Assembly (NCBI RefSeq): GCF_003287285.1
Contig: NZ_QMIG01000003.1
Coordinates: 1 to 64,000, forward strand
Direction of reading: 5' to 3'
Origin: Phytoactinopolyspora halophila
GTDB taxonomy: Bacteria; Actinomycetota; Actinomycetes; Jiangellales; Jiangellaceae
Length of the DNA: 64,000 nucleotides
A program made the translations under genes and the position numbers. Shown one piece after another: positions 1-64,000 of this stretch; positions within the stretch are counted from its first letter, which is position 1; each line of letters begins with the position of its first letter. A model generated the notes under the pieces. It did no database searches and was not told the origin of the DNA. It saw only the letters and a program-made list of their open reading frames with translations.

Positions 1-90
1 GGAACCTCGACATCTGATCAGTCTCGCAGGACGAGCGCTCCATATTTGTCAGACATGCCCTAGGTGCTGTGTGGGGATTCGGCGCCGTGA

Positions 91-1071
91 TCATGTCCGG
101 CTCCAACGACAGGGGCGATCTTGCACAGTAGTCGAGGCGATCGCGGCCCGGAAGCGCGCCGCCAGGCGGGGCCGGTTGAAGCGTGCGAGCTCCCATTCGT
201 ATCGCACGACCTGCAACCCGATCTCGCGGAGCAACCATTCCCGTTCGTACTGCTTCTTGATCACACGGCCCGCATCGAGCCGCCCGTCGTACTTGAACGC
301 ACCGTCCCCCTCGAAGGCGAGCCAGCGCACAGGGATCAAGTGATCGGGCCGGTACTGGCGTCGCCCGGCAGTGACCCAGGGGTTCGAAATCGGAACGGGC
401 AACCCGTTCTCGATGAAGGTGAGCCGGCCGAGCGTTTCGAGCGGGCTCTCGGCGTACCCATCGGCGTGCTCGACGACCCAGGTGGCTGCTCGCACGCCCG
501 GCCAGTGCGTGGCATGCTGCAACGCGTGCACCAGGCGGTCCGTGGTGGTCAGCGTCCGAAGCGCGGCGTCCGCGACCACCAGTGCGTCCTCCCGGCCGGC
601 GGTGCGGGCGACGTCCACGACCGTGCGAGCCGCAGAGGTGACGCGGCAGCCGCTGACCAGGTCACGGTGTTGCGCGGGGAGGGCGACGGCACGAATGCGG
701 CCGTAGGGGGAGTCGTAGCTCACGCCCGCGTCGTCGGGTATCACGATCAGCGGCCGGGCAGGTGGCGGACCGAGAACGGGCAGTCCCTGGACGGCGACCG
801 CTGACCAGCCCGCGGCGTACGCGGCTGGCCCGCATGCGGCAACGAGGGCACGCGTGCGTAGAGCGAAGGCCGGCCATGGGGCTGTCTCGCTGTAGGTGCT
901 CGCCTGCACGTACACGCCGGGCGCGAGCCGTCGTAGCACGCCGGTGCGGGCCAACCGGGAGAGCCGTGCCCGGCTCACTCCGTGCGCCTGCGCGTCGGCG
1001 ACGGTGACGATGTGATCCCAGGCGAGGATCTGCTGGATGGCGGTCGGAATGGTGCAGCGTCGAGATCCCAT
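91..1071 (-). CDS. AbiEi-like antitoxin domain protein with C-terminal nuclease-like domain
   Basis: About 326 residues from the chosen ATG (motif MGSRRCTIPTAIQQ). The N-terminus (about 10-60) is a winged-helix of the AbiEi/type IV antitoxin kind, with the pattern VSRARLSRLARTGVLRRLAPGVY. The C-terminus (about 225-320) resembles the DUF559/Vsr-like PD-(D/E)XK fold, with RPDHL followed by FEGDG. Such two-domain proteins are common in actinobacteria, usually as solitary genes, and their function is unknown. No AbiEii toxin partner lies beside it. The frame stays open upstream to 1227, but that extension runs through the palindromic repeat at 1163-1228 and is probably not translated. No good Shine-Dalgarno precedes the ATG, so the start is uncertain; GTG or TTG just before it are alternatives. 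Confidence 0.7.
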   Translation of the reverse strand: MGSRRCTIPTAIQQILAWDHIVTVADAQAHGVSRARLSRLARTGVLRRLAPGVYVQASTYSETAPWPAFALRTRALVAACGPAAYAAGWSAVAVQGLPVLGPPPARPLIVIPDDAGVSYDSPYGRIRAVALPAQHRDLVSGCRVTSAARTVVDVARTAGREDALVVADAALRTLTTTDRLVHALQHATHWPGVRAATWVVEHADGYAESPLETLGRLTFIENGLPVPISNPWVTAGRRQYRPDHLIPVRWLAFEGDGAFKYDGRLDAGRVIKKQYEREWLLREIGLQVVRYEWELARFNRPRLAARFRAAIASTTVQDRPCRWSRT

Positions 1072-1162
1072 GACCAACGAGAATGGAGGAAAGTGAATGT
1101 TAGAAGAAGTAGACAGACGCAAATTGTGGATAACGACGGCTTCCTCGGCTGGCTCGCCGCAT

Positions 1163-1228
1163 CTTGTTGGGTCTGCGGAACGCCCAGCGGTCCAAATCCG
1201 GCCCTGGACGTTCCGCAGGCCCAACAAG
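1163..1228. repeat. Intergenic inverted repeat, family B copy 1
   Basis: Two 25-base arms (1163-1187 and 1204-1228) match at 23 of 25 positions around a 16-base spacer. The core is CTTGTTGGGTCTGCGGAAC. A near-identical, perfect version sits at 25578-25647. The arms lie in the divergent spacer between the AbiEi-like gene and aconitase. Confidence 0.9.
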
Positions 1229-1234
1229 TGGGCA

Positions 1235-1269
1235 GCGCGGAGCCCGGGGTGGCGCGGAGCCCGGGGGTG
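1235..1269. repeat. 17-base tandem duplication
   Basis: GCGCGGAGCCCGGGGTG occurs twice head to tail, the second copy with one extra G. It lies immediately right of the inverted repeat in the same non-coding spacer. Confidence 0.8.
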
Positions 1270-1319
1270 GCGCCGTATGGAACCTCCGAGTTGGCTGGCG
1301 GCGCCGCCCCGGCATGATG

Positions 1320-1337
1320 TATCTTGAGTTCAAGATA
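1320..1337. promoter_or_regulatory. Perfect operator-like palindrome upstream of aconitase
   Basis: TATCTTGAGTTCAAGATA is an 8+2+8 perfect palindrome about 110 bases before the aconitase start. It is AT-rich in a GC-rich spacer. Size and symmetry fit a dimeric winged-helix (MarR-type) regulator site. No regulator gene is adjacent, so the binding protein is unknown. Confidence 0.6.
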
Positions 1338-1448
1338 AATTGGATGAAGTGGTGCGCTACTGGGTAAGCCAACCCTGAATGGCCAGCGGCACCACGCGCT
1401 GCGCGAGGATGGCGAGAGCACTGTGACGCGGAAAGGTTGGGATTGGAC

Positions 1449-4235
1449 GTGGCCAGCAAGGACAGTTTCGGCGCGAAAGGCACCCTGGAGGTCGGCGCGA
1501 ACTCCTACGAGATCTATCGCCTGGCCGCGGCGGGTGACATCGATCGCCTTCCGTACAGTTTGAAGATCCTCCTCGAGAACCTGCTGCGCACCGAGGACGG
1601 GACCAACATCACCGCGGAGCACGTGCAGGCCGTGGTCGACTGGGACCCGAGCGCGGAACCGAGCACCGAGATCCAGTTCAGTCCGGCACGCGTGGTGATG
1701 CAGGACTTCACGGGCGTGCCATGCGTCGTCGATCTCGCCGCCATGCGGGAAGCGATGAACGTGCTGGGCGGCGACGCGAACCGGATCAACCCCCTGGCCC
1801 CGGCGGAGCTGGTCATCGACCACTCGGTGGTGGCCGACGTGTTCGGCGCTCCGGACTCCTTCCAGCGCAACGTCGATCTGGAGTACCAGCGCAACAAGGA
1901 GCGCTACCAGTTCCTGCGCTGGGGCCAGACCGCCTTCGACAATTTCAAGGTGGTTCCCCCGGGCACCGGCATCGTGCACCAGGTCAACATCGAGCACCTC
2001 GCCCGCGTGGTCATGACGCGCGACGGCATGGCCTACCCGGACACGTGCGTCGGCACCGACAGCCACACGCCGATGGTCAACGGTCTCGGCGTGGTCGGCT
2101 GGGGTGTCGGTGGTATCGAAGCCGAGGCTGCGATGCTTGGGCAGCCGGTGAGCATGCTCATCCCGCGGGTGGTGGGGTTCAAACTCTCCGGCGAGCTTCC
2201 CGAGGGCGCGACGGCCACCGATCTCGTCCTGACGATCACCGAGAAGCTGCGCAAGCACGGGGTGGTCGGCAAGTTCGTGGAGTTCTACGGACCCGGCGTG
2301 GCCCAGGTGCCCCTCGCCAACCGCGCCACCATCGGCAACATGAGCCCGGAGTACGGTTCGACCATCGCGATCTTCCCGATCGACGAGGAAACCGTCCGGT
2401 ACATGCGGCTGACCGGACGCTCCGAGGACGAGGTGGCCCTCGTCGAGGCGTACGCCAAGGAGCAGGGCCTGTGGCACGATCCCGACGGAGTGCCCGACTA
2501 CTCCGAGCATCTCGAGCTCGACCTCGGTACCGTCGTGCCGTCGATCGCCGGCCCGAAGCGTCCCCAGGATCGCGTGTCGCTCAGCGACGCCAAGTCCGCG
2601 TTCCGGAACGCCATTCCCGAGTACGTGCCCGCCGAGTCCACCTCCACCACATATGCGTCGAACGTGGACGAGGCATCGGACGAGTCGTTCCCCGCCAGCG
2701 ATCCTCCAGCTCCGTACAACGGCAACGGCCATGGAGGCGCCCCGCGCGCGTCCGAGAACACCGGTCCGGCGCGGCCGAGCAATCCGGTGCGCGTGACGCT
2801 TGACGACGGCACCGAAACGGAGGTCGACCACGGCTCGGTCGTGATCGCGGCCATTACCAGCTGCACCAACACGTCGAACCCGTCGGTCATGGTGGGTGCC
2901 GCGCTGGTGGCGAAGAAGGCCGTCGAACGTGGCTTGACACGCAAGCCATGGGTGAAGACGACGCTCGCGCCCGGCTCGAAGGTGGTCATGGATTACTACG
3001 ATCGTGCCGGCCTCACGCCGTACCTGGAGAAGCTCGGCTTCCACCTCGTCGGCTATGGCTGCACCACGTGCATCGGCAATTCCGGCCCGTTGCACGAGGC
3101 GATCTCCTCGGCGGTCAACGAGAACGACCTTGCCGTCGTGTCGGTGCTGTCCGGCAACCGTAACTTCGAGGGCCGGATCAACCCGGACGTGAAGATGAAT
3201 TACCTGGCCTCACCGCCGTTGGTGGTCGCCTACGCGCTGGCGGGCACGATGGATCTCGACCTCACCACCGAGCCGCTGGGCACGGACACCGAAGGTAAGC
3301 CGGTGTACCTCAGTGACCTGTGGCCCACGATGTCCGAGATCGAGGAAGTGGTGGACTCCGCGATCGCCAGCGAGATGTTCACCCGCGATTACGCCGACGT
3401 CTTCGCCGGCGACGAGACGTGGCAGGAGCTGCCCACGCCGACGGGCAACTTGTTCGAGTGGGACCCGGACTCCACGTATGTGCGCAAGCCGCCGTACTTC
3501 GAGGGCATTCAGGCCGAACCCGCGCCGGTGACGGATATCTCGGGTGCGCGGGTGCTGGCGAAGCTGGGTGACTCGGTGACCACCGACCACATCAGCCCGG
3601 CGGGTGCCATCAAGGCCGATTCGCCTGCGGGGGAGTACTTGAAGGCGCGCGGGGTGGCGCGCCGCGACTTCAACTCGTACGGATCCCGGCGAGGCAATCA
3701 CGAGGTGATGATCCGGGGCACGTTCGCCAACATCCGGCTGCGCAACCTGCTCGCGCCGGGAACGGAGGGCGGCTTCACACGCGACTTCACCAAGCCCGAC
3801 GGCCCGGTAACCACGATTTACGACGCCTCGGTGGCGTACGCCGAGCAGGGCATCCCGCTCGTCGTGATCGCCGGCAAGGAGTACGGCTCGGGTTCGTCGC
3901 GGGACTGGGCTGCCAAGGGCACGGCGCTGCTCGGCGTGCGGGCGGTGATCGCGGAGTCGTTCGAACGCATCCACCGGTCCAACCTGATCGGCATGGGCGT
4001 GCTCCCGCTGCAGTTCCCGGAAGGGGAGAGCATCGAGTCGCTGGGCCTGACCGGCGAGGAGACCTTCGAGATCACCGGCGTGGAGGTGCTGAACTCCGGC
4101 GAGATCCCGTCGACGGTGCGCGTGCGGGCCGGCGACGTCGAATTCGACGCCGTGGTGCGGATCGACACCCCGGGCGAGGCGGATTATTACCGGCATGGCG
4201 GGATCATGCCGTACGTGCTGCGTAACCTGCTCTGA
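1449..4235 (+). CDS. acnA: Aconitate hydratase A
   Basis: TCA-cycle enzyme that interconverts citrate and isocitrate, about 928 residues, full length for the AcnA/IRP1 type. Cluster-binding cysteines are visible as SCTNTSNP (C472) and CTTCIGNSG (C538, C541). The swivel domain with [12 protein letters not shown] is at the C-terminus. A low-complexity linker around residues 395-450 (rich in S, P, G and N) is the insertion usual in actinobacterial AcnA. GTG at 1449 gives the conserved family start [16 protein letters not shown], with GGAAAGG 12 bases upstream; the frame is also open from 1437. It stands alone, with a palindrome at 1320 as a candidate operator and a hairpin at 4243 behind it. Confidence 0.97.
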
Positions 4236-4242
4236 GCTGGCG

Positions 4243-4269
4243 GGCGAGCAGCGCCGGGTATCGCTCGCC
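4243..4269. terminator. Hairpin between convergent acnA and membrane gene
   Basis: GGCGAGC (4243-4249) pairs with GCTCGCC (4263-4269) over a 13-base loop, directly after the acnA stop and before the stop of the convergent gene. There is no U-tract, as is usual in actinobacteria. Confidence 0.55.
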
Positions 4270-4270
4270 G

Positions 4271-4738
4271 CTACTCGGGTGGTTTGTCGTCGAAGACGGA
4301 GAGTGGGGCCTCGACCTCTTCGTGGCGGGGCCCCATCACCACCAGGCCGATGAGCACGACGAGCAGCCCGACGAGGCCGATCCAGGCTCCGCGTTGAAGC
4401 TCCCCGAGTCGCCATTCGCCGTCGATCGCGCGCATCGCGGACCAGAGGATGAACGTCGCCGTGCCGATCAGCCATCCGAGTCCGAGGATGAACCGGAAGC
4501 GCAGCGCCGCGCCGAGGATGCCGAGAAGGCCGACGACGGCCAGTGGTGCGGCGACCGAGCCCCAGTAGGCGGTGACCGTGCCGGCGGGGTTGGCCTGAAA
4601 CAGCTGCATCAGCGGCCAATCCCGCGGGCCTTCGTCCCGGTACCAGGCCGGGTAGGCGCTGGCCGCGACCGCGATGGCGCCTAGCAGCGCGATGAGTGCG
4701 CCGACGCCGCGTCGGGTAGGAGTGATCTTTAGCGTCAC
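4271..4738 (-). CDS. Small integral membrane protein, unknown function
   Basis: 155 residues from GTG at 4738 (VTLKITPTRRGVG). Four hydrophobic segments are visible: near 11-30, 58-78, 82-102 and 118-140. They are separated by short charged loops, and the tail is acidic and soluble. I do not recognise a named family; Trp-associated or conserved actinobacterial membrane proteins have this look. It converges on acnA and is divergent from dxs, with only about 80 bases of shared upstream DNA. An ATG further upstream (4774) would add an unlikely charged leader. Confidence 0.7.
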   Translation of the reverse strand: MTLKITPTRRGVGALIALLGAIAVAASAYPAWYRDEGPRDWPLMQLFQANPAGTVTAYWGSVAAPLAVVGLLGILGAALRFRFILGLGWLIGTATFILWSAMRAIDGEWRLGELQRGAWIGLVGLLVVLIGLVVMGPRHEEVEAPLSVFDDKPPE

Positions 4739-4817
4739 AGCCCTACCGTGGCACAACCGGGTGGCCCAAGCCATCTAGACTCGATGCGAGGCCGATCGAC
4801 GTAGGAGGCGAGCCGCA

Positions 4818-6734
4818 TTGGGCGTACTGGATCGCGTGCGAGAACCTCGAGACCTGCGCGGGTTGACTGGGGAAGAGCTGGACACGCTCGCCCAGGAAAT
4901 TCGCGACGTGATCGTCACGACGGTATCCCGGACGAGCGGCCATCTCGGGCCGAATCTGGGTGTCGTCGAGCTGACGCTGGCGGTGCACCGGGTGTTCGAT
5001 TCGCCCAGCGACCCGATCGTGTTCGACACGGGTCACCAGTCTTATGTTCACAAGCTGCTGACCGGTCGCATCGACCGTTTCGACACGATCCGGTCGCGAG
5101 GCGGCATGTCCGGCTATCCCAGCCGCGCCGAAAGTCCCCATGACTGGGTGGAGAATTCGCACGCTTCCACGGCACTGTCCTACGCGGACGGCATGGCCAA
5201 GGCGTTTGCCGTCCGGGGCGAGCGCCACCGCACCGCCGTCGCCGTCGTCGGAGACGGCGCGCTGACCGGCGGGATGGCCTGGGAGGCGCTGAACAACATC
5301 GCGGGCGGTCCGCAGACCGGATCGCACGCGCGCTCCCTGGTGATGGTGGTGAATGACAACGGCCGCTCGTACTCCCCGACGGTGGGCGGGCTGGCCGAGC
5401 ACCTCGCGGCACTGCGCACCGACCCGCGCTACGAGCAGGCCCTCGACCTCGTGAAGCGGACGTTGAACCGGATGCCGGTGGTAGGCACCCCGACGTACGA
5501 CGCGCTGCACGGGCTGAAGAAGGGGCTCAAGGACCTGCTGGCTCCGCAGGGCATGTTCGAAGACCTGGGCCTGAAGTACATCGGCCCTGTCGACGGGCAC
5601 GACCGCGGTGCCGTGGAGCAGGCGTTGATCCAGGCCAAGAAGTTCGGCGGCCCGGTCATCGTGCACTGCATCACGCGCAAGGGCAACGGCTATGACGCGG
5701 CGCTGCGCGACGAGATCGATCACATGCACAGCCCGTCGGCATTCGATCCGATCACCGGCGAGCCGGTGGCGAGCCCGAAGCGGACCTTGACGCACGTGTT
5801 CAAGGAATCGCTGGTGGATGCCGGGCATGCCCGGCCGGACATTGTCGCCATCACGGCGGCGATGCTGTTCCCCACCGGCTTGGAAGCTTTCGCCCGGCAC
5901 TTCCCGGAGCGCTGCTTTGACGTCGGCATTGCCGAACAGCACGCGACGACCTCGGCCGCGGGGATGGCGATGATGGGCCTGCATCCCGTGGTGGCGGTCT
6001 ACGCGACGTTCCTCAACCGTGCCTTCGATCAGCTGCTGATGGACTGCGCGCTGCACGGTGCGGGTGTCACGTTCGTCCTCGATCGTGCGGGCATCACCGG
6101 TCCGGATGGGGCATCGCATCACGGCATGTGGGACATGTCGGTGCTTCAGGTGATTCCCGGCTTGCGCCTGGCGGCCCCGCGTGACGCCGCCCGGCTCACC
6201 GAGCAGCTCGGCGAGGCACTTGACGTCGACGACGCGCCGACGGTGGTCCGGTTCCCGGGCAAGGAGTCCGCCGAGGTGGAGATCGCCGCGCTGGAACGTA
6301 TCGGCACCTGTGACATCCTCGCTCGCGACGGTGACGACGTCTTGCTGGTGGCCGTCGGGACGATGGCCGGCGCGGCGCTGGACGCCGCGCGCGGGCTGCA
6401 AGCGCACGGGGTCGGGGTGACGGTGGTGGACCCCCGCTGGGTGAAACCCATCGACACCGCACTCGTGGATCTCGCTCGTGGGTATCGTGCGGTGGTGACC
6501 GTCGAGGACAACTCACGTGCCGGCGGCGTCGGCGTGAGCCTGGCGCAGACGCTGCGCGACCACGACGTGACGGTTCCGGTCCATCCGTTCGGGATCCCGC
6601 ATCGCTTCATCGACCAGGGCAAGCGCGGCGAGATTCTCGACGAGCTCGGGTTGAGCGGGCAGAGCCTGGCACGCGAGGTCACCGGGCTGGTGGCCGCGCT
6701 GGACTCCGAGAATTCGCAGACGGCGGCGGTGTAG
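4818..6734 (+). CDS. dxs: 1-deoxy-D-xylulose-5-phosphate synthase
   Basis: First enzyme of the MEP isoprenoid pathway. It condenses pyruvate and glyceraldehyde 3-phosphate using thiamine diphosphate. 638 residues, full length. The ThDP/Mg-binding [16 protein letters not shown] is near residue 145, the transketolase-type GIAEQHA motif is present, and [15 protein letters not shown] follows in the pyrimidine-binding domain. The start is TTG at 4818, supported by GGAGG at 4804-4808. It is followed after 3 bases by a permease gene, suggesting co-transcription. Confidence 0.97.
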
Positions 6735-6737
6735 CCG

Positions 6738-7973
6738 GTGACTACGTCCACACCCGACGAACCCGGCACCGAGGGCCCGCGCAACCGCCGCGCTCACCAG
6801 CACGAGCTGCTGCAACGCGAGGGCGCGTTTGCCTGGCGGTTGCTCGGGATCGGGTTGGTGATCGCCGGCGCTGTCTACCTGGCGCTGCAGGTGCAGCTGA
6901 TCGTCATGGCCGTGGTCCTGGGCTTTGCCATGGTGGCGCTGCTGTGGCCGCTGGCGAAGTGGCTGCGCCAGCACAAGGTTCCCGGCGTCTTCGCGGCCCT
7001 GATATCCGTCTTGCTCTTCCTCGGGTTCTTCTCCGGGATCATCTTCTTCGTCGTCTACGAGGTCATCGATTCGTGGCAGGACATGGTCCGCTCGGTGACG
7101 GGCGCCGTGGAGGAGCTCATCGAATGGGTCGAACAAGGTCCGTTCGGCGTCGACACGGCGAACATCCAGGACATGCTCAACGACATCCAGCAGAACCTGG
7201 GTGACGTCCTCAGCGGTGTCGGCCAGGCCGCTGCGACGGGCCTGACCGTGGTCGGCAACTTCTTCGCCGTGCTGCTGATCGCGATCTTCTTCACGATTTT
7301 CGCGCTGACCAGCGGCGACAAGCTCTGGGATCAGTTCGTCCGGGCGATGCGCCCCACCTACCGGGCTCCGATGCACGCCGCATTCAAGGCGTCGATGAGG
7401 ACCACCGGCAACTGGTTCTACGCCTCCACCGTGACCGGGCTGGTCGACGGGTTCATCATCGGCCTCGGGCTGGTGATCCTCGGCGTTCCGCTGGCCATCC
7501 CCATCGGCGCGCTGACCTTCATCATGGGCTACGTCCCGCTCGTTGGCGCCACGCTGGCCGGTGCCTTCGCGGTCCTGGTCGCGTTCTTCTCCGGCGGGCT
7601 GACGGCGGCGATCTGGGCACTGATCATCGTGCTGGTCGCGCAGCAGATCGAGGGCAACCTGCTCGCGCCCCTGCTGATGGCCCGCGCCGTGCGGTTCCAC
7701 CCGTTGCTGACCCTGGTGCTGACCACCGGCGCCGGATTCGCATTCGGTCTTGTCGGCTTGTTCCTGGCCATTCCGGTCGCCGGTGCGATCACCGCGGCCG
7801 TGATCGCGTGGCGGCGCAAGATGCAGGAGCAGGAGCGGCTGCGAGAGGAGCGCGAGCGGCTCGCCGAGGAGGAAGAGAGCGCCGAAGTCATCATGCCCGG
7901 TGCCGAGGTTCCCGACGTGGACGTGCAGATCCCGGAAGAGGCGCTCAGGCCGGAAAACCGGCGGCGTTCGTGA
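6738..7973 (+). CDS. AI-2E family transporter (PF01594-type permease)
   Basis: 411 residues, GTG start 3 bases after dxs. The architecture is typical of the family. A soluble N-terminus is followed by paired helices at about 33-80, then a long periplasmic amphipathic region (about 110-165). A helix-rich C-terminal half carries the hallmark PIGALTFIMGYVPLVGATLAG and a following QQIEGN motif. The C-terminus is a charged coiled-coil tail (QEQERLREERERLAEEEE). Members export diverse small molecules or Na+; the substrate here cannot be told. Linkage to dxs is probably incidental. Confidence 0.88.
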   Translation: MTTSTPDEPGTEGPRNRRAHQHELLQREGAFAWRLLGIGLVIAGAVYLALQVQLIVMAVVLGFAMVALLWPLAKWLRQHKVPGVFAALISVLLFLGFFSGIIFFVVYEVIDSWQDMVRSVTGAVEELIEWVEQGPFGVDTANIQDMLNDIQQNLGDVLSGVGQAAATGLTVVGNFFAVLLIAIFFTIFALTSGDKLWDQFVRAMRPTYRAPMHAAFKASMRTTGNWFYASTVTGLVDGFIIGLGLVILGVPLAIPIGALTFIMGYVPLVGATLAGAFAVLVAFFSGGLTAAIWALIIVLVAQQIEGNLLAPLLMARAVRFHPLLTLVLTTGAGFAFGLVGLFLAIPVAGAITAAVIAWRRKMQEQERLREERERLAEEEESAEVIMPGAEVPDVDVQIPEEALRPENRRRS

Positions 7974-7992
7974 CGCGATCACCAGGAGCACC

Positions 7993-8931
7993 ATGACCGA
8001 GCACGTACTGATCACCGGGGCGGCGGGCATGATCGGCCGGGCTGCCGTGCGGCACTTCCGGTCGTCGGGTGTGACCACCACCGGCCTGGTGCTCGACGAC
8101 CCCGGCGACGTCGACGTGGACCGGCTCGTGATGGGAGACGTCCGTGACCGGCAGGTGCTGGACAAGGCCCTGGAAGACGTCGACGCCGTCGTGCACCTGG
8201 CGGCGCTCGCGACACCGGATTCGGGCATGGCAGACGAGGTGTTCGGCGTCAATACCCAGGCGACGTTCACCGTTCTCGACGCCGCCGGCGAGCGCGGCAT
8301 CCGGCGGGCCACCATCGCGAGCAGCATCAACGCGCTGGGCTACCGGTATGGCCCGCACGTGGTGCACCCGGAGTACCTGCCGCTGGACGAGGCGCTGCCG
8401 ACGCACGCGGCGGATGCGTACTCGCTGTCCAAGCACGTGGACGAGGCCACGGCCGCGGCCATGCACCGCCGGCACGGGATGGACGTGGTGGCGCTGCGCT
8501 TTCCGATGGTCGGAGGGTTCGGCGAGCAGGATTCCCTCGACGCGCGGCTGCCCCCGGCATTCGACCAGCTGGCCAGCGAACCCGGCACGGGTGCCAGCGA
8601 CCTGTGGCTCTACCTGGAAGAACGCGATGCCGCCCGCGCGCTGGCGCTGGCCCTGACACCGGCCGAGCCCGGCGCGCACGTCGCGTTCGTGGCCGCGCCG
8701 GTGACGTCGGTACCGTACCGCACGCGCGACCTGCTCGACGCCTACTATCCGGACGTGCCGCTACGCGACGGCCTTGCTGGTCGCAGCGCACCGGTGGATC
8801 TGACCCGCGCCCGCACGCTGCTCGGGTTCGAGGCCGCGCACGTCGCGCCGATGGACGTGCGCGACCTCCCCGCCGGCATCACGACGCCGGCAAGCTGGCC
8901 ACACCGGCCGGCAAGAACCGGCGACCGGTGA
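7993..8931 (+). CDS. NAD(P)-dependent epimerase/dehydratase (extended SDR)
   Basis: 312 residues from ATG 7993, with AGGAG at 7984-7988. The Rossmann motif GAAGMIG (residues 8-14) and the catalytic YSLSK tetrad (Y near 141) define an extended short-chain dehydrogenase. An S of SSIN lies upstream of the Tyr. The sugar or other substrate is not evident. It probably belongs to the dxs-permease transcript (19-base gap). Its 3' end overlaps the convergent fadB-like gene by 53 bases, so the two tails are antisense to each other. Confidence 0.88.
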   Translation: MTEHVLITGAAGMIGRAAVRHFRSSGVTTTGLVLDDPGDVDVDRLVMGDVRDRQVLDKALEDVDAVVHLAALATPDSGMADEVFGVNTQATFTVLDAAGERGIRRATIASSINALGYRYGPHVVHPEYLPLDEALPTHAADAYSLSKHVDEATAAAMHRRHGMDVVALRFPMVGGFGEQDSLDARLPPAFDQLASEPGTGASDLWLYLEERDAARALALALTPAEPGAHVAFVAAPVTSVPYRTRDLLDAYYPDVPLRDGLAGRSAPVDLTRARTLLGFEAAHVAPMDVRDLPAGITTPASWPHRPARTGDR

Positions 8932-10984
8932 CCTTCTCGGCCACGCCGCTGCGGTCCAGGTACGGTGTCACGCCACCGAGGTGGAACGGCCAGCCGGCCC
9001 CGAGGATCATGCACAGGTCGATGTCTTGCGGCTCCGCGACCACACCGTCGTCGAGCATCAGCCGGATCTCCTGCGCCACCGCGTCGAGCACCCGTTCGCG
9101 CACCTGCTCGGCGGTCAGCTCCTGGTCTCCCTGCTCGATCAGCGCGGCGGTGTCGTCCTCCAGATAGGGCTTGCCGTGCTCGTCCCACGACCACACGCCC
9201 GGCTTGCCGGCCTCGACCAGCCGGCGCAGGTTCGGCGAGACCGGGTAGCGCTCGGGGAAGGCCGCGTGCAAGGACTCCAGCACGTGCAGGCCGACGGCGG
9301 GTCCGACCAGCTGGAGCAGCACGAACGGTGACATCGGCAGGCCGAGCTTCAGCAGCGCATTGTCGGCCACCTGGAGCGGCGTGCCGTCGTCGACGGCGCG
9401 CAGCACCTCGGCCATCACGCGCAGCAGGATGCGGTTGACGACGAAGGCGGGAGCATCCTTGACCAGGACGGGCGACTTCTTCAGCGTCTTGGCCGTCGCG
9501 AACGCGGTGGCCAGCGCGGCGTCGTCGGTGTGCTCCGCCCGCACGATCTCCAGCAGGGGCAGCACCGCTACCGGGTTGAAGAAGTGGAACCCGACGAGCC
9601 GGCCGGGGGCCTTCAGCACCGAGGCCATCTCGCTCACCGACAGCGACGACGTGTTGGTGGCGAGGATGCACTCCTCGGACACGATCGACTCGAGTTCGGT
9701 GAAGACCTGCTGCTTGACGCCCATCTCCTCGAAGACCGCCTCGATGACGAAATCGGCGTCCGCGAACACGGAGTTGTCGGTGGAGCCGCTGACCAGGGCC
9801 TTGTACCGGTTGGCCTGGTCGGGGGAGATGCGACCCTTGCCGAGCATCGTGTCGAGCTCGCCGTGCACGTAGCCGACGCCGCGCGAGACCCGTTCGTCGT
9901 CGAGATCGGTCATGATCACGGGAACCTCGAGCCGCCGCGCGAACAGCAGGGCGAGCTGGCTCGCCATGAGGCCAGCTCCAACCACCCCGACCTTGGTGAT
10001 CGGCCGCGCCAGCTCCTTGTCCGGCGCGCCGGCCGGGCGCTTGGCGCGGCGCTGGGTGAGGTCGAACGCGTAGAGCCCGGCACGCAGCTCTTCGGTCATG
10101 ATGAGATCGGCCAGGGCCTCGTCCTCGGCGGCGAAGCCCTCGTCCCGGCTCGTCGTGCGCGCGGCGGAGATCAGCTCCAGGGCCGTGTAAGGGGCGGGCG
10201 CGGCGCCGTGCACCTTGCTGTCCGCGAACGCCCGGCCGCGGGCGACGGCTTGCTCCCACGCGTCCTCGTCGCGGTTGGGCTGCTGGCGCTCGACGGTGAC
10301 ATCTCCCCGCAGCACGCGTGCGGCCCACGTAAGCGACTGTTCGATGAAGTCCGCCGCATCCAGCGCGACGTCGGCGATTCCGAGCTCGGCGACCTGCGCA
10401 CCGGCGAGCATCCGGTTCTGGTTCAACGCGTTCTCGACGATGACCTTCACGGCGGTGTCCGGCCCGGCGATGTTGGGCAGCAACCACGCGCCGCCCCAGC
10501 CGGGAACGAGCCCGAGGAACACCTCGGGCAGCGCGACGCTCGACGCGGCCTTGCTCACCGTGCGGTACGTGCAGTTCAGGGCGATCTCCAGGCCGCCGCC
10601 GAGCGCCGCTCCGTTGATCAATCCGAACGTGGGCACCGGGCCGTCGCCGAGCTTGCCGAGCACGCGGTGGCCCAGCCGGGCGACCTCCAGCGCCTGCTCC
10701 CGATCGGTGAGCATGCCCATGGCCTTGAGATCCGCGCCGGCAGCGAGCACGAAGGGCTTGCCGGTGACGGCCACCGCAACGATTCCCGGCTGGGCATACG
10801 CGGCATCGATGGCCCGTTCCAGGCTGCGCAGGCCGGCCGGGCCCAGCGTGTTCGGCTTGGTGTGATCGTGGCCGTTGTCGAGCGTGATGAGCGCCGCCGT
10901 ACCAGCATCGGCCGGCAGCTCGACGAAACGCAGGTACGCGTGGGTGACGACTTCTTCGGGGTGCGAGATGTCGGACGTGGTCAT
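8879..10984 (-). CDS. fadB: Fatty-acid oxidation complex alpha subunit (enoyl-CoA hydratase/3-hydroxyacyl-CoA dehydrogenase)
   Basis: 701 residues from ATG 10984 (GGAG 10 bases upstream). The N-terminal crotonase domain (about 20-280) carries INGAALGGGLEIAL and the PEVFLGLVPGWGG oxyanion region. The 3-hydroxyacyl-CoA dehydrogenase domain starts near 330 with VGVVGAGLMASQLAL. It includes ATNTSSLSV and the catalytic FHFFNPV, with two C-terminal HAD domains. It catalyses steps 2 and 3 of beta-oxidation. Its start overlaps the thiolase stop (ATGA, 10981-10984), giving a classical fadA-fadB operon transcribed fadA first. Confidence 0.95.
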   Translation of the reverse strand: MTTSDISHPEEVVTHAYLRFVELPADAGTAALITLDNGHDHTKPNTLGPAGLRSLERAIDAAYAQPGIVAVAVTGKPFVLAAGADLKAMGMLTDREQALEVARLGHRVLGKLGDGPVPTFGLINGAALGGGLEIALNCTYRTVSKAASSVALPEVFLGLVPGWGGAWLLPNIAGPDTAVKVIVENALNQNRMLAGAQVAELGIADVALDAADFIEQSLTWAARVLRGDVTVERQQPNRDEDAWEQAVARGRAFADSKVHGAAPAPYTALELISAARTTSRDEGFAAEDEALADLIMTEELRAGLYAFDLTQRRAKRPAGAPDKELARPITKVGVVGAGLMASQLALLFARRLEVPVIMTDLDDERVSRGVGYVHGELDTMLGKGRISPDQANRYKALVSGSTDNSVFADADFVIEAVFEEMGVKQQVFTELESIVSEECILATNTSSLSVSEMASVLKAPGRLVGFHFFNPVAVLPLLEIVRAEHTDDAALATAFATAKTLKKSPVLVKDAPAFVVNRILLRVMAEVLRAVDDGTPLQVADNALLKLGLPMSPFVLLQLVGPAVGLHVLESLHAAFPERYPVSPNLRRLVEAGKPGVWSWDEHGKPYLEDDTAALIEQGDQELTAEQVRERVLDAVAQEIRLMLDDGVVAEPQDIDLCMILGAGWPFHLGGVTPYLDRSGVAEKVTGRRFLPAGVASLPAS

Positions 10985-12204
10985 CGGGCTGCATTCTCCT
11001 TCGCGACGCTGGCGTGATGCGGGTTCTCCCAGACGACGGTCCCGCCCATGCCGAGGCCGACGCACAGGGTGGTGATGCCGTAACGCACGTCCGGCCGTTC
11101 CTCGAACTGGCGGGCGAGCTGGGTCATGAGGCGCACCCCGGAGGAGGCCAGCGGGTGCCCGAGCGCGATGGCACCCCCGTACGGGTTGACCCGGGGATCG
11201 TCGTCGGCGAGGCCGAAGTGCTCGAGGTAGGCAAGGACCTGGACGGCGAACGCCTCGTTGATCTCGATGAGGCCGATGTCGTCCATGGACAGCCCGGCCT
11301 GGCGCAGCGCCCGCTCGGTGGCCGGCACCGGGCCGATCCCCATGACCTCGGGCTCGACACCGGTGAAGGCGTAGGCGACGAGCAGCATCTTGGGGGACAG
11401 GCCCAGGTCGGTGGCGGTGCCGGTGTCCGTGAGCAACGACGCCGTGGCGCCGTCGTTCAGCCCGGCGGAGTTGCCCGCGGTGATCCGCCCGTGCGCGCGA
11501 AACGGCGTGCGCAGCTCGGCGAGCGCTTCCACCGTGGTGCCCGGTCGCGGCGGCTCGTCCTTGGTGGCCAGGCCCCAGCCCTCCTCGGTGCTGCGGGTGG
11601 CGACCGGCACGAGGTCGGCCTGGATCTTGCCGTCCGCGTACGCTTTGGCCAGCTTCGCCTGGCTGGCGGCCGCGAAGGCGTCCGCGCGCTCCTTGGTCAG
11701 GTGCGGGTAGCGGTCGTGGATGTTCTCCGCCGTGTTGCCCATGACCAGCGCCGACGGGTCGACCAGCTGTTCGGAGAGGAACCGGGGATTGGGATCGATG
11801 CCCTCGCCCATGGGGTGGCGGCCCATGTGCTCGACGCCGCCGGCGATCACCGCGTCGTAGGCGCCGAAGGCGATGCCGCTGGCGGTGGTGGTGACTGCCG
11901 TCATTGCCCCGGCGCACATGCGGTCGATGGCGTAGCCCGGCACGCTGCGGGGGAGCCCGGCCAGCAGCGCCGCGCTACGGCCGATGGTGAGGCCCTGATC
12001 GCCGGTCTGGGTGGTGGCGGCGATGGCGACGTCGTCGACACGCTCGGGTGGCAGCTGCGGGTTGCGGCGCAGCAGGTCCCGGATGCAGTTGACCACGAGG
12101 TCGTCGGCACGGGTTTCGGCATACATGCTTCCGGCCTTGCCGAACGGTGTACGGACACCGTCGACGAAGGCGACGTCACGGACGTGGCGTGCGGTGTGCG
12201 GCAC
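10981..12204 (-). CDS. fadA: Acetyl-CoA acyltransferase (thiolase)
   Basis: 407 residues from GTG 12204, preceded by AGGAGG. It performs the thiolytic step of beta-oxidation. The nucleophilic Cys lies in DRMCAGAMTAV. The C-terminal signatures NEAFAV, GGAIALGHPLASSG and CVGLGMGGTVVWE contain the catalytic His and second Cys. It is the first gene of the fadA-fadB pair, and the translational coupling by ATGA overlap supports a functional multienzyme complex. The frame is open further upstream (12276) but without a ribosome site. Confidence 0.95.
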   Translation of the reverse strand: MPHTARHVRDVAFVDGVRTPFGKAGSMYAETRADDLVVNCIRDLLRRNPQLPPERVDDVAIAATTQTGDQGLTIGRSAALLAGLPRSVPGYAIDRMCAGAMTAVTTTASGIAFGAYDAVIAGGVEHMGRHPMGEGIDPNPRFLSEQLVDPSALVMGNTAENIHDRYPHLTKERADAFAAASQAKLAKAYADGKIQADLVPVATRSTEEGWGLATKDEPPRPGTTVEALAELRTPFRAHGRITAGNSAGLNDGATASLLTDTGTATDLGLSPKMLLVAYAFTGVEPEVMGIGPVPATERALRQAGLSMDDIGLIEINEAFAVQVLAYLEHFGLADDDPRVNPYGGAIALGHPLASSGVRLMTQLARQFEERPDVRYGITTLCVGLGMGGTVVWENPHHASVAKENAAR

Positions 12205-12280
12205 GGGAGACCCTCCTGGCTGGTGTCGAATGGGGCCGTTGACGACGATGCTACTCGCCAGTAACAAGTGCCACAACTGC

Positions 12281-12985
12281 TCACGCGTGCGCGACGTGTT
12301 TCAATGCTTCGCGCCGGGACAGGGGCGACAGCCGATCTCCGTGGATGCCGACGAACGTGCGCACCCACTCCGGATCCACCCGGGCATGCTGGCGCAGTGC
12401 CCACCCGATGCCCTTGCGGAGGAAGAAATCGGGATCGCCGGTGTTAGCCAGCACACATTCGCGCAGTAGCTCCACGTCCGTGTCCTCGCCCGAGCCCACC
12501 TGACAAATCACCGCCGTACGCCGGCGCCAGCGGTCCGGATCCCTGGCCCAGGCCCGGATGGTGGGCGCGGTCCTTTCCGGATGGGCACGCAGGACGCGGC
12601 CGACCAGCCGGATCGCGACATCGTCGACGTGATCCCACCACGCCCCGGTCACGATCATGTGATCGTAGAGGGGCAGCGAACTCAGCTCGCTGGACCACGC
12701 CTGATATGGGCGGGCCTGAGCGAGATCGCTCGCGGCATACCGTTCTTCCCGGAACTGCGCGCCGTCCCAGAGCGCCCGCACGGTGGCCTCCCAGCATTCC
12801 CGGTCGGAAAGGACGTGGTCGCGGAACACCGGGCGCAGCGCACGGACCCGGTCCGGCTTCTGGGCACCGAGGAACGGGATATCCGATTTCATGTAGGCCC
12901 GCATGGGCGCGGCCTTGGCCGGATCGGCCATCGCGCGCAAGGCGGCGCGGATCTCGGCAACGAGGCGTCCGTCTTCACCGGTCAC
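12281..12985 (-). CDS. DNA alkylation repair protein, AlkD-like HEAT-repeat family
   Basis: 234 residues from GTG 12985 (VTGEDGRLVAEIRAALRAMAD). The sequence fits the AlkD family: PAKAAPMRAYMKSDIPFLGAQKPDRVRALRP at the N-terminus, then helical repeats with DHMIVTGAWWDHVDDVA and DPDFFLRKGIGWALRQ. Family members excise N3- and N7-alkyl purines without base flipping. The trailing half keeps the conserved Trp/Asp-rich WWDHVD patch. It is divergent from the FAD oxidoreductase at 13052, so the 66-base gap must hold both promoters. Confidence 0.9.
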   Translation of the reverse strand: MTGEDGRLVAEIRAALRAMADPAKAAPMRAYMKSDIPFLGAQKPDRVRALRPVFRDHVLSDRECWEATVRALWDGAQFREERYAASDLAQARPYQAWSSELSSLPLYDHMIVTGAWWDHVDDVAIRLVGRVLRAHPERTAPTIRAWARDPDRWRRRTAVICQVGSGEDTDVELLRECVLANTGDPDFFLRKGIGWALRQHARVDPEWVRTFVGIHGDRLSPLSRREALKHVAHA

Positions 12986-13051
12986 GGCGACTACCTTAAA
13001 GGCGTGTCCGGGTAGATGATCACTCTGGGGGGAGATAGGCTGGCACCCTCC

Positions 13052-14458
13052 ATGAGCACTTCTTATGATCTCATCGTCATCGGTGCCGGACCGGCCGGTC
13101 TGGCTGCCGCATGGCGCGCTGCCCTGCGTGGTTTCTCGGTGGCCCTGCTGGAACGGGCAGACCACGTGGGGGGCATGGCGGCCTCGGTCGACGTCGCGGG
13201 CATCCGGGTGGATCAGGGTTCGCACCGCCTCGACCGGGCAACTCCCGGCTACCTGCTCGCCGATCTGCGTGAGCTGATGGGTGATGATCTTCAGCTGCGG
13301 CAGCGGTCGAGCCGGATCCGGGTGCTGGACAACTGGCTGTCCGTACCGTTGCGGGCCGACGAGGTGACCCGCCGGCTGCCGCGCTCCTTGCTTGCGCGGA
13401 TCGCGCGGGACTCGGCCACGACGTCGTTCCGGCGCGGCGGCAACGAGAGCTATGCCAGCGTGGTGCGCAGCCGGGTCGGCCCGGCGCTGTACGAGACGGT
13501 GTACGGGCCTCTCGCCGAGAAGCAGTGGGGCATCCCGGGAGACTGCATCAGTGCCGTGCAGGCATACCGGCAGGCGTCCCGGCTGAGCGCGTGGAAGGTG
13601 GCGGGGCGGGCCGTCGGCCGCATCCGCCGCAAGACCCAGGAAATCGCCGGGGGGTACTACTATCCTCGCCACGGCTTCGGCCGGCTGGTCGAGACGCTCG
13701 CCGACGCGGGCGCCGAGGCCGGCGTGGACATCAAGCTCGAAGCCGAGGTCGACCGGGTGCGCGTGTACGAGGACGAGGTGGAGGTCGCCACGCAAGACGG
13801 CGACGTCGTGCGGGGCGGGCTGGTCTTCTCCACGCTGCCGTTGCCGCTGCTGGCCCGCATCTCACGCCCGGCCCCCTCGCTGACCTCCATCGAGTCGGCC
13901 GCCCGGTTGCGCTACCGGGCCATGCTGCTCGTGTACATCGTGCACAAGGGGGGCCGCTGGAGCCCGTACGATTCCCACGACATCCCCGACCAGCGCACAC
14001 CCGTCCTGCGTATTTCCGAGCCGATGAATTACCGCGACAACCCGGACGATCCCAGCGATCGCTCGGTGCTGTGCGCGGAAATCCCGTGTTCCATGACCGA
14101 CGAGGTGTGGGGGCTGGACGACGAGTCGCTGGCCGACCTCGTCGACGAGACCCTCGGCATGACCGGGCTGCCCGGCGTGGAGCGCGCGCACGTGGAAACC
14201 CGCCGGCTCGGCCAGGTCTATCCGATCTACCGGCTGGGATACGAAGACGATCTCACCGAGGTGGATGCGTGGGCACGGATGATCCGCCGGATCGTCACCC
14301 TGGGCCGGCAGGGCCTGTTCGTGTTCGACAACGTCCACCAGGCACTGCTCATGGCCTACGACGCCGTCGACGCGATCCGCGAGGACGGCCGATTCGACCG
14401 CTACGCCTGGACCGTCGCGCGCGAACGCTTCGCCAAGTCCGCTGGCCACTACCACTGA
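13052..14458 (+). CDS. FAD-dependent amine-oxidase-type oxidoreductase
   Basis: 468 residues from ATG 13052 (GGGGGGAG about 17 bases upstream). The dinucleotide-binding GAGPAGLAAAW starts near residue 10, followed by HVGGMAASVDVAGIRVDQGSH. This is the pattern of the protoporphyrinogen-oxidase/phytoene-desaturase-like branch that also includes UDP-galactopyranose-mutase relatives. YGPLAEKQWG and YYYPRHGFGRLVETLAD are typical of uncharacterised bacterial members often linked to glycan biosynthesis. It is not the haem enzyme, which is at 18531. The substrate is unknown. Confidence 0.82.
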   Translation: MSTSYDLIVIGAGPAGLAAAWRAALRGFSVALLERADHVGGMAASVDVAGIRVDQGSHRLDRATPGYLLADLRELMGDDLQLRQRSSRIRVLDNWLSVPLRADEVTRRLPRSLLARIARDSATTSFRRGGNESYASVVRSRVGPALYETVYGPLAEKQWGIPGDCISAVQAYRQASRLSAWKVAGRAVGRIRRKTQEIAGGYYYPRHGFGRLVETLADAGAEAGVDIKLEAEVDRVRVYEDEVEVATQDGDVVRGGLVFSTLPLPLLARISRPAPSLTSIESAARLRYRAMLLVYIVHKGGRWSPYDSHDIPDQRTPVLRISEPMNYRDNPDDPSDRSVLCAEIPCSMTDEVWGLDDESLADLVDETLGMTGLPGVERAHVETRRLGQVYPIYRLGYEDDLTEVDAWARMIRRIVTLGRQGLFVFDNVHQALLMAYDAVDAIREDGRFDRYAWTVARERFAKSAGHYH

Positions 14459-14462
14459 ACGA

Positions 14463-15668
14463 TCATGCAGTCGCGAGCGCGTCCGCGACCGGGCCGGCAG
14501 TCAGCCTGATCTGCCACTCGCGCGCACCCCGGGCCCGGAAGGCCGCGGCCACGGCAGCCTCGGTGATCTGATCCGGCGGATCCCACGTGACCCGGCGCAG
14601 CACGTCCGGCGCCAGCAGGTTCTCCACGGGCAACGTGTGCGCCTCGGCGATTTCGGCGACGACGGCACGCACGGACGCCAACCGGGCGGCGGCTTCGGGT
14701 TCCCGCGAGGACCAGGTGCGCGCCGGGGGTGGACCGTCGTAGCGTGCGGTCTGCGAGGGAAGGTCGTCCTCGCTCAGCGCGCGGGCGCGCGTGATCGCCG
14801 CGAACCATCGGGTCGCCTCGCGGCGTTGTGCCCGCCCACGGAAGACCGATATGGCGGTCAGCTCCTCGAGGCTTGCCGGCTGCGCGATGGCGGCCTCGAC
14901 GATCGCGGTGTCGGGCAGGACGCGCCCGGGCGACAGGTTACGCTTGCGAGCGAGAGCGTCGCGGGCGTACCAGAGCTCGCGGACCATCGCGAGGCCACGG
15001 CGGTCACGCACCCGGTGCACCCCGGAGGTGCGCCGCCAGGGGTCGCTGCGCGGAGGCGGGGGAGGAGCCGCCACGATCGCCGCGAACTCCTCGTGGGCCC
15101 ACTCCAGCTTGCCGGCGTCGCGCAGGTCACGCTCCAGCGCGTCGCGCAACTCCAACAGGAGTTCGACGTCGAGGGCCGCATAGCGCAACCAGTCCGGCGG
15201 CAGCGGCCGGGTGGACCAGTCGACGGCGGAATGTCCCTTTTCCAGGTGGAACCCGAGCACGCTTTCGACGAGCGGGGCCAGGCCGACGCGGGGCAACCCC
15301 AGCAGCCGAGCGGCCAGCTCGGTGTCGAACAGCGTGGCCGGGCGCATGCCGATATCCGCCAGGCACGGCAGATCCTGATGTGCCGCGTGCAAGACCCATT
15401 CGGCGTCGCCAACCACGGTGCCCAGGGTCGAGAGATCCGGCACGCCCAGGGGGTCGAACAGGAAGGTCCCGGCTTTCGCCCGGCGTAGCTGTACGAGATA
15501 GGCGCGCTGTCCGTAGCGATAGCCCGACGCTCGCTCGGCATCGATGGCCACGGGACCGTGACCGCCGGCGACGGATGTGACTGCGGAACGCAGCGCGCGC
15601 TCGTCGGCAACGACATCGGGTAACCCGTCACGCGGCTCGGTCAGCGGGACGGCTGGTTCAGAGGTCAC
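14463..15668 (-). CDS. rnd: Ribonuclease D-like 3'-5' exonuclease with HRDC domain
   Basis: 401 residues. The DEDDy exonuclease domain (about 20-215) shows Exo I DAERASGYRY, Exo II HAAHQDLPCLAD and Exo III YAALDVELL. An HRDC helical domain follows, roughly 225-310. It trims tRNA and other RNA 3' ends. The start overlaps the DUF3000 gene stop (15665-15668, ATGA), so the two are translationally coupled, an arrangement I know from other actinobacteria. It converges on the FAD oxidoreductase with a 4-base gap. Confidence 0.92.
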   Translation of the reverse strand: MTSEPAVPLTEPRDGLPDVVADERALRSAVTSVAGGHGPVAIDAERASGYRYGQRAYLVQLRRAKAGTFLFDPLGVPDLSTLGTVVGDAEWVLHAAHQDLPCLADIGMRPATLFDTELAARLLGLPRVGLAPLVESVLGFHLEKGHSAVDWSTRPLPPDWLRYAALDVELLLELRDALERDLRDAGKLEWAHEEFAAIVAAPPPPPRSDPWRRTSGVHRVRDRRGLAMVRELWYARDALARKRNLSPGRVLPDTAIVEAAIAQPASLEELTAISVFRGRAQRREATRWFAAITRARALSEDDLPSQTARYDGPPPARTWSSREPEAAARLASVRAVVAEIAEAHTLPVENLLAPDVLRRVTWDPPDQITEAAVAAAFRARGAREWQIRLTAGPVADALATA

Positions 15669-16279
15669 CTGCGTTGCTGCCGTGGTTTGCGGTTGGGGAT
15701 GGCGACGACGCCGCTGGGCAGGGGCACCAGCCCGGCGGCCGTGCTCAAGGCGTCCGCCCAGGCGAGCGCGTGCGTTTCGAGGTCGGGCTCAAGCGGGGTC
15801 CACGAGGCACGGATCTCGACGTCGGCGGTGGCAGGTTGGCTGGCCATGCCGCCGAAACCTTCGGACGCGGCACGCGTGACGGTGCCGCTGGCGGCCGTAT
15901 ACGGCGCGGAACGGCCGTCGAGCGCGTCAGTCAGCCAGCTCCACGCCACCGGGAGGAGCATGGGGTCCGCGCCGATGTCTGGTTCGAGGCTGGCCTGGAT
16001 GTACGTCACCAGACGGAACTCCCCGTGCCAGGTCTCGTGACCACCGGGCTCGTGCAGCAATACGAGCCGGCCCGTCGCCGCCGCGGTGGCATCGTCCTCG
16101 GGATGGGTGTCGGGGAACACGTCGGCGCTGAGGGCGAACGTGTACGTCGCCAGCCGCTTGGGAGGCGACAGCTCGTCGACATGGACCTCGGGCCGGAATT
16201 GGGCAGAACACAATGTCTCGACCGCCCGCACGAAGGCGGCCGGAGCCTCCGGCTGGAGGTGCTCGCTGCTCCTCGCCAC
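15665..16279 (-). CDS. DUF3000 domain protein
   Basis: About 204 residues from GTG 16279 (VARSSEHLQPEAPAAFVRAV). The conserved PEVHVDELSPPKRLATYTFAL and VAWSWLTDAL blocks match the actinobacteria-specific DUF3000 family, function unknown. It is upstream of and coupled to rnd by a 4-base overlap and divergent from hemE. The position between rnd and hemE is conserved in many actinomycetes. The start is uncertain because no strong ribosome site is seen; the frame is open to 16513, over the start of hemE. Confidence 0.85.
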   Translation of the reverse strand: MARSSEHLQPEAPAAFVRAVETLCSAQFRPEVHVDELSPPKRLATYTFALSADVFPDTHPEDDATAAATGRLVLLHEPGGHETWHGEFRLVTYIQASLEPDIGADPMLLPVAWSWLTDALDGRSAPYTAASGTVTRAASEGFGGMASQPATADVEIRASWTPLEPDLETHALAWADALSTAAGLVPLPSGVVAIPNRKPRQQRR

Positions 16280-16346
16280 ATCTCGCAGGTTAAGTCGGAT
16301 AACGCCCAGTGTCAGCGAGGCACGCCCAACATGAAACGATTGACCT

Positions 16347-17363
16347 GTGAAAAACAGCCTACTGGTCCGTACCTGCCGGGGGATCCGGTCCGGGCGGCCA
16401 CCGGTGTGGTTCATGCGCCAGGCGGGCCGGTCGCTACCCGAATATCGCCAGGTACGCGAGGGCATGTCGATGCTCGAATCGTGCCAGCGCCCGGACATGG
16501 TCGTCGAGATCACGATGCAGCCGGTACGGCGTTACGGCGTGGACGGCGCGATCTTCTTCTCCGACATCGTCGTGCCGTTGAAGGCGATCGGACTGGACAT
16601 CGAGATCGAACCGGGCGTCGGGCCCGTCGTCGCCGAACCGATCCGCCGGCCAGCCGACCTTGAGCGCCTGCGACCGCTGGAGCCCGACGACGTGAGCTTC
16701 GCCACGGAGGCTGTTCGGGGCCTGCTGGGCGAGCTCGGGGAGACGCCGCTGATCGGGTTCGCCGGAGCGCCGTTCACCCTGGCGTCGTACCTCGTCGAGG
16801 GCGGGCCGTCGCGGCACCACGAGCGAACCAAGGCCCTGATGCACAGCCAGCCGGATCTCTGGCACGACCTGCTCGCCCGCGTGGCCCAGATGTCGGCCAC
16901 CTACCTGCAAGTCCAGGTCGCCGCAGGCGCCAGCGTGGTGCAGCTGTTCGACTCGTGGGCCGGAGCGCTGTCACGTGCCGACTACGAACGGTTCGTTCTC
17001 CCGCACAGCACCACGGTGCTGCAGAGCGTCCGCGACGTGCCCCGTATCCACTTCGGCGTCGGCACGTCGGAGTTCCTTGACCTCATGGCAGGTGCTGGCG
17101 CCGACGTCGTCGGCGTGGACTGGCGGCTCGCGCTGGACGAGGCGGCGCGCCGGGTCCCGGGCACGGTGCTGCAAGGAAACCTCGATCCCGCGCTGCTGCT
17201 GGCGGACTGGCCGGTGATCGAGGCCGAGATCGAGCGGATCGTCACCGAGGGGCGCGCCGCGCCGGGCCACGTCTTCAATCTCGGACACGGCGTCTTGCCG
17301 TCGACGGATCCCGATGTGCTCGCCGCGGTGGTGGAGCACATCCACACCCTCAGTACCCGCTGA
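16347..17363 (+). CDS. hemE: Uroporphyrinogen decarboxylase
   Basis: 338 residues, GTG start. It converts uroporphyrinogen III to coproporphyrinogen III. The N-terminal signature [17 protein letters not shown] (about residues 19-35) with its catalytic Arg and the second signature [16 protein letters not shown] are intact, as is [13 protein letters not shown] near the C-terminus. It leads the haem cluster, with hemY and hemQ 1.2 kb further on across a minus-strand gene. The stop codon lies inside the left arm of a long hairpin (17357-17413). Confidence 0.97.
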
Positions 17364-17413
17364 TCATGAACAGGAAGCGACCACATAGGTCGCTTACTGT
17401 TCATGATCAGCGG
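17357..17413. terminator. Near-perfect 26-base stem hairpin behind hemE (TGATCATGAAC family)
   Basis: Arms 17357-17382 and 17388-17413 match at 25 of 26 bases over a 5-base loop. Each outer arm reads CCGCTGATCATGAACAG. The hairpin includes the hemE stop and lies between the convergent hemE and DUF4349 genes, so it probably terminates both. A sister hairpin with the same TGATCATGAAC head is at 61503-61557. Confidence 0.85.
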
Positions 17414-17437
17414 GACGAGGGGGGCGGAGGTGGGCGG

Positions 17438-18364
17438 TCAGGTGGACGGGGACGGCTCGGGCTGGGGCTCGGAGCGCACGCGCCGGCGCCGGAACCAGTA
17501 CCACAGCGCGACGGCGAGCGGCCCCGCGATGATCAGGAACGGGAGGATGGCGCCGAGCACCGCCGTCGCCACGACGAGCACGCCGACGAACGCGTCCCAC
17601 CCGGCGCCGAGGCCGGACAGGAAGCCCGGTGTGCCGGCCTCCTCCGTGTCGCCTTCCTCGTCCAGCTCGAACGTCACCGTGACGGTCGCCAGGGAGGTCT
17701 GATCTTCCAGGTGCTCCTGCCGGGACAGCAGCGCGTCGAGATCGGCCTCGCGCCGGGCGAGCTCGCTCTCGATGGAGACGATGTCACTGACGTCTTCGGC
17801 CTCCTGCAGGAGCTCCTGGATCCGCGCGATACTCGCGCGTTGCGACTCGATCCGCGACTCGACATCGACGACCTCGTGCGTGACATCCTCCGCGGTGCGG
17901 CTACGGTCAGCGACGTCGCCGAGATCCTCCAGCTCGGAGACCGCGTCGGCGTGCTCGTCCGACGGGATGCGCAGCGTGAGCGTCGCACGCTCTTCCGTGG
18001 CTCGCTCGTTGGCCACGAAGCCCCCCGCACCCTGCGTGATGGATGTCGCCCGCTCCGTCGCCTCGTCGAGATCCTCCGTGACGACCCGCAGCTCGACCGT
18101 GTAGATGATGTCGCGGCCCAGCGCCTGCTCTTGCACCTGATCGATGACGCCGCCGGCGTCCTCCGAGGCGGCGCCGTCACCGCCGGGGGCGTCCATGTCG
18201 CCGGCGTCCGCGCGCTCCGGCGCGGCGCCCTCCTCGATATTGGCGTCCCCCGCGGCCTGCTCGTCCTTGGTCGCATCGTCAGCGCCACCACATGCGGCCA
18301 GGGCCAGCACCGCTGCGATCGCCGCGTATCCTATTACCATCCGTCGGTGCACGGTCTCCTCCAC
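17438..18364 (-). CDS. DUF4349 domain lipoprotein
   Basis: 308 residues. A signal peptide ends in the lipobox ALAACGG, so the mature protein is lipid-anchored. An acidic low-complexity stretch (about 30-70) leads into the DUF4349 domain (about 85-290). That domain has the beta strand DIIYTVELRVVTEDLDEA, a central coiled coil (SRIESQRASIARIQELLQEAE) and a C-terminal transmembrane helix followed by RRRRVR. Related proteins act at the envelope; the role is unknown. The start may be the first ATG or the internal GTG/ATG within 9 codons. It is divergent from hemY. Confidence 0.85.
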   Translation of the reverse strand: MEETVHRRMVIGYAAIAAVLALAACGGADDATKDEQAAGDANIEEGAAPERADAGDMDAPGGDGAASEDAGGVIDQVQEQALGRDIIYTVELRVVTEDLDEATERATSITQGAGGFVANERATEERATLTLRIPSDEHADAVSELEDLGDVADRSRTAEDVTHEVVDVESRIESQRASIARIQELLQEAEDVSDIVSIESELARREADLDALLSRQEHLEDQTSLATVTVTFELDEEGDTEEAGTPGFLSGLGAGWDAFVGVLVVATAVLGAILPFLIIAGPLAVALWYWFRRRRVRSEPQPEPSPST

Positions 18365-18530
18365 GATTCAGCGGAACGTTGCGGCAGATATGTCGCGAAA
18401 ACGCGGTGGATATCTGCCATGGATCGGTATGCGGTTCGGGCCCGTCCGCTTTCTGTCTGTTCGGACGGAAGGGCCGAGCCGATGGTTGCAGGCGGCATGA
18501 TTACGATCGGGCTACGGGAGGGTGAAGCCG

Positions 18531-19997
18531 ATGACGCGGGCGCCGCGGGTGGCGGTGATCGGCGGCGGGATCAGCGGTCTCGCGGCGGCGTGGTCGCTGC
18601 GGCGTGAACTCGCCGGGCATGCCGGTCAGGACGGGCATGCTGATCAAGCCTGGGAGGGCGATCAGGCCGAGATCACGCTCTTCGAACAGCGCCGCATGCT
18701 GGGTGGGCACCTGCGGGTGTCCGACGTCGCCGGCCTGCCGGTCGACGAGGGCGCCGAGTCCGTCCTGGCACGCCGGCCCGAAGCCGTGGACCTCGCCCGT
18801 GATGTCGGTCTCGGCGACGATCTCGTCCATCCCGCACCGGTTGGCGCCGGAATCTGGAGCCGCGGGTCGATTCATCCGATGCCGGCGAGCACCGTCATGG
18901 GGGTTCCCGCCGATCCGGTGGCCCTCTCCGGCCTGCTGACCGGCGCCGAGGTGGCCACCGTGGCCGGTACCGACGACGCCGCCGTCCCCGGGATGCCCAT
19001 CGAGGCCGACGTCTCCATCGGCCGGCTGGTCGCATCACGCATGGGACGGGCCGTCGTGCAACGCCTAGTCGAACCGCTGCTCGGAGGCGTATACGCGGGC
19101 CATGCCGACGAGCTGTCCCTGGACGCGACCGTCCCGGCGCTGGGTGCGGCGGCACGGCAGCATCCCACCTTGCGCGAGGCGGTGCAGAGCGTGCGCGAGT
19201 CGGCCCCGGCGCCCGACGGCCCGGTCTTCGCGGGGATTGACGGCGGCGTCGGCCGGCTCCCGGAGGCGGTGGCGCGCGCGGCCGAAGCAGACGTGCGCAC
19301 CGGCGTGACTGTCCGCGAACTCCAGCGTGACGGCACCGGCTGGCGGCTGGTGACCGGACCGGTCCCGGCGCCCGACATCTTTCACGCCGACGCCGTGATC
19401 CTCGCCGTGCCACCCGTGCCGGCAGCGCGGCTGCTGCGCGGCCACGCCGACGCCACCGCCGCCGAGCTGGACGGTATCGAGTCGGCGAGCATGGCCGTCG
19501 TCACGCTCGCGTTGCCGCAGTCGGCCTTCCCCGAACCGCCCGCGTCGTCGGGTTTCCTGGTCCCGCCGGCCGAGGGCAGGACCATCAAGGCCGTGACCTA
19601 CTCGTCGGTGAAGTGGCCCTGGCTGGGCCAACGGGCCGGAGACCTCGTGGTACTGCGCGCGTCCATCGGACGGCACCGCGACGCCGCCACCCTCCAGCGC
19701 GACGACACCGAGCTCGTCGACGCCGTGCTGGCTGACCTGCATGACGCGGTGGGGGTGCGGGGCCGCCCGATCGATTCCCGGGTCACCCGCTGGGGTGGAG
19801 CGGTGCCGCAGTACACCGTGGGCCACGTGCAGCGCGTGGAACGCATCCGCGCGGGCGTCTCGCAGCTGCCTGGCCTAGACGTGTGCGGCGCCGCATACGA
19901 CGGCGTGGGCATCGCCGCGTGCGTCGGCACGGCCGGGGCAGCGGCACGACGGGTGGCTGACGACGTGCGCAGCAGTCGTGTCAGGATCGGAACATGA
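18531..19997 (+). CDS. hemY: Coproporphyrinogen III oxidase (HemY/CgoX type)
   Basis: 488 residues from ATG 18531 (GGGAGG at 18516-18521). The FAD motif is [39 protein letters not shown] and the C-terminal [12 protein letters not shown] complete the protoporphyrinogen-oxidase family pattern. It overlaps hemQ by 4 bases (ATGA), and in HemQ organisms this enzyme oxidises coproporphyrinogen III to coproporphyrin III. The Asp-rich insertion near residues 33-46 ([19 protein letters not shown]) is unusual and looks like a loop expansion. Confidence 0.93.
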
Positions 19998-20698
19998 GCG
20001 AGCAGCCAGCGCGCCCGAAGGCGCGTGATCTGAACGAGGTCATTCGGTACACCATGTGGTCGGTGTTCCGCCTGCGTGAACCACTCGGCGACATCGACCG
20101 CGCCCCGCTGGTGGCTGGCGTCGACGGGCTCGTCGACGAGCTGGCCACCAAGGACGTGGTGGTTCGGGGCACGTACGACGTCGCCGGGCTGCGGGCCGAC
20201 GCAGATCTCATGATCTGGTGGCACGGGCCCACCATCGACGAGCTCCAGCTGGCCTACCAGCGTTTCCGGCGCAGCGGCTTCGGGCGCTACCTCGAAGCGG
20301 TGTGGTCGCAGGCCGCCTTGCACCGTCCGGCCGAGTTCAACAAGAGCCACGTTCCCGCGTTCCTGGCCGGCGAGGAGCCGCGGGCGTACGTGTGCGTGTA
20401 CCCGTTCGTGCGCTCCTACGAGTGGTACCTGCTGCCGGACGAGGAACGCCGCCAGATGCTGGTGGAGCACGGGCAGATGGCGCGCGACTACCCGGACGTA
20501 CGAGCCAACACGGTTCCGGCGTTCGCCCTGGGGGACTACGAGTGGATGCTCGCGTTCGAGGCCGACGAGCTGTACCGCATCGTCGACCTCATGCGGCACC
20601 TGCGCGGCTCGTCCGCCAGGCGCCACGTGCGCGAGGAGGTGCCGTTCTACACCGGGCGCCGGGTGCCGGTGGAAGAGCTCGTCAACTCCCTGCCGTGA
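19994..20698 (+). CDS. hemQ: Coproheme decarboxylase HemQ
   Basis: 234 residues of the chlorite-dismutase-like family. It decarboxylates iron-coproporphyrin III to haem b in the final step of the coproporphyrin-dependent route. Family landmarks are [15 protein letters not shown] at the N-terminus, the catalytic Tyr in RSYEWYLLP (near residue 140) and [15 protein letters not shown]. It is coupled to hemY by a 4-base overlap. The ferrochelatase needed between them (hemH/cpfC) is not in this window. Its last 17 bases overlap the convergent GNAT gene. Confidence 0.96.
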
Positions 20699-21146
20699 CG
20701 GCCGCCCGCGCCATCGGGACATGCGGGATGCCGTCGTCGAGGAACTCCGGGCCGGTGGGGGAGAAGCCGTACCTGCGGTAGAACTCGACCAGGTGGGACT
20801 GCGCGTGCAGCACGCACCGGCGCTGGCCCACTCGCGCCAGGGCGGCGTCCATGAGCTGCCCGGCGAGCCCGGTTCCGCGTGCGGCCGGCAGCACGAGCAC
20901 CCGGCCGATGCGGCACGTGCCGTCCGGGTCGGTGAGCAGGCGCAGGTAGGCAACCGGTGAGTCGTCGTGGTCGAACCAGAGGTGCAGGGCGCCCGGTTCG
21001 AGATCGCGCCCGTCGAGCTCGGAGTAGGGGCACTGCTGCTCGACGACGAACACGTCGACGCGCAACGCCAGCAGCGCGTAGAGCGTGGGGACGTCGAGCT
21101 GGCCGGGCGTGGCGACGTGCAGGCGCGGCTGGTCGGTCATGCTCAC
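20682..21146 (-). CDS. GNAT N-acetyltransferase, ElaA-like
   Basis: 154 residues. The acetyl-CoA-binding pattern [24 protein letters not shown] and the [16 protein letters not shown] block mark the ElaA subfamily of GNAT acetyltransferases; the substrate is unknown. The C-terminal [15 protein letters not shown] motif is intact. It overlaps the GntR gene start-to-stop (21143-21146), so the regulator and the acetyltransferase are co-translated. Confidence 0.9.
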
Positions 21147-21562
21147 CGGATCCGGACGAAGGTGCCCTTGGCAGGCAAGGTGATCACGAGCTGTCGTTTC
21201 TCCAGCTCGGTCCGGACCCGCCGGATGGTGCCCAGCGAGACGCCGTACTCTGCCGCGAGGTCACGTTCACTGGGCAGGCGGCGGCCCGGTGGCAGGTCGC
21301 GGGCCTCGATGCGGGCCGCCAGGTGCTCGGCCAGCCTCTTGTAGGTGTACTCGGTGCTGCGCACATCGGGATCGAACTCCGGGATGTGCACCGAAACCGG
21401 CGGCTCGACACTGACGCTGTCCAGGGCCGCAGCGGTAGCACGCATGGCCATGACATCGGCGTGGCGCAACTCCCGCACGACCGGATCGTGAAGCTCGGCC
21501 GCGACGTGGTGGGGGACCCCCTCCTCATGCAACATGCCGAACGATCGTAGCCGAACCGACAT
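21143..21562 (-). CDS. GntR-family transcriptional regulator (short)
   Basis: 139 residues. The winged helix-turn-helix is C-terminal (about 72-139: YKRLAEHLAARIEARDLPPGRRLPSERDLAAEYGVSLGTIRRV). The first 70 residues are an unassigned region, and there is no effector domain after the helix-turn-helix. This resembles short YtrA-like or domain-swapped actinobacterial GntR proteins. An internal ATG at 21535 (MLHEEGVPHH) is an equally good start. It is coupled to the downstream GNAT gene. Confidence 0.82.
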   Translation of the reverse strand: MSVRLRSFGMLHEEGVPHHVAAELHDPVVRELRHADVMAMRATAAALDSVSVEPPVSVHIPEFDPDVRSTEYTYKRLAEHLAARIEARDLPPGRRLPSERDLAAEYGVSLGTIRRVRTELEKRQLVITLPAKGTFVRIR

Positions 21563-21606
21563 GGGCGAACAAGCAGGTCACGCGTCTAGTGGATCTAGAA
21601 GAATCG

Positions 21607-22011
21607 CTACGGTTCCACGCGGCGCAGCGCCACACCGTTGATGCAGTACCGCTCGTCGGTCGGTGTCGGAAAGCCCTCACCTCGGAACACGTGACCGAGA
21701 TGCGAGCCGCAGCGCGCGCACCGCACCTCCGTGCGAACCTGGCCCATGCTGCGGTCCTCGTGGTATTCCACCCGGTCTTCGGCGAGCGGGGCATAGAAGG
21801 TGGGCCAGCCACAGCGCGCGTTGAACTTGGTCTCGCTGTGGAACAGCTCGGCACCGCACGCCCGGCACTGGTAGATGTACGAGCCGTCGTCCAGATGCTC
21901 CAGCGGGCTCGACCCCGGAGCCTCGGTACCCGCCTGGCGCAGGACGTAGTACTCATCAGCCGACAGTTGCGCGCGCCATTCCGCGTCGCTCTTCTCCACC
22001 TCGTAGGACAT
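21607..22011 (-). CDS. msrB: Peptide-methionine (R)-S-oxide reductase
   Basis: 134 residues. It repairs methionine-R-sulfoxide in proteins. Zinc cysteines sit in CRAC (C49, C52) and CARC (C98, C101). The substrate-binding GWPTF and the catalytic Cys in RYCINGVAL (C123) are present. It is full length. It stands between the GntR gene and the end-joining locus on the same strand, with its own 40-50 base gaps. Confidence 0.97.
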   Translation of the reverse strand: MSYEVEKSDAEWRAQLSADEYYVLRQAGTEAPGSSPLEHLDDGSYIYQCRACGAELFHSETKFNARCGWPTFYAPLAEDRVEYHEDRSMGQVRTEVRCARCGSHLGHVFRGEGFPTPTDERYCINGVALRRVEP

Positions 22012-22065
22012 ACTGCGAGACTACGACGCCCGCGCCGTAGAAGGGCGGTCTGGCGAGCAGGGAAC

Positions 22066-22100
22066 CGGCGGCCACATCCATCTCGCCGATGTGGCCGCCG
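22066..22100 (-). terminator. Terminator of the LigD operon
   Basis: A 13-base perfect stem, CGGCGGCCACATC (22066-22078) with GATGTGGCCGCCG (22088-22100), over a 9-base loop. It lies 40 bases beyond the ligD stop on the minus strand and before msrB. Confidence 0.8.
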
Positions 22101-22139
22101 AGGGTCAGGCCGGCAGCCGTCGAGCCCGGCTCCGCCGGG

Positions 22140-23204
22140 TCACGGCGAGCTCTCGGCGCCCGTCGCTCCCCTGGCGCGGCTGGGCTGGACCCGCGGCGGC
22201 TCGCCGGGCATCTTCGGATAATCCGGGGGATAGGGCAGCTCGGCGGGCTCGCCGTCGTGCTCGTCACGGTCGGCCATCTCCAGCAGTGGCTCGATCGAGT
22301 ACGCCCGCGCCTCCAGGGACGCGTGCAGGTCACCGAGCTCGGTGAAGCGGGCCGGCATGGTGGCGATGTCGAAGTCGTCGGGTTCGACATCGCCGAGCTC
22401 GTCCCAGCGCACGGGCGCCGACACCGTGGCGCGCGGGTTGGGGCGCACCGAGTACGCCGAGGCGATGGTGCGGTCCCGCGCCATCTGGTTGTAATCGACG
22501 AACACCTTCTCGCCCCGGTCCTCCTTCCACCACGACATCGTGACCTGCGACGGCATCCGCCGTTCCAGCTCCCGCCCGTACGCGATGAGCGCCCGGCGCA
22601 CCTCGGTGAACTCCCAGCGCGGCTCGATCGGCACGTACAGGTGCAGGCCACGCCCGCCGGACGTCTTGGGGAAGGCGTCCATGTCCAGCTCGTGTAGCAG
22701 GGCCCGGGCCTCGCCGGCGACACGCACGGCGTCGGCGAAATCCGTGCCCGGCTGGGGATCGAGGTCGATACGCATCTGATCCGGCCGATCGACGTCGGCG
22801 CGGCGCACCGGCCACGGGTGAAACGTCAGCGTTCCCAGGTTGGCCGCCCACGCGACAACGGCCAGCTCGGTGGGGCACACTTCGTCAGCGAACCGGCCGC
22901 TGGGAAACGCGATCCGGGCCGTCTCCACCCACGACGGCGCACCCTTGGGGATGCGCTTCTGGTAGAACGCGTCCCCCCGGTTGTCCTGGCGCGTCGACAA
23001 CCGGGCGCCGTCGAACACCCCGGCCGGCCAGCGCTCGAGCGTCGTGGGCCGCTCCCGCAACGCTCCCAGAATGCCGTCACCGACGCTGACGAAGTACTCG
23101 ACGACGTCGAGCTTGGTGAAACCGCGCTCGGCAAAATAGATCTTGTCCGGATTGGAGACACGCACCGACCGGCCGGCCGCGTCGACGAAGGCGGGCTCGT
23201 TCAC
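22140..23204 (-). CDS. ligD: LigD-type DNA polymerase domain protein (NHEJ primase/polymerase)
   Basis: 354 residues, a stand-alone polymerase (PolDom) unit of the archaeo-eukaryotic primase fold. Catalytic acidic residues are visible in RIDLDPQPG (D147, D149), with SGGRGLHLYVPI following. It fills gaps and adds ribonucleotides during non-homologous end joining. There is no fused ligase or nuclease domain; the ligase is a separate divergent gene (ligC, 23846). Its start overlaps the stop of the gene at 23201 by 4 bases. No ku gene is in the window. Confidence 0.94.
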   Translation of the reverse strand: MNEPAFVDAAGRSVRVSNPDKIYFAERGFTKLDVVEYFVSVGDGILGALRERPTTLERWPAGVFDGARLSTRQDNRGDAFYQKRIPKGAPSWVETARIAFPSGRFADEVCPTELAVVAWAANLGTLTFHPWPVRRADVDRPDQMRIDLDPQPGTDFADAVRVAGEARALLHELDMDAFPKTSGGRGLHLYVPIEPRWEFTEVRRALIAYGRELERRMPSQVTMSWWKEDRGEKVFVDYNQMARDRTIASAYSVRPNPRATVSAPVRWDELGDVEPDDFDIATMPARFTELGDLHASLEARAYSIEPLLEMADRDEHDGEPAELPYPPDYPKMPGEPPRVQPSRARGATGAESSP

Positions 23205-23743
23205 AATTCCGCATTCCCTTCCTGGTGATGCCGGGCCTCTGACTCCCAGTCTGGCTCGGACTGGGCGAGCAGGTGCAGGACCGGCACCTTGAGCTTACGC
23301 CGAGCGCGGTTGGTCCAGTCGACGTGAAAGAACTCCGCCACCAGATGCGGGCGGGTGAGGATGATGACCTCGGCCGCGCCACACTCGTCGACGAGCGACG
23401 CGAGCCGTTCCAGGGGATCGGCCGCCGTGATCTCGCCGGTCACCCGTACCCCCTGATCGCCGAACGCGGTCACGGAGGTGTCGAGTGCTTGCCGGCTGGC
23501 CTCGCGGATCTCGTGGTGGACCCGTTCGAGGTCTTCCTCGTCCAGGTACAGCGCGGCCGTGCCCATGACCTCGCTGGCAGCCAGCGAACCGATGGTCGCT
23601 TCCACGCGGGTGGCGGCGTCTTCGACGGGGATGAGGACGTAGTAGTGGACGGTATCGGGGACGTCAGCGTGCAGCGCGACGATCTGCCGGGCATCCCAGC
23701 TGGTGACCGGCTGCTCGACCAGAACGACAACCTTGTACGACAT
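23201..23743 (-). CDS. Universal-stress-like alpha/beta protein of the NHEJ locus
   Basis: 180 residues from ATG 23743, with CGGAGG just upstream. The opening MSYKVVVLVEQPVTSWDARQIVALHADVPD and the later AAEVIILTRPHLVAEFFHVDW and KLKVPVLHLLAQ suggest a UspA-like Rossmann fold, but the nucleotide motif G-x2-G-x9-G(S/T) is not evident. I do not assign a function. It is translationally coupled to ligD and divergent from ligC with a 102-base shared control region, so a role in or regulation by the end-joining system is likely. Confidence 0.72.
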   Translation of the reverse strand: MSYKVVVLVEQPVTSWDARQIVALHADVPDTVHYYVLIPVEDAATRVEATIGSLAASEVMGTAALYLDEEDLERVHHEIREASRQALDTSVTAFGDQGVRVTGEITAADPLERLASLVDECGAAEVIILTRPHLVAEFFHVDWTNRARRKLKVPVLHLLAQSEPDWESEARHHQEGNAEL

Positions 23744-23845
23744 GGCACACCTCCGAGGGTGCCGACGGAACGTCGCGTACCGTCGATCGAAGGATTCATA
23801 TGTCATGGTGACACCAAATCGGTCCAGATGGGTGAAGATGAAACC

Positions 23846-24931
23846 ATGCAGTTACCCGTGATGCCGCCCGTGGCGCCAATGCTGGCGAAGTCCGCGAAGA
23901 AGATCCCCTCGGGGATGCACTACGAAGGCAAGTGGGACGGTTTCCGCTCGATCATCTTCCGCGACGGCGACGAGGTCGAGATAGGCAGCCGCAACGAACG
24001 GCCCATGACCAGGTACTTTCCCGAGGTGGTGGAGGCGGCTCGGGAGCACCTGCCGCCACGGTGCGTCGTCGACGGCGAGATCATCATCGTCACCGGTGAC
24101 CACCTGGATTTCGAACGCCTGCTGGATCGGATCCACCCTGCCGACTCGCGCGTGCGGGAGCTCGCCGAACGCACGCCCGCGAGCTTCCTGGCGTTCGACC
24201 TGCTCGCCCTGGGCGACGTCAACAGCATGGAACACCCGTTCGAGCAGCGCCGCGAAGCGCTCGTGGGGGCGCTCGCCGATGCCGGGCCACCGGTCCATCT
24301 GGCCCAGGCCACAACCGACGAGACCGAGGCGCGACGCTGGTTCGACCAGTTCGAAGGGGCGGGACTGGACGGGCTGATCGCGAAAGGACTGAACGATCCG
24401 TACCGGCCGGGGGAGCGCACCCTCGTCAAGGTCAAGCACGACCGCACGGCCGACTGCGTCGTCGCCGGCTTCCGCTGGCACAAGAGCGGCGGCGTGGTCG
24501 GATCCCTGCTGCTGGGCTTGTACGACGACGCGGGAACGTTGCAGTTCATCGGTGTCAGCTCGGCGTTCCCGATGAAACGGCGGGCCGAGCTGGTGGAGGA
24601 GCTCGCCCCGTACCGGATGGACGCCGGCGCCCTGGCCGAGCACCCCTGGGCCGACTGGGCACGCGCCGAGGCGCACGAGGGCGCGCGGCTGCCCGGCAAC
24701 CAGAGCCGCTGGAACGCCGGCAAGGACCTCTCGTGGGAGCCGCTGCGCCCCGAGCTCGTGGTCGAGGTGGCCTATGACCACATGCAAGGCACGCGGCTGC
24801 GGCACACCGCCCAGTTCCGCCGCTGGCGGACCGACCGGGACCCGAAAAGCTGCACGTACGAACAGCTGGAAGAACCGGTCAGCTACGACATCGCCCAGGT
24901 CCTCGGCACACAACCCACCTCCACAGAATGA
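23846..24931 (+). CDS. ligC: ATP-dependent DNA ligase, LigC type
   Basis: 361 residues from ATG 23846, giving the family start MQLPVMPPVAPMLAK. The adenylation motif YEGKWDG places the nucleophile at K29. Downstream are the nucleotidyltransferase motifs VVDGEI, LLAFDLLALG-like FLAFDLLAL, DGLIAKGL and the motif V lysines in LVKVKHD. An OB-fold domain follows. It is the size of mycobacterial LigC, which backs up LigD in end joining. Repeat family A begins at its stop codon. Confidence 0.95.
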   Translation: MQLPVMPPVAPMLAKSAKKIPSGMHYEGKWDGFRSIIFRDGDEVEIGSRNERPMTRYFPEVVEAAREHLPPRCVVDGEIIIVTGDHLDFERLLDRIHPADSRVRELAERTPASFLAFDLLALGDVNSMEHPFEQRREALVGALADAGPPVHLAQATTDETEARRWFDQFEGAGLDGLIAKGLNDPYRPGERTLVKVKHDRTADCVVAGFRWHKSGGVVGSLLLGLYDDAGTLQFIGVSSAFPMKRRAELVEELAPYRMDAGALAEHPWADWARAEAHEGARLPGNQSRWNAGKDLSWEPLRPELVVEVAYDHMQGTRLRHTAQFRRWRTDRDPKSCTYEQLEEPVSYDIAQVLGTQPTSTE

Positions 24932-24993
24932 TCATGTTTGGTACGTTTTCTCGGGCGATAACACGTCTGCAGACGTGGTACCGCCCGAGAAGG
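24926..24993 (+). repeat. Intergenic hairpin repeat, family A copy 1
   Basis: The head GAATGATCATGTTTGGTACG is followed by a 42-base palindrome (24949-24990) whose 21-base half arms (TCTCGGGCGATAACACGTCTG) match at 19 positions with CTGCAG at the centre. The ligC stop is inside the head. The same head and stem occur at 41954 and, inverted, at 43559. Confidence 0.9.
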
Positions 24994-25037
24994 CGTGTTA
25001 CGGCTTGTGTCTCATGTTTCGTTCGGGGCCCGAGCGG

Positions 25038-25556
25038 ATGAGCGACGTCGGGGTACTGTTGAGGGTCGACGCAGACTTTCGGCCGCTTCTGCTCCCAGGT
25101 GATCATCAGGTGATTGGATCGGCGATGATCGGCTGGGTTGAGTCTGGCCTGACCGCCCGGACTGTCCGCGGTCGCAAGATGCACACGCTTCAGGGACTCT
25201 TCGATGAGTTCGCAGCAGCGCTTCAGTTCCCGCTGTACTTCGGTGAGAACGAGGATGCGTTCAACGAGTGCATCGCCGAACTGGAGACGCTGCCCGCCGG
25301 CGAGGGCTACGTCGTGACCATCACCGAGCCGGACCAGGTCCTCGCCGATGCCGGCGACGAGCCGCTTGGATGGCTAGCCCGGTCGCTCGAATCTGCGGCT
25401 GAGGAATGGGCCCAGCCGGTCGAACTCGGCGAATGGTGGGACCGGCCCGCGGTCCCGTTCCATGTCGTGCTCGCTGGAGCGCGGCACGTGATCGAGCTGG
25501 CAGCCCGCCGGTGGTCGAGCGCAGGGGCGACGCCGGTGCCGTTCGAGCAGGCGTGA
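25038..25556 (+). CDS. Barstar family protein
   Basis: About 172 residues from ATG 25038. The barstar (ribonuclease inhibitor) core is clear in the middle: LQGLFDEFAAALQFPLYFGENEDAFNECIAELE, about residues 50-85. Barstar homologues inhibit barnase-type secreted RNases, but in actinobacteria solitary long versions are common and may have other roles. No barnase gene is beside it. The frame is open upstream through the repeat into ligC, so the start is by family plausibility; the ribosome site is weak. Confidence 0.82.
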   Translation: MSDVGVLLRVDADFRPLLLPGDHQVIGSAMIGWVESGLTARTVRGRKMHTLQGLFDEFAAALQFPLYFGENEDAFNECIAELETLPAGEGYVVTITEPDQVLADAGDEPLGWLARSLESAAEEWAQPVELGEWWDRPAVPFHVVLAGARHVIELAARRWSSAGATPVPFEQA

Positions 25557-25577
25557 TCGCGGCCGAGTTCGAGAGGG

Positions 25578-25647
25578 CACTTGTTGGCTCTGCGGAACGT
25601 CCAGCGGCCCGCATCCTGCTCTGGACGTTCCGCAGAGCCAACAAGTG
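25578..25647. repeat. Perfect 27-base inverted repeat, family B copy 2
   Basis: Arms 25578-25604 and 25621-25647 are exact reverse complements (outer part CACTTGTTGGCTCTGCGG) over a 16-base loop. Copy 1 at 1163-1228 is near-identical. It lies between convergent barstar and RibD-C genes, where a bidirectional terminator is expected. Confidence 0.95.
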
Positions 25648-25693
25648 GGCCCGGCGCTTGCTGCCCGCTGCCCGCGCCCCGGCCGCGCTGCGG

Positions 25694-26575
25694 CTACGCC
25701 CGGGCGAGCCAGCGGGTGAACAGCGTGCTCGCGTCTTCGATGATGTGTGCGAGCTGCCAATCACTGCCGATGATCGGCTCGCCGTCGAGGATGTGGGTCG
25801 CATAGCCACCGGTCAACGCGGGCGTCATGGTGAAACACAGCTCGTCGAGATGCCCCGCCCGCACCACATGCGCCAGCAGCTGCGGCCCGCCCTCGCACAG
25901 CACCCGGCGTAGCCCGCGCGTAGCCAAGTGCTCCCGCACCGCCTTCACATCGATGTCGGCATCCCCGGCGATGATCACATCAGCGACCTCGGCCAGCGCC
26001 GAGCGTCGCTCCACCGGCGAGGCATCAACCGTGAACACCATGGTGCGCTGCTCGGCACCGGTCATCTGGCACGCGTGCGTGAACAGCGGCGACGACGGAT
26101 GCAGCTCCAGGCGACGACTCACCACGGCCATCGGTGCGGCCGGCGGCTGCCCGTAGCGGGCTCGCATGTCCGTCAGGATGGGATGCGGCTCCACCGGACC
26201 ATAGTGTTCGGCCCGCGCCGTCCCGGCGCCGACGAGCACGACGTCGGCCAGCGCCCGCAGGACACCGAGCAGCCGTTGGTCAGCGGGATTGGACAGCGTT
26301 CCGGAACGCCCGTCGGGTCCCTGTGCGGCACCGTCGATGCTGCTCACCATGTTGCCGCGGATCCAGACACCGTCATCGAGCGGTTGCGGGAAGGCGTAGA
26401 GGCGAGCCAGCGCCGTGTCGCCGTCGAGGTCGGCCTGGCGGTGAACGGGGTGGTGGAGATCGGCGCGGCCGAGGTCGGCAGGCTCGCCCACATCAACGGG
26501 TGCGGGGGAGCCCGCGTATCCCGACGACGAGGCGCCGGGCGGGGTCGGTGGCGGGTAGATGAGCTGCACGATCAA
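25694..26575 (-). CDS. RibD C-terminal-domain reductase (pyrimidine reductase family)
   Basis: Up to 293 residues. It contains the RibD-C/dihydrofolate-reductase-like fold: VWIRGNMVSSIDGAAQGPDGRSG near residue 70, LRALADVVLVGAGTARAEHYGP, and GLRRVLCEGGPQLLAHVV. These are the NADPH-binding and substrate loops of 5-amino-6-ribosylaminouracil reductases. The deaminase half of RibD is missing. Solitary actinobacterial copies are of uncertain substrate. The N-terminus is uncertain: GTG at 26569 (VQLIYPPP) is a likely alternative to the ATG at 26575. Confidence 0.85.
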   Translation of the reverse strand: MIVQLIYPPPTPPGASSSGYAGSPAPVDVGEPADLGRADLHHPVHRQADLDGDTALARLYAFPQPLDDGVWIRGNMVSSIDGAAQGPDGRSGTLSNPADQRLLGVLRALADVVLVGAGTARAEHYGPVEPHPILTDMRARYGQPPAAPMAVVSRRLELHPSSPLFTHACQMTGAEQRTMVFTVDASPVERRSALAEVADVIIAGDADIDVKAVREHLATRGLRRVLCEGGPQLLAHVVRAGHLDELCFTMTPALTGGYATHILDGEPIIGSDWQLAHIIEDASTLFTRWLARA

Positions 26576-26622
26576 CTATTCCATCAGACTGTCCTGGAGC
26601 GCCCCGACCAGCTCGTGCGCCG

Positions 26623-26985
26623 GTGGAACCGTACGGCGACGACACGCTCTCCGAGCTGGCACATTGTGCCGACGACGATGCCACGCTCGACGATTTCGAC
26701 GCCTTGTGCCGTCATCTGGAGGCGGTTCATTTGTCGCAGCACGGCCCGCTGTTCGGCGGTGTCCCGTCGGTGTTTCTCCGTGGGCTGCGACCCGTCGATG
26801 ATCAGAGCGTGGCGCTCCGGCTGGCGGTCCTGGCCGGCCGCCTGTCCGACCGCACTATCCCCGTGCAGGTCAGCGGCGTTTCGCTGGACAAGCTCTGCGC
26901 ACCGGAATTGCTGACTGGCGGCTATCGCACGACGTACTATCGCGCCACGGGCCGCCTCGTCGCGCTCGCCCGGCGGCACCCGTGA
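26623..26985 (+). pseudogene. Possible C-terminal remnant of AFG1/ZapE-like ATPase
   Basis: 120 residues from GTG 26623. The string FDALCRHLEAVHLSQHGPLFGG, then LRGLRPVDDQSVALRLAVLAGRLSDRTIPVQVSG and ELLTGGYRTTYYRATGRLVALAR, resembles from memory the end of AFG1/ZapE ATPases (Sensor/arginine region and C-terminal lid). Walker A and B motifs of the usual ~340-residue protein are absent, and no in-frame upstream part is seen. It may instead be a small intact gene. It is divergent from the RibD-C gene with under 50 bases between. Confidence 0.45.
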
Positions 26986-27035
26986 GGCCGGCACCGGTTA
27001 CTGGTTGGTTACAGCTCGATATCGTGGACTTTCGC

Positions 27036-27146
27036 CCCTGACGAGCGGGGCTGACTCGATATAGTCTTCGTGGCCTGCCTTATGAGAAGACTCACTATCA
27101 AGACGCTCTATCAAGACGCTGAACATCACCGGCCTGGAGGACGACC
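27036..27146 (+). promoter_or_regulatory. Structured leader/promoter of the nucleoside ABC operon
   Basis: Visible elements are a small stem GCCCC...GGGGC near 27033-27051, a TATAGT -10-like hexamer at 27060, an AGTCTTC...GAAGACT stem-loop (27063-27092) and the direct repeat TATCAAGACGCT twice at about 27097-27121. A GGAGG site follows before the GTG at 27147. No riboswitch class was recognised. Confidence 0.45.
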
Positions 27147-28229
27147 GTGAAGAGACGTTTTCGATTCGCCGCAGCACTTGGAGGACTCGCGCTCGTCGCC
27201 ACGGCCTGTGGTGAGGCGCCCGACGAGGAGAACGACACCGCCACCAACGGCGAGGAGGAAGGCGCGGACTTCGAGGCCTGCATGGTCACCGACGAGGGCG
27301 GCGTGGACGACAAGTCGTTCAACGAATCCGCGTGGAATGGCCTGCAAAACGCCGTCGACGCGGGCGTGATCAACGAGGACCCCAGCCTTGCCGAGTCGAA
27401 CTCCCCGTCGGATTTCGAACCGAACCTGCGCAGCATGGTGGACCAGGACTGTGGCCTGATCGTCACGGTGGGATTCGCCCTGGCTGATGCCACGCAACAG
27501 TTCGCCGAGGACAACCCGGACGAGCAGTTCGCCATCGTCGACTTCATCTACGAGGAGGAGATCGACAACGTCAAGCCGCTGGTCTTCAACACGCACGAAG
27601 CTGCCTTCCTCGCGGGCTACGTTGCCGCGGGCTACACGGAGACGGGCACGGTCGGCACCTGGGGCGGGGCCAACATCCCGACGGTCACCATCTTCATGGA
27701 CGGCTTCTGGGACGGCGTTCAGCACTACAACGAGGTCAAGGACGAGGACGTCGAGGTGGTCGGCTGGGACAAGGAAGAGCAGGACGGCCAGTTCGTCGGC
27801 GACTTCAGCGACACCACCCTCGCGTTGCAGATCAGCGAGAATTTGATCGATGCCGGCGCCGACGTGCTGCTCCCGGTGGCGGGTCCGCTGGGCGAGCAGG
27901 CAGCCATCGCCGCCCGTGACGATGGCGACTCGGTGGTGATCTGGGTCGACGTCGACGGTTACGAGGCCGCTCCCGAGTACTCGGATCTCATGCTGACCAG
28001 CGTGGAGAAGGGCATCTCCGTCGCCGTCGAGGAGGCGGCGAGCGCCGCGGCGGCCGGCGAGTTCTCGAACGAGCCGTTCGTCGGGACGCTGGAGAACGAC
28101 GGTGTGGGACTCTCGCCGTACTACGACTACGAGGACGAACTGTCCGACGAGCTCAAGTCGGAGGTCGAGGAGCTGCGCGAGCAGATCATCTCCGGTGAGC
28201 TGACCGTCGAGTCCGACGCCGCGTTCTAG
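27147..28229 (+). CDS. BMP-family ABC transporter substrate-binding lipoprotein (nucleoside type)
   Basis: 360 residues, GTG start with GGAGG seven bases upstream. The signal peptide ends in the lipobox LVATACG. The PF02608 (Bmp/Med) pattern follows: VTDEGGVDDKSFNESAWNGL near residue 47, GLIVTVGFALADA, and FNTHEAAFLAGYVAAGYTETGTVG. It delivers purine or other nucleosides to the permease encoded downstream (28242-32274), like BmpA/NupN. The mature N-terminus and C-terminus are strongly acidic. Confidence 0.93.
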   Translation: MKRRFRFAAALGGLALVATACGEAPDEENDTATNGEEEGADFEACMVTDEGGVDDKSFNESAWNGLQNAVDAGVINEDPSLAESNSPSDFEPNLRSMVDQDCGLIVTVGFALADATQQFAEDNPDEQFAIVDFIYEEEIDNVKPLVFNTHEAAFLAGYVAAGYTETGTVGTWGGANIPTVTIFMDGFWDGVQHYNEVKDEDVEVVGWDKEEQDGQFVGDFSDTTLALQISENLIDAGADVLLPVAGPLGEQAAIAARDDGDSVVIWVDVDGYEAAPEYSDLMLTSVEKGISVAVEEAASAAAAGEFSNEPFVGTLENDGVGLSPYYDYEDELSDELKSEVEELREQIISGELTVESDAAF

Positions 28230-28241
28230 GCAGCAACGTCC

Positions 28242-29797
<1,556 letters not shown>

Positions 29798-29801
<4 letters not shown>

Positions 29802-31027
29802 CTGAGACGCGGGAAGACACGCCCCCGGAAGAGAAGGGCCCATCGGCCGGGCAACGGTTCTGGCAGGAGCTGACCACCGGGAACATCATGGTCACGCTGC
29901 TGTCCGTCGTCCTCGCTCTGGTCATCGGCGCCGTGCTGGTCGCCATCTCGGATCCGCGGGTACAGGACGCGGCCGGGTATTTCTTCGCCCGCCCGGGCGA
30001 CCTGTTCAGCGCCACGTGGAGCTCGGTCGGCGACGCATACGCCGCGCTCTTCACCGGATCACTGATCGACGTCAGCGAATACACGGTGGGCCGGGCGCTG
30101 CGCCCGTTCGGTGAGACGCTGACGAACGCGACCCCGCTGATCGCCGCCGGGCTGGCCGTTGCCATCGCGTTTCGCGCCGGGCTGTTCAACATCGGCGCCG
30201 AAGGCCAGATCATCCTGGGCGCCATCTTCGCGGGCTACGCGGGATTCGCCTTCGACCTGCCGATCATCGTGCACGTCACCGCTGCCGTGGTGGCGGGCAT
30301 CGTCGGAGGCGCGATCTGGGCGGGAATCGTTGGCGTGCTCAAGGCGAAGACGGGCGCGCACGAGGTCATCGTCACGATCATGCTGAACAACATCGCTGCG
30401 TTCCTGCTGGCCTACCTGCTGGGGACCGTCGCGTTCCAGCGGCCGGGCCGCCAGGACCCGATCAGCCCGTTCGTCGACGAATCCGCCCAGCTGCCCCGCC
30501 TGGTCGAGAGCACCCGCGTGCACGCCGGATTCCTGCTCGCCATCCTGGCGGCTGCCATCATCTGGTGGCTGCTCAGCCGCAGCACGCTGGGATTCCGGCT
30601 GCGCGCCGTGGGCAACAACCCGAATGCCGCGCACACCGCCGGGATGTCGGTGGCCGGTACCTACGTCGTCGTCTTCGTGCTCGCCGGCATGCTGGCCGGG
30701 CTGGCCGGCGCGTCGCTGGCGCTGGGCACCGAGCGGCACCTGAACACCGGGATATCCGGCGGCCTCGGCTTCGACGCGATCACCGTCGCGCTGCTTGGCC
30801 GGGCCAACCCCTGGGGAACCGTCGCGGCCGGGATCCTGTTCGGCGCGCTGCGAGCCGGCGGTGTCACCATGCAGGCGCGCACCGGCACGCCCATCGACCT
30901 GGTCCTCGTCGTACAGGCACTCATCGTGCTGTTCATCGCCGCGCCGCCGCTGATCCGGGCGATCTTCCGGATCCGGGTACGCGCGAAGGAACCGGTGGCC
31001 ACCGCGTCGAAGGGGTGGGAGTCGTGA
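29798..31027 (+). CDS. Nucleoside ABC transporter permease 1
   Basis: 409 residues of the BPD_transp_2 permease family (NupP-like). About nine to ten hydrophobic segments are visible, with FRAGLFNIGAEGQIILGAIFAGY (near residue 125) and the coupling-helix region RAVGNNPNAAHTAGMSV. A long first periplasmic loop (about 45-105) is typical. ATGA overlap with the ATPase gene and GTGA overlap with the next permease show tight co-translation. Confidence 0.94.
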
Positions 31028-32274
31028 GTACCGCGCGCGTGCTGACCCGCAGCTGGAGAACACCGATCACGTTGACCGTGCTCGGTGCCGTCGCTCTGGT
31101 CGTCTTCGGCCTCCTCGCACCACCCGGCGAGCACAGCACGTTCGGCGTGTCGACGGGCGGCGACCTGGTCCAGTTCGAGCCGCTTGCCCTGCCGTCCCGT
31201 CTGGTCGGCATCCTGCTGGGTATCGCCTGCCTCGCGCTCGCCGGCTGGTCATTCACGCTCGTCGCGCGGGGGAGACGGGTACCGATCTGGCTGTCCATCA
31301 CATTCGGTGTCGCCTTCGTTCTGGCGTTCCTCACGTGGTCGGTCGCCGGGGCACAGATCTCGCTGCCCGCACTGCTGCAGGGCGCGCTCGCCCTGTCGGT
31401 CCCGCTCATCTTCGGCGCGCTGTGCGGGCTGGTGTGCGAACGTTCCGGGGTCATCAACATCGCGATCGAAGGGCAGCTCCTCGGCGGTGCGTTCCTGTCC
31501 GGCGTGGTGGCGTCGCTCACCACCAGCGTCTGGGCGGGGCTCGTGGCAGCGCCACTGGCGGGGCTGCTCGTCGCATATCTGCTGGCGGTGTTCACCGTCC
31601 GGTACTACGTCAACCAGATCATCGTGGGGGTCGTGCTGAACGTGCTCGTCATCGGGCTGACGAGCTTCATGTTCGGCCGCCTGCTCAGTCCCAATCCCGA
31701 GACGTGGAACTCACCGGGACGGTTCCTGAGCATGAAGATTCCCATCCTGGGTGACATCCCCGTGATCGGTCCGGTGCTGTTCGACCAGACGGTGATCGTG
31801 TACATCATGTACGTGACGGTGGCCGTGCTGTACGTGGCGCTGTTCCGGAGCCGGTGGGGCCTGCGTGTACGTGCCGTCGGTGAGCATCCGGAGGCGGCCG
31901 ACACGGCCGGGATCCAGGTGAATGCCGTCCGGTTCCGCAACGTCCTGATCGGGGGTGCCGTGGCCGGCCTGGGAGGCGCGTACTTTACGCTCGGCCTGTC
32001 CGGGTTGTTCAGCCGCGAGATGACGGCGGGGCAGGGCTTCATCGCCCTCGCTGCCATGATCCTGGGCCGGTGGAATCCGATCGGTGCCGTTTTCGCCGCC
32101 TTGCTGTTCGGGTTCGTCAACAATCTGCAGAGCGTGCTCGGCATCATCGGCACGCCGATCCCCAGCGAGTTCATGTTGATGGCGCCCTACGTCGTCACCA
32201 TCATCGCCGTGGCCGGCCTGGTGGGCCGGGTGCGACCACCCGCGGCCAGCGGACAGCCTTATATCAAGACGTGA
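31024..32274 (+). CDS. Nucleoside ABC transporter permease 2
   Basis: 416 residues from GTG 31024, which overlaps the preceding stop as GTGA. NupQ-like BPD_transp_2 permease with CERSGVINIAIEGQLLGGAFLSGV and RAVGEHPEAADTAGIQV, the partner of permease 1. The N-terminus has an extra pair of hydrophobic helices before the core. It completes a four-gene importer; the IclR regulator follows 60 bases later on the same strand. Confidence 0.94.
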   Translation: MSTARVLTRSWRTPITLTVLGAVALVVFGLLAPPGEHSTFGVSTGGDLVQFEPLALPSRLVGILLGIACLALAGWSFTLVARGRRVPIWLSITFGVAFVLAFLTWSVAGAQISLPALLQGALALSVPLIFGALCGLVCERSGVINIAIEGQLLGGAFLSGVVASLTTSVWAGLVAAPLAGLLVAYLLAVFTVRYYVNQIIVGVVLNVLVIGLTSFMFGRLLSPNPETWNSPGRFLSMKIPILGDIPVIGPVLFDQTVIVYIMYVTVAVLYVALFRSRWGLRVRAVGEHPEAADTAGIQVNAVRFRNVLIGGAVAGLGGAYFTLGLSGLFSREMTAGQGFIALAAMILGRWNPIGAVFAALLFGFVNNLQSVLGIIGTPIPSEFMLMAPYVVTIIAVAGLVGRVRPPAASGQPYIKT

Positions 32275-32334
32275 GGCAACGCGCCGGAAACCGGGTCACC
32301 GGTCACGGTGGCCAGCTCGTTAGACTCTTTGCGC

Positions 32335-33162
32335 GTGGAGTCAACCAGCAACGGCCGGAATGCCGGTCACATCCAGTCCGTCGAGCGCGCGATTGCCATC
32401 CTGGAGTTGTTGGCTCGCGACGAGTGGGCCGGTGTCACCGATGTCGGCAACGCCCTCGGCGTTCACAAATCGACGGCATTTCGGCTGCTCAACACGCTAG
32501 AGAGCCGCGGGCTCGCCGAACGGAACCTGCACACAGGCAAGTACCGGCTGGGCTTCGGACTCGTGCATCTCGCCCACGCGGTCACCGTCGAGCACGACGT
32601 CACCCGGCAAGCTCAGGTGGGCTGCGAGTGGCTCGCCCAGAACAGCGAGGAAACCGTCACGCTGTCGGTGCTCGAGGCCAACGAATCGGTCACGATCGAC
32701 CAGATCCTGTCGACGTCCACCGTGGCCAGCCGCAGCTGGCTGGGCAGGCGCACCCCGCTGCACTGCACGGCTCCAGGCAAGGTCTTGCTCGCCTACCTCG
32801 GTGAGGAAGAACGCGAGGAGATCATCGCCGGGCCACACGAACGCTATACCGACTACACCATCCTCGATCCGCAGCAGCTACGCGAAGAGATCGAGCGGGT
32901 GCGCGCGCACGCCTACGCCACCACCTACGAGGAGTTCGAGGACGAACTGAGCGCCGCCGCATCCCCCGTCTACAGCACCGACGGCTCGGTCGTCGCCGCG
33001 ATCGGGCTGTCCGGGCCGTCCTACCGGCTCGATCGCGAGCAGTTGGCCGCCTCGGCACCCGTGGTCCGCGAAGCCGCCGAGCTGGCCTCGGCCGGCTTCG
33101 GGCACACCGACCTCACCGACTACCCGGACACCTCGGAGTCCGACGAGACCAGCGATCAGTGA
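32335..33162 (+). CDS. IclR-family transcriptional regulator
   Basis: 275 residues from GTG 32335. The N-terminal winged helix (about 14-75) reads IQSVERAIAILELLARDEWAGVTDVGNALGVHKSTAFRLLNTLE. The C-terminal effector domain (about 90-255) includes LHCTAPGKVLLAYL and a small-molecule pocket. IclR proteins usually control adjacent catabolic genes. Here it follows the nucleoside importer and faces, tail to tail, the one-carbon cluster, so either could be its target. The C-terminal tail is acidic. Confidence 0.93.
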   Translation: MESTSNGRNAGHIQSVERAIAILELLARDEWAGVTDVGNALGVHKSTAFRLLNTLESRGLAERNLHTGKYRLGFGLVHLAHAVTVEHDVTRQAQVGCEWLAQNSEETVTLSVLEANESVTIDQILSTSTVASRSWLGRRTPLHCTAPGKVLLAYLGEEEREEIIAGPHERYTDYTILDPQQLREEIERVRAHAYATTYEEFEDELSAAASPVYSTDGSVVAAIGLSGPSYRLDREQLAASAPVVREAAELASAGFGHTDLTDYPDTSESDETSDQ

Positions 33163-33187
33163 TCGGGCGGGTATCGGGCACCCACCT

Positions 33188-34189
33188 CTAGGCGCTCTGG
33201 CGGTTGCCCAGCGTCCGGCGGTGGATCTCGTCGACGATGGCCGGGACCACCTCGCCGACGTCGCCGATCACGCCGTAGGTGGCGCGGGTCAGCAGGGGCG
33301 CCTCCGGGTCGGTGTTGATGGCCAGGATCGCCTTGGAGTTCATGCACCCGACCCAGTGCTGCGTGGCGCCGCTGATGCCGCACGCGATGTACAGATCCGG
33401 GCTGATCTTGGTGCCGGTCTGGCCCACCTGATCGCTGTGCGGGCGCCACCCGTTGTTCGTGGCCACCCGCGAGCACCCGACGGCCCCGCCGGTCAGCTTG
33501 GCGAGCTCCTCCAGCGGCTCGAAGCCTTCGGCACTGCCCACGCCGCGTCCGCCGGACACCACGATCCGGGCGGTGGCCAGGGTCACACCGCTGTCCTGCG
33601 TGGTCTCATCGACAAGCTGGGTGTGTACGACGCCGTCGAGCTCCGGCGTGAACGATTCCACCGGCACCTCTCTCAGGCTGCCCAGCGAGGCCGCTTCCAC
33701 GGCCCCGGCGGCGGTGGACGCGAACGTGGTCGGCGCCGTTACCGCGGCGTCTTCGAGGAGCAGACCTCCCTGGCGAGCCCGGGTGAGGGTCCAGGTGGGC
33801 GGGTCGCCGTTCGCGCGGCGATCCAGCGAGATCGTCGTACAGTTCGCCACCAGAGGTGCATCGGCACGTGCAGCCGCCTGCGCCATCACCTCCAGCCCGC
33901 GATCCGATCCCGGACCGAGCACGATCGACGGCTGCAGGCGGGCGATGAGCTGGTGCAGCGACTCGCCCCACAGCTCGGGGGAGTAGGTGGCGAGCATCGG
34001 ATGATCGAGCTGGTGCAGCCGGGACACGGCGAGCCCGCCGGACTCCGCGGCCCGGCCGCCGTCGCCGAACACCACTGCCTCCACTGCCTCGCCCAGCTCA
34101 CCAGCCAGCCGGTGCGCCAGGGTCAGCGTCTCCCGCGACGACGCGGACACGCCGTCACCGTCCAGCTCGATCATTACGAGCGCGTGCAT
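33188..34189 (-). CDS. etfA: Electron transfer flavoprotein alpha subunit
   Basis: 333 residues. The C-terminal FAD-binding domain shows VVSGGRGVGSAEGFEPLEELA, the VGQTGTKISPDLYIACGISGATQHWVG block and AINTDPEAPLLTRATYGV. These bind FAD and dock acyl-CoA- or DMGDH-type dehydrogenases. It is last in the one-carbon cluster and directly abuts etfB (stop and start adjacent at 34189/34190). Its presence implies that the FAD demethylase upstream passes electrons to ETF rather than to oxygen. Confidence 0.94.
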   Translation of the reverse strand: MHALVMIELDGDGVSASSRETLTLAHRLAGELGEAVEAVVFGDGGRAAESGGLAVSRLHQLDHPMLATYSPELWGESLHQLIARLQPSIVLGPGSDRGLEVMAQAAARADAPLVANCTTISLDRRANGDPPTWTLTRARQGGLLLEDAAVTAPTTFASTAAGAVEAASLGSLREVPVESFTPELDGVVHTQLVDETTQDSGVTLATARIVVSGGRGVGSAEGFEPLEELAKLTGGAVGCSRVATNNGWRPHSDQVGQTGTKISPDLYIACGISGATQHWVGCMNSKAILAINTDPEAPLLTRATYGVIGDVGEVVPAIVDEIHRRTLGNRQSA

Positions 34190-34969
34190 TCAGACCACCT
34201 CCAGCTCTTCGAGCAGGTCGACGACGGCGGGAGCGGCGTCGGCGCCGTGACCGAGGACGACCGTCTGCGTACCTGCCTCCTCGGGGTGGCGCAGCCGGAT
34301 CCGTCGCAGCGTGCCCGGCGCCACCTCGGGCTGGATGCCGCGCACCTCGGCCTTGCGGGCCCGCAGGCGCCCGCGCATGCTCGGATAGCGCGGCAGGTTC
34401 AGGCCCTCCTTGACGCCGACGGCTGCCGGCAGTGCGGCCTCGTAGACCTCAACCCCGGCGGGAACCTCGCGCCGGAACCTGGCCCGGCCGTCCGCCTGGT
34501 CGATATCGATGCCCTTGACGCCGCCGACCATCGCGCGGCTCAGGGCACACGCCACCCGGATGCCCACCTGGTAGTGGCCGGCATCCGGAGATTCGTTGCC
34601 GAACATGATCAGGTCGAACGTCGCCCCGTCGGCCTCGAGGGTCCGGATCGCGTCGGCGAGAGCCGCCGCCGTGGCCTGGGGGTCGAGTTCGGTGTCGCCG
34701 GTGTCGACGAGTACGCCGTGGTCGGCTCCCATCGAGATGGCGTATCGGAGTTGCTCGTCGGCCTCGGGCGGGCCGGCGGTCAGCACGGTGACGCGGCCGC
34801 CCGCATCACCGGCGATGCGGATCGCCTCCTCGACGGCGCACTCCTCGTGCGGCCCGACGGTGAAGGCGAGGTTGCGGGTGTCGACGCCGCCGCCGTCGGC
34901 GCTCAGCTGCGGCGTGCCACCCGACGCGCGAACGCGTTTCACGCAGACGAGGATGTTCATGTCACTCAC
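34190..34969 (-). CDS. etfB: Electron transfer flavoprotein beta subunit
   Basis: 259 residues from GTG 34969 (overlapping the preceding stop as GTGA) or 256 from ATG 34960 (MNILVCVKRV). AMP-binding strand KRVRASGGTPQL, LTAGPPEADEQLRYAISMGADHGVLV and the ADGATFDLIMFGNESPDAGHYQVG block match EtfB. The docking LPAAVGVKEGLNLPRYPSM is conserved. It pairs with etfA downstream. The GTGA arrangement with the 844-residue demethylase gene indicates coupled synthesis. Confidence 0.93.
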   Translation of the reverse strand: MSDMNILVCVKRVRASGGTPQLSADGGGVDTRNLAFTVGPHEECAVEEAIRIAGDAGGRVTVLTAGPPEADEQLRYAISMGADHGVLVDTGDTELDPQATAAALADAIRTLEADGATFDLIMFGNESPDAGHYQVGIRVACALSRAMVGGVKGIDIDQADGRARFRREVPAGVEVYEAALPAAVGVKEGLNLPRYPSMRGRLRARKAEVRGIQPEVAPGTLRRIRLRHPEEAGTQTVVLGHGADAAPAVVDLLEELEVV

Positions 34970-37500
34970 GCCTTCATGCGGGTGTCGTCGGGGTCGAACA
35001 GGGGCGTGCGGCCGGCCCGGGCCACCGTGACCGGGTAGCGCTCGCCCATGTACTGGACGAGGAGCCGGTTGCCCTCGACGGCGTGCTCGACCGGGAGGTA
35101 GGCCATCAGCAGGTAGGCGCCCACCGACGGCCCGGAGCCGGCGCTGGTCACGTACGACGGGCGGCCCAACCGGTCCACGATCCGTTCCCCGTGGGGGGTG
35201 AGGATCGGCTCGCCACCCTGCGGGAAGCGGCGGGTACCGAGGGAATCGCGGTGATCGTCCACGGTGAGAGTGCACATGACGGCGATGCGTTCGTGCTCGC
35301 GCGCCCGCAGGTAGCCTTCCTTGCCGATGAAGTCGGCATCCTTGATCTTGCGCGGGCCGAGATCGGCATCGACCGGCGTGTACTCCGACGTCAACTCGGC
35401 GCCCATGAGCCGGTAGCCCTTCTCCATGCGGCCCGTGGTGCCGTAGACACCGATCCCGGCGGGCACGATGCCGTACGGTGCACCGGCCTCGGCAATGATG
35501 TCCCACAGGGCCAGGCCCTGCTCGAACGGTGCGTGCAGCTCCCATCCGAGATCGCCGACGTAGGAGACGCGCAGGGCCAGCACGGGAATGGTGCCGATGG
35601 TGATGTGCCGTGCCGTGGCGAACTTGAAGCTCTCGCCGCTGACGTCGTCGTCGGTCACCGCCGAGAGCACGTCCCGCGCTCGCGGACCCCACAGCCCCAG
35701 GGTGCACACGGCCGACGTCAGATCGGTGAGGGTGGCCGAGCCGTCGGATGGCAGGTTCCGGCTGAACCATGCCCGGTCCCGCGCACCGTCGGAACCACCG
35801 GTGATGACGCGGTAGCGGTCGTCGTCGAGGCGGATGACGGTAAGGTCGCTGCGGAAGCCCCCGTTGGGTGCCAGCACTGGCGTGTAGATCAGCCGCCCCA
35901 CCGGCCGGTCGGCTTGAGCCACGATCATCTTCTGCATGTAATCGACGACGCCGGGACCGGCAACGTCGAAGTGGGCGAACGCCGACAGATCGATCATGGC
36001 CACCCGCTCGCGCATCGCCAGGTGCTCGGCATTGATGATCGGCGACCACCACCGCTGGTCCCACTCGTGGGGACGGTCCTGCACGGACTGGTGGCCGGCC
36101 TCGGCCATCTCCTCCAGAAGGTGCCGGTTCGACTCGTACCAGTGCGGCCGCTCCCATCCGCCGACCTCGAAGAACTCGGCACCGAGCGCCTGTTCGCGGG
36201 CGTAGAAGGGGGAGCGCCGGGCGCCACGGGCGGACTCCCACTGCTCACGCGGGTGCACGATGCCGTAGATCTTGTTGAAGCCCTCGTTGGCCCGGGCGCG
36301 GATGTGCGCCGGGGTGCGCTGGTTCGGGTAGAAGCGCGCGATGTCGGCGGCGTGCAGGTCGATCTCGGCGGCCCCGTGCGTCATCCACTCGGCCAGCATC
36401 CGGCCCACGCCGGGCCCTTCCTTGATCCACACTGCTGCCGCCGACCACAGCCCGCGTACCTCGGGCGTCTCACCCAGCGCCGGCCCGCCGTCCGGGGTGA
36501 ACGACAGCAGCCCGTTGATGGCGTGGCGTACGCCGACGTCCTCGCGGTCCAGAATGCTGCCGAACAGTTGCAGCGCGTCCTCCATCTGCGGGTCGAAGTC
36601 GGGCGCCGTGAACGGCAGCTGGGTGGGGGAGAGCTGGGCGGCCGCCAGCGACGGGATGTCGTCCGGATCGTGCAAGATGGGCCGGTGTGCATACGAGCCG
36701 ATCTCCAGATCGGGCCCGTTCTGCCGCTCGTACATCAGGGTGTCCATGTCCCGGATGATCGGGTAGGCAATCTCCACCCCTGTCGCGGCCAGCTCGGGGA
36801 TCGGCCCCGCGTCGATCATCTGGTGCACCAGCGGTGTGAGGGGGATGGTCGCGCCGGCCATGCGCGCGATCCGCGGGCTCCACACCCCGCAGGCGACCAC
36901 CACGGTCGACGTCTCGATGTCGCCGGCACTGGTGCGTACCTTCGTCACCTCGCCGCGCTCGGTCTCGATGTCCAGCACCTCGGTCTGCGCCGAGATCGTC
37001 ACGTTGCCGATGTCGCTCGCCTGCTCGCGCATGAGCGCGCCGGCCTGAAGCGGGTCGACGACCGCCGCGGAAGGCGTCCAGAAACCGAGCCGGATGATGT
37101 CCCGGTTGACGAACGGCACCAGCTCGGCCACCCGGGCGGCGCTCACCAGTTCGGCATCGATACCCCAGGAGGTGGCCGAGGCCATCCGCCGGCGCAGCTC
37201 CTCCTCGCGTTCCTCGGTCCGGGCGATCTCGATCCCGCCGCTCGTCGTGAGCACGCCGAGCTTGGCGTACTGGTGCATCGAGTCGAGCGTCAGGTCGGTG
37301 ATCTCCTTCGAGTGATCCACCGGGAAGATGAAATTCGACGCGTGCCCGGTGGAGCCGCCCGGGTCGGGCAGCGGTCCTTTATCGATCAGGACGATGTTGT
37401 CCCATCCCTGATCCGCCAGGTGATAGACGAGGGAGTTACCTACGATTCCCGCGCCGACCACCACGACGTCCGCTCGTTCCGGCAGTGTCTTGGTGTTCAT
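34966..37500 (-). CDS. FAD-dependent dimethylglycine/sarcosine dehydrogenase-like protein fused to GcvT domain
   Basis: 844 residues. The N-terminal DAO-type flavin domain (about 10-430) opens with VVVVGAGIVGNSLVYHLA and includes GGSTGHASNFIFPV, where the flavin-attachment His is expected. The C-terminal half (about 440-840) is a GcvT/aminomethyltransferase module with RVAMIDLSAFAHFDVAGPG and SYVGDLGWELHAPFE. Such fusions oxidise N-methyl groups of dimethylglycine or sarcosine and pass the carbon to tetrahydrofolate as 5,10-methylene-THF. The adjacent etfBA argues for a dehydrogenase rather than an oxidase. The precise N-methyl substrate is not determined. Confidence 0.88.
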   Translation of the reverse strand: MNTKTLPERADVVVVGAGIVGNSLVYHLADQGWDNIVLIDKGPLPDPGGSTGHASNFIFPVDHSKEITDLTLDSMHQYAKLGVLTTSGGIEIARTEEREEELRRRMASATSWGIDAELVSAARVAELVPFVNRDIIRLGFWTPSAAVVDPLQAGALMREQASDIGNVTISAQTEVLDIETERGEVTKVRTSAGDIETSTVVVACGVWSPRIARMAGATIPLTPLVHQMIDAGPIPELAATGVEIAYPIIRDMDTLMYERQNGPDLEIGSYAHRPILHDPDDIPSLAAAQLSPTQLPFTAPDFDPQMEDALQLFGSILDREDVGVRHAINGLLSFTPDGGPALGETPEVRGLWSAAAVWIKEGPGVGRMLAEWMTHGAAEIDLHAADIARFYPNQRTPAHIRARANEGFNKIYGIVHPREQWESARGARRSPFYAREQALGAEFFEVGGWERPHWYESNRHLLEEMAEAGHQSVQDRPHEWDQRWWSPIINAEHLAMRERVAMIDLSAFAHFDVAGPGVVDYMQKMIVAQADRPVGRLIYTPVLAPNGGFRSDLTVIRLDDDRYRVITGGSDGARDRAWFSRNLPSDGSATLTDLTSAVCTLGLWGPRARDVLSAVTDDDVSGESFKFATARHITIGTIPVLALRVSYVGDLGWELHAPFEQGLALWDIIAEAGAPYGIVPAGIGVYGTTGRMEKGYRLMGAELTSEYTPVDADLGPRKIKDADFIGKEGYLRAREHERIAVMCTLTVDDHRDSLGTRRFPQGGEPILTPHGERIVDRLGRPSYVTSAGSGPSVGAYLLMAYLPVEHAVEGNRLLVQYMGERYPVTVARAGRTPLFDPDDTRMKA

Positions 37501-37527
37501 GACGACGTCCTCCCTCCGGTGGGGAGA

Positions 37528-39225
37528 TCACCGGAGCCCGATGATCTCTCCGTCCTGGTCGATATCGATGGTTTCCGCCGCGGGCGACGACGAGAGCGCG
37601 GGCATGGTGCGCATGTCCCCGCAGATGGGATAGACGAACCCGGCACCGGCCGAGGCGCGTACTTCCCGGACGGGCAGCCGCCACCCCCGAGGTGCACCCT
37701 TCAGCGAGGGGTCGGCGGACAGGGACAGGTGGGTCTTGGCGATGCAGATCGGGAGGTTGCCGAATCCGGCTCGTTCGTAGGTGTCGATCTGGCGCTGGGC
37801 CGCGGGGGCAACGTCGATGCCATCGGCGCCGTAGATGCGCCGGGCGATCGTTTCGATCTTCTCGGTGAGCGGCAGTTCCGTGTCGTACAGGTGGTGGAAC
37901 GACGACGGCTCCTCGCACGCGTCGGCGACGGCCTCCGCCAGTTGCACGGCGCCCTTGCCACCACCGGAGAAGTGGGTGCTCACCGCGGCGCGGGCGCCTT
38001 CCTCGGCGGCGACGTCCAGGATTGCCTGCTGCTCGCTGGGGTGATCGGTGGGGAACGAGTTCACGGCAACCACCGGCGTGACGCCGTGCGCGCGGACGTT
38101 CGCGATCTGCTGGCGCAGGTTGACCGCACCGGCCAGCACGTCGTCGACGTTCTCTTCCAGCAGTTCGTCCGGCAACGGCCGTCCGGCGACGATGCGGTAC
38201 TGCCCGGAGTGTGCCTTCAACGCCCGCACCGTGGTCACGATCACCGCGGCGTCGGGTACCAGCCCGGACGCGCGGCACTTGATGTTGAAGAAGCGCTCGG
38301 CCCCCATGTCGGCGCCGAATCCGGCTTCCGTGATGAGGTAGTCCGCCGCGCGGATGCCGATACGGTCGGCGATGATCGACGAGTTGCCGTGCGCGATGTT
38401 GCCGAACGGGCCGCAATGCACGAGCACGGGTGTCTGCTCCACCGTTTGCATGAGGTTCGGCTTGAGGGCCTCGCGCAGGATCACCGCCATCGCTCCGGCC
38501 GCACGCAGCATCTCGGCCGTCACCGGTTCACCGTCCTTGGTGTAGCCGACGACGATCCGGCCCAGCCGCTCGCGCAGGTCACGCAGGGACGTCGAGAGCG
38601 CGAGTACGGCCATGACCTCGCTGGCGGCGGTGATGTCGAACCCGGTCTGGCGGGGCGTGCCGTCGGCGCGGCCACCCAGGCCGGTGACGATCTGGCGCAG
38701 GTTGCGGTCGTTGACGTCCATGACCCGGTTCCACGTAATGGAGTGGGGGTCGATTCCGAGGTGGTTTCCCTGGTGGATGTGGTTGTCCACCATGGCCGCC
38801 AGGAGATTGTGCGCGGCCGTGACCGCGTGCATGTCACCGGTCAGATGCAGGTTCAGCGATTCCATGGGCGTGACCTGGGCATATCCACCACCGGCCGCGC
38901 CGCCCTTGATGCCGAACGTGGGTCCCATCGACGGTTGCCGGATGGCGACGACACCGCACTGGCCCAGCACGCCGAATGCCTGGCCGAGCCCGACGGTCGT
39001 TGTGGTCTTGCCCTCGCCCAGCGGCGTCGGCGTCACGGCGGTGACCACCACGTAGCGGGCCCGGGGCCGGTCGGAGAGCTCGTCGGGCGCATCCAGCGAG
39101 ATCTTGGCGACGGAGTGGCCGTACGGTTCCAGCAGATGGTCACCGATGCCCATCTCCGCAGCGATGCGCTCCATCGGCCGGAGTGCTGCACCCCGGGAGA
39201 TCATGAGGTCAGACGGCATGGTCAT
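37528..39225 (-). CDS. fhs: Formate-tetrahydrofolate ligase
   Basis: 565 residues from ATG 39225. It interconverts formate + ATP + THF and 10-formyl-THF. The nucleotide loop TPTPLGEGKTTTTVGLGQA (about residues 53-71) is intact, as are RQPSMGPTFGIKGGAAGGG and TEAGFGADMGAERF. In a catabolic one-carbon locus it can run backwards to make ATP. It overlaps the MTHFR gene upstream by 17 bases and is followed by the demethylase after 27 bases. A long antisense open frame lies over this and the next gene and is not coding. Confidence 0.96.
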   Translation of the reverse strand: MTMPSDLMISRGAALRPMERIAAEMGIGDHLLEPYGHSVAKISLDAPDELSDRPRARYVVVTAVTPTPLGEGKTTTTVGLGQAFGVLGQCGVVAIRQPSMGPTFGIKGGAAGGGYAQVTPMESLNLHLTGDMHAVTAAHNLLAAMVDNHIHQGNHLGIDPHSITWNRVMDVNDRNLRQIVTGLGGRADGTPRQTGFDITAASEVMAVLALSTSLRDLRERLGRIVVGYTKDGEPVTAEMLRAAGAMAVILREALKPNLMQTVEQTPVLVHCGPFGNIAHGNSSIIADRIGIRAADYLITEAGFGADMGAERFFNIKCRASGLVPDAAVIVTTVRALKAHSGQYRIVAGRPLPDELLEENVDDVLAGAVNLRQQIANVRAHGVTPVVAVNSFPTDHPSEQQAILDVAAEEGARAAVSTHFSGGGKGAVQLAEAVADACEEPSSFHHLYDTELPLTEKIETIARRIYGADGIDVAPAAQRQIDTYERAGFGNLPICIAKTHLSLSADPSLKGAPRGWRLPVREVRASAGAGFVYPICGDMRTMPALSSSPAAETIDIDQDGEIIGLR

Positions 39226-40144
39226 CGGCGGGCCTCTTTTCGTGTACGTCTTTGTATACGTGTGCGGGTATGTCTTCGTCCGCGGCGTGCCCGAGGCGTT
39301 GCTCGAGCCAGCGCACGGTCGCGGAGGTTTCGTTGAACGTGTAGATGTGCAGCCCGGCCAACGTGACCCGGCCCTCGGCCATCTGCCCGGCCAGGCCACG
39401 AACGATCCCGTCGGGCCGGTAGGCGCGCGGCGTGAGTAGCCGCCGCGCCATCGAACGATTCCCGCGCACGAAACGCAAGGAATCCCCCACACCGACCCGC
39501 AAACTCATGCGCAGCAACTTCGCGGGTGCGACCACTCCCGGAACACCCACGACGATCGGAAGATCGAACCCGTGCATCCGGGTCGAGGCCGCGAACCGGC
39601 CGATCGCGTCAGAATCGAAGCACAGCTGCGTCACCGTGTACGTGGCGTAGGGTCGCTTGGCTCGCAGAGCTTCCCAGAGGGTGTCGTCGTCGATCTGCGG
39701 GTGGCCCTCCGGGTAGGACGGCACCCCGATCCGGCCGAAGCGGTATCCCGAGGCGTCGATCGCCTTCAGCAACGCCAGGCCGTCCGGAAACGCGCCGTCG
39801 GAGGCGGACGCGTCGCCCCCGACGACGAACAGGTCGTCGACGCCGGCATCGTGCAGGCGTCGTAGGGCGTTCGTCAGCTGCGTCTCGTCGCTGAACTGGC
39901 GCGCGGCGAGATGCGGGACGGCCGCGTATCCGCGTGCGGCGAGCGTCTCGGTGAACGCGATCGTGTCCTCGATGCCGCGCCGGGGCGAAGCGGTCACCGT
40001 GACCGTCGCCCCGGCCGGCAACCGGGTGACGCGCTCGAGCGCACCCGCCACCGGAAGGACCTCGAAGCGCGGGTTACTCAGCAGCGTCTGCCGCCACCGC
40101 TTCACCCCTGGTGCGAGCTGCTTCATCATCGACCTCGACGTCAC
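39209..40144 (-). CDS. metF: Methylenetetrahydrofolate reductase-like protein (divergent MetF)
   Basis: 311 residues. The TIM-barrel MTHFR pattern is present but divergent: ATVTVTASPRRGIEDTIAFTETLAARGYAAVPHLAAR, then DDLFVVGGDASASDGAFPDGLALL, IGVPSYPEGHP and TQLCFDSDAIGRF. The expected role here is oxidation of 5-methyl-THF to 5,10-methylene-THF. Because the other cluster genes make or consume these forms, this enzyme is the logical link between the DmdA-like methyltransferase and fhs. Starts MTSRSMMKQ or MMKQ are both possible. Its 3' end overlaps fhs by 17 bases. Confidence 0.85.
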   Translation of the reverse strand: MTSRSMMKQLAPGVKRWRQTLLSNPRFEVLPVAGALERVTRLPAGATVTVTASPRRGIEDTIAFTETLAARGYAAVPHLAARQFSDETQLTNALRRLHDAGVDDLFVVGGDASASDGAFPDGLALLKAIDASGYRFGRIGVPSYPEGHPQIDDDTLWEALRAKRPYATYTVTQLCFDSDAIGRFAASTRMHGFDLPIVVGVPGVVAPAKLLRMSLRVGVGDSLRFVRGNRSMARRLLTPRAYRPDGIVRGLAGQMAEGRVTLAGLHIYTFNETSATVRWLEQRLGHAADEDIPAHVYKDVHEKRPADDHAV

Positions 40145-40155
40145 TCACGGGCCGG

Positions 40156-41406
40156 TCAGGACCTCGGAGTCCGCTTGCCGGGATCGACGAACGGCTTCTC
40201 GACGACCACCCCGGCCTGCGGCCCGGACGGAGTCTCGACCACGACGTTCGTGCCGAGCTGGGTGAAGTCGATGTCGAGCATGGCAAGCCCGATGTTGCGC
40301 TCAAGGCGTGGCGAGTAGCAGGCACTTGTCACGCGGCCGATGCTGGCGCGGTGCGTCGCCGACGGTTCGACGACCTCGAACGGCTCGATCATGGAGCCGT
40401 CGTTGTACGAGCCCAGCGGGTCCCCGCCGATCTCCAGGCCCACCATGAGGCGCGACACTCCGGTCTCGCGAACCCGCCGCAGCGCGTCCTTGCCGATGAA
40501 GTCGGCCTCCTGATCGAGGTCGACCATCCACCGGTAGTCGTAGCCGACCTCCATCGGGTTGGTGTCGAGCGTGATGTCGCTGCCGTAGGAGAGCATGCCC
40601 GCTTCGATGCGCCGGATGTGGCACGGCCCGATGGGGCGGATGTCGTACGGCTCGCCGGCCTGCCACACGGCGTCCCAGAGCTGATCGGCGTCCCGGCTGG
40701 CGTTGTAGAGGTAGATCTCGTAGCCGACCTCGCCGGAGTAGCCGGTACGGCTCACCACGACATCCATCCCGTTGAGCGTGTACGGCCGCAGGTAGTAGTA
40801 CGAGATGTCGAGCACCGACTCGCCGAACAGCTCGACCATGACCTCCTTGGACCGCGGTCCCTGCACCTGCACGGGCGCGACGTCGACCTCCTTGATCTCG
40901 ACGTCCCAGCCGCCGGTGTGCGCCAGGCCCATCGCCCACAGCCGCACGTCGCTGTCGGCCAGCGACAGCCAGAAGCGGTTCTCGTCGACCCGCAGCAAGA
41001 TCGGGTCGTTGATGATCCCGCCGTCGGGGGCAGTAATGAAGACGTACTTGCACTGGCCGACAGCACACTTGTGCAGGTCACGGGGGACGAGCATGTTGGT
41101 GAAGTCGAACGCGTCCGGTCCGGAGATCTCCAGCTGGCGCTCGACACCGACATCCCACAGCGTCACGCTGTCAAGCAGGTGCCAGTACTCGGCGACCGGA
41201 TCGCCGTAGTGCCGGGGGTGGTACGTGTGGTTATACACGCTGTACATCGCGACGCCATGGGCGCGGGACTTCCAGAAATACGGAGACTTCCGCAGCCGCG
41301 TGTACAGCAGGATCTGCGGGCTCGGCGCGGTGGTCGGAGTCCGTGCGGTGGCGGGCGGTGCGGTGACCGCTGTCTCCGTGAACTGGTGTCCGAGTAGGTC
41401 GGTCAT
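40156..41406 (-). CDS. GcvT-family methyltransferase, DmdA-like
   Basis: 416 residues from ATG 41406 (AAGGGGG upstream). From memory it tracks the DMSP demethylase DmdA closely. Shared blocks are YTRLRKSPYFWKSRAHGV, VYNHTYHPRHYG, LWDVGVERQLEISGPDAFDF, RFWLSLADSDVRLWAMGLA and RIEAGMLSYGSDIT. DmdA transfers a methyl from a sulfonium to tetrahydrofolate, making 5-methyl-THF. Close GcvT paralogues act on other methyl donors, so the substrate is uncertain; the neighbouring demethylase would favour an N-methyl compound. It is the first gene of the cluster, with a dyad upstream at 41494-41528. Confidence 0.78.
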   Translation of the reverse strand: MTDLLGHQFTETAVTAPPATARTPTTAPSPQILLYTRLRKSPYFWKSRAHGVAMYSVYNHTYHPRHYGDPVAEYWHLLDSVTLWDVGVERQLEISGPDAFDFTNMLVPRDLHKCAVGQCKYVFITAPDGGIINDPILLRVDENRFWLSLADSDVRLWAMGLAHTGGWDVEIKEVDVAPVQVQGPRSKEVMVELFGESVLDISYYYLRPYTLNGMDVVVSRTGYSGEVGYEIYLYNASRDADQLWDAVWQAGEPYDIRPIGPCHIRRIEAGMLSYGSDITLDTNPMEVGYDYRWMVDLDQEADFIGKDALRRVRETGVSRLMVGLEIGGDPLGSYNDGSMIEPFEVVEPSATHRASIGRVTSACYSPRLERNIGLAMLDIDFTQLGTNVVVETPSGPQAGVVVEKPFVDPGKRTPRS

Positions 41407-41493
41407 GTCGCCCCCTTGGTGAGGTTCGCAGGTGTGGGTTTGGTACCTGGACAGGCGAAAATAGGCCTGCAAAGGTGCTGGTAGAAGGGTTGT

Positions 41494-41528
41494 GTTGCGT
41501 ATTGAGAAACTGTTCTGTACTACGCAAC
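41494..41528 (-). promoter_or_regulatory. Dyad upstream of one-carbon operon
   Basis: GTTGCGTA (41494-41501) and TACGCAAC (41521-41528) form an 8-base inverted repeat with GAGAAACTGTTC between, about 90-120 bases before the first gene of the minus-strand cluster. The layout suits a dimeric or tetrameric regulator; the IclR protein at 32335 is a candidate. Confidence 0.5.
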
Positions 41529-41612
41529 TCCAGTGTGGCGCGGTAAAAGAGGGAGCGTCAAGGAAATCTGATGGGAATTTCGGGCCACTGTGCGTGATGG
41601 TCCGCGCGTGGG

Positions 41613-41683
41613 GATTGACTTGTGGTGTGGACGCTCTCCAGGGGCGAGGATCGACTTGTGCCGCGGGCGCTCTCCAGGGACGA
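41613..41683. repeat. 36-base tandem duplication upstream of the Smr gene
   Basis: Two imperfect copies (41613-41647 and 41649-41683) share GAcTTGTG and CGCTCTCCAGGG at a period of 36 bases. They sit directly before the GTG start, so the promoter or leader appears to have been duplicated. Confidence 0.7.
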
Positions 41684-41691
41684 TCGGAGGC

Positions 41692-41946
41692 GTGAAGCTG
41701 AAGCTGGACCTGCACGACGTCTACAACCGCGGGGACCAGATTGACCGGCGGTTACGGGACGTGATCGACGAGGCAGTCGCCACCAAGGCGAAGACCGTGG
41801 AGATCATTCCGGGCAAGGGGTCGGGCCAGTTGAAGAAGCGGGTCCTGCGGTTCCTCCAGCAAAAGGAGATCAAGGCGCTCTACCACCGGGTGGAGAAGGA
41901 CTCCGACAACTTCGGCCGGATCTTCGTCCACTTCAAATGGAAGTAA
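41692..41946 (+). CDS. Stand-alone Smr-domain protein
   Basis: 84 residues from GTG 41692, with CGGAGG two bases upstream. It is the Smr (MutS-related) fold alone, with the LDLHD variant of the LDLHG motif near residue 4 and IIPGKGSGQLK near residue 40. Smr domains nick or cleave structured DNA or RNA. Small single-domain actinobacterial versions have no agreed role. It is divergent from the one-carbon operon. Repeat family A starts 8 bases after its stop. Confidence 0.85.
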   Translation: MKLKLDLHDVYNRGDQIDRRLRDVIDEAVATKAKTVEIIPGKGSGQLKKRVLRFLQQKEIKALYHRVEKDSDNFGRIFVHFKWK

Positions 41947-41953
41947 CCCGCTA

Positions 41954-42024
41954 CTTCCGAATGATCATGTTTGGTACGTTTCCCCGGGCCGTGACACGGC
42001 TGTAGACGTGTTATCGCCCGAGAA
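41954..42024 (+). repeat. Intergenic hairpin repeat, family A copy 2
   Basis: The head TTCCGAATGATCATGTTTGG continues into a degenerate palindrome with inner arms GGGCCGTGACACGGCTG and TAGACGTGTTATCGCCC. It is placed directly behind the Smr stop in the same orientation as the gene. Confidence 0.85.
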
Positions 42025-42041
42025 GACCTGTTACCGCGACA

Positions 42042-42111
42042 CCGCTGTTCCCCGGCACGCCGCTGTTCCCCGGCACGCCGCTGTTCCCCGACACCGTTGT
42101 TGCCGCGACAC
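42042..42111. repeat. Short 18-base tandem repeat
   Basis: CCGCTGTTCCCCGGCACG starts at 42042 and 42060, with diverged further units at 42078 and 42094. It is non-coding as far as I can see. The unit length, lack of spacers and degeneracy exclude a CRISPR array. Confidence 0.8.
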
Positions 42112-42220
42112 CGCGACGTCGTCGCCGAGTATCTGAACCTCACCCTGGAGCCCGAATCGACAGGCACGTCTGTCACCGAACCCGAGCGCACGCCGGACTA
42201 AATGGTAGACCACTGGCCCA

Positions 42221-42290
42221 TTGACGCTCAGTGATCGACGCTGCTATACAGCATCATTCATCAGATATGTCCTCGGGCTGGTCGGGAGGA
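42221..42290 (+). promoter_or_regulatory. Promoter and ribosome site of the M14 peptidase gene
   Basis: A housekeeping-type promoter is visible: TTGACG (42221-42226), an 18-base spacer, then TATACA (42245-42250). The site GGGAGGAAGG at about 42284 precedes the ATG at 42301. Confidence 0.6.
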
Positions 42291-42300
42291 AGGGATATCC

Positions 42301-43470
42301 ATGCGGGGTCCACGCCGTCACCTTCTGATACTGCGTGTGTGGTTACTCGTCGTCGCGCTGGTGGTCGGCACCGGCGGCGTCGCCGTGTCCGCCTCCGCTG
42401 GCACAGCCGCTGGCGCGTCTGCTGGCACGCCCGGTGGGCCGCACGTGCCGCCAGAGCAGGGCGAGCCCAATCGTTCGGCGATGCTGAGCTACGACGACGT
42501 CCAGGAGGAGCTTTTCGCGATCGAGTCCCGGAGCAACGGCGACGTCAAGGTCGAGGAGTTCGGCCGAAGCGGGGAGGGCCGGGCCTTACGTGCGGCGTAC
42601 ATCGGCTCCGGTGACAAGCGGGTGTGGGTCCAGGGCCGAATCCACGGCGACGAACCTTACGGTGCCGAGGCGTCACTCGCGTTCTTGAAGCACCTGGCGG
42701 CCGGTGGCAAGCAGGCGACGCGGGTGCTCGAAGAGATCACGTTCGTCATCATCCCGCTGTACAACCCCGACGGTTACGAAGCGTACATTCGCCAGGACAC
42801 CACGCACGGTATCGACCTCAACCGGGACTGGGGCGTCGATCGGGACACCTTCGATCTGGTCAACCAGATCCGCGAGGAACGTGGCCAGCCGCCGCTACCT
42901 GATTCGGTCTTCGACAACTACACGCAGCACCGGGCCGTGGAGTCGCAGGCGCACTGGTATCTGTGGGAGGAGTTCCGGCCGCACTACATGATCGACATCC
43001 ATCACCAGGGCACGTACTACTCCGGGGACTCCGACGACATGACCACGTTCTCCATGGGCATCTCGCTTGACCCGGGAATGCTCGATGACGAGCAGTGGGA
43101 CGCGGTGCGCCAGATGGCGGTCGTGGCAGCCGACGCGGCCGGGCGCAACGGGGCGGTCAACGTGACTCGGTATCCCTACATCAACATCCCTGAAGGGGTC
43201 ATCTCCGCGGCCATGCTCGACGCACCCGGTCCCGACGGCGAGTACGCCGGCTGGCAGTCGAAGGCGATGTTCTTCGAGACGCGGGGCGGCATTGGCCAGA
43301 AGAGCCGGGGCTACCTGGTGCGACAGAACGTGGAAAGCTTGCGGGCCGTGACCGACGCGATCGCCAACGGCAGTCTTGCGGACGTCGATCCCGGCCGTTG
43401 GGCGGACCTTCCGCCGCGCGGGGAGCCGATTACGCAATGCTCGACGTTCCCGCAGCAGTGCGTTTTCTGA
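42301..43470 (+). CDS. Secreted M14-family zinc carboxypeptidase
   Basis: 389 residues. A signal peptide with hydrophobic core (about 9-30) ends before an Ala/Gly-rich stretch. The zinc pair HxxE is in GRIHGDEPYG (H115, E118). The substrate-binding DLNRDWG, the third zinc ligand in IDIHHQG and the catalytic Glu in MFFETRGG are all present. The family removes C-terminal residues or cleaves peptidoglycan peptides. It is a monocistronic exported protein, flanked on both sides by inverted copies of repeat A. Confidence 0.93.
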   Translation: MRGPRRHLLILRVWLLVVALVVGTGGVAVSASAGTAAGASAGTPGGPHVPPEQGEPNRSAMLSYDDVQEELFAIESRSNGDVKVEEFGRSGEGRALRAAYIGSGDKRVWVQGRIHGDEPYGAEASLAFLKHLAAGGKQATRVLEEITFVIIPLYNPDGYEAYIRQDTTHGIDLNRDWGVDRDTFDLVNQIREERGQPPLPDSVFDNYTQHRAVESQAHWYLWEEFRPHYMIDIHHQGTYYSGDSDDMTTFSMGISLDPGMLDDEQWDAVRQMAVVAADAAGRNGAVNVTRYPYINIPEGVISAAMLDAPGPDGEYAGWQSKAMFFETRGGIGQKSRGYLVRQNVESLRAVTDAIANGSLADVDPGRWADLPPRGEPITQCSTFPQQCVF

Positions 43471-43558
43471 TCAGCCGCCCGGGCCGTGCCAGGCCGCCTC
43501 GGGCCATGCCAGGCCGTGCCAGTCTGCACGAAGGCCCAACACCGCTAGCCCTACGAGG

Positions 43559-43626
43559 TTTTCTCGGGCCGTAACACGTCTACAGCCGTGTCACGGCCCA
43601 AGAAAACGTACCAAACATGATCATTC
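43559..43626 (-). repeat. Intergenic hairpin repeat, family A copy 3 (inverted)
   Basis: Read on the minus strand, the head TTCCGAATGATCATGTTTGG is followed by a 23-base stem (43584-43606 with 43559-43581, 20 of 23 matched, 2-base loop). It lies just behind the cysG stop in the cysG direction, and 90 bases behind the M14 gene. A U-rich TTTT ends the stem, so it should terminate both convergent genes. Confidence 0.9.
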
Positions 43627-43647
43627 GGAAGCAGCGGGGTGGTGGGG

Positions 43648-44868
43648 TTAGCCGGACGCGAGGGTGACGACGTCGCCGACGACGATCACGGCCGGCGGCT
43701 TCGCTCCGACGGCAGCAGCACGGTCGGCGATGTCGTCGAGCGTTCCCGTGGTCAGCCGCTGGCGCGGACCGTAGCCATCCTCGATGACGGCCGCCGGGGT
43801 GGAGGGGTCCATGCCGGCGGCGATCAGGTGGGTGGCGGTGTCGGCGAGCAGCGACACGCCCATGAGGAACACCAGCGTGCCCTGGCTGGACGCCAGCGAT
43901 GGCCAGTCCAGACCCTCGTGTCCGGAAACCACCGTGAACTGCTTGCAGATGCCACGGTGCGTGACCGGGATCCCGAACGCGGCGGGAACCGAGACGGCGC
44001 TGGTGACACCGGGCACCACCTCGACCGGTATCCCGGCGTCGTGGCACGCCCGTGCTTCCTCGCCGCCGCGCCCCAGTACGAACGGGTCACCACCCTTGAG
44101 GCGGACGACATGTGCGCCGGATTCCGCATGTTCGATGAGCAACCGATTGATCTCGTCTTGCGGAACCGGATGGTTTCCGGGAGTCTTGCCGACATCGACC
44201 GTCACGACGTCGTCGTCCAGCTCGTCGATCAGGCTGTGGGGCGCGAGCCGGTCGAACACGACGACGTCCGCGGCAGCCAGCAGCTGGCGCCCACGCGTCG
44301 TGATCATCCCGGCGTCGCCGGGACCGCCCCCGACGAGCGAGACGCAGCCCGAGCGTCGCGGCCGCAGGTGGCGCAGCGGCAGGTCGCCGGTTTCGAGCGC
44401 GGTCTGTACGGCGTTTCGCAACGCCTTCGCGCGCCCGGGGTCGCCACCGCCGCTGACGGCGACGAGCACGTCGCCGACCCGGGCGACGGCCGGCGTCCAG
44501 GCCGAGGCGGCGCCGGCGTCGTCGGCGCGCACACACCAGATCCGCGCGGTTTCCGCCTCGTCGGCAACGATGCTGTCGACGTCGCGCTCGCCGGTTGCGG
44601 TGTGCACGAGCCAGGCACCGTCGAGATCGCCAGGGCGGTACTGGCGCGGCTCCCAGCGGGCGTGGCCATCGGCGACGAGTTCGGCGAGCGGCTCGCACAG
44701 TGCCGGGGCGACCACGACGAGATCGGCGCCGGCGTCCACGAGGGGGCTGGCCTTGCGCGCGGCCACCGGTCCACCGCCAACGACCACCACGCGCCGCCCC
44801 GTGAGATCGAGAAGCAGCGCGTACTTCTGGTGGTCGGTGCCGTTGCGGTCACCGGACGATCGGTGCAC
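43648..44868 (-). CDS. cysG: Sirohaem synthase CysG (SUMT with precorrin-2 dehydrogenase domain)
   Basis: About 406 residues from GTG 44868. The N-terminal NAD-dependent precorrin-2 dehydrogenase/ferrochelatase domain (about 10-170) has LTGRRVVVVGGGPVAARKA. The C-terminal uroporphyrinogen-III methyltransferase has SLVGGGPGDAGMITTRG, LKGGDPFVLGRGGEE and PVTHRG. It supplies sirohaem for the sulfite reductase encoded upstream. The start touches the last base of the cysH stop, making it the last gene of the sulfur operon. Confidence 0.94.
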   Translation of the reverse strand: MHRSSGDRNGTDHQKYALLLDLTGRRVVVVGGGPVAARKASPLVDAGADLVVVAPALCEPLAELVADGHARWEPRQYRPGDLDGAWLVHTATGERDVDSIVADEAETARIWCVRADDAGAASAWTPAVARVGDVLVAVSGGGDPGRAKALRNAVQTALETGDLPLRHLRPRRSGCVSLVGGGPGDAGMITTRGRQLLAAADVVVFDRLAPHSLIDELDDDVVTVDVGKTPGNHPVPQDEINRLLIEHAESGAHVVRLKGGDPFVLGRGGEEARACHDAGIPVEVVPGVTSAVSVPAAFGIPVTHRGICKQFTVVSGHEGLDWPSLASSQGTLVFLMGVSLLADTATHLIAAGMDPSTPAAVIEDGYGPRQRLTTGTLDDIADRAAAVGAKPPAVIVVGDVVTLASG

Positions 44869-45566
44869 TAGATATTTATCCCACACTCGGTCTTGGTGTG
44901 TCCGGCCCATCTCCCCGCACGCGGGTCCTCGCCGGGGGCGACGGGCCGGGTGCACGGCTCACAGCCGATCGAGAGATAGCCGACCTGTTTCAGCGGGTTC
45001 ACGAGAATGTCGTGCTTCGCGATGTACGCTTCGACGTCGTCGTCGGTCCACGTGGCGAGCGGGTTCACCTTGACCTTGCGCCGCTTGGGGTCCCAGGCCA
45101 CCACCGGGGTGTCGGCCCGGGTTGGCGACTCGGCACGGCGCACCCCGCCGGCCCACGCCTCGTATGGGGCGAGTGCGCGATCCAGCGGCCAGACCTTGCG
45201 GATGGCGCAGCACAGGTCGGGGTCGGTCTCGTAGAGCTTGCCGTACTCGGCCTCGTGTTCGGGCACCCGCATGGGATGGGTGACGTTCTCCACGTCGATG
45301 TTGTAGGCCGCCGCGATCGCATCACGTGTCCCCAGCGTCTCGGCGAAGTGGTACCCCGTGTCCAGGAAGAGCACCTTGATGCCGGGCACCGCCTGGGCTG
45401 CCACGTGCGACAGCACGCCGTCGGCCATGGACGCCGTCACGGCGAACTTGTCACCGAACGTCTCGTATGCCCACCGCACGATCGTTCCAGCGGGCGCGCC
45501 TTCGAGCTGGCGGGCAGCGTCGAGGGCGAGCTCTTCGAGCGGCTCGGTAGTGGTGATGGTCATCAC
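44868..45566 (-). CDS. cysH: Assimilatory phosphoadenylyl/adenylyl-sulfate reductase
   Basis: 232 residues. Cysteines C119-C120 (LCCAIRK), C202 and C205 (GCEPC) are the ligands of the [4Fe-4S] cluster of APS-type reductases. The C-terminal ECGI motif (C228) is the catalytic Cys. The cluster ligands favour APS over PAPS as substrate. It overlaps the zinc-ribbon gene by 4 bases (45563-45566). The sulfate adenylyltransferase genes are not in the window. Confidence 0.95.
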   Translation of the reverse strand: MMTITTTEPLEELALDAARQLEGAPAGTIVRWAYETFGDKFAVTASMADGVLSHVAAQAVPGIKVLFLDTGYHFAETLGTRDAIAAAYNIDVENVTHPMRVPEHEAEYGKLYETDPDLCCAIRKVWPLDRALAPYEAWAGGVRRAESPTRADTPVVAWDPKRRKVKVNPLATWTDDDVEAYIAKHDILVNPLKQVGYLSIGCEPCTRPVAPGEDPRAGRWAGHTKTECGINI

Positions 45567-45715
45567 CTACTCCTTCGGGTCGATAGGCCGAGCATCTTCA
45601 CGGAAAATACCCGCAGACAGGATCGGCATTCCCAGCCACCGTCTTCCTCTACGGGAAACAGGTCTTCCTCTCCGCAGAACGGACAGTGCAGGATAGCCGC
45701 GCGCGTCTCGCTCAT
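45563..45715 (-). CDS. Zinc-ribbon mini-protein of the sulfur operon
   Basis: 50 residues from MSETRAAILHCPFCGEEDL at 45715. A four-cysteine ribbon is present: CPFC and CRSC separated by 18 residues. It overlaps sir at its start (45712-45715) and cysH at its stop (45563-45566), so it is translated in register with both. Comparable small conserved proteins sit between sir and cysH in other actinobacteria. Its role is unknown; a metallochaperone or Fe-S/zinc helper for the reductases is conceivable. Confidence 0.85.
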   Translation of the reverse strand: MSETRAAILHCPFCGEEDLFPVEEDGGWECRSCLRVFSVKMLGLSTRRSR

Positions 45716-47376
45716 CTCAGATCCGCATCCTCCGCGCGGCCTGCCCATTGCGCGAATCGTTCGCCGGGCTCCCGCTGGTCGATGAAGCGCCGGACGAGCC
45801 GTTCGATGTAGTCAGGCAGTTCCGCCGCCGTGACCTTGTGCCCCCGCAGCTTGCGCCCGAACCCGGCATCGAGGCCCAGGCCACCGCCGAGGTGCACCTG
45901 GAAGCCTTCCTCGTCCTTGACGATCTGGCCTTTGAGGCCGATGTCGGCGACCTGGATCCGGGCACACGAATTCGGGCAGCCGTTGACGTTCACCGTGATG
46001 GGCACGTCGAGCTGGTCGTGCACGTCGGAGAGCCGCTTTTCCAGCTCGGCGACCGTGTCGGCTCCGAGGCCCTTGGTCTCGACGATCGCCAGCTTGCAGT
46101 ACTCGAGGCCGGTACAGGCCATGGTGTTGCGACGGAAGATGCTCGGACGGGCCTGCAGGCCGATCGCGTCGAGCTCGGCGATCAGGGGCTCGACGGCATC
46201 GGCGTCGACGTCGAGGATCACCAGCTTCTGGTGCGGCGTGGTCCGCAGCCGGTACGACCCGTGTGCCTCGATGATGTCGGCCAGCTTGCCGAGCATAGTT
46301 CCCGACACCCGACCAACCAGCGGCGCCACACCGATGAAGTAGCGCCCGTCGTGCTGGCGATGCACACCGACGTGATCATATTGCTGGGCCGGCACCGGGG
46401 GAGCCGGCCCGTCGATGAGAGCGCGGCCGAGATAGTCGTCGGACTCGAGCACTTCGCGGAACTTCTCGGGCCCCCAGTCCTCGATGAGGAACTTGATCCG
46501 GGCGCGGTGCCGCAGCCGCCGGTAGCCGTAATCGCGGAAGATGGCGGTGACGCCGGCCCACACCTCGGGAACCTCCTCCAACGGAACCCACGCGCCGAGC
46601 CGCTTGCCCAGTTTGGGATTCGTGGAGAGACCGCCACCGACCCACAGGTCGAGCCCGGGGCCGTGCTCGGGGTGGTGGACACCGACGAAGGCGATGTCGT
46701 TGGTCTCGTGGACGACGTCAGGCAGGCCGCTGATGGCCGTCTTGTACTTGCGCGGCAGGTTGGAGAACTCCTGCGAGCCGATGTAGCGGCGCTGGATCTC
46801 CTCGATGGCCCACGCGGGGTCGAGGACTTCGTCGGCGGCGATCCCGGCAACGGGGGAGCCGAGCACGACGCGCGGCGCATCGCCGCACGCCTCCATCGTG
46901 GACAGACCCACGCTCTCGAGTTTATCCCAAATGGCCGGGACGTCCTCAATTCGTATCCAGTGCAGCTGCACGTTCTGCCGGTCGGTGACGTCAGCGGTGT
47001 CTCGTGCATACGTGGTGGACACGTCGGCGATCACCCGCAGCTGTTCGGTAGACAGGGCACCACCGTCGATGCGGATGCGCATCATGAAGTACTCGTCGTC
47101 GAGCTCCTGGGGCTCCAGGACCGCGGTCTTGCCGCCGGGAATGCCGGGACGACGCTGCGTGTAAATCCCGTACCAGCGAAAACGTCCCCGAAGATCCTGG
47201 GGATCGATGCTGGCGAAGCCCTTCTTGCTGTAGATGTTCTCGATCCGGGCGCGGACGTTCAGCGCGTCGTCGTCACGCTTGGTCCGCTCGTTGGGGTTGA
47301 GCGGTTCCAGATGTCCGAGCGCCCATTGCCCCTCGCCGCGGGAGCGGCGTGGGATATCTACCTGACTGCGTGGCAT
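45712..47376 (-). CDS. sir: Ferredoxin-dependent assimilatory sulfite (nitrite/sulfite) reductase
   Basis: About 554 residues from ATG 47376. The sirohaem/[4Fe-4S] cysteines appear as TMACTGLEYCKLAIVETK and, later, NGCPNSCARIQVADIGLKG. The first half has the ferrodoxin-like repeat with DVTDRQNVQLHWIRIEDVP. It reduces sulfite to sulfide with six electrons. It is first in the operon sir-zinc ribbon-cysH-cysG, preceded by a cysteine leader peptide 114 bases upstream. Sequence alone cannot exclude nitrite as an additional substrate. Confidence 0.95.
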   Translation of the reverse strand: MPRSQVDIPRRSRGEGQWALGHLEPLNPNERTKRDDDALNVRARIENIYSKKGFASIDPQDLRGRFRWYGIYTQRRPGIPGGKTAVLEPQELDDEYFMMRIRIDGGALSTEQLRVIADVSTTYARDTADVTDRQNVQLHWIRIEDVPAIWDKLESVGLSTMEACGDAPRVVLGSPVAGIAADEVLDPAWAIEEIQRRYIGSQEFSNLPRKYKTAISGLPDVVHETNDIAFVGVHHPEHGPGLDLWVGGGLSTNPKLGKRLGAWVPLEEVPEVWAGVTAIFRDYGYRRLRHRARIKFLIEDWGPEKFREVLESDDYLGRALIDGPAPPVPAQQYDHVGVHRQHDGRYFIGVAPLVGRVSGTMLGKLADIIEAHGSYRLRTTPHQKLVILDVDADAVEPLIAELDAIGLQARPSIFRRNTMACTGLEYCKLAIVETKGLGADTVAELEKRLSDVHDQLDVPITVNVNGCPNSCARIQVADIGLKGQIVKDEEGFQVHLGGGLGLDAGFGRKLRGHKVTAAELPDYIERLVRRFIDQREPGERFAQWAGRAEDADLR

Positions 47377-47489
47377 AGAAGTATCTCGTCCTCGAGAGGG
47401 TCGGGGACGCACGTCCGCGCGCGGGTCAGATCGACGGTGACCTCAAAGCCGACACGTCCGAGCGCCCGGGATGATCTACGGGCGGCGGG

Positions 47490-47576
47490 TCAGCAGGCCA
47501 GACACATCATGCTCGAGACGCGACGGTAGTCCACGTGGCGCCGGACCACGAGGAACAGTATCGACGCGTGCAACAT
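47490..47576 (-). CDS. Cysteine-responsive leader peptide of the sulfur operon
   Basis: 28 residues ending in RRHVDYRRVSSMMCLAC. It matches the RRHVD-x-x-RV pattern of short 'putative leader peptides' found before actinobacterial sulfur genes. Two Cys codons are within the last four codons, so ribosome stalling at low cysteine could control downstream sir expression. The ATG is at 47576 with AGGGGC just upstream. The 114-base gap to sir would hold the attenuator structure. Confidence 0.8.
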   Translation of the reverse strand: MLHASILFLVVRRHVDYRRVSSMMCLAC

Positions 47577-47599
47577 GCCCCTATAGTCGCATGCGGCGA

Positions 47600-47656
47600 G
47601 GGACACGACGAGATGGCGTTCAATATATGGACCACCGTGTCTCACATGGTGTCGGA
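47600..47656 (-). promoter_or_regulatory. Promoter region of the sulfur operon
   Basis: On the minus strand, a TATATT -10-like hexamer (about 47615-47620) lies after the dyad CACCATG-TGAGA-CACGGTG. The dyad would be at or upstream of -35. A cysteine or sulfur regulator is a plausible ligand, but none is encoded nearby. Confidence 0.45.
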
Positions 47657-49378
47657 TTAGCGCGTGGGCGTGGCGCGGTCGACGATCGCGCGTGCGTCCA
47701 CGGCGGACGGAAGCAGGCCGAACACGCCGTGCGAGGCATCGAGCCGGGTGGCGCAAAAGGCGTCGGCCACCTCGGCCGGCGCGAAACGGATCAGCAACGA
47801 CGCCTGGAGCAAGACCGCCATGCGTGCGGCGAGCACGCGGGCTCGCCGCAGCGCCGCCTCGCGGTCGGCGGCGGCGTCCCGCAGCAGCACCTCTACCTCG
47901 GAGAGCGCCGTACGCAGCGATTCGGCCGTCGCCGGGGGAGTGTCGTCGCTGCCGGCCACGTCGCTCACCTCCGCACGCCACGCGTCGACGGCCTCCGGCT
48001 CGCGGGACAACACCCGCAGCATGTCCAGCGCCTGGATGTTGCCCGCGCCTTCCCAGATGGAGTTCAGCGGCGCTTCCCGGTAGAGCCGCGGCATGCCGCT
48101 GTCCTCGACGTAGCCGTTCCCGCCCAGGCATTCGAGCGCCTCGCCGACGGCGTGTGGGGTGCGCTTGCACACCCAGAACTTGGCCAGGGGAAGGCCGATC
48201 CGGCGCAGCGCCCGCTCGTGGGGATCGCCGGGACGGTCAACGGCGGCGGCCAGGCGCATCGCGAGAGCGGTCGCGGCTTCCGACTCGATCGCGAGATCAG
48301 CCAGGACGGCCTGCATCAGCGCCGCATCCGTCAGCTTGGTGCCGAACGCGCTGCGGTGTGCCGCATGCCAGCTCGCCTCCGCGACGGCGCGGCGCATCAA
48401 CGCGGACGAGCCGAGCACGCAATCCAGCCGGGTGGCAGCGACCATCTCGATGATGGTGGCAACGCCCCGCCCTTCGGCCCCCAGCAGCTGGGCCGACGTG
48501 CCCTCCAGCTCGATTTCCGCCGACGCGTTCGCCCGGTTGCCGAGCTTGTCCTTGAGCCGCTGGATCCGGAACGGGTTGCGCGAGCCGTCGTCGCGAATCC
48601 GGGGAACGACGAAGCAGCTCAGCCCGCCGGGTGCGTGGGCCAGCACGAGAAACACGTCGTTCATCGGTGCCGAGCAGAACCACTTGTGCCCGGTGAGGTG
48701 AAACCAGCCGTCCGCGCCGGGCTCGGCCGAGGTCGTGTTGGCCCGCACGTCGGAGCCGCCTTGCTTCTCCGTCATCGCCATACCCGCCAGCACGCCGGCC
48801 TTGCGCCCGGGCGGGCGAAGCCCGGGGTCGTAGCTCGTCGACGTCAACCCGGGCTCCCAGCTCGCCGCGATTTCCGGGTCTGTCCGCAGCGCCGGCACCG
48901 CCGCGTACGTCATCGAGATGGGACACATGTGTGCGGCCTCCACCTGGCTCCACACCAGGAAACCGGCTGCCCGGGTGGCGTGCGTACCGCCCGATGGCGA
49001 CCCGGACGGCGACCACGCGGCCGCGTGCAAGCCGTACTCCACCGCGATCTCCATCAAACGGTGATACGACGGGTGGAACTCGACCTCGTCGACGCGGTGC
49101 CCGTAGCGGTCGTGGGTGCGCAGCGCCGGCGGGTTACGGTCGGCCTGCCACGCCCACTGCTGCGCCCGCTCCGAACCCGCGAGCGTGCCGAGCTCGTGCA
49201 GCCGGGATCGATTGCCGTCGCCGTATCGGTGGAACGCCTCGACGAGAGCGGCGTCGGCGCCGAACACGTCGTACTCGGCGAGCGGTGGCGGCTGGTTGGT
49301 GACGGCGTGTGTCGAGCCCACGCCACAACCGTACGGCAGGTCGGCCGCCATCCGCCCGGGTGAAAACCCGTCACCCAC
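47657..49378 (-). CDS. Acyl-CoA dehydrogenase, AidB-like
   Basis: 573 residues from the first ATG; a GTG at 49321 (VGSTHAVTNQPPPLAEYDVF) or ATG at 49351 may be used, giving about 554. The AidB/isovaleryl-type core is clear: AMTEKQGGSDVRANTT, FHLTGHKWFCSAP, and VEDSGMPRLYREAPLNSIWEGAGNI near the C-terminus. AidB-type enzymes are FAD proteins linked to the alkylation response and perhaps to DNA. The N-terminal extension over standard acyl-CoA dehydrogenases is present. It is divergent from rsgA. Confidence 0.9.
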   Translation of the reverse strand: MGDGFSPGRMAADLPYGCGVGSTHAVTNQPPPLAEYDVFGADAALVEAFHRYGDGNRSRLHELGTLAGSERAQQWAWQADRNPPALRTHDRYGHRVDEVEFHPSYHRLMEIAVEYGLHAAAWSPSGSPSGGTHATRAAGFLVWSQVEAAHMCPISMTYAAVPALRTDPEIAASWEPGLTSTSYDPGLRPPGRKAGVLAGMAMTEKQGGSDVRANTTSAEPGADGWFHLTGHKWFCSAPMNDVFLVLAHAPGGLSCFVVPRIRDDGSRNPFRIQRLKDKLGNRANASAEIELEGTSAQLLGAEGRGVATIIEMVAATRLDCVLGSSALMRRAVAEASWHAAHRSAFGTKLTDAALMQAVLADLAIESEAATALAMRLAAAVDRPGDPHERALRRIGLPLAKFWVCKRTPHAVGEALECLGGNGYVEDSGMPRLYREAPLNSIWEGAGNIQALDMLRVLSREPEAVDAWRAEVSDVAGSDDTPPATAESLRTALSEVEVLLRDAAADREAALRRARVLAARMAVLLQASLLIRFAPAEVADAFCATRLDASHGVFGLLPSAVDARAIVDRATPTR

Positions 49379-49455
49379 CCGAGTGAAATTCGCTCGCGCG
49401 TTCCGTGCCGCCGCCGGTAGCGTCCCAGAGGTCGGCCGCTCCCAGGGAGTTTGCC

Positions 49456-50556
49456 ATGTCCGAATGGTTGAATCCGTCCACCAGCGCGTACCGGCTCACC
49501 GATCTGGGCTGGTCCACCGAACACGATCACCAGTTTCTGCCGTATCGCGGCACGCATGTACCCGCCCGCGTCGCGCGCGTGGAACGCGGCGGCGTGGATG
49601 TGCTCGGCGCCGCCGGGACACTGCACGTCACCTACGGCGGGAGCGTTCTCGCCGCCGCAGCCGCCGATCACACGCAGCACCCGGCGGCGGGCGACTGGGT
49701 GGCCATCGCACGCTGGCCCGACGGGCGGCTCACCCTGGAGGCCATCCTGCCGCGCCGCACCGTTCTCACCCGCGACAGCTCCAACCGAACCTCGCACGGG
49801 CAGGTCGTCGCGGCAAACGTCGACCTCGTCGTCATCGTCGAGCATCTCGACCCGGACTCCGACCTCGGCCGCATCGAGCGCCTGCTGGTGCTCGCCTGGT
49901 CCAGTGGAGCGACACCGCTGGTGGTCTTGACCAAGGCGGATCTCGTGCCCGATCCCGAGCGCATGCGCGAGGAGGTCGTCGCCGTCGCGCCCGGCGTCGA
50001 CGTGCTCGCCGTCGACGCGACTGCCGACGACGGTGCGACCGCCCTGCGTCAACGGCTGGGGCCAGACGTGACGATGACGTTCGTGGGGCCATCCGGTGCT
50101 GGGAAATCGACACTGGTCAACGCGATCGCCGGTGCGAACGTCATGGCCACCAATGAGGTGCGCGGCCGGGACGGCAAGGGCCGGCACACCACGACACATC
50201 GGGAACTGGTGGTGGTACCCGGCCATGGTGTCGTCATCGACACGCCGGGGTTGCGCGCCGTCGGGCTGATCGCCGACCCGGACGACATCGCGGATGCCTT
50301 CCCGGACATCGACGAGCTCGCCGGCGAATGCCGGTTCCGGGACTGCGCGCACGAGGCCGAACCGGGATGTGCCGTGCTCGCTGCCGCCGGCGACGGCGAA
50401 CTCGACAAGGATCGGCTGGCCCGGTGGCGAAAGCTCCGGCGCGAGGCCGCCTACCAGGCCCGTCGGGCCGACGCGCGGCTGCGGCGCGAGGAGCTCGCGC
50501 GCTCGAAACGGCGCGCGAAGGCGCTGCGGCAGCACTACCGGGCGCGGGGCAGGTAG
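49456..50556 (+). CDS. rsgA: Ribosome small-subunit-dependent GTPase A
   Basis: About 366 residues from ATG 49456 (AGGGAG upstream). It is circularly permuted: G4 LVVLTKADL precedes G1 FVGPSGAGKSTLVNAI and G3 DTPGLR. The zinc-binding CRFRDCAHEAEPGCAV closes the C-terminal part, and a basic, Arg-rich helix follows. It releases RbfA and checks late 30S assembly. It stands alone, divergent from the AidB-like gene. Confidence 0.96.
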   Translation: MSEWLNPSTSAYRLTDLGWSTEHDHQFLPYRGTHVPARVARVERGGVDVLGAAGTLHVTYGGSVLAAAAADHTQHPAAGDWVAIARWPDGRLTLEAILPRRTVLTRDSSNRTSHGQVVAANVDLVVIVEHLDPDSDLGRIERLLVLAWSSGATPLVVLTKADLVPDPERMREEVVAVAPGVDVLAVDATADDGATALRQRLGPDVTMTFVGPSGAGKSTLVNAIAGANVMATNEVRGRDGKGRHTTTHRELVVVPGHGVVIDTPGLRAVGLIADPDDIADAFPDIDELAGECRFRDCAHEAEPGCAVLAAAGDGELDKDRLARWRKLRREAAYQARRADARLRREELARSKRRAKALRQHYRARGR

Positions 50557-50758
50557 CGGGCTACGCGATCGGCTGGTTGGCCGCACGACCGGTAGCTGGC
50601 CACGCGGCCGTCAACTCCGGCGCTCGCCGCCCCTGCATGGGCCTCTCGCCAGGGAAAATCATCCGAACGGCCGATCACCACACCGCGACATCCGGGTGCT
50701 GACGTGACAGAATTCACGGTGGCCAGATTTTCCATCCACGTTTGGAAAGGACACGCGA

Positions 50759-50914
50759 GTGATCCGGGGGATCCTCGACCACGACCAGAACGGCTGGCGG
50801 GTCGAAGTGTACGACACCGAACCATTGCGACACACCATCGTCGAGATCAACTCGTTGCCCACGTGGGCAGAGGCATCCGAGGTAATGAGGCGCACGTTCC
50901 GCCTCTTCGCCTGA
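50759..50914 (+). CDS. Small conserved-looking protein, 51 residues
   Basis: GTG 50759 with GGAAAGG 8 bases upstream. It opens VIRGILDHDQNGWRVEVYDTE, then RHTIVEINSLPTWAEASEVM. Codon use is of the host kind with high third-base GC. The WxVxV strand followed by a short amphipathic helix suggests a tiny alpha/beta domain. I do not recognise a family. It precedes the sirtuin gene by about 100 bases on the same strand. Confidence 0.6.
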   Translation: MIRGILDHDQNGWRVEVYDTEPLRHTIVEINSLPTWAEASEVMRRTFRLFA

Positions 50915-51020
50915 GCGGCTGCCACTGCCGTCCGTGACGCATTCACGCGGGCTCCGAGACGCTTTCCCTGCCCTTCGGGGCGCATATGTGATCAGCGCGG
51001 TTCCGTCTACGCTCGTAAGG

Positions 51021-51890
51021 GTGGACGTTGACGAGGTCGCTGACACGGCACGGAACATGGGCTCGGTCCTCGGGCCGGGCCCGGTCGCCGTTCTCACGGG
51101 CGCCGGAATCTCCACCGACTCGGGAATTCCCGATTACCGCGGTCCCGATTCCCCGCCGCGGAATCCGATGACCTACCAGCAGTTCGTCGGCGATTCTGGT
51201 TTCCGGCGCCACTACTGGGCCCGCAACCACGTCGGCTGGCGCCACATGCAGGAGACCGAGCCCAACACGGGCCATCGTGCGCTGGCCGCTCTGGAGGAAG
51301 CGGGCGTCGTCGCCGGAGTGATCACCCAGAACGTGGACACGTTGCACGAGGTGGCCGGCAGCAAGCAGGTCATCGACCTGCATGGCCGCTACGACCGGGT
51401 GCTCTGCCTGGCGTGTGGGCGGACGATCAGCCGCGAACATCTCGCCCAGCGGCTCACCGAGCTGAACCCGGGATACGACGCCGACGTGTCCGACATCGAG
51501 ATCGCCCCGGACGCCGACGCCGTCATCGCGGCCACCGCCGATTTCCAGGTCGCCGACTGCGAATACTGCGGTGGCATGCTCAAGCCGGACATCGTGTACT
51601 TCGGCGAGAACGTCCCCAAACCGCGGGTGCAGGAGGCGTACAGGCTGGTCGACGCCGCGTCGTCGCTGCTCGTTGCCGGCTCGTCGCTGAGCGTGCTGTC
51701 TGGGCTGCGCTTCGTCCGGCACGCCGCCAAGCAGGCGAAGCCGATCGTCATTCTCAACCGGGGCGCCACGCGCGGTGACGACCTCGCCACATTGAAGATC
51801 GACGCCGGGTGTTCACCGGTACTGGAGGCACTGGCGGCAACATACAGCCGCAGCGAGCGTGGCGTTGCGGGGGAGCGGCTCGTAAGCTAG
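51021..51890 (+). CDS. Sir2-family NAD-dependent deacylase
   Basis: About 289 residues from GTG 51021 (GTAAGG upstream). NAD-binding GAGISTDSGIPDYRG (residues 27-41) and TQNVDTLHEVAG are intact. The catalytic His is in IDLHGRYDRV. The zinc knuckles are CLAC and CEYC. It deacylates protein lysines at the cost of NAD+. Sirtuins of this class in actinobacteria often act on acetyl-CoA synthetase and other metabolic enzymes. The 5' end is uncertain; the frame is open back to 50934. Confidence 0.94.
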   Translation: MDVDEVADTARNMGSVLGPGPVAVLTGAGISTDSGIPDYRGPDSPPRNPMTYQQFVGDSGFRRHYWARNHVGWRHMQETEPNTGHRALAALEEAGVVAGVITQNVDTLHEVAGSKQVIDLHGRYDRVLCLACGRTISREHLAQRLTELNPGYDADVSDIEIAPDADAVIAATADFQVADCEYCGGMLKPDIVYFGENVPKPRVQEAYRLVDAASSLLVAGSSLSVLSGLRFVRHAAKQAKPIVILNRGATRGDDLATLKIDAGCSPVLEALAATYSRSERGVAGERLVS

Positions 51891-51931
51891 GCCCCGTTCG
51901 AGCTGTTCTCGCTGAGGAGCGCTGGTTCGAG

Positions 51932-52726
51932 ATGGCCGTGCCCGGAAACCGCCAGCCTGCCGAGCCCCCACGCGATCTCGCGGAAACGGAGCTGTTCTCG
52001 GTCGACGCGTACGCGCGCTCGTTCGACAGCGCGGTAGCGGAGATCGACCACGAGCAGAACCGGGTAGCCCTGGCGCGCACCGCCTTCTATCCCGGCGGGG
52101 GTGGACAGCCACCCGATGTGGGGACGCTGCGCTGGGACGGCGGCTCCGCGACGGTGACCAGGGTAGCCCGTGACGGAGGGCGGATCTGGCACTGGCTGGA
52201 CATCCCCGAGATCGCCGGCGACGTGCGCGAGGTGTACGGGGAGATCGACTGGGATCGCCGGCACAGCCTGATGCGGACCCATACCGCGCTGCATATCCTG
52301 TGCGGTGTCATCTGGACCGAATTCGGTGTCGCCGTCACCGGCGGCAACATGGAACCGGGCACGGGCCGCCTGGATTTCGCGCTCGACGGCATCACCACGG
52401 ACCTGGGGAAACGTGTCGAGCGCCGGATCAACGAGGAGATCACCCGGGCCCGTGAGGTCCTCGTGGATTTCCTCCCGCGCGGCGAGGCCGATCTCGACGA
52501 CGCTTTGATCCGGACCCGTGCCGATCTCATCTCGCGCGAGATCGACCCGCTGCGGGTGATCGACATCGTCGGTCTGGACAAACAAGCCGACGGCGGCACA
52601 CACGTGGTGAACACGGCCGAGGTCGGCCACGTCGTGGTCACCGGGGCCAGCTCAAAGGGCAAGAACAACAAACGTATCCGTCTTGAGATCGCCGACGGTC
52701 CGGGCGGCGATGCCCAGCCGGGGTGA
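51932..52726 (+). CDS. Alanyl-tRNA editing protein AlaX
   Basis: 264 residues from ATG 51932. The AlaRS editing (second additional) domain shows AFYPGGGGQPPDVGTL, HTALH (H117, H121; zinc ligands) and the late GGTHVVNTAEVG, where a further metal ligand His replaces or joins the usual Cys. Trans-editing enzymes hydrolyse Ser- or Gly-mischarged tRNA-Ala. It follows the sirtuin gene after 41 bases. A GGAG lies 12 bases before the ATG. Confidence 0.92.
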   Translation: MAVPGNRQPAEPPRDLAETELFSVDAYARSFDSAVAEIDHEQNRVALARTAFYPGGGGQPPDVGTLRWDGGSATVTRVARDGGRIWHWLDIPEIAGDVREVYGEIDWDRRHSLMRTHTALHILCGVIWTEFGVAVTGGNMEPGTGRLDFALDGITTDLGKRVERRINEEITRAREVLVDFLPRGEADLDDALIRTRADLISREIDPLRVIDIVGLDKQADGGTHVVNTAEVGHVVVTGASSKGKNNKRIRLEIADGPGGDAQPG

Positions 52727-52790
52727 ACCCGGAGCCCGTTGTCCGATGTGCGTCCCGGGGTTATGCCCTCTCAAGCCCGGGGATTCGCAC

Positions 52791-53054
52791 TCACGTGGAC
52801 GTGCCCGCGTCTCCGGTGGATGAGGACAGCGGGGTGTTCGGCCGTGACGCCGCGACGCGCAGGCCGCCGCAGTGCGGGCATGGCACGCCGGCGCCCGGCG
52901 CCATGGCGGGCAGCCCATTACGGAACCACAAGCGCAGCTCCTCGTCTCCGAATCCAGCGGTGTGCTGCAACTCGTAGTCGATCGACCAGTGGTGGCCGCA
53001 CCGGCGGCAGTCGAATGCCCATGTCTCGTCGGTGACGTAACTCTCGTGCACCAT
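52791..53054 (-). CDS. Small zinc-ribbon protein
   Basis: 87 residues from ATG 53054, with GAGGAGG just upstream. A ribbon is built from CRRCGHHW and CPHCGG, with an intervening FGDEELRLWFRNGLPAM helix. The C-terminal tail is Ser/Thr-rich and likely disordered. I do not recognise a named family. It is divergent from the MarR regulator with a 56-base shared control region, so it may be that regulator's target. Confidence 0.75.
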   Translation of the reverse strand: MVHESYVTDETWAFDCRRCGHHWSIDYELQHTAGFGDEELRLWFRNGLPAMAPGAGVPCPHCGGLRVAASRPNTPLSSSTGDAGTST

Positions 53055-53110
53055 AACCTCCTCGACATCGTTGTCGTCAGCAAATAATGCTCTGTGCAAT
53101 AATTTACCGC

Positions 53111-53617
53111 GTGACACAGCCGACGTCGACGCCAGGCCAGCCGAGTGACGAATCGAGTTGGGACGATGTGGTGGAAGCCGTCGTCGCGGCCAGCCGCGTG
53201 CTCGTCGCAGTCGCAGCCCAATCCCTGGCCGGGCGTTCCGACGAGGTGACGCTGCCGCAGTATCGGCTCCTCGTGATCCTGACGGCGCAGGGTCCGCAGC
53301 GCATCGTGGACCTGGCGATCAATCTGGACGTCAACCCGTCCACGGCCACTCGCCTCTGTGACCGCCTCGAACGCAAGGGACTGGTAGACAGGCAGCGGAT
53401 GTCCAGCGACCGCCGCGCCGTGCAGCTCGTCGCCACCAGTGCCGGTCACGAGCTGGTCCGCGACGTCATGGACCACCGTCGAGTGGAGATCGGCCGCATC
53501 CTCGCGTCCATGACGCCCGATCAGCACCGGCAGGTGGCCGAAGGGCTCAGGTTGTTCTCCGAGGCGGCCGGGGACGTTCCCGACCGGCACTGGACCGTTG
53601 GCTGGCGCCCACAGTGA
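53111..53617 (+). CDS. MarR-family transcriptional regulator
   Basis: About 168 residues from GTG 53111. The winged helix (about 45-110) reads LPQYRLLVILTAQGPQRIVDLAINLDVNPSTATRLCDRLERKGLV, then the DRRAVQL wing. The helical dimerisation ends flank it. No effector is evident. The region just upstream (53080-53105) contains AT-rich AATAATGC and GCAATAAT half sites that could be its operator, controlling the zinc-ribbon gene and itself. Confidence 0.9.
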   Translation: MTQPTSTPGQPSDESSWDDVVEAVVAASRVLVAVAAQSLAGRSDEVTLPQYRLLVILTAQGPQRIVDLAINLDVNPSTATRLCDRLERKGLVDRQRMSSDRRAVQLVATSAGHELVRDVMDHRRVEIGRILASMTPDQHRQVAEGLRLFSEAAGDVPDRHWTVGWRPQ

Positions 53618-53646
53618 CCCGGCGGTGAGCTAGCAGCGAGGCGGCA

Positions 53647-53680
53647 GCAGGGCGGCAGCGAGCCGGCTGGTGCCGCCTGC
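53647..53680. terminator. Hairpin between convergent MarR and argG genes
   Basis: GGCGGCA (53651-53657) pairs with TGCCGCC (53671-53677) and extends by a bulged GCA/TGC. It lies in the 76-base gap between the two stop codons. Confidence 0.55.
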
Positions 53681-53693
53681 CCCGAATGCCGGC

Positions 53694-55175
<1,482 letters not shown>

Positions 55176-55189
55176 TCGGCATGGAGATG

Positions 55190-55710
55190 ATGCGGGGTCT
55201 GGGCCTACATCGCCCCTGCTGAGATACGCTCGTACCCTGATGGATGCTGCGCACGCGACCGCGTCGCGATCCCGGTGTGTTGAGGCGTGTGCCGAAGCCA
55301 CGCCCCACATCGCCATGTCCCCAAACCGTCGAGCGTGATCGGCAACAACCGTGATCTGCATCGCTTGCCGCCACGGACGGCACGACGAATGCCCGGCACA
55401 CGCCAAGGCGCCCTCGTGGTGCGACTGCCAGCATCACGAGACCCCGCCACGTGCCGAGCCGTACACCGGCCGCCCATCGGAATGAGACGCGAGACAAGAC
55501 GCGAGCCATCGTCGTCCCGATCGATATCGGGCTCCGCAGATGCACACGGCATAGCAGCGGCTGCGCCGTCGCCCACATGATCATTGACGACCGTACACAC
55601 GTCCATGTCGGCGATCGTCGACGATCAACAAAGCCGGACCGCCGGTGCCAGCGAGATGATCTACCTATGGAACCGGGCCCGCATGAGATTCTGGCCGGTT
55701 CACTTCGAGA
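55190..55710. other. Gene-free stretch upstream of argG
   Basis: About 520 bases between argG and the small membrane gene. Open frames on both strands lack family resemblance, ribosome sites and consistent codon bias. I see no RNA gene or repeat in it. Confidence 0.5.
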
Positions 55711-55857
55711 TCAGTCGACAAAGAGCACTGCCCCGGCCGCAAACACGGCTGTTAGCAGCACACCAACCGCGGCCGCACCGAGGATGGCGAGCACCATCTG
55801 CCGCCGACCCCTCTCGATGTCCGCACGACGCTGCTCGCTTAACTCCTCTTCTCGCAT
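55711..55857 (-). CDS. 48-residue single-pass membrane peptide
   Basis: ATG 55857, reading MREEELSEQRRADIERGRRQ and then a hydrophobic helix of about 25 residues (MVLAILGAAAVGVLLTAVFA) ending LFVD. A charged amphipathic head followed by one membrane span resembles small regulatory or assembly membrane proteins. No ribosome site is obvious (the upstream codon is TGA) and no family is recognised. It is the only coding candidate in a gene-poor 980-base gap. Confidence 0.45.
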   Translation of the reverse strand: MREEELSEQRRADIERGRRQMVLAILGAAAVGVLLTAVFAAGAVLFVD

Positions 55858-55921
55858 TCAGGCAAGTTAGCTCAAACACACGAGTACCGTCGATCCATTT
55901 GAAATCTCACGTTCCCTCCTG

Positions 55922-55948
55922 CGAGTGCGGACATCTCCGCCGCACTCG
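55922..55948. other. Strong hairpin in gene-poor spacer
   Basis: CGAGTGCGG (55922-55930) pairs perfectly with CCGCACTCG (55940-55948) over a 9-base loop. It could be a terminator of the 48-residue gene's opposite strand or part of a small RNA. There is no poly-U. Confidence 0.5.
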
Positions 55949-56122
55949 ACAAGCTCGCACCAGGTCATACGAGCATGCGTCCGGCCGTCACGCCCCATTC
56001 GAGTGCCATGGCGCACGTGTGGGGCCTTCTGTGGGAGGCGACTCCGAAATTTCCTACATCTGTCTGTTGATCCTCATCACCAGCCGTGATCTGTTTTGCC
56101 AAACGGAAGGAGGATCCCACCC

Positions 56123-57520
56123 ATGCCTACCCCCGTTCTCGGACGCAGATCGCGTCGTGGAGTACAGGCGGCCATCCTGAGCGCCGCCCTGGTCGTCTCG
56201 TCCCTCGCCCTAGCCGGCCCATCGGCCGCGCAGAGTGACGAGCTCGACGTGGACGAAGTGTCCCACAGCAAGTACATCAGGTCGGTGGCCAACGTCCCGA
56301 GGCAAGAACCGGTCCAGGACGACTGGCACAGCGACATCGCCTTCAAAGGTGACCATGCCTATCAGGGCAGCTACGGTGGCATCACGATCTTCGACATCAA
56401 GCACCCCCACAAGCCGGAGGTCGTTGGCCAGATCGAATGCCCTGGTGGGCAGGGCGACGTCTCCGTGACCGCTGAGCGCGACTTGCTGTTCATGTCGGTC
56501 GACGCCGCACGATCGGACGACTCCTGCACGAGCGCTCCCAGCTCGCCGGTCAACCCCGACGCGTGGGAAGGCATCCGCATTTTCGACGTCCGCGACGTCA
56601 GCAACCCGGAGTACGTCACGTCCGTACAGACTGACTGCGGGTCCCACACCCACACGCTCGTTCCGGGCGACAGCGACGACAAGGTCTACATCTACGTCTC
56701 CTCGTACGGGCCGAACGCGGCATTCCCCAACTGCCAGCCCCCGCACGATTCGATCTCGATCGTGGAGGTTCCGCTGGACAACCCCGCCGAGGCATCCGTG
56801 ATCGCCAAGCCGGTCCTCTTTCCCGAAGGCGGGGCACCCGGCACCGCCGGCTGTCACGACATCACCGTCTTCCCTGAAGAGGATCTCGCTGCGGGCGCAT
56901 GCATGGGCGAGGGCGTCTTGATAGACACCTCGGACCCCACGGATCCCTACGTGATCACCAACATCGCGGACAGCAACTTCGCCTTCTACCATTCGGCGAC
57001 GTTCACCAACGACGCGGACAGGGTGGTCTTCACCGACGAGCTCGGCGGCGGCCTCGGCGCCACGTGCAATGAGCAGGTCGGGCCGGAGCACGGTGCCAAC
57101 GCCATCTACGACATCGTTGGCGAGGGTGACGACCGGGAGCTCGTGTTCCGCAGCTACTTCAAGATCCCTCGGCACCAGCAGGACGTCGAGAACTGCGTCG
57201 CGCACAACGGCTCGCTAGTCCCCGTCAAGGGCCGCGACATCATGGTCCAGTCCTGGTACCAGGGCGGCGTCTCGGTCTGGGAATTCACCGATCCGGACAA
57301 CCCGGTCGAGATCGCCTTCTGGGAGCGTGGGCCCGCGTCCGACGAGTCCGTAGTCGCCGGGTCCTGGTCGGCGTACTGGTACAACGGGTTCGTCTACTCC
57401 AGTGACATCACCAAAGGGCTGGACGTCCTCAAGCTCACCGGTATGAAGGGCGTACCCAGCGCCAACCGCGTCAAGCTGGACCTCTTCAACGCGCAGACTC
57501 AGTACCGCTATCCGGAATGA
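56123..57520 (+). CDS. Secreted LVIVD-repeat protein
   Basis: 465 residues from ATG 56123, preceded by GGAAGGAGGA. A signal peptide (about 12-38, ending AGPSAAQS) shows export. The mature part contains LVIVD-type beta repeats (YGGITIFDIKHPHKPEVVGQI, EGIRIFDVRDVSNPEYVTSV, VLIDTSDPTDPYVI) that build a beta propeller. Cys residues are spread as for extracellular disulfides. The function is unknown. Upstream, the dyad ATCAC-N5-GTGAT (56076-56090) may be regulatory. A terminator hairpin follows it. Confidence 0.88.
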   Translation: MPTPVLGRRSRRGVQAAILSAALVVSSLALAGPSAAQSDELDVDEVSHSKYIRSVANVPRQEPVQDDWHSDIAFKGDHAYQGSYGGITIFDIKHPHKPEVVGQIECPGGQGDVSVTAERDLLFMSVDAARSDDSCTSAPSSPVNPDAWEGIRIFDVRDVSNPEYVTSVQTDCGSHTHTLVPGDSDDKVYIYVSSYGPNAAFPNCQPPHDSISIVEVPLDNPAEASVIAKPVLFPEGGAPGTAGCHDITVFPEEDLAAGACMGEGVLIDTSDPTDPYVITNIADSNFAFYHSATFTNDADRVVFTDELGGGLGATCNEQVGPEHGANAIYDIVGEGDDRELVFRSYFKIPRHQQDVENCVAHNGSLVPVKGRDIMVQSWYQGGVSVWEFTDPDNPVEIAFWERGPASDESVVAGSWSAYWYNGFVYSSDITKGLDVLKLTGMKGVPSANRVKLDLFNAQTQYRYPE

Positions 57521-57528
57521 CCCTGACC

Positions 57529-57561
57529 GGCGGGCCCGGCGGCACACCTGCCGGGCCCGCC
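57529..57561 (+). terminator. Terminator between LVIVD and DUF305 genes
   Basis: A 12-base perfect stem, GGCGGGCCCGGC (57529-57540) with GCCGGGCCCGCC (57550-57561), over a 9-base loop, beginning 8 bases after the LVIVD stop. Confidence 0.85.
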
Positions 57562-57637
57562 CATCTCCTCGTCGTCGAGCACGCCACGCCGGTCGAACCC
57601 CGTGCCCCGCGTGGCGAGGCAGAAAGGAACGGGCACC

Positions 57638-58267
57638 ATGAGGTATCGGAAAGCCGCAGGCGCGGCGCTGATAGCAGCTTGCATGTTCGGTGCGGCGCCC
57701 CTGTCCGCCACCGCAGCGGAGCAGCCTCGCACCGCGTCGTCGGATGCGACCTACACGTCGGCGGCCGCCACGCAAACAGCGCCGAACCCGGCCGACGTCG
57801 AGTTCGTCACCATGATGATCCCGCACCACTTCCAGGCGCTTGTCATGAGCGCGATGGCTCCCGACAGGTCCGAAGACGACGAGCTGCTCGCGATGGCCAA
57901 CCGGATCGACGTGGCGCAAACCGTCGAGATCGACACCATGCAGGGATGGCAGAGCCGCAACGGGCTCGAGGTCACCGATGCGCAGGAGAGCTACGAGGAG
58001 GTGCTCCAGCAGCCGGATCTTCTCGAGCAGATGGGAATGGCCACTCCGGCCGAGCTGGACGACCTGAGCGCGGCCGAAGGCACGGCGTTCGACGTGCAGT
58101 TCCTCGAATTGATGATCGAGCACCACGAGGGCGCGGTCAGGATGACGATCGAGGTCATCACCAACGGTAGCGACCCCGTCATACAGCAAATGGCCACCGA
58201 CATGCTGACCACGCAGTCCACCCAGATCCAGCAGATGGAAGCAATGCTGGAGGACAAGACGTCCTGA
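57638..58267 (+). CDS. Secreted DUF305 protein
   Basis: 209 residues from ATG 57638 (AGAAAGGAA upstream). The signal peptide ends near ATAAEQ. The DUF305 four-helix bundle has the paired histidine motifs MMIPHHFQAL and LMIEHHEGAV, with Met-rich helices that may bind copper or other metals. Family proteins are found near metal and redox genes. Here the neighbour is an exported beta-propeller protein, and both follow argG without other context. The gene is after a strong terminator, so it likely has its own promoter. Confidence 0.9.
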   Translation: MRYRKAAGAALIAACMFGAAPLSATAAEQPRTASSDATYTSAAATQTAPNPADVEFVTMMIPHHFQALVMSAMAPDRSEDDELLAMANRIDVAQTVEIDTMQGWQSRNGLEVTDAQESYEEVLQQPDLLEQMGMATPAELDDLSAAEGTAFDVQFLELMIEHHEGAVRMTIEVITNGSDPVIQQMATDMLTTQSTQIQQMEAMLEDKTS

Positions 58268-58299
58268 GCTTGCGACGTCTGCGAGTGGAGCCGGGCTGA

Positions 58300-58737
58300 T
58301 CAGTCGAGGCAGAACTCGTTTCCCTCGGGATCTGCCATCACGATGTGACCGGCCTCGAGCGGGGGAGCGGGCCCGTAGCGCTCAAGCCGGGTGGCGCCGT
58401 GAGAGACAAGCCGCTTGGCTTCCTCCTCCAGGGCCGCCATCCGGGCCTCGCCCTCGACGCCGGAGGCGGCTCGTACGTCGATGTGCACGCGGTTCTTGGC
58501 CTGTTTGTGCTCCGGAACCCGCTGAAAGAAGAACCGCGGCCCGGAGCCCTCGGGGTCGACCACCGCTGAGGCGTCGTTGCGGTTCTCGGGCGGCACGCCC
58601 ATCGCCTCCAGGGCCTGCTCCCACGACTCGAAGCCCTCGGGTGGGGCCTGCAACTGGTAGCCGAGGGCCTCGGCCCAGAACGCCGCCAACCCGGCCGGGT
58701 CGGTGCAGTCGAATGTGATCTGGATGTTGCGCGCCAT
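58300..58737 (-). CDS. VOC/glyoxalase-fold protein
   Basis: 145 residues. The start MARNIQITFDCTDPAGLAAFWAEALGY and the end MADPEGNEFCLD are the two beta-alpha-beta-beta-beta VOC units of a glyoxalase-like dioxygenase-fold protein. The His and Glu metal positions are partly kept. Actinobacterial copies of this type are mostly uncharacterised, some being drug-binding. It is convergent with the DUF305 gene. Confidence 0.88.
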   Translation of the reverse strand: MARNIQITFDCTDPAGLAAFWAEALGYQLQAPPEGFESWEQALEAMGVPPENRNDASAVVDPEGSGPRFFFQRVPEHKQAKNRVHIDVRAASGVEGEARMAALEEEAKRLVSHGATRLERYGPAPPLEAGHIVMADPEGNEFCLD

Positions 58738-59105
58738 CTCATCTCACCTCCCGCAGGGTCCGCTGGTGGGTGTGCAAGTAGAGGTGGCGGATCTGGGACA
58801 TCCTGGGGATTCGCATGTGGCCAATCATGGTTCCAGCTTCTCGCACGGGACTGACAATGTCGGGCCCAACTCTGTGAACGAGGAGAACCTTCGCGTCGAG
58901 AGGGTGATGCACGATGGGGTGTCCTGGGGCGCGAGCAAGCGGAATGGGCACCGATCTGGGCGAGCCACGACATCTTTCGCTTCAGGCACTCATCTCGCGA
59001 CGGTGCCAGCGTTGCTGTGAGCATTGATCCGAACGCCCGCGCATGGCTTACCGACGAGGCAAATGAAGGCTGTCGTCAGCTGAACTACGTAGCATCTCGG
59101 TGTCG
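58738..59105. other. Non-coding stretch
   Basis: 368 bases between the VOC gene start and the YoeB stop. Only short frames without recognisable domains are seen. A weak conserved-looking minus-strand fragment near 58750-58800 is not enough for a call. Confidence 0.5.
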
Positions 59106-59369
59106 TCAAGGGTCGTAGTGGTAACGGGCGGAGAGGATCACCAGGTTGTCGTCACTCACGAGGTAAACAAGACGGTGTTCGTCGTTGATGCGCCGCGACC
59201 ACGCACCGGACAGGTGATGACGTAATGGCTCGGGCTTGCCGATACCGGTAAATGGATCGTCTCGGGTGATGTCGTCAATAAGCTGGTTGATCTTCTTGAG
59301 GATCTTCCGATCAGTGGTCTGCCAGTAAACATAGTCTTCCCAGCCATTCGGTACGAACGTGATCTTCAC
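59106..59369 (-). CDS. yoeB: YoeB-family toxin (mRNA interferase)
   Basis: 87 residues. RelE-fold ribosome-dependent mRNA nuclease. By alignment to E. coli YoeB the catalytic set is visible: Glu in KPEPL (E47), Arg in EHRLVY (R66) and His in RYHYDP (H84). It overlaps the antitoxin gene by 4 bases (59366-59369), the standard coupled order with antitoxin first. The toxin's end contains the family ARYHY motif, so it is likely active. Confidence 0.95.
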   Translation of the reverse strand: MKITFVPNGWEDYVYWQTTDRKILKKINQLIDDITRDDPFTGIGKPEPLRHHLSGAWSRRINDEHRLVYLVSDDNLVILSARYHYDP

Positions 59370-59617
59370 GAGCGGTCAAGCTCGCGGGGTTCGGCTTCAC
59401 CACTCTTGGCCTGCTCCAGGGCCTCTGCCAGCCGGGCCGCATTGGCGGGAGACCGCAGCAGGTAGGCCGTTTCCTCCATCGAGTCCCAGTCTTCCTTGGA
59501 CACCAGTACGGCGTTGCCGTGCTTGGAGACGATCTCCACCGGTGTGTGATCGTCGTTGACCTTCTGGATCAACGGAAACAGCGTCTTGCGTGCCTCGCTT
59601 GCGGTAATCGCACTCAT
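59366..59617 (-). CDS. yefM: YefM-family antitoxin
   Basis: 83 residues with the Phd/YefM fold: MSAITASEARKTLFPLIQKV, then VEIVSKHGNAVLVSKEDWDSMEETAYLL. The C-terminal part (ALEQAKSGEAEPRELDRS) is the disordered, toxin-neutralising tail. GGGAGG lies upstream of ATG 59617. It should autorepress from the repeat site at 59637 with YoeB as co-repressor. Confidence 0.95.
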   Translation of the reverse strand: MSAITASEARKTLFPLIQKVNDDHTPVEIVSKHGNAVLVSKEDWDSMEETAYLLRSPANAARLAEALEQAKSGEAEPRELDRS

Positions 59618-59634
59618 TCCAGCCTCCCACTCAA

Positions 59635-59656
59635 TGTTGTACTTAATATTGTACCA
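59635..59656 (-). promoter_or_regulatory. Operator of the yefM-yoeB pair
   Basis: TTGTAC occurs twice (59637-59642 and 59649-59654) with a period of 12 bases and AT-rich DNA between. It is placed just upstream of the yefM ribosome site, resembling the TGTAC-containing operators of YefM systems. Confidence 0.5.
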
Positions 59657-60053
59657 TTCTCTCGGTATCTAGCAGCAGGGGTTCGTGGCGGGGCGTCTGT
59701 ACGCTCCAGGGCAGAGAACCACTGCTCACGGCGCTGTCCTTCACGAGGATTGCCCCAGTCGACGCACCGCGGCTGACGTTCACGTCGGGCGAGCAGTGCG
59801 GCCGTGATCCGGCGGTAGAGGTGCTGGTCAACATCGACCCGAATTCGTTCTCACCGAGACGCGTTCTCGGGCAGTTCGGAGGCGAGCGACACTCGACGAC
59901 GTTGGGCCTCCACACACGCACGCCTGCACCGTCCTCGATCAGCGGATCTACGACGCGATGGCAGACTTTTCGCTGACTGACGCGCCCGACGATGCCCTAA
60001 TAAGGGGGATAGCAACGACGAACAGAAGGAAGGTGATCTGCGGAGACGTATAG

Positions 60054-60125
60054 TGGGCGATGCTGGAATCGAACCAGCGACCTCTTCGGTGTGAACGAAG
60101 CGCTCTCCCGCTGAGCTAATCGCCC
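60054..60125 (-). tRNA. tRNA-Val (CAC)
   Basis: 72 bases on the minus strand. GGGCGAT pairs with ATCGCCC in the acceptor stem, the D arm is TTAGCTCAGCGGGAGAGC, and the anticodon loop TTCACAC gives CAC. The T arm has GGTTCGATTCC. CCA is not encoded. A related tRNA-Val (GAC) is at 63857. Confidence 0.97.
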
Positions 60126-60267
60126 CTGCGCGAAGAAAACCATACCGCACCGGAGCGCCTTGCATCGAACCCGGTGCGGCATGGGGGAGAGGTCGTCGGC
60201 GACGAGCAGCGGCACGTCGGCGGGCCGCACCGTCAAGTCGGCACAAGTCAGCCCATATCATCCGCCC

Positions 60268-60289
60268 AGATGTGATCTGAATCACGCTC
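60268..60289. promoter_or_regulatory. CRP/GlxR-type operator upstream of the SsgA-family gene
   Basis: TGTGATCTGAATCACG (60271-60286) fits the TGTGA-N6-TCACA consensus of CRP-type regulators with one mismatch. It lies 60-75 bases before the start at 60346. cAMP-Crp controls development in other actinomycetes. Confidence 0.6.
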
Positions 60290-60345
60290 GAAAATTCGTT
60301 GTCGACACCGCGTCACGAGCGGGCTGACTCCCCGTCTTGGTGGGT

Positions 60346-60765
60346 ATGGATGCCTCCACGGTCACATACCCCATGGCCCTGCAGTTGCTGAGCGGTCCGA
60401 CCGACACGCGCTTGCTGCCCGCAGAGTTCCGGTACTCCGCCGACGACCCGTTGGCAGTCACGGTGGTCTTCGACGTCGGCTCCGAGTCCCCAGTTCAGTG
60501 GGTTTTCGCGCGGGATCTGCTAAGTACCGGACTCAAACGGGAGACCGGTCTCGGCGACGTCGTGGTCGGCCCGGTCGAGGATGCGCACGGTGTGCCGGCA
60601 GTGAAGATTTCGCTGTCGTCTCCTGACGGTGACGCACTCCTCCTGGCACCGGCGGCGCATGTCGACGAGTTCGTCGCGCACACGTGCCGGCTCGTGCCGC
60701 CCGGCACCGAAGGGCAACTTCTCGACATCGACCTGGCGCTCGGTAGTTTGCTCGACGGCGCGTAG
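60346..60765 (+). CDS. SsgA-family sporulation/cell-division regulator (SALP)
   Basis: 139 residues from ATG 60346. The SsgA-like pattern is clear: LPAEFRYSADDPLAVTVVFDV, WVFARDLLSTGL near residue 55, GDVVVGPVEDAHGVPAVKISLSSPDG, and a C-terminal VDEFVAHTCRLVPPGTE. Family members exist only in morphologically complex actinomycetes and steer septum and spore-wall placement. A CRP-type site precedes it. It is monocistronic, between a tRNA and the CGNR gene. Confidence 0.93.
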   Translation: MDASTVTYPMALQLLSGPTDTRLLPAEFRYSADDPLAVTVVFDVGSESPVQWVFARDLLSTGLKRETGLGDVVVGPVEDAHGVPAVKISLSSPDGDALLLAPAAHVDEFVAHTCRLVPPGTEGQLLDIDLALGSLLDGA

Positions 60766-60781
60766 AGCGGCGCGGGCGGCA

Positions 60782-60819
60782 ACGTCCGGATAGCGAAGCG
60801 GACACGTCCGGATAGCGAA
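60782..60819. repeat. 16-base direct repeat
   Basis: ACGTCCGGATAGCGAA occurs exactly at 60782-60797 and 60804-60819 (period 22), in the gap after the SsgA-family gene. Confidence 0.8.
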
Positions 60820-60893
60820 TCCGGTCACAGGTCTGTCTCATCCGGACCTGATGTTGTGCCCAGGCCACATCGCGGTCTACGGTCGGCCCACCC

Positions 60894-60906
60894 GATAACC
60901 GTTATC
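60894..60906. promoter_or_regulatory. Palindrome GATAACCGTTATC before the CGNR gene
   Basis: A perfect odd palindrome (GATAAC-C-GTTATC) just upstream of the GAGGTAGG ribosome site and GTG at 60919. Its location suits autorepression by the downstream regulator. Confidence 0.55.
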
Positions 60907-60918
60907 CCGAGGTAGGCC

Positions 60919-61473
60919 GTGACCTTCAGCCACGATGTTCAACACTCGCTCGGCATCGTCGTCGACCTGATCAACACTGCGCCGGAGAGCACCGGGCAGG
61001 AGGCGTTGCCGGATGTCGAGGCGTTGCGTGCCTTCGTCGATGATCACATCATCAGTGACGTCGGGACGTTGGACGGAACGGACCTTGATCACGTGCGAGC
61101 GTTGCGAGCACGGCTACGCGAGATTTTTCTCGCGGAGACCACCGAGCAGACAGCGGCCTTGGTCAATGATCTGCTATCCAAGGCGCGCCTCTGTCCTCGG
61201 TTGACCGACCATGACGGTTACGACTGGCATATTCACTACTTCGCCCCCGGAGCGGAGTTGGCCGAGCATCTGCTGACCGACGGGGGCATGGCGCTGGCAT
61301 TCGTCGTCGTCGCCGACGAACATCAGCGGCTCCGCGTTTGCGACGCGCCTGACTGCGGGCGAGTACTCGTCGATCTCTCACGCAACCGCTCGAAGCGATA
61401 CTGTGACAGCCGCACGTGCGGCAACCGCCTGCACGTGGCGGCCTACCGCGAGCGCCGCCGCGCCGCGTCTTGA
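60919..61473 (+). CDS. ABATE/CGNR zinc-finger transcriptional regulator
   Basis: 184 residues, GTG start with GAGGTAGG five bases upstream. The N-terminal ABATE domain (about 5-135) begins SLGIVVDLINT. The C-terminal CGNR finger has CDAPDCGRVLVD and CDSRTCGNR (C141, C146, C162, C167), a treble-clef DNA-binding knuckle. Family members are stress-linked actinobacterial regulators. The perfect palindrome just upstream is the likely autoregulatory site. It is convergent with pabC across a hairpin. Confidence 0.92.
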   Translation: MTFSHDVQHSLGIVVDLINTAPESTGQEALPDVEALRAFVDDHIISDVGTLDGTDLDHVRALRARLREIFLAETTEQTAALVNDLLSKARLCPRLTDHDGYDWHIHYFAPGAELAEHLLTDGGMALAFVVVADEHQRLRVCDAPDCGRVLVDLSRNRSKRYCDSRTCGNRLHVAAYRERRRAAS

Positions 61474-61502
61474 TCCGCATCCCTCGCATCTCCACCCCCT
61501 TT

Positions 61503-61557
61503 CCATGATCATGAACACTAGTCCGCCTCATGGGTCGAGATGTGTTCATGATCATGG
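61503..61557. terminator. Hairpin between convergent CGNR and pabC genes (TGATCATGAAC family)
   Basis: CCATGATCATGAACAC (61503-61518) pairs perfectly with its complement at 61542-61557 over a 23-base loop with weaker internal pairing. It shares the TGATCATGAAC head with the hairpin at 17357-17413, and both lie between convergent genes. Confidence 0.85.
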
Positions 61558-61582
61558 GGGAGTGGAGTAGCGGGGGTGTGGG

Positions 61583-62416
61583 TTATGGTTCGGGGTTTTC
61601 GGCGCTCCGGCGCTCGAACTCCGCGGCGATCTCGTCCGTCTTCGGACCCGGCGCCGTCACGTGGTGCCGACGGTCGTCGTAGATGACGGCCTCGACGGGC
61701 TGAACGTCCCGTACGGACGAGGTGAGAAAGATCTCGTCGGCCTCGTCGAGGACACTGAAGTCGAGCTCGGCTTCCTGCGCCTCGGTCCATTCCAGCACGA
61801 GATCCCGCGTGATCCCCGCCAGGCATCCGCTGGCCAGCGACGGCGTCAGCACCCGGCCGTCAACGACGACGAACACGTTGCTGCCCGTGCCTTCACACAG
61901 CCGGCCCTGCGTATCGGCCATGAGAGCCTCGCTACCGCCACGCTCGCGCGCCCGGGCCAGCGCGACGACGTTTTCCGCATACGACGTCGTCTTCAACCCG
62001 GCCAGCGCACCGCGCTCGTTTCGGGGCCACGGCACGGCGGCCACGCTGGCCGTCGGGGGATAGGGCTGCACCGGCGTGCCGCCGACGATGAGCGTCGGCT
62101 CGGCATCGCCGCGCTCGGACCCCATCGGAGCGATGCCGCCGGTGTACGTGATGCGCAGTCTCGCCAGGTCCGACCGCTCCAGCGCGCCGATGACGTCGGT
62201 GCACGCCTTGCGGACGAGCGCGCGGTCCGGGGCGGGCAGCCCGAGCCCGGTCGCGGACTGTTGCAGACGCGTCAGGTGACGTTCGAGCGCGAACGGCACG
62301 CCGTCGACCACCTTGGCCGTCTCGAAGGCGCCGTCGCCCACAGTCAGACCGTGGTCGAGGGCGCTCACCGTTGCGTGCGACGAGTCGGTGAGTTCACCGT
62401 TAATCCAGATCAACAC
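61583..62416 (-). CDS. pabC: 4-amino-4-deoxychorismate lyase (class IV aminotransferase)
   Basis: About 277 residues from GTG 62416 (VLIWINGEL). It releases pyruvate from aminodeoxychorismate to give p-aminobenzoate for folate. The PLP lysine is in AGLKTTSYAENVVALARA. GTGSNVFVVVDGRVLTPSL and AGITRDLVLEW complete the class IV fold. It overlaps pabB by 7 bases on the same strand, forming a folate-precursor pair. An alternative D-amino-acid or branched-chain aminotransferase role is unlikely in this context. Confidence 0.88.
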   Translation of the reverse strand: MLIWINGELTDSSHATVSALDHGLTVGDGAFETAKVVDGVPFALERHLTRLQQSATGLGLPAPDRALVRKACTDVIGALERSDLARLRITYTGGIAPMGSERGDAEPTLIVGGTPVQPYPPTASVAAVPWPRNERGALAGLKTTSYAENVVALARARERGGSEALMADTQGRLCEGTGSNVFVVVDGRVLTPSLASGCLAGITRDLVLEWTEAQEAELDFSVLDEADEIFLTSSVRDVQPVEAVIYDDRRHHVTAPGPKTDEIAAEFERRSAENPEP

Positions 62417-63462
62417 GAAGCCAAGCCTACGAGCCGTTCGGCCTTCAGTTCCGTCTCGGCCCATTCGCGTTCCGGATCCGAACCCCACGTGATGCCGGCA
62501 CCGGTACCGAAACGCAGTGTGCCCTCCTCGGCCCAGAAGGTGCGGATACCAACCGCCAGCTCTCCCTCGCCGGTGTCCGCGTCGACCCAGCCGACGGCGC
62601 CGCAGTAGGGGCCGCGATCCACGGGTTCGAGATCGGCGATCGCCTGCAGCGCGCTTGACTTCGGGGCGCCGCTCACTGATCCGGGCGGGAAGGTCGCATC
62701 GAACAGCTCGGGCCACCCGGCGGTGTCGACGAGCTGGCCGGTCACTGTGGACACAAGGTGCACCAGACCGGGATGTTTCTCCACGGAGAGCAGACCCTCC
62801 ACGGCGATCGACCCGGTCCTACTCACCCGGGAGAGGTCGTTGCGCACCAGGTCAACGATCATCACGTTCTCGGCTTGATCCTTCTCCGTGAGGTCGTCCT
62901 CCGTGCGGCCGGTGCCCTTGATCGGCGACGACCAGACCGCGTGCCCGTCGCGTCGTATGTAGAGCTCGGGGGAGGCCGTAACCACCTGGAGTCCAGGCAG
63001 TTGGATCAGGCCACCGAATGGCGCATCGTGGCGCTCGGCGAGCTTCGCGGCCAGCGGGAGAAGTCCCCACTCGCCGAGCTCAGGCAGCGGCGCCTCCATC
63101 ACCCGGCAGACGTTGACCTGGTAGACGGTTCCGGCCGCGATCCGTTCCCGGACCTCACGCACGGCGCTCACGTAGCCGTTCCGGTCGAGCGACGACGACC
63201 ACGTGTGGGCGGGTGGACCCTGCCACCGCAAGCCCGCCGCCGCGCGGTCGAGGGGTAGCTGTTGCCACCGGGCGAAACGCGCGCAGGTGACGGAACCTTC
63301 GAACGTGACGACCACCGCCCACCTGCCGGAGCTGTCCAGTGCGGTCAGATCGTCGGTCAGCTCGTCCAGCTCGGTGGCCATCATGCCCCCGAGATGCGCC
63401 ACCGGCCGGACCGCGTCTGGGCCACCGTACACGCCTTGCGACGCTACCCGAACGCGGCACAT
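62410..63462 (-). CDS. pabB: Aminodeoxychorismate synthase component I
   Basis: About 350 residues from ATG 63462. The chorismate-binding domain is present with YVSAVREVRERIAAGTVYQVNVCR, the PIKGT motif whose Lys is the hallmark of PabB (anthranilate synthase has PIAGT), and DLVRNDLSRV. The N-terminal region is shorter than in PabB of E. coli, as in many actinobacterial versions. It makes aminodeoxychorismate with a glutamine amidotransferase that is not in the window. It is upstream of and overlaps pabC. Confidence 0.9.
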   Translation of the reverse strand: MCRVRVASQGVYGGPDAVRPVAHLGGMMATELDELTDDLTALDSSGRWAVVVTFEGSVTCARFARWQQLPLDRAAAGLRWQGPPAHTWSSSLDRNGYVSAVREVRERIAAGTVYQVNVCRVMEAPLPELGEWGLLPLAAKLAERHDAPFGGLIQLPGLQVVTASPELYIRRDGHAVWSSPIKGTGRTEDDLTEKDQAENVMIVDLVRNDLSRVSRTGSIAVEGLLSVEKHPGLVHLVSTVTGQLVDTAGWPELFDATFPPGSVSGAPKSSALQAIADLEPVDRGPYCGAVGWVDADTGEGELAVGIRTFWAEEGTLRFGTGAGITWGSDPEREWAETELKAERLVGLASC

Positions 63463-63650
63463 CCGTGCTTGTTCGGGCGAATGTGGCACCTGCGCTCCAT
63501 CGGAGTCGCGCGCGAGTCCGATGGAGCGTCACGAACCGGCCGGGAGCTTCCCCTCGTGCGACCTACCTGTTTGGCCTCGAGGCCCTCAATGGGTTAATGT
63601 TCTATCCGCAGCCGCGTTCACCGGACCGGCACGGTGAACGGAGTTGCACG

Positions 63651-63722
63651 CGGACGTGGCGCAGCGGTAGCGCATCACCTTGCCAAGGTGAGGGTCGCGG
63701 GTTCGAATCCCGTCGTCCGCTC
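63651..63722 (+). tRNA. tRNA-Gly (GCC)
   Basis: The acceptor GCGGACG pairs with CGTCCGC. The anticodon stem-loop TCACC-TTGCCAA-GGTGA gives GCC. The T arm has GGGTTCGAATCCC. It is first of three tRNAs on this strand. Confidence 0.97.
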
Positions 63723-63752
63723 GGAGAGAGGCCCCGCCAAGGCCTCACCTCG

Positions 63753-63823
63753 GTGGAGTGGCCGAGAGGCGAGGCAACGGCCTGCAAAGCCGTCTACACG
63801 GGTTCAAATCCCGTCTCCACCTC
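63753..63823 (+). tRNA. tRNA-Cys (GCA)
   Basis: The acceptor GGTGGAG pairs with CTCCACC. The anticodon stem-loop ACGGC-CTGCAAA-GCCGT gives GCA. It is second in the cluster, 30 bases after tRNA-Gly. Confidence 0.97.
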
Positions 63824-63856
63824 GCTTGAGTGACTGTCAATCAACACTCCAGCAAC

Positions 63857-63928
63857 GGGCGATTAGCTCAGTGGGAGAGCGCTACCTTGACACGGTAGAG
63901 GTCGCTGGTTCAATCCCAGCATCGCCCA
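63857..63928 (+). tRNA. tRNA-Val (GAC)
   Basis: The acceptor GGGCGAT pairs with ATCGCCC. The anticodon stem-loop CTACC-TTGACAC-GGTAG gives GAC. It is third in the cluster. The body is nearly identical to tRNA-Val (CAC) at 60054, so the two arose by duplication with anticodon change. Confidence 0.97.
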
Positions 63929-64000
63929 CACCCACCATCCGATGTCAGAAGGCTTTCTCACTTTCTTTGCATTCGAATGGTCGGGTGGCACGCATCGGCG

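Follow-up and report, generated by a model that had tools for sequence, protein, structure and literature searches.

The window analysed here, a 64,000-nucleotide stretch of Phytoactinopolyspora halophila DNA (contig NZ_QMIG01000003.1, positions 1 to 64,000), carries on its minus strand an operon-like row made up of sir, a 61-amino-acid zinc-ribbon-like frame, cysH and a cysG-like gene, with a short reading frame directly ahead of sir. The features discussed below are as follows.

43648-44955 (-): cysG-like siroheme synthase gene, start putative (TIGR01469 and TIGR01470, both over their cut-offs)
44868-45566 (-): cysH, APS/PAPS reductase (PF01507, 1.1e-42; NF002537 over its cut-off)
45563-45748 (-): 61-amino-acid, CxxC-containing zinc-ribbon-like reading frame between sir and cysH (sub-threshold Pfam and NCBIfam matches only)
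45712-47376 (-): sir-type gene, nitrite/sulfite reductase family (Pfam NIR_SIR, 1.7e-58; NIR_SIR_ferr, 2.8e-40)
47377-47489 (-): untranslated gap between the leader stop and sir (C-over-G skew 0.134, no excess folding)
47388-47408 (-): predicted hairpin GUCC-C-CGA/UCG-A-GGAC over the sir Shine-Dalgarno sequence (consensus pairs and centroid fold)
47490-47576 (-): putative leader peptide frame, ATG to TGA, MLHASILFLVVRRHVDYRRVSSMMCLAC (reading-frame letters and sub-cut-off NCBIfam matches)
47493-47495 (-): Cys28, TGC, rarely common to other leaders
47502-47504 (-): Cys25, TGT, the conserved position-13 Cys codon and proposed sensing codon
47529-47543 (-): RRHVD motif, residues 12-16 of the leader translation
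47583-47588 (-): candidate -10 hexamer GACTAT, placed for a start at the leader ATG, with A at -11, T at -7 and C at -1
63752-63823 (+): tRNA-Cys(GCA)

The leader frame and its neighbouring genes

The leader frame begins with an ATG at 47576 and ends with a TGA stop at 47492-47490. The preliminary description had reported a 28-codon frame with an RRHVD signature and two Cys among its last four residues, and all of this was borne out (Cys25 and Cys28, on the minus strand). It had also placed the frame 114 bases ahead of sir; the upstream position stands, but the gap from the leader TGA to the sir ATG (47376) measures 113 bases (47489-47377). On the other side, 80 bases separate the leader from the end of an acyl-CoA dehydrogenase gene of AidB type, also on the minus strand. 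The pattern R[RLI]H[VIL]D-x8-C, in a frame with its stop at 34 codons or fewer, occurred once in the window and in none of 200 shuffled windows (mononucleotide shuffles within 1-kb blocks); conservation upstream of sir is a stronger test of the leader than these shuffled windows.

We picked the sir start codon by its Shine-Dalgarno sequence (GAGGAC, 47393-47388). No NCBIfam model scored above its cut-off with the sir-type protein, and the name sir is therefore taken from the Pfam domains and from the neighbouring cysH and cysG. The nearest sir proteins come from Phytoactinopolyspora (86 and 85%), Haloactinopolyspora (83%) and Jiangella (at most 82%), and the host is Jiangellaceae-like. The zinc-ribbon-like frame overlaps the end of sir. 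Elsewhere in the window, an 83-nt inverted repeat (arms 41947-42029 and 43556-43638, 92% complementary and 1526 nt apart) flanks a plus-strand gene at 42301-43470, whose protein we take to resemble an M14-type carboxypeptidase. Three head-to-tail GCCGCTGTTCCCCGGCAC-like copies with an 18-nt step (42034-42094) adjoin one arm of this repeat.

Conservation of the leader, its cysteine and its codon

Conservation was scored in 81 sir regions, namely 80 loci retained out of 102 relatives plus the window; here and below, counts are raw and ignore kinship. An RRHVD-type leader lay ahead of sir in 74 of the 81 regions, with the exact motif in 62 and with RLHVD, RIHVD, RRHID, RRHLD, RLHID or RHHVD in 12 more. 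By these patterns, seven regions had no leader (L070, L108, L109, L114, L116, L117 and L118). In an alignment of 26 leaders, R12, H14, D16 and C25 were invariant, and a profile built from them, run on class genomes only, matched 219 of the 296 at E<=0.01. Both the recurrence ahead of sir and the spread through the class favour reading the frame as a cysteine leader peptide. Among the class-wide profile matches listed, 60 were taken as stretches and 30 as loci.

Two further observations concern individual genomes. In L108, from a Micrococcales MAG, the stretch about 170 to 77 bases upstream of the sir match holds a poly-Cys frame that closes with MCCCMCCSA and lacks RRHVD. Genome G235 has 20 leader-profile matches at E<=0.01 (L210-L229); the genes that follow them include transporter, luciferase-like, DUF4395, acyl-CoA dehydrogenase and amidohydrolase genes.

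We also surveyed the genes downstream of leaders at 130 loci, 11 of which were skipped for having no leader at the expected place. By a simple motif rule, and in a sample that was not random, a sir-type frame lay downstream in 87 of the 119 leader loci with a callable frame. Pfam was run on 16 near-leader frames chosen by eye, two of them from a second leader of the host. The other 14, all soon after leaders, gave matches to PALP (CysM type), ThiS (CysO type), Cys_Met_Meta_PP, PAPS reductase, DUF4395, luciferase-like monooxygenase, NMT1-type and SBP_bac_5 binding proteins, two ABC permeases, acyl-CoA dehydrogenase and amidohydrolase, and two of them (L221 and L214) had no Pfam match. In L165 it is the second gene that gave the PALP match, and in L248 the frame matching PAPS reductase begins 306 bases past the leader. 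The sulfur genes downstream of leaders speak for the cysteine leader reading, whereas some post-leader genes have no evident sulfur link, which speaks against it.

The host's second leader lies on another contig and is a weaker profile match (E 0.115). It has a GTG start, reads MYHTELTRRRAIDYRRVATMLCRMS and uses TGT as its Cys codon. Downstream lie a DUF4395 frame, whose first and second ATG codons are 83 and 101 bases from the end of the leader, and then a rhodanese gene. A mycobacterial leader before cysA2 has been published (PMC4633059), and this example suggests, by analogy, that the host's second leader may be its counterpart.

Counting the first Arg of RRHVD as position 0, we found that, of the 46 distinct peptides from the leaders located through sir, a set independent of any leader profile, 45 carry a Cys exactly at position 13; the lone exception, L103, has its Cys at 14. 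In a wider set, a Cys lay at position 13 in 138 of 140 peptides, a count that is not independent because the set was partly fetched with profiles containing the Cys. A single Cys followed the motif in 36 of the 46 distinct sir leaders, making the single-Cys RRHVD form commoner in our sample than multi-Cys forms, and 83 peptides of the wider set had one Cys only. In the wider set, three further codons most often stood between the Cys and the stop (61 out of 138), with tails ranging from 0 to 12 codons.

The window's second Cys, at position 16, recurred in 2 of the 46 distinct sir leaders (window included) and in 14 of the 140 peptides of the wider set; among 10 Jiangellaceae sequences, it was present in the window and L040 only. 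Thus, of the pair of Cys codons that had been put forward as the sensor, both are present, but the single conserved Cys25 (TGT) is more likely to be the sensor than the pair. One conserved Cys would make a weak sensor compared with the Cys-codon runs of mycobacterial-type leaders, a point against the cysteine leader reading.

Codon choice at position 13 was strongly biased. The Cys codon was TGT in 155 of 164 distinct leaders and TGC in 9. In the same leaders, codons 5-12, 14 and 15 ended in A/T in 3-22%, and codons -8 to -5, -1 and 0 did so in 27-46%. Across the 74 leader-bearing sir regions, the position-13 codon was TGT in 62, TGC in 11 and a non-Cys codon in 1. In a separate tally of leaders, there were likewise 11 TGC rows; these belong to Labedaea, Lentzea, Amycolatopsis, one further genome and a strain bearing the title Nocardia sp. 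NRRL S-836. TGT counts vary slightly between sets, reflecting differing sets and differing duplicate-removal rules. As background, TGT accounted for 24 of 439 Cys codons in sir genes and 526 of 4396 in high-GC3 frames. At other leader Cys codons, TGT was used in 2 of 17 cases at position 6, 12 of 28 at position 9, 13 of 21 at position 11, 12 of 22 at position 12 and 11 of 38 at positions 14-24, and in 1 of 10 before the motif. The p-values for the TGT bias ignore kinship and are descriptive only.

The tRNA-Cys(GCA) of the window lies inside a Gly-Cys-Val tRNA cluster, about 16 kb from the cysteine leader. The genome (98.94% complete) gave 45 tRNA matches, and this was the only tRNA-Cys among them. 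As the sole tRNA-Cys found, it would need to serve UGU codons as well as UGC. By the general rules of decoding, the GCA anticodon would read UGU by G-U wobble, and presumably more slowly than UGC. So strong a preference for UGU at a single site, where the genomes use UGC elsewhere, is a sharp signature of sensing at the codon level. In a partial literature search, which left Canestrari 2020 outside its range, we found no mention of UGU choice in such leaders.

Start site, proposed stalling and read-out

Representative leaders were hand-picked from the 67 of the 74 leader-bearing sir regions that fitted a coordinate pattern: 34 for the start-site profile, 35 for Shine-Dalgarno pairing, and 33 each for stall simulation, Shine-Dalgarno masking and gap skew. 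When the 34 representatives were aligned at the start codon, T at -36 (25), G at -34 (28), A at -11 (23), T at -7 (23) and C at -1 (30) stood out, and no conserved Shine-Dalgarno sequence was seen ahead of the leader start. This profile is arranged like a promoter with its transcription start on the start codon; judged by it, the leader transcript probably starts at or beside the ATG, that is, it is leaderless. In the window, the upstream letters gave no fit to a -35 box, and a generic promoter scan found no promoter, both of which count against the cysteine leader reading.

We consider it quite probable, on sequence grounds, that the frame is a cysteine leader peptide controlling the sir operon, with a leaderless start, a ribosome stall at Cys25 and Rho as the favoured read-out. 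The attenuation by cysteine supply that had been suggested for this locus finds support in the position of the leader, its family, the start-site signature, the apparent selection on the Cys codon and a skewed base composition of the gap across the family.

We infer a cysteine response in Phytoactinopolyspora halophila, and with it a stall, a read-out and a role for the peptide, along the following lines. The leaderless transcript would be translated from its first codon. With Cys-tRNA scarce, the ribosome would wait at the UGU of Cys25, with three more codons to go ahead of the stop, and would cover the start of the 113-base gap, so that sir, cysH and cysG would be expressed. With ample cysteine, the ribosome would reach the stop and depart, and the C-rich, G-poor gap would be open to Rho and to an early end of transcription.

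The C-over-G skew of the gap averaged 0.244 in the 33 representatives, compared with 0.031 in a control set of 174 upstream regions, located with a simple gene finder; the same representatives gave 0.058 for the sequence ahead of the leader and 0.056 for sir. Gaps behind non-sir leaders were skewed too (0.193, n=23; sir leaders 0.260, n=75). The family-wide skew fits Rho loading and is not proof of it, and the case for Rho is weak in this window because its skew of 0.134 differs from the control mean by less than one standard deviation (0.136). Rho is our favoured read-out, at slightly less than an even chance; unmasking of the sir Shine-Dalgarno sequence comes next, at roughly one chance in three, and other mechanisms share the remainder. 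Seliverstov et al. 2005 had proposed Rho and called the proposal weak because motifs were not conserved (PMC1262725); the gap skew gives numbers to that proposal and reopens the question of a Rho read-out.

Translation attenuation offers another read-out: with ample cysteine, RNA structure would hide the sir Shine-Dalgarno sequence, and a ribosome stalled at Cys would open it. We regard this as possible and on balance doubtful. The consensus pairs of the hairpin over GAGGAC are kept in 8-10 of 10 Jiangellaceae sequences, and the hairpin also appears in the centroid fold. The Canestrari 2020 study reportedly presented leaders of M. smegmatis as working by translation attenuation. The same term is applied to the M. 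smegmatis mechanism in PMC13236596.

The pairing, stall and masking tests went mostly against translation attenuation. The hairpin showed no compensatory change in the 10 Jiangellaceae sequences, and RNAalifold run on them gave a covariation term of only -0.17. Alternative hairpins, which had been thought to lie in 47377-47489, did not emerge from fold prediction: z-scores were 0.00 for the gap and 0.71 for the leader, indicating no excess RNA structure. Taken over all representatives, a simulated stall at Cys did not change access to the Shine-Dalgarno sequence (0.275 vs 0.248, p 0.45, n=33; in the window, 0.17 vs 0.18), but opened it by >0.2 in 4 of the 33 species. Masking of the Shine-Dalgarno sequence was not significant against shuffles (mean z -0.26, p 0.13, 33 representatives). 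Pairing between the leader and the Shine-Dalgarno region did not stand out against synonymous recodings (mean z +0.46, n=35; 1 of 35 under 0.05) or against swaps between species (permutation p 0.86).

Several RNA candidates were tried and rejected. A pairing of CGUCUCGAG with CUCGAGGACG looked attractive in the window and failed against synonymous recodings (window p 0.19). A leader-internal stem, GUGR/YCAC, showed a compensatory change in Jiangellaceae but not, by eye, in Streptomyces. An RNA constraint at the conserved AGC (Ser10) and GTG (Val-2) was dropped; the Ser10 AGC may be frozen because a change to TCN takes two steps, and GTG was weaker in the wider set (76 out of 101). A conserved C after TGT (31 out of 34 representatives) was not upheld in the wider set (65 out of 108). 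Rfam, run on the whole window at gathering thresholds, returned four tRNAs only.

The fixed distance from RRHVD to the Cys suggests that the nascent peptide helps the stall. Taken further, and by analogy with TnaC, the peptide itself would be the sensor, its RRHVD segment sitting in the upper exit tunnel and stalling the ribosome at Cys25; such an arrest peptide seems to us less likely than not. The spacing is kept (45/46 and 138/140) even though the number of codons behind the Cys ranges from 0 to 12. In the 164 leaders, residues likewise stay the same over a range of third bases (R0: 51 C, 50 G, 40 A and 23 T; Asp: 127 C and 37 T), which, together with the fixed Cys distance, argues for selection on the peptide. 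If Cys25 were the empty A-site codon, R0 and D4 would precede the P-site residue by 12 and 8 positions. However, the likeness to TnaC is one of geometry only, common descent could also keep the spacing, the poly-Cys frame of L108 occupies the same place without RRHVD, and the Cys of L103 is at 14.

Conserved residues and free synonymous change at several codons would also suit a small protein acting in trans, a very improbable reading because the UGU choice and the layout of a leader plus sulfur genes fit a decoding role in cis better. A classical transcription attenuator, which a Cys codon near the stop before a biosynthetic operon would suit, is scarcely credible given that 47000-48000 contains no terminator-like site and folding shows no excess structure.

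Comparison with known leader peptides

The leader scored 25.7 bits (E=6.2e-06) with NF042936, leader_Ms4527A (cut-off 45 bits), and 23.5 bits (E=3e-05) with NF042934, cis_reg_atten (cut-off 27 bits), a putative leader peptide profile that it matches over its full length (positions 1-19 of 19). Being under both curated cut-offs, it is not filed as a formal NCBIfam member, and this weighs against the cysteine leader reading. NF042936 was over its cut-off in none of the 22 genomes of the order. Within one family of the class, that of G024, it matched 51 of the 61 genomes at E<=0.01, 13 of them over the cut-off; at the same threshold it matched none of 14 named control genomes. At laxer limits, some control genomes matched as well (NF042936 in 5 of 14 at E<=1; NF042934 in 10 of 14 at E<=10), so weak profile matches mean little.

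The frame is short, has Cys codons close to the stop and immediately precedes sulfur genes, as is typical of the cysteine-responsive leader peptides of Actinobacteria. Judged by position and core motif, it is the counterpart of mycobacterial Ms4527A and thus of a known kind. Ms4527A is described as a leaderless small ORF before nirA/Msmeg_4527 (PMC4633059) and shares with our leader the sir/nirA-type gene downstream, an RRHVD-type core and a Cys near the stop. By contrast, Ms4527A-type leaders over the cut-off carry runs such as KRVCSCCCLP, whereas the leader in the window has one conserved Cys. M. smegmatis leaders respond to cysteine according to Canestrari 2020 as cited in PMC9031893 and PMC13236596.

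Cys leader peptides were predicted before Mycobacterium cys operons by Seliverstov et al. 2005; as far as the available part of PMC1262725 goes, they resemble our leader in being short Cys-codon ORFs before actinobacterial cys operons, without a terminator and with Rho proposed, and differ in their Cys-codon runs (Mycobacterium, P. acnes and B. longum). That part of PMC1262725 makes no mention that we found of single-Cys RRHVD leaders or of UGU choice, and searches for RRHVD, Ms5788A and ribulon returned no relevant literature.

In TnaC of E. coli, the critical residues W12 and D16 lie 12 and 8 residues before P24 at the P site, the same distances as for R0 and D4 of the RRHVD leader, and the stall keeps Rho off (PMC10941005). 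However, the signal for TnaC is free Trp, and it is abundance of Trp that brings on the stall, whereas the predicted arrest in our leader would answer a shortage of Cys-tRNA. The uORFC-8-2 motif before cysS in Rhodobacterales is also a Cys-codon uORF but has tandem Cys codons, mostly UGC, and an intrinsic terminator (PMC8632094).

Taken at its broadest, the comparison would make RRHVD leaders class-wide nascent-chain cysteine sensors, with the RRHVD-x8-C motif at the tunnel constriction, a slow, wobble-read UGU in the A site, and one module repeated before many sulfur operons (as with the 20 matches in one genome), coordinated through the ribosome and read out by Rho; the mycobacterial poly-Cys tracts would then be a later elaboration. 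We offer this as speculation, and rather improbable speculation. The cysteine leader reading itself would extend cysteine leader control to Jiangellaceae, and the features that the family shares, namely UGU at one position, a fixed RRHVD-to-Cys spacing and a gap with C over G, make its mechanism testable.
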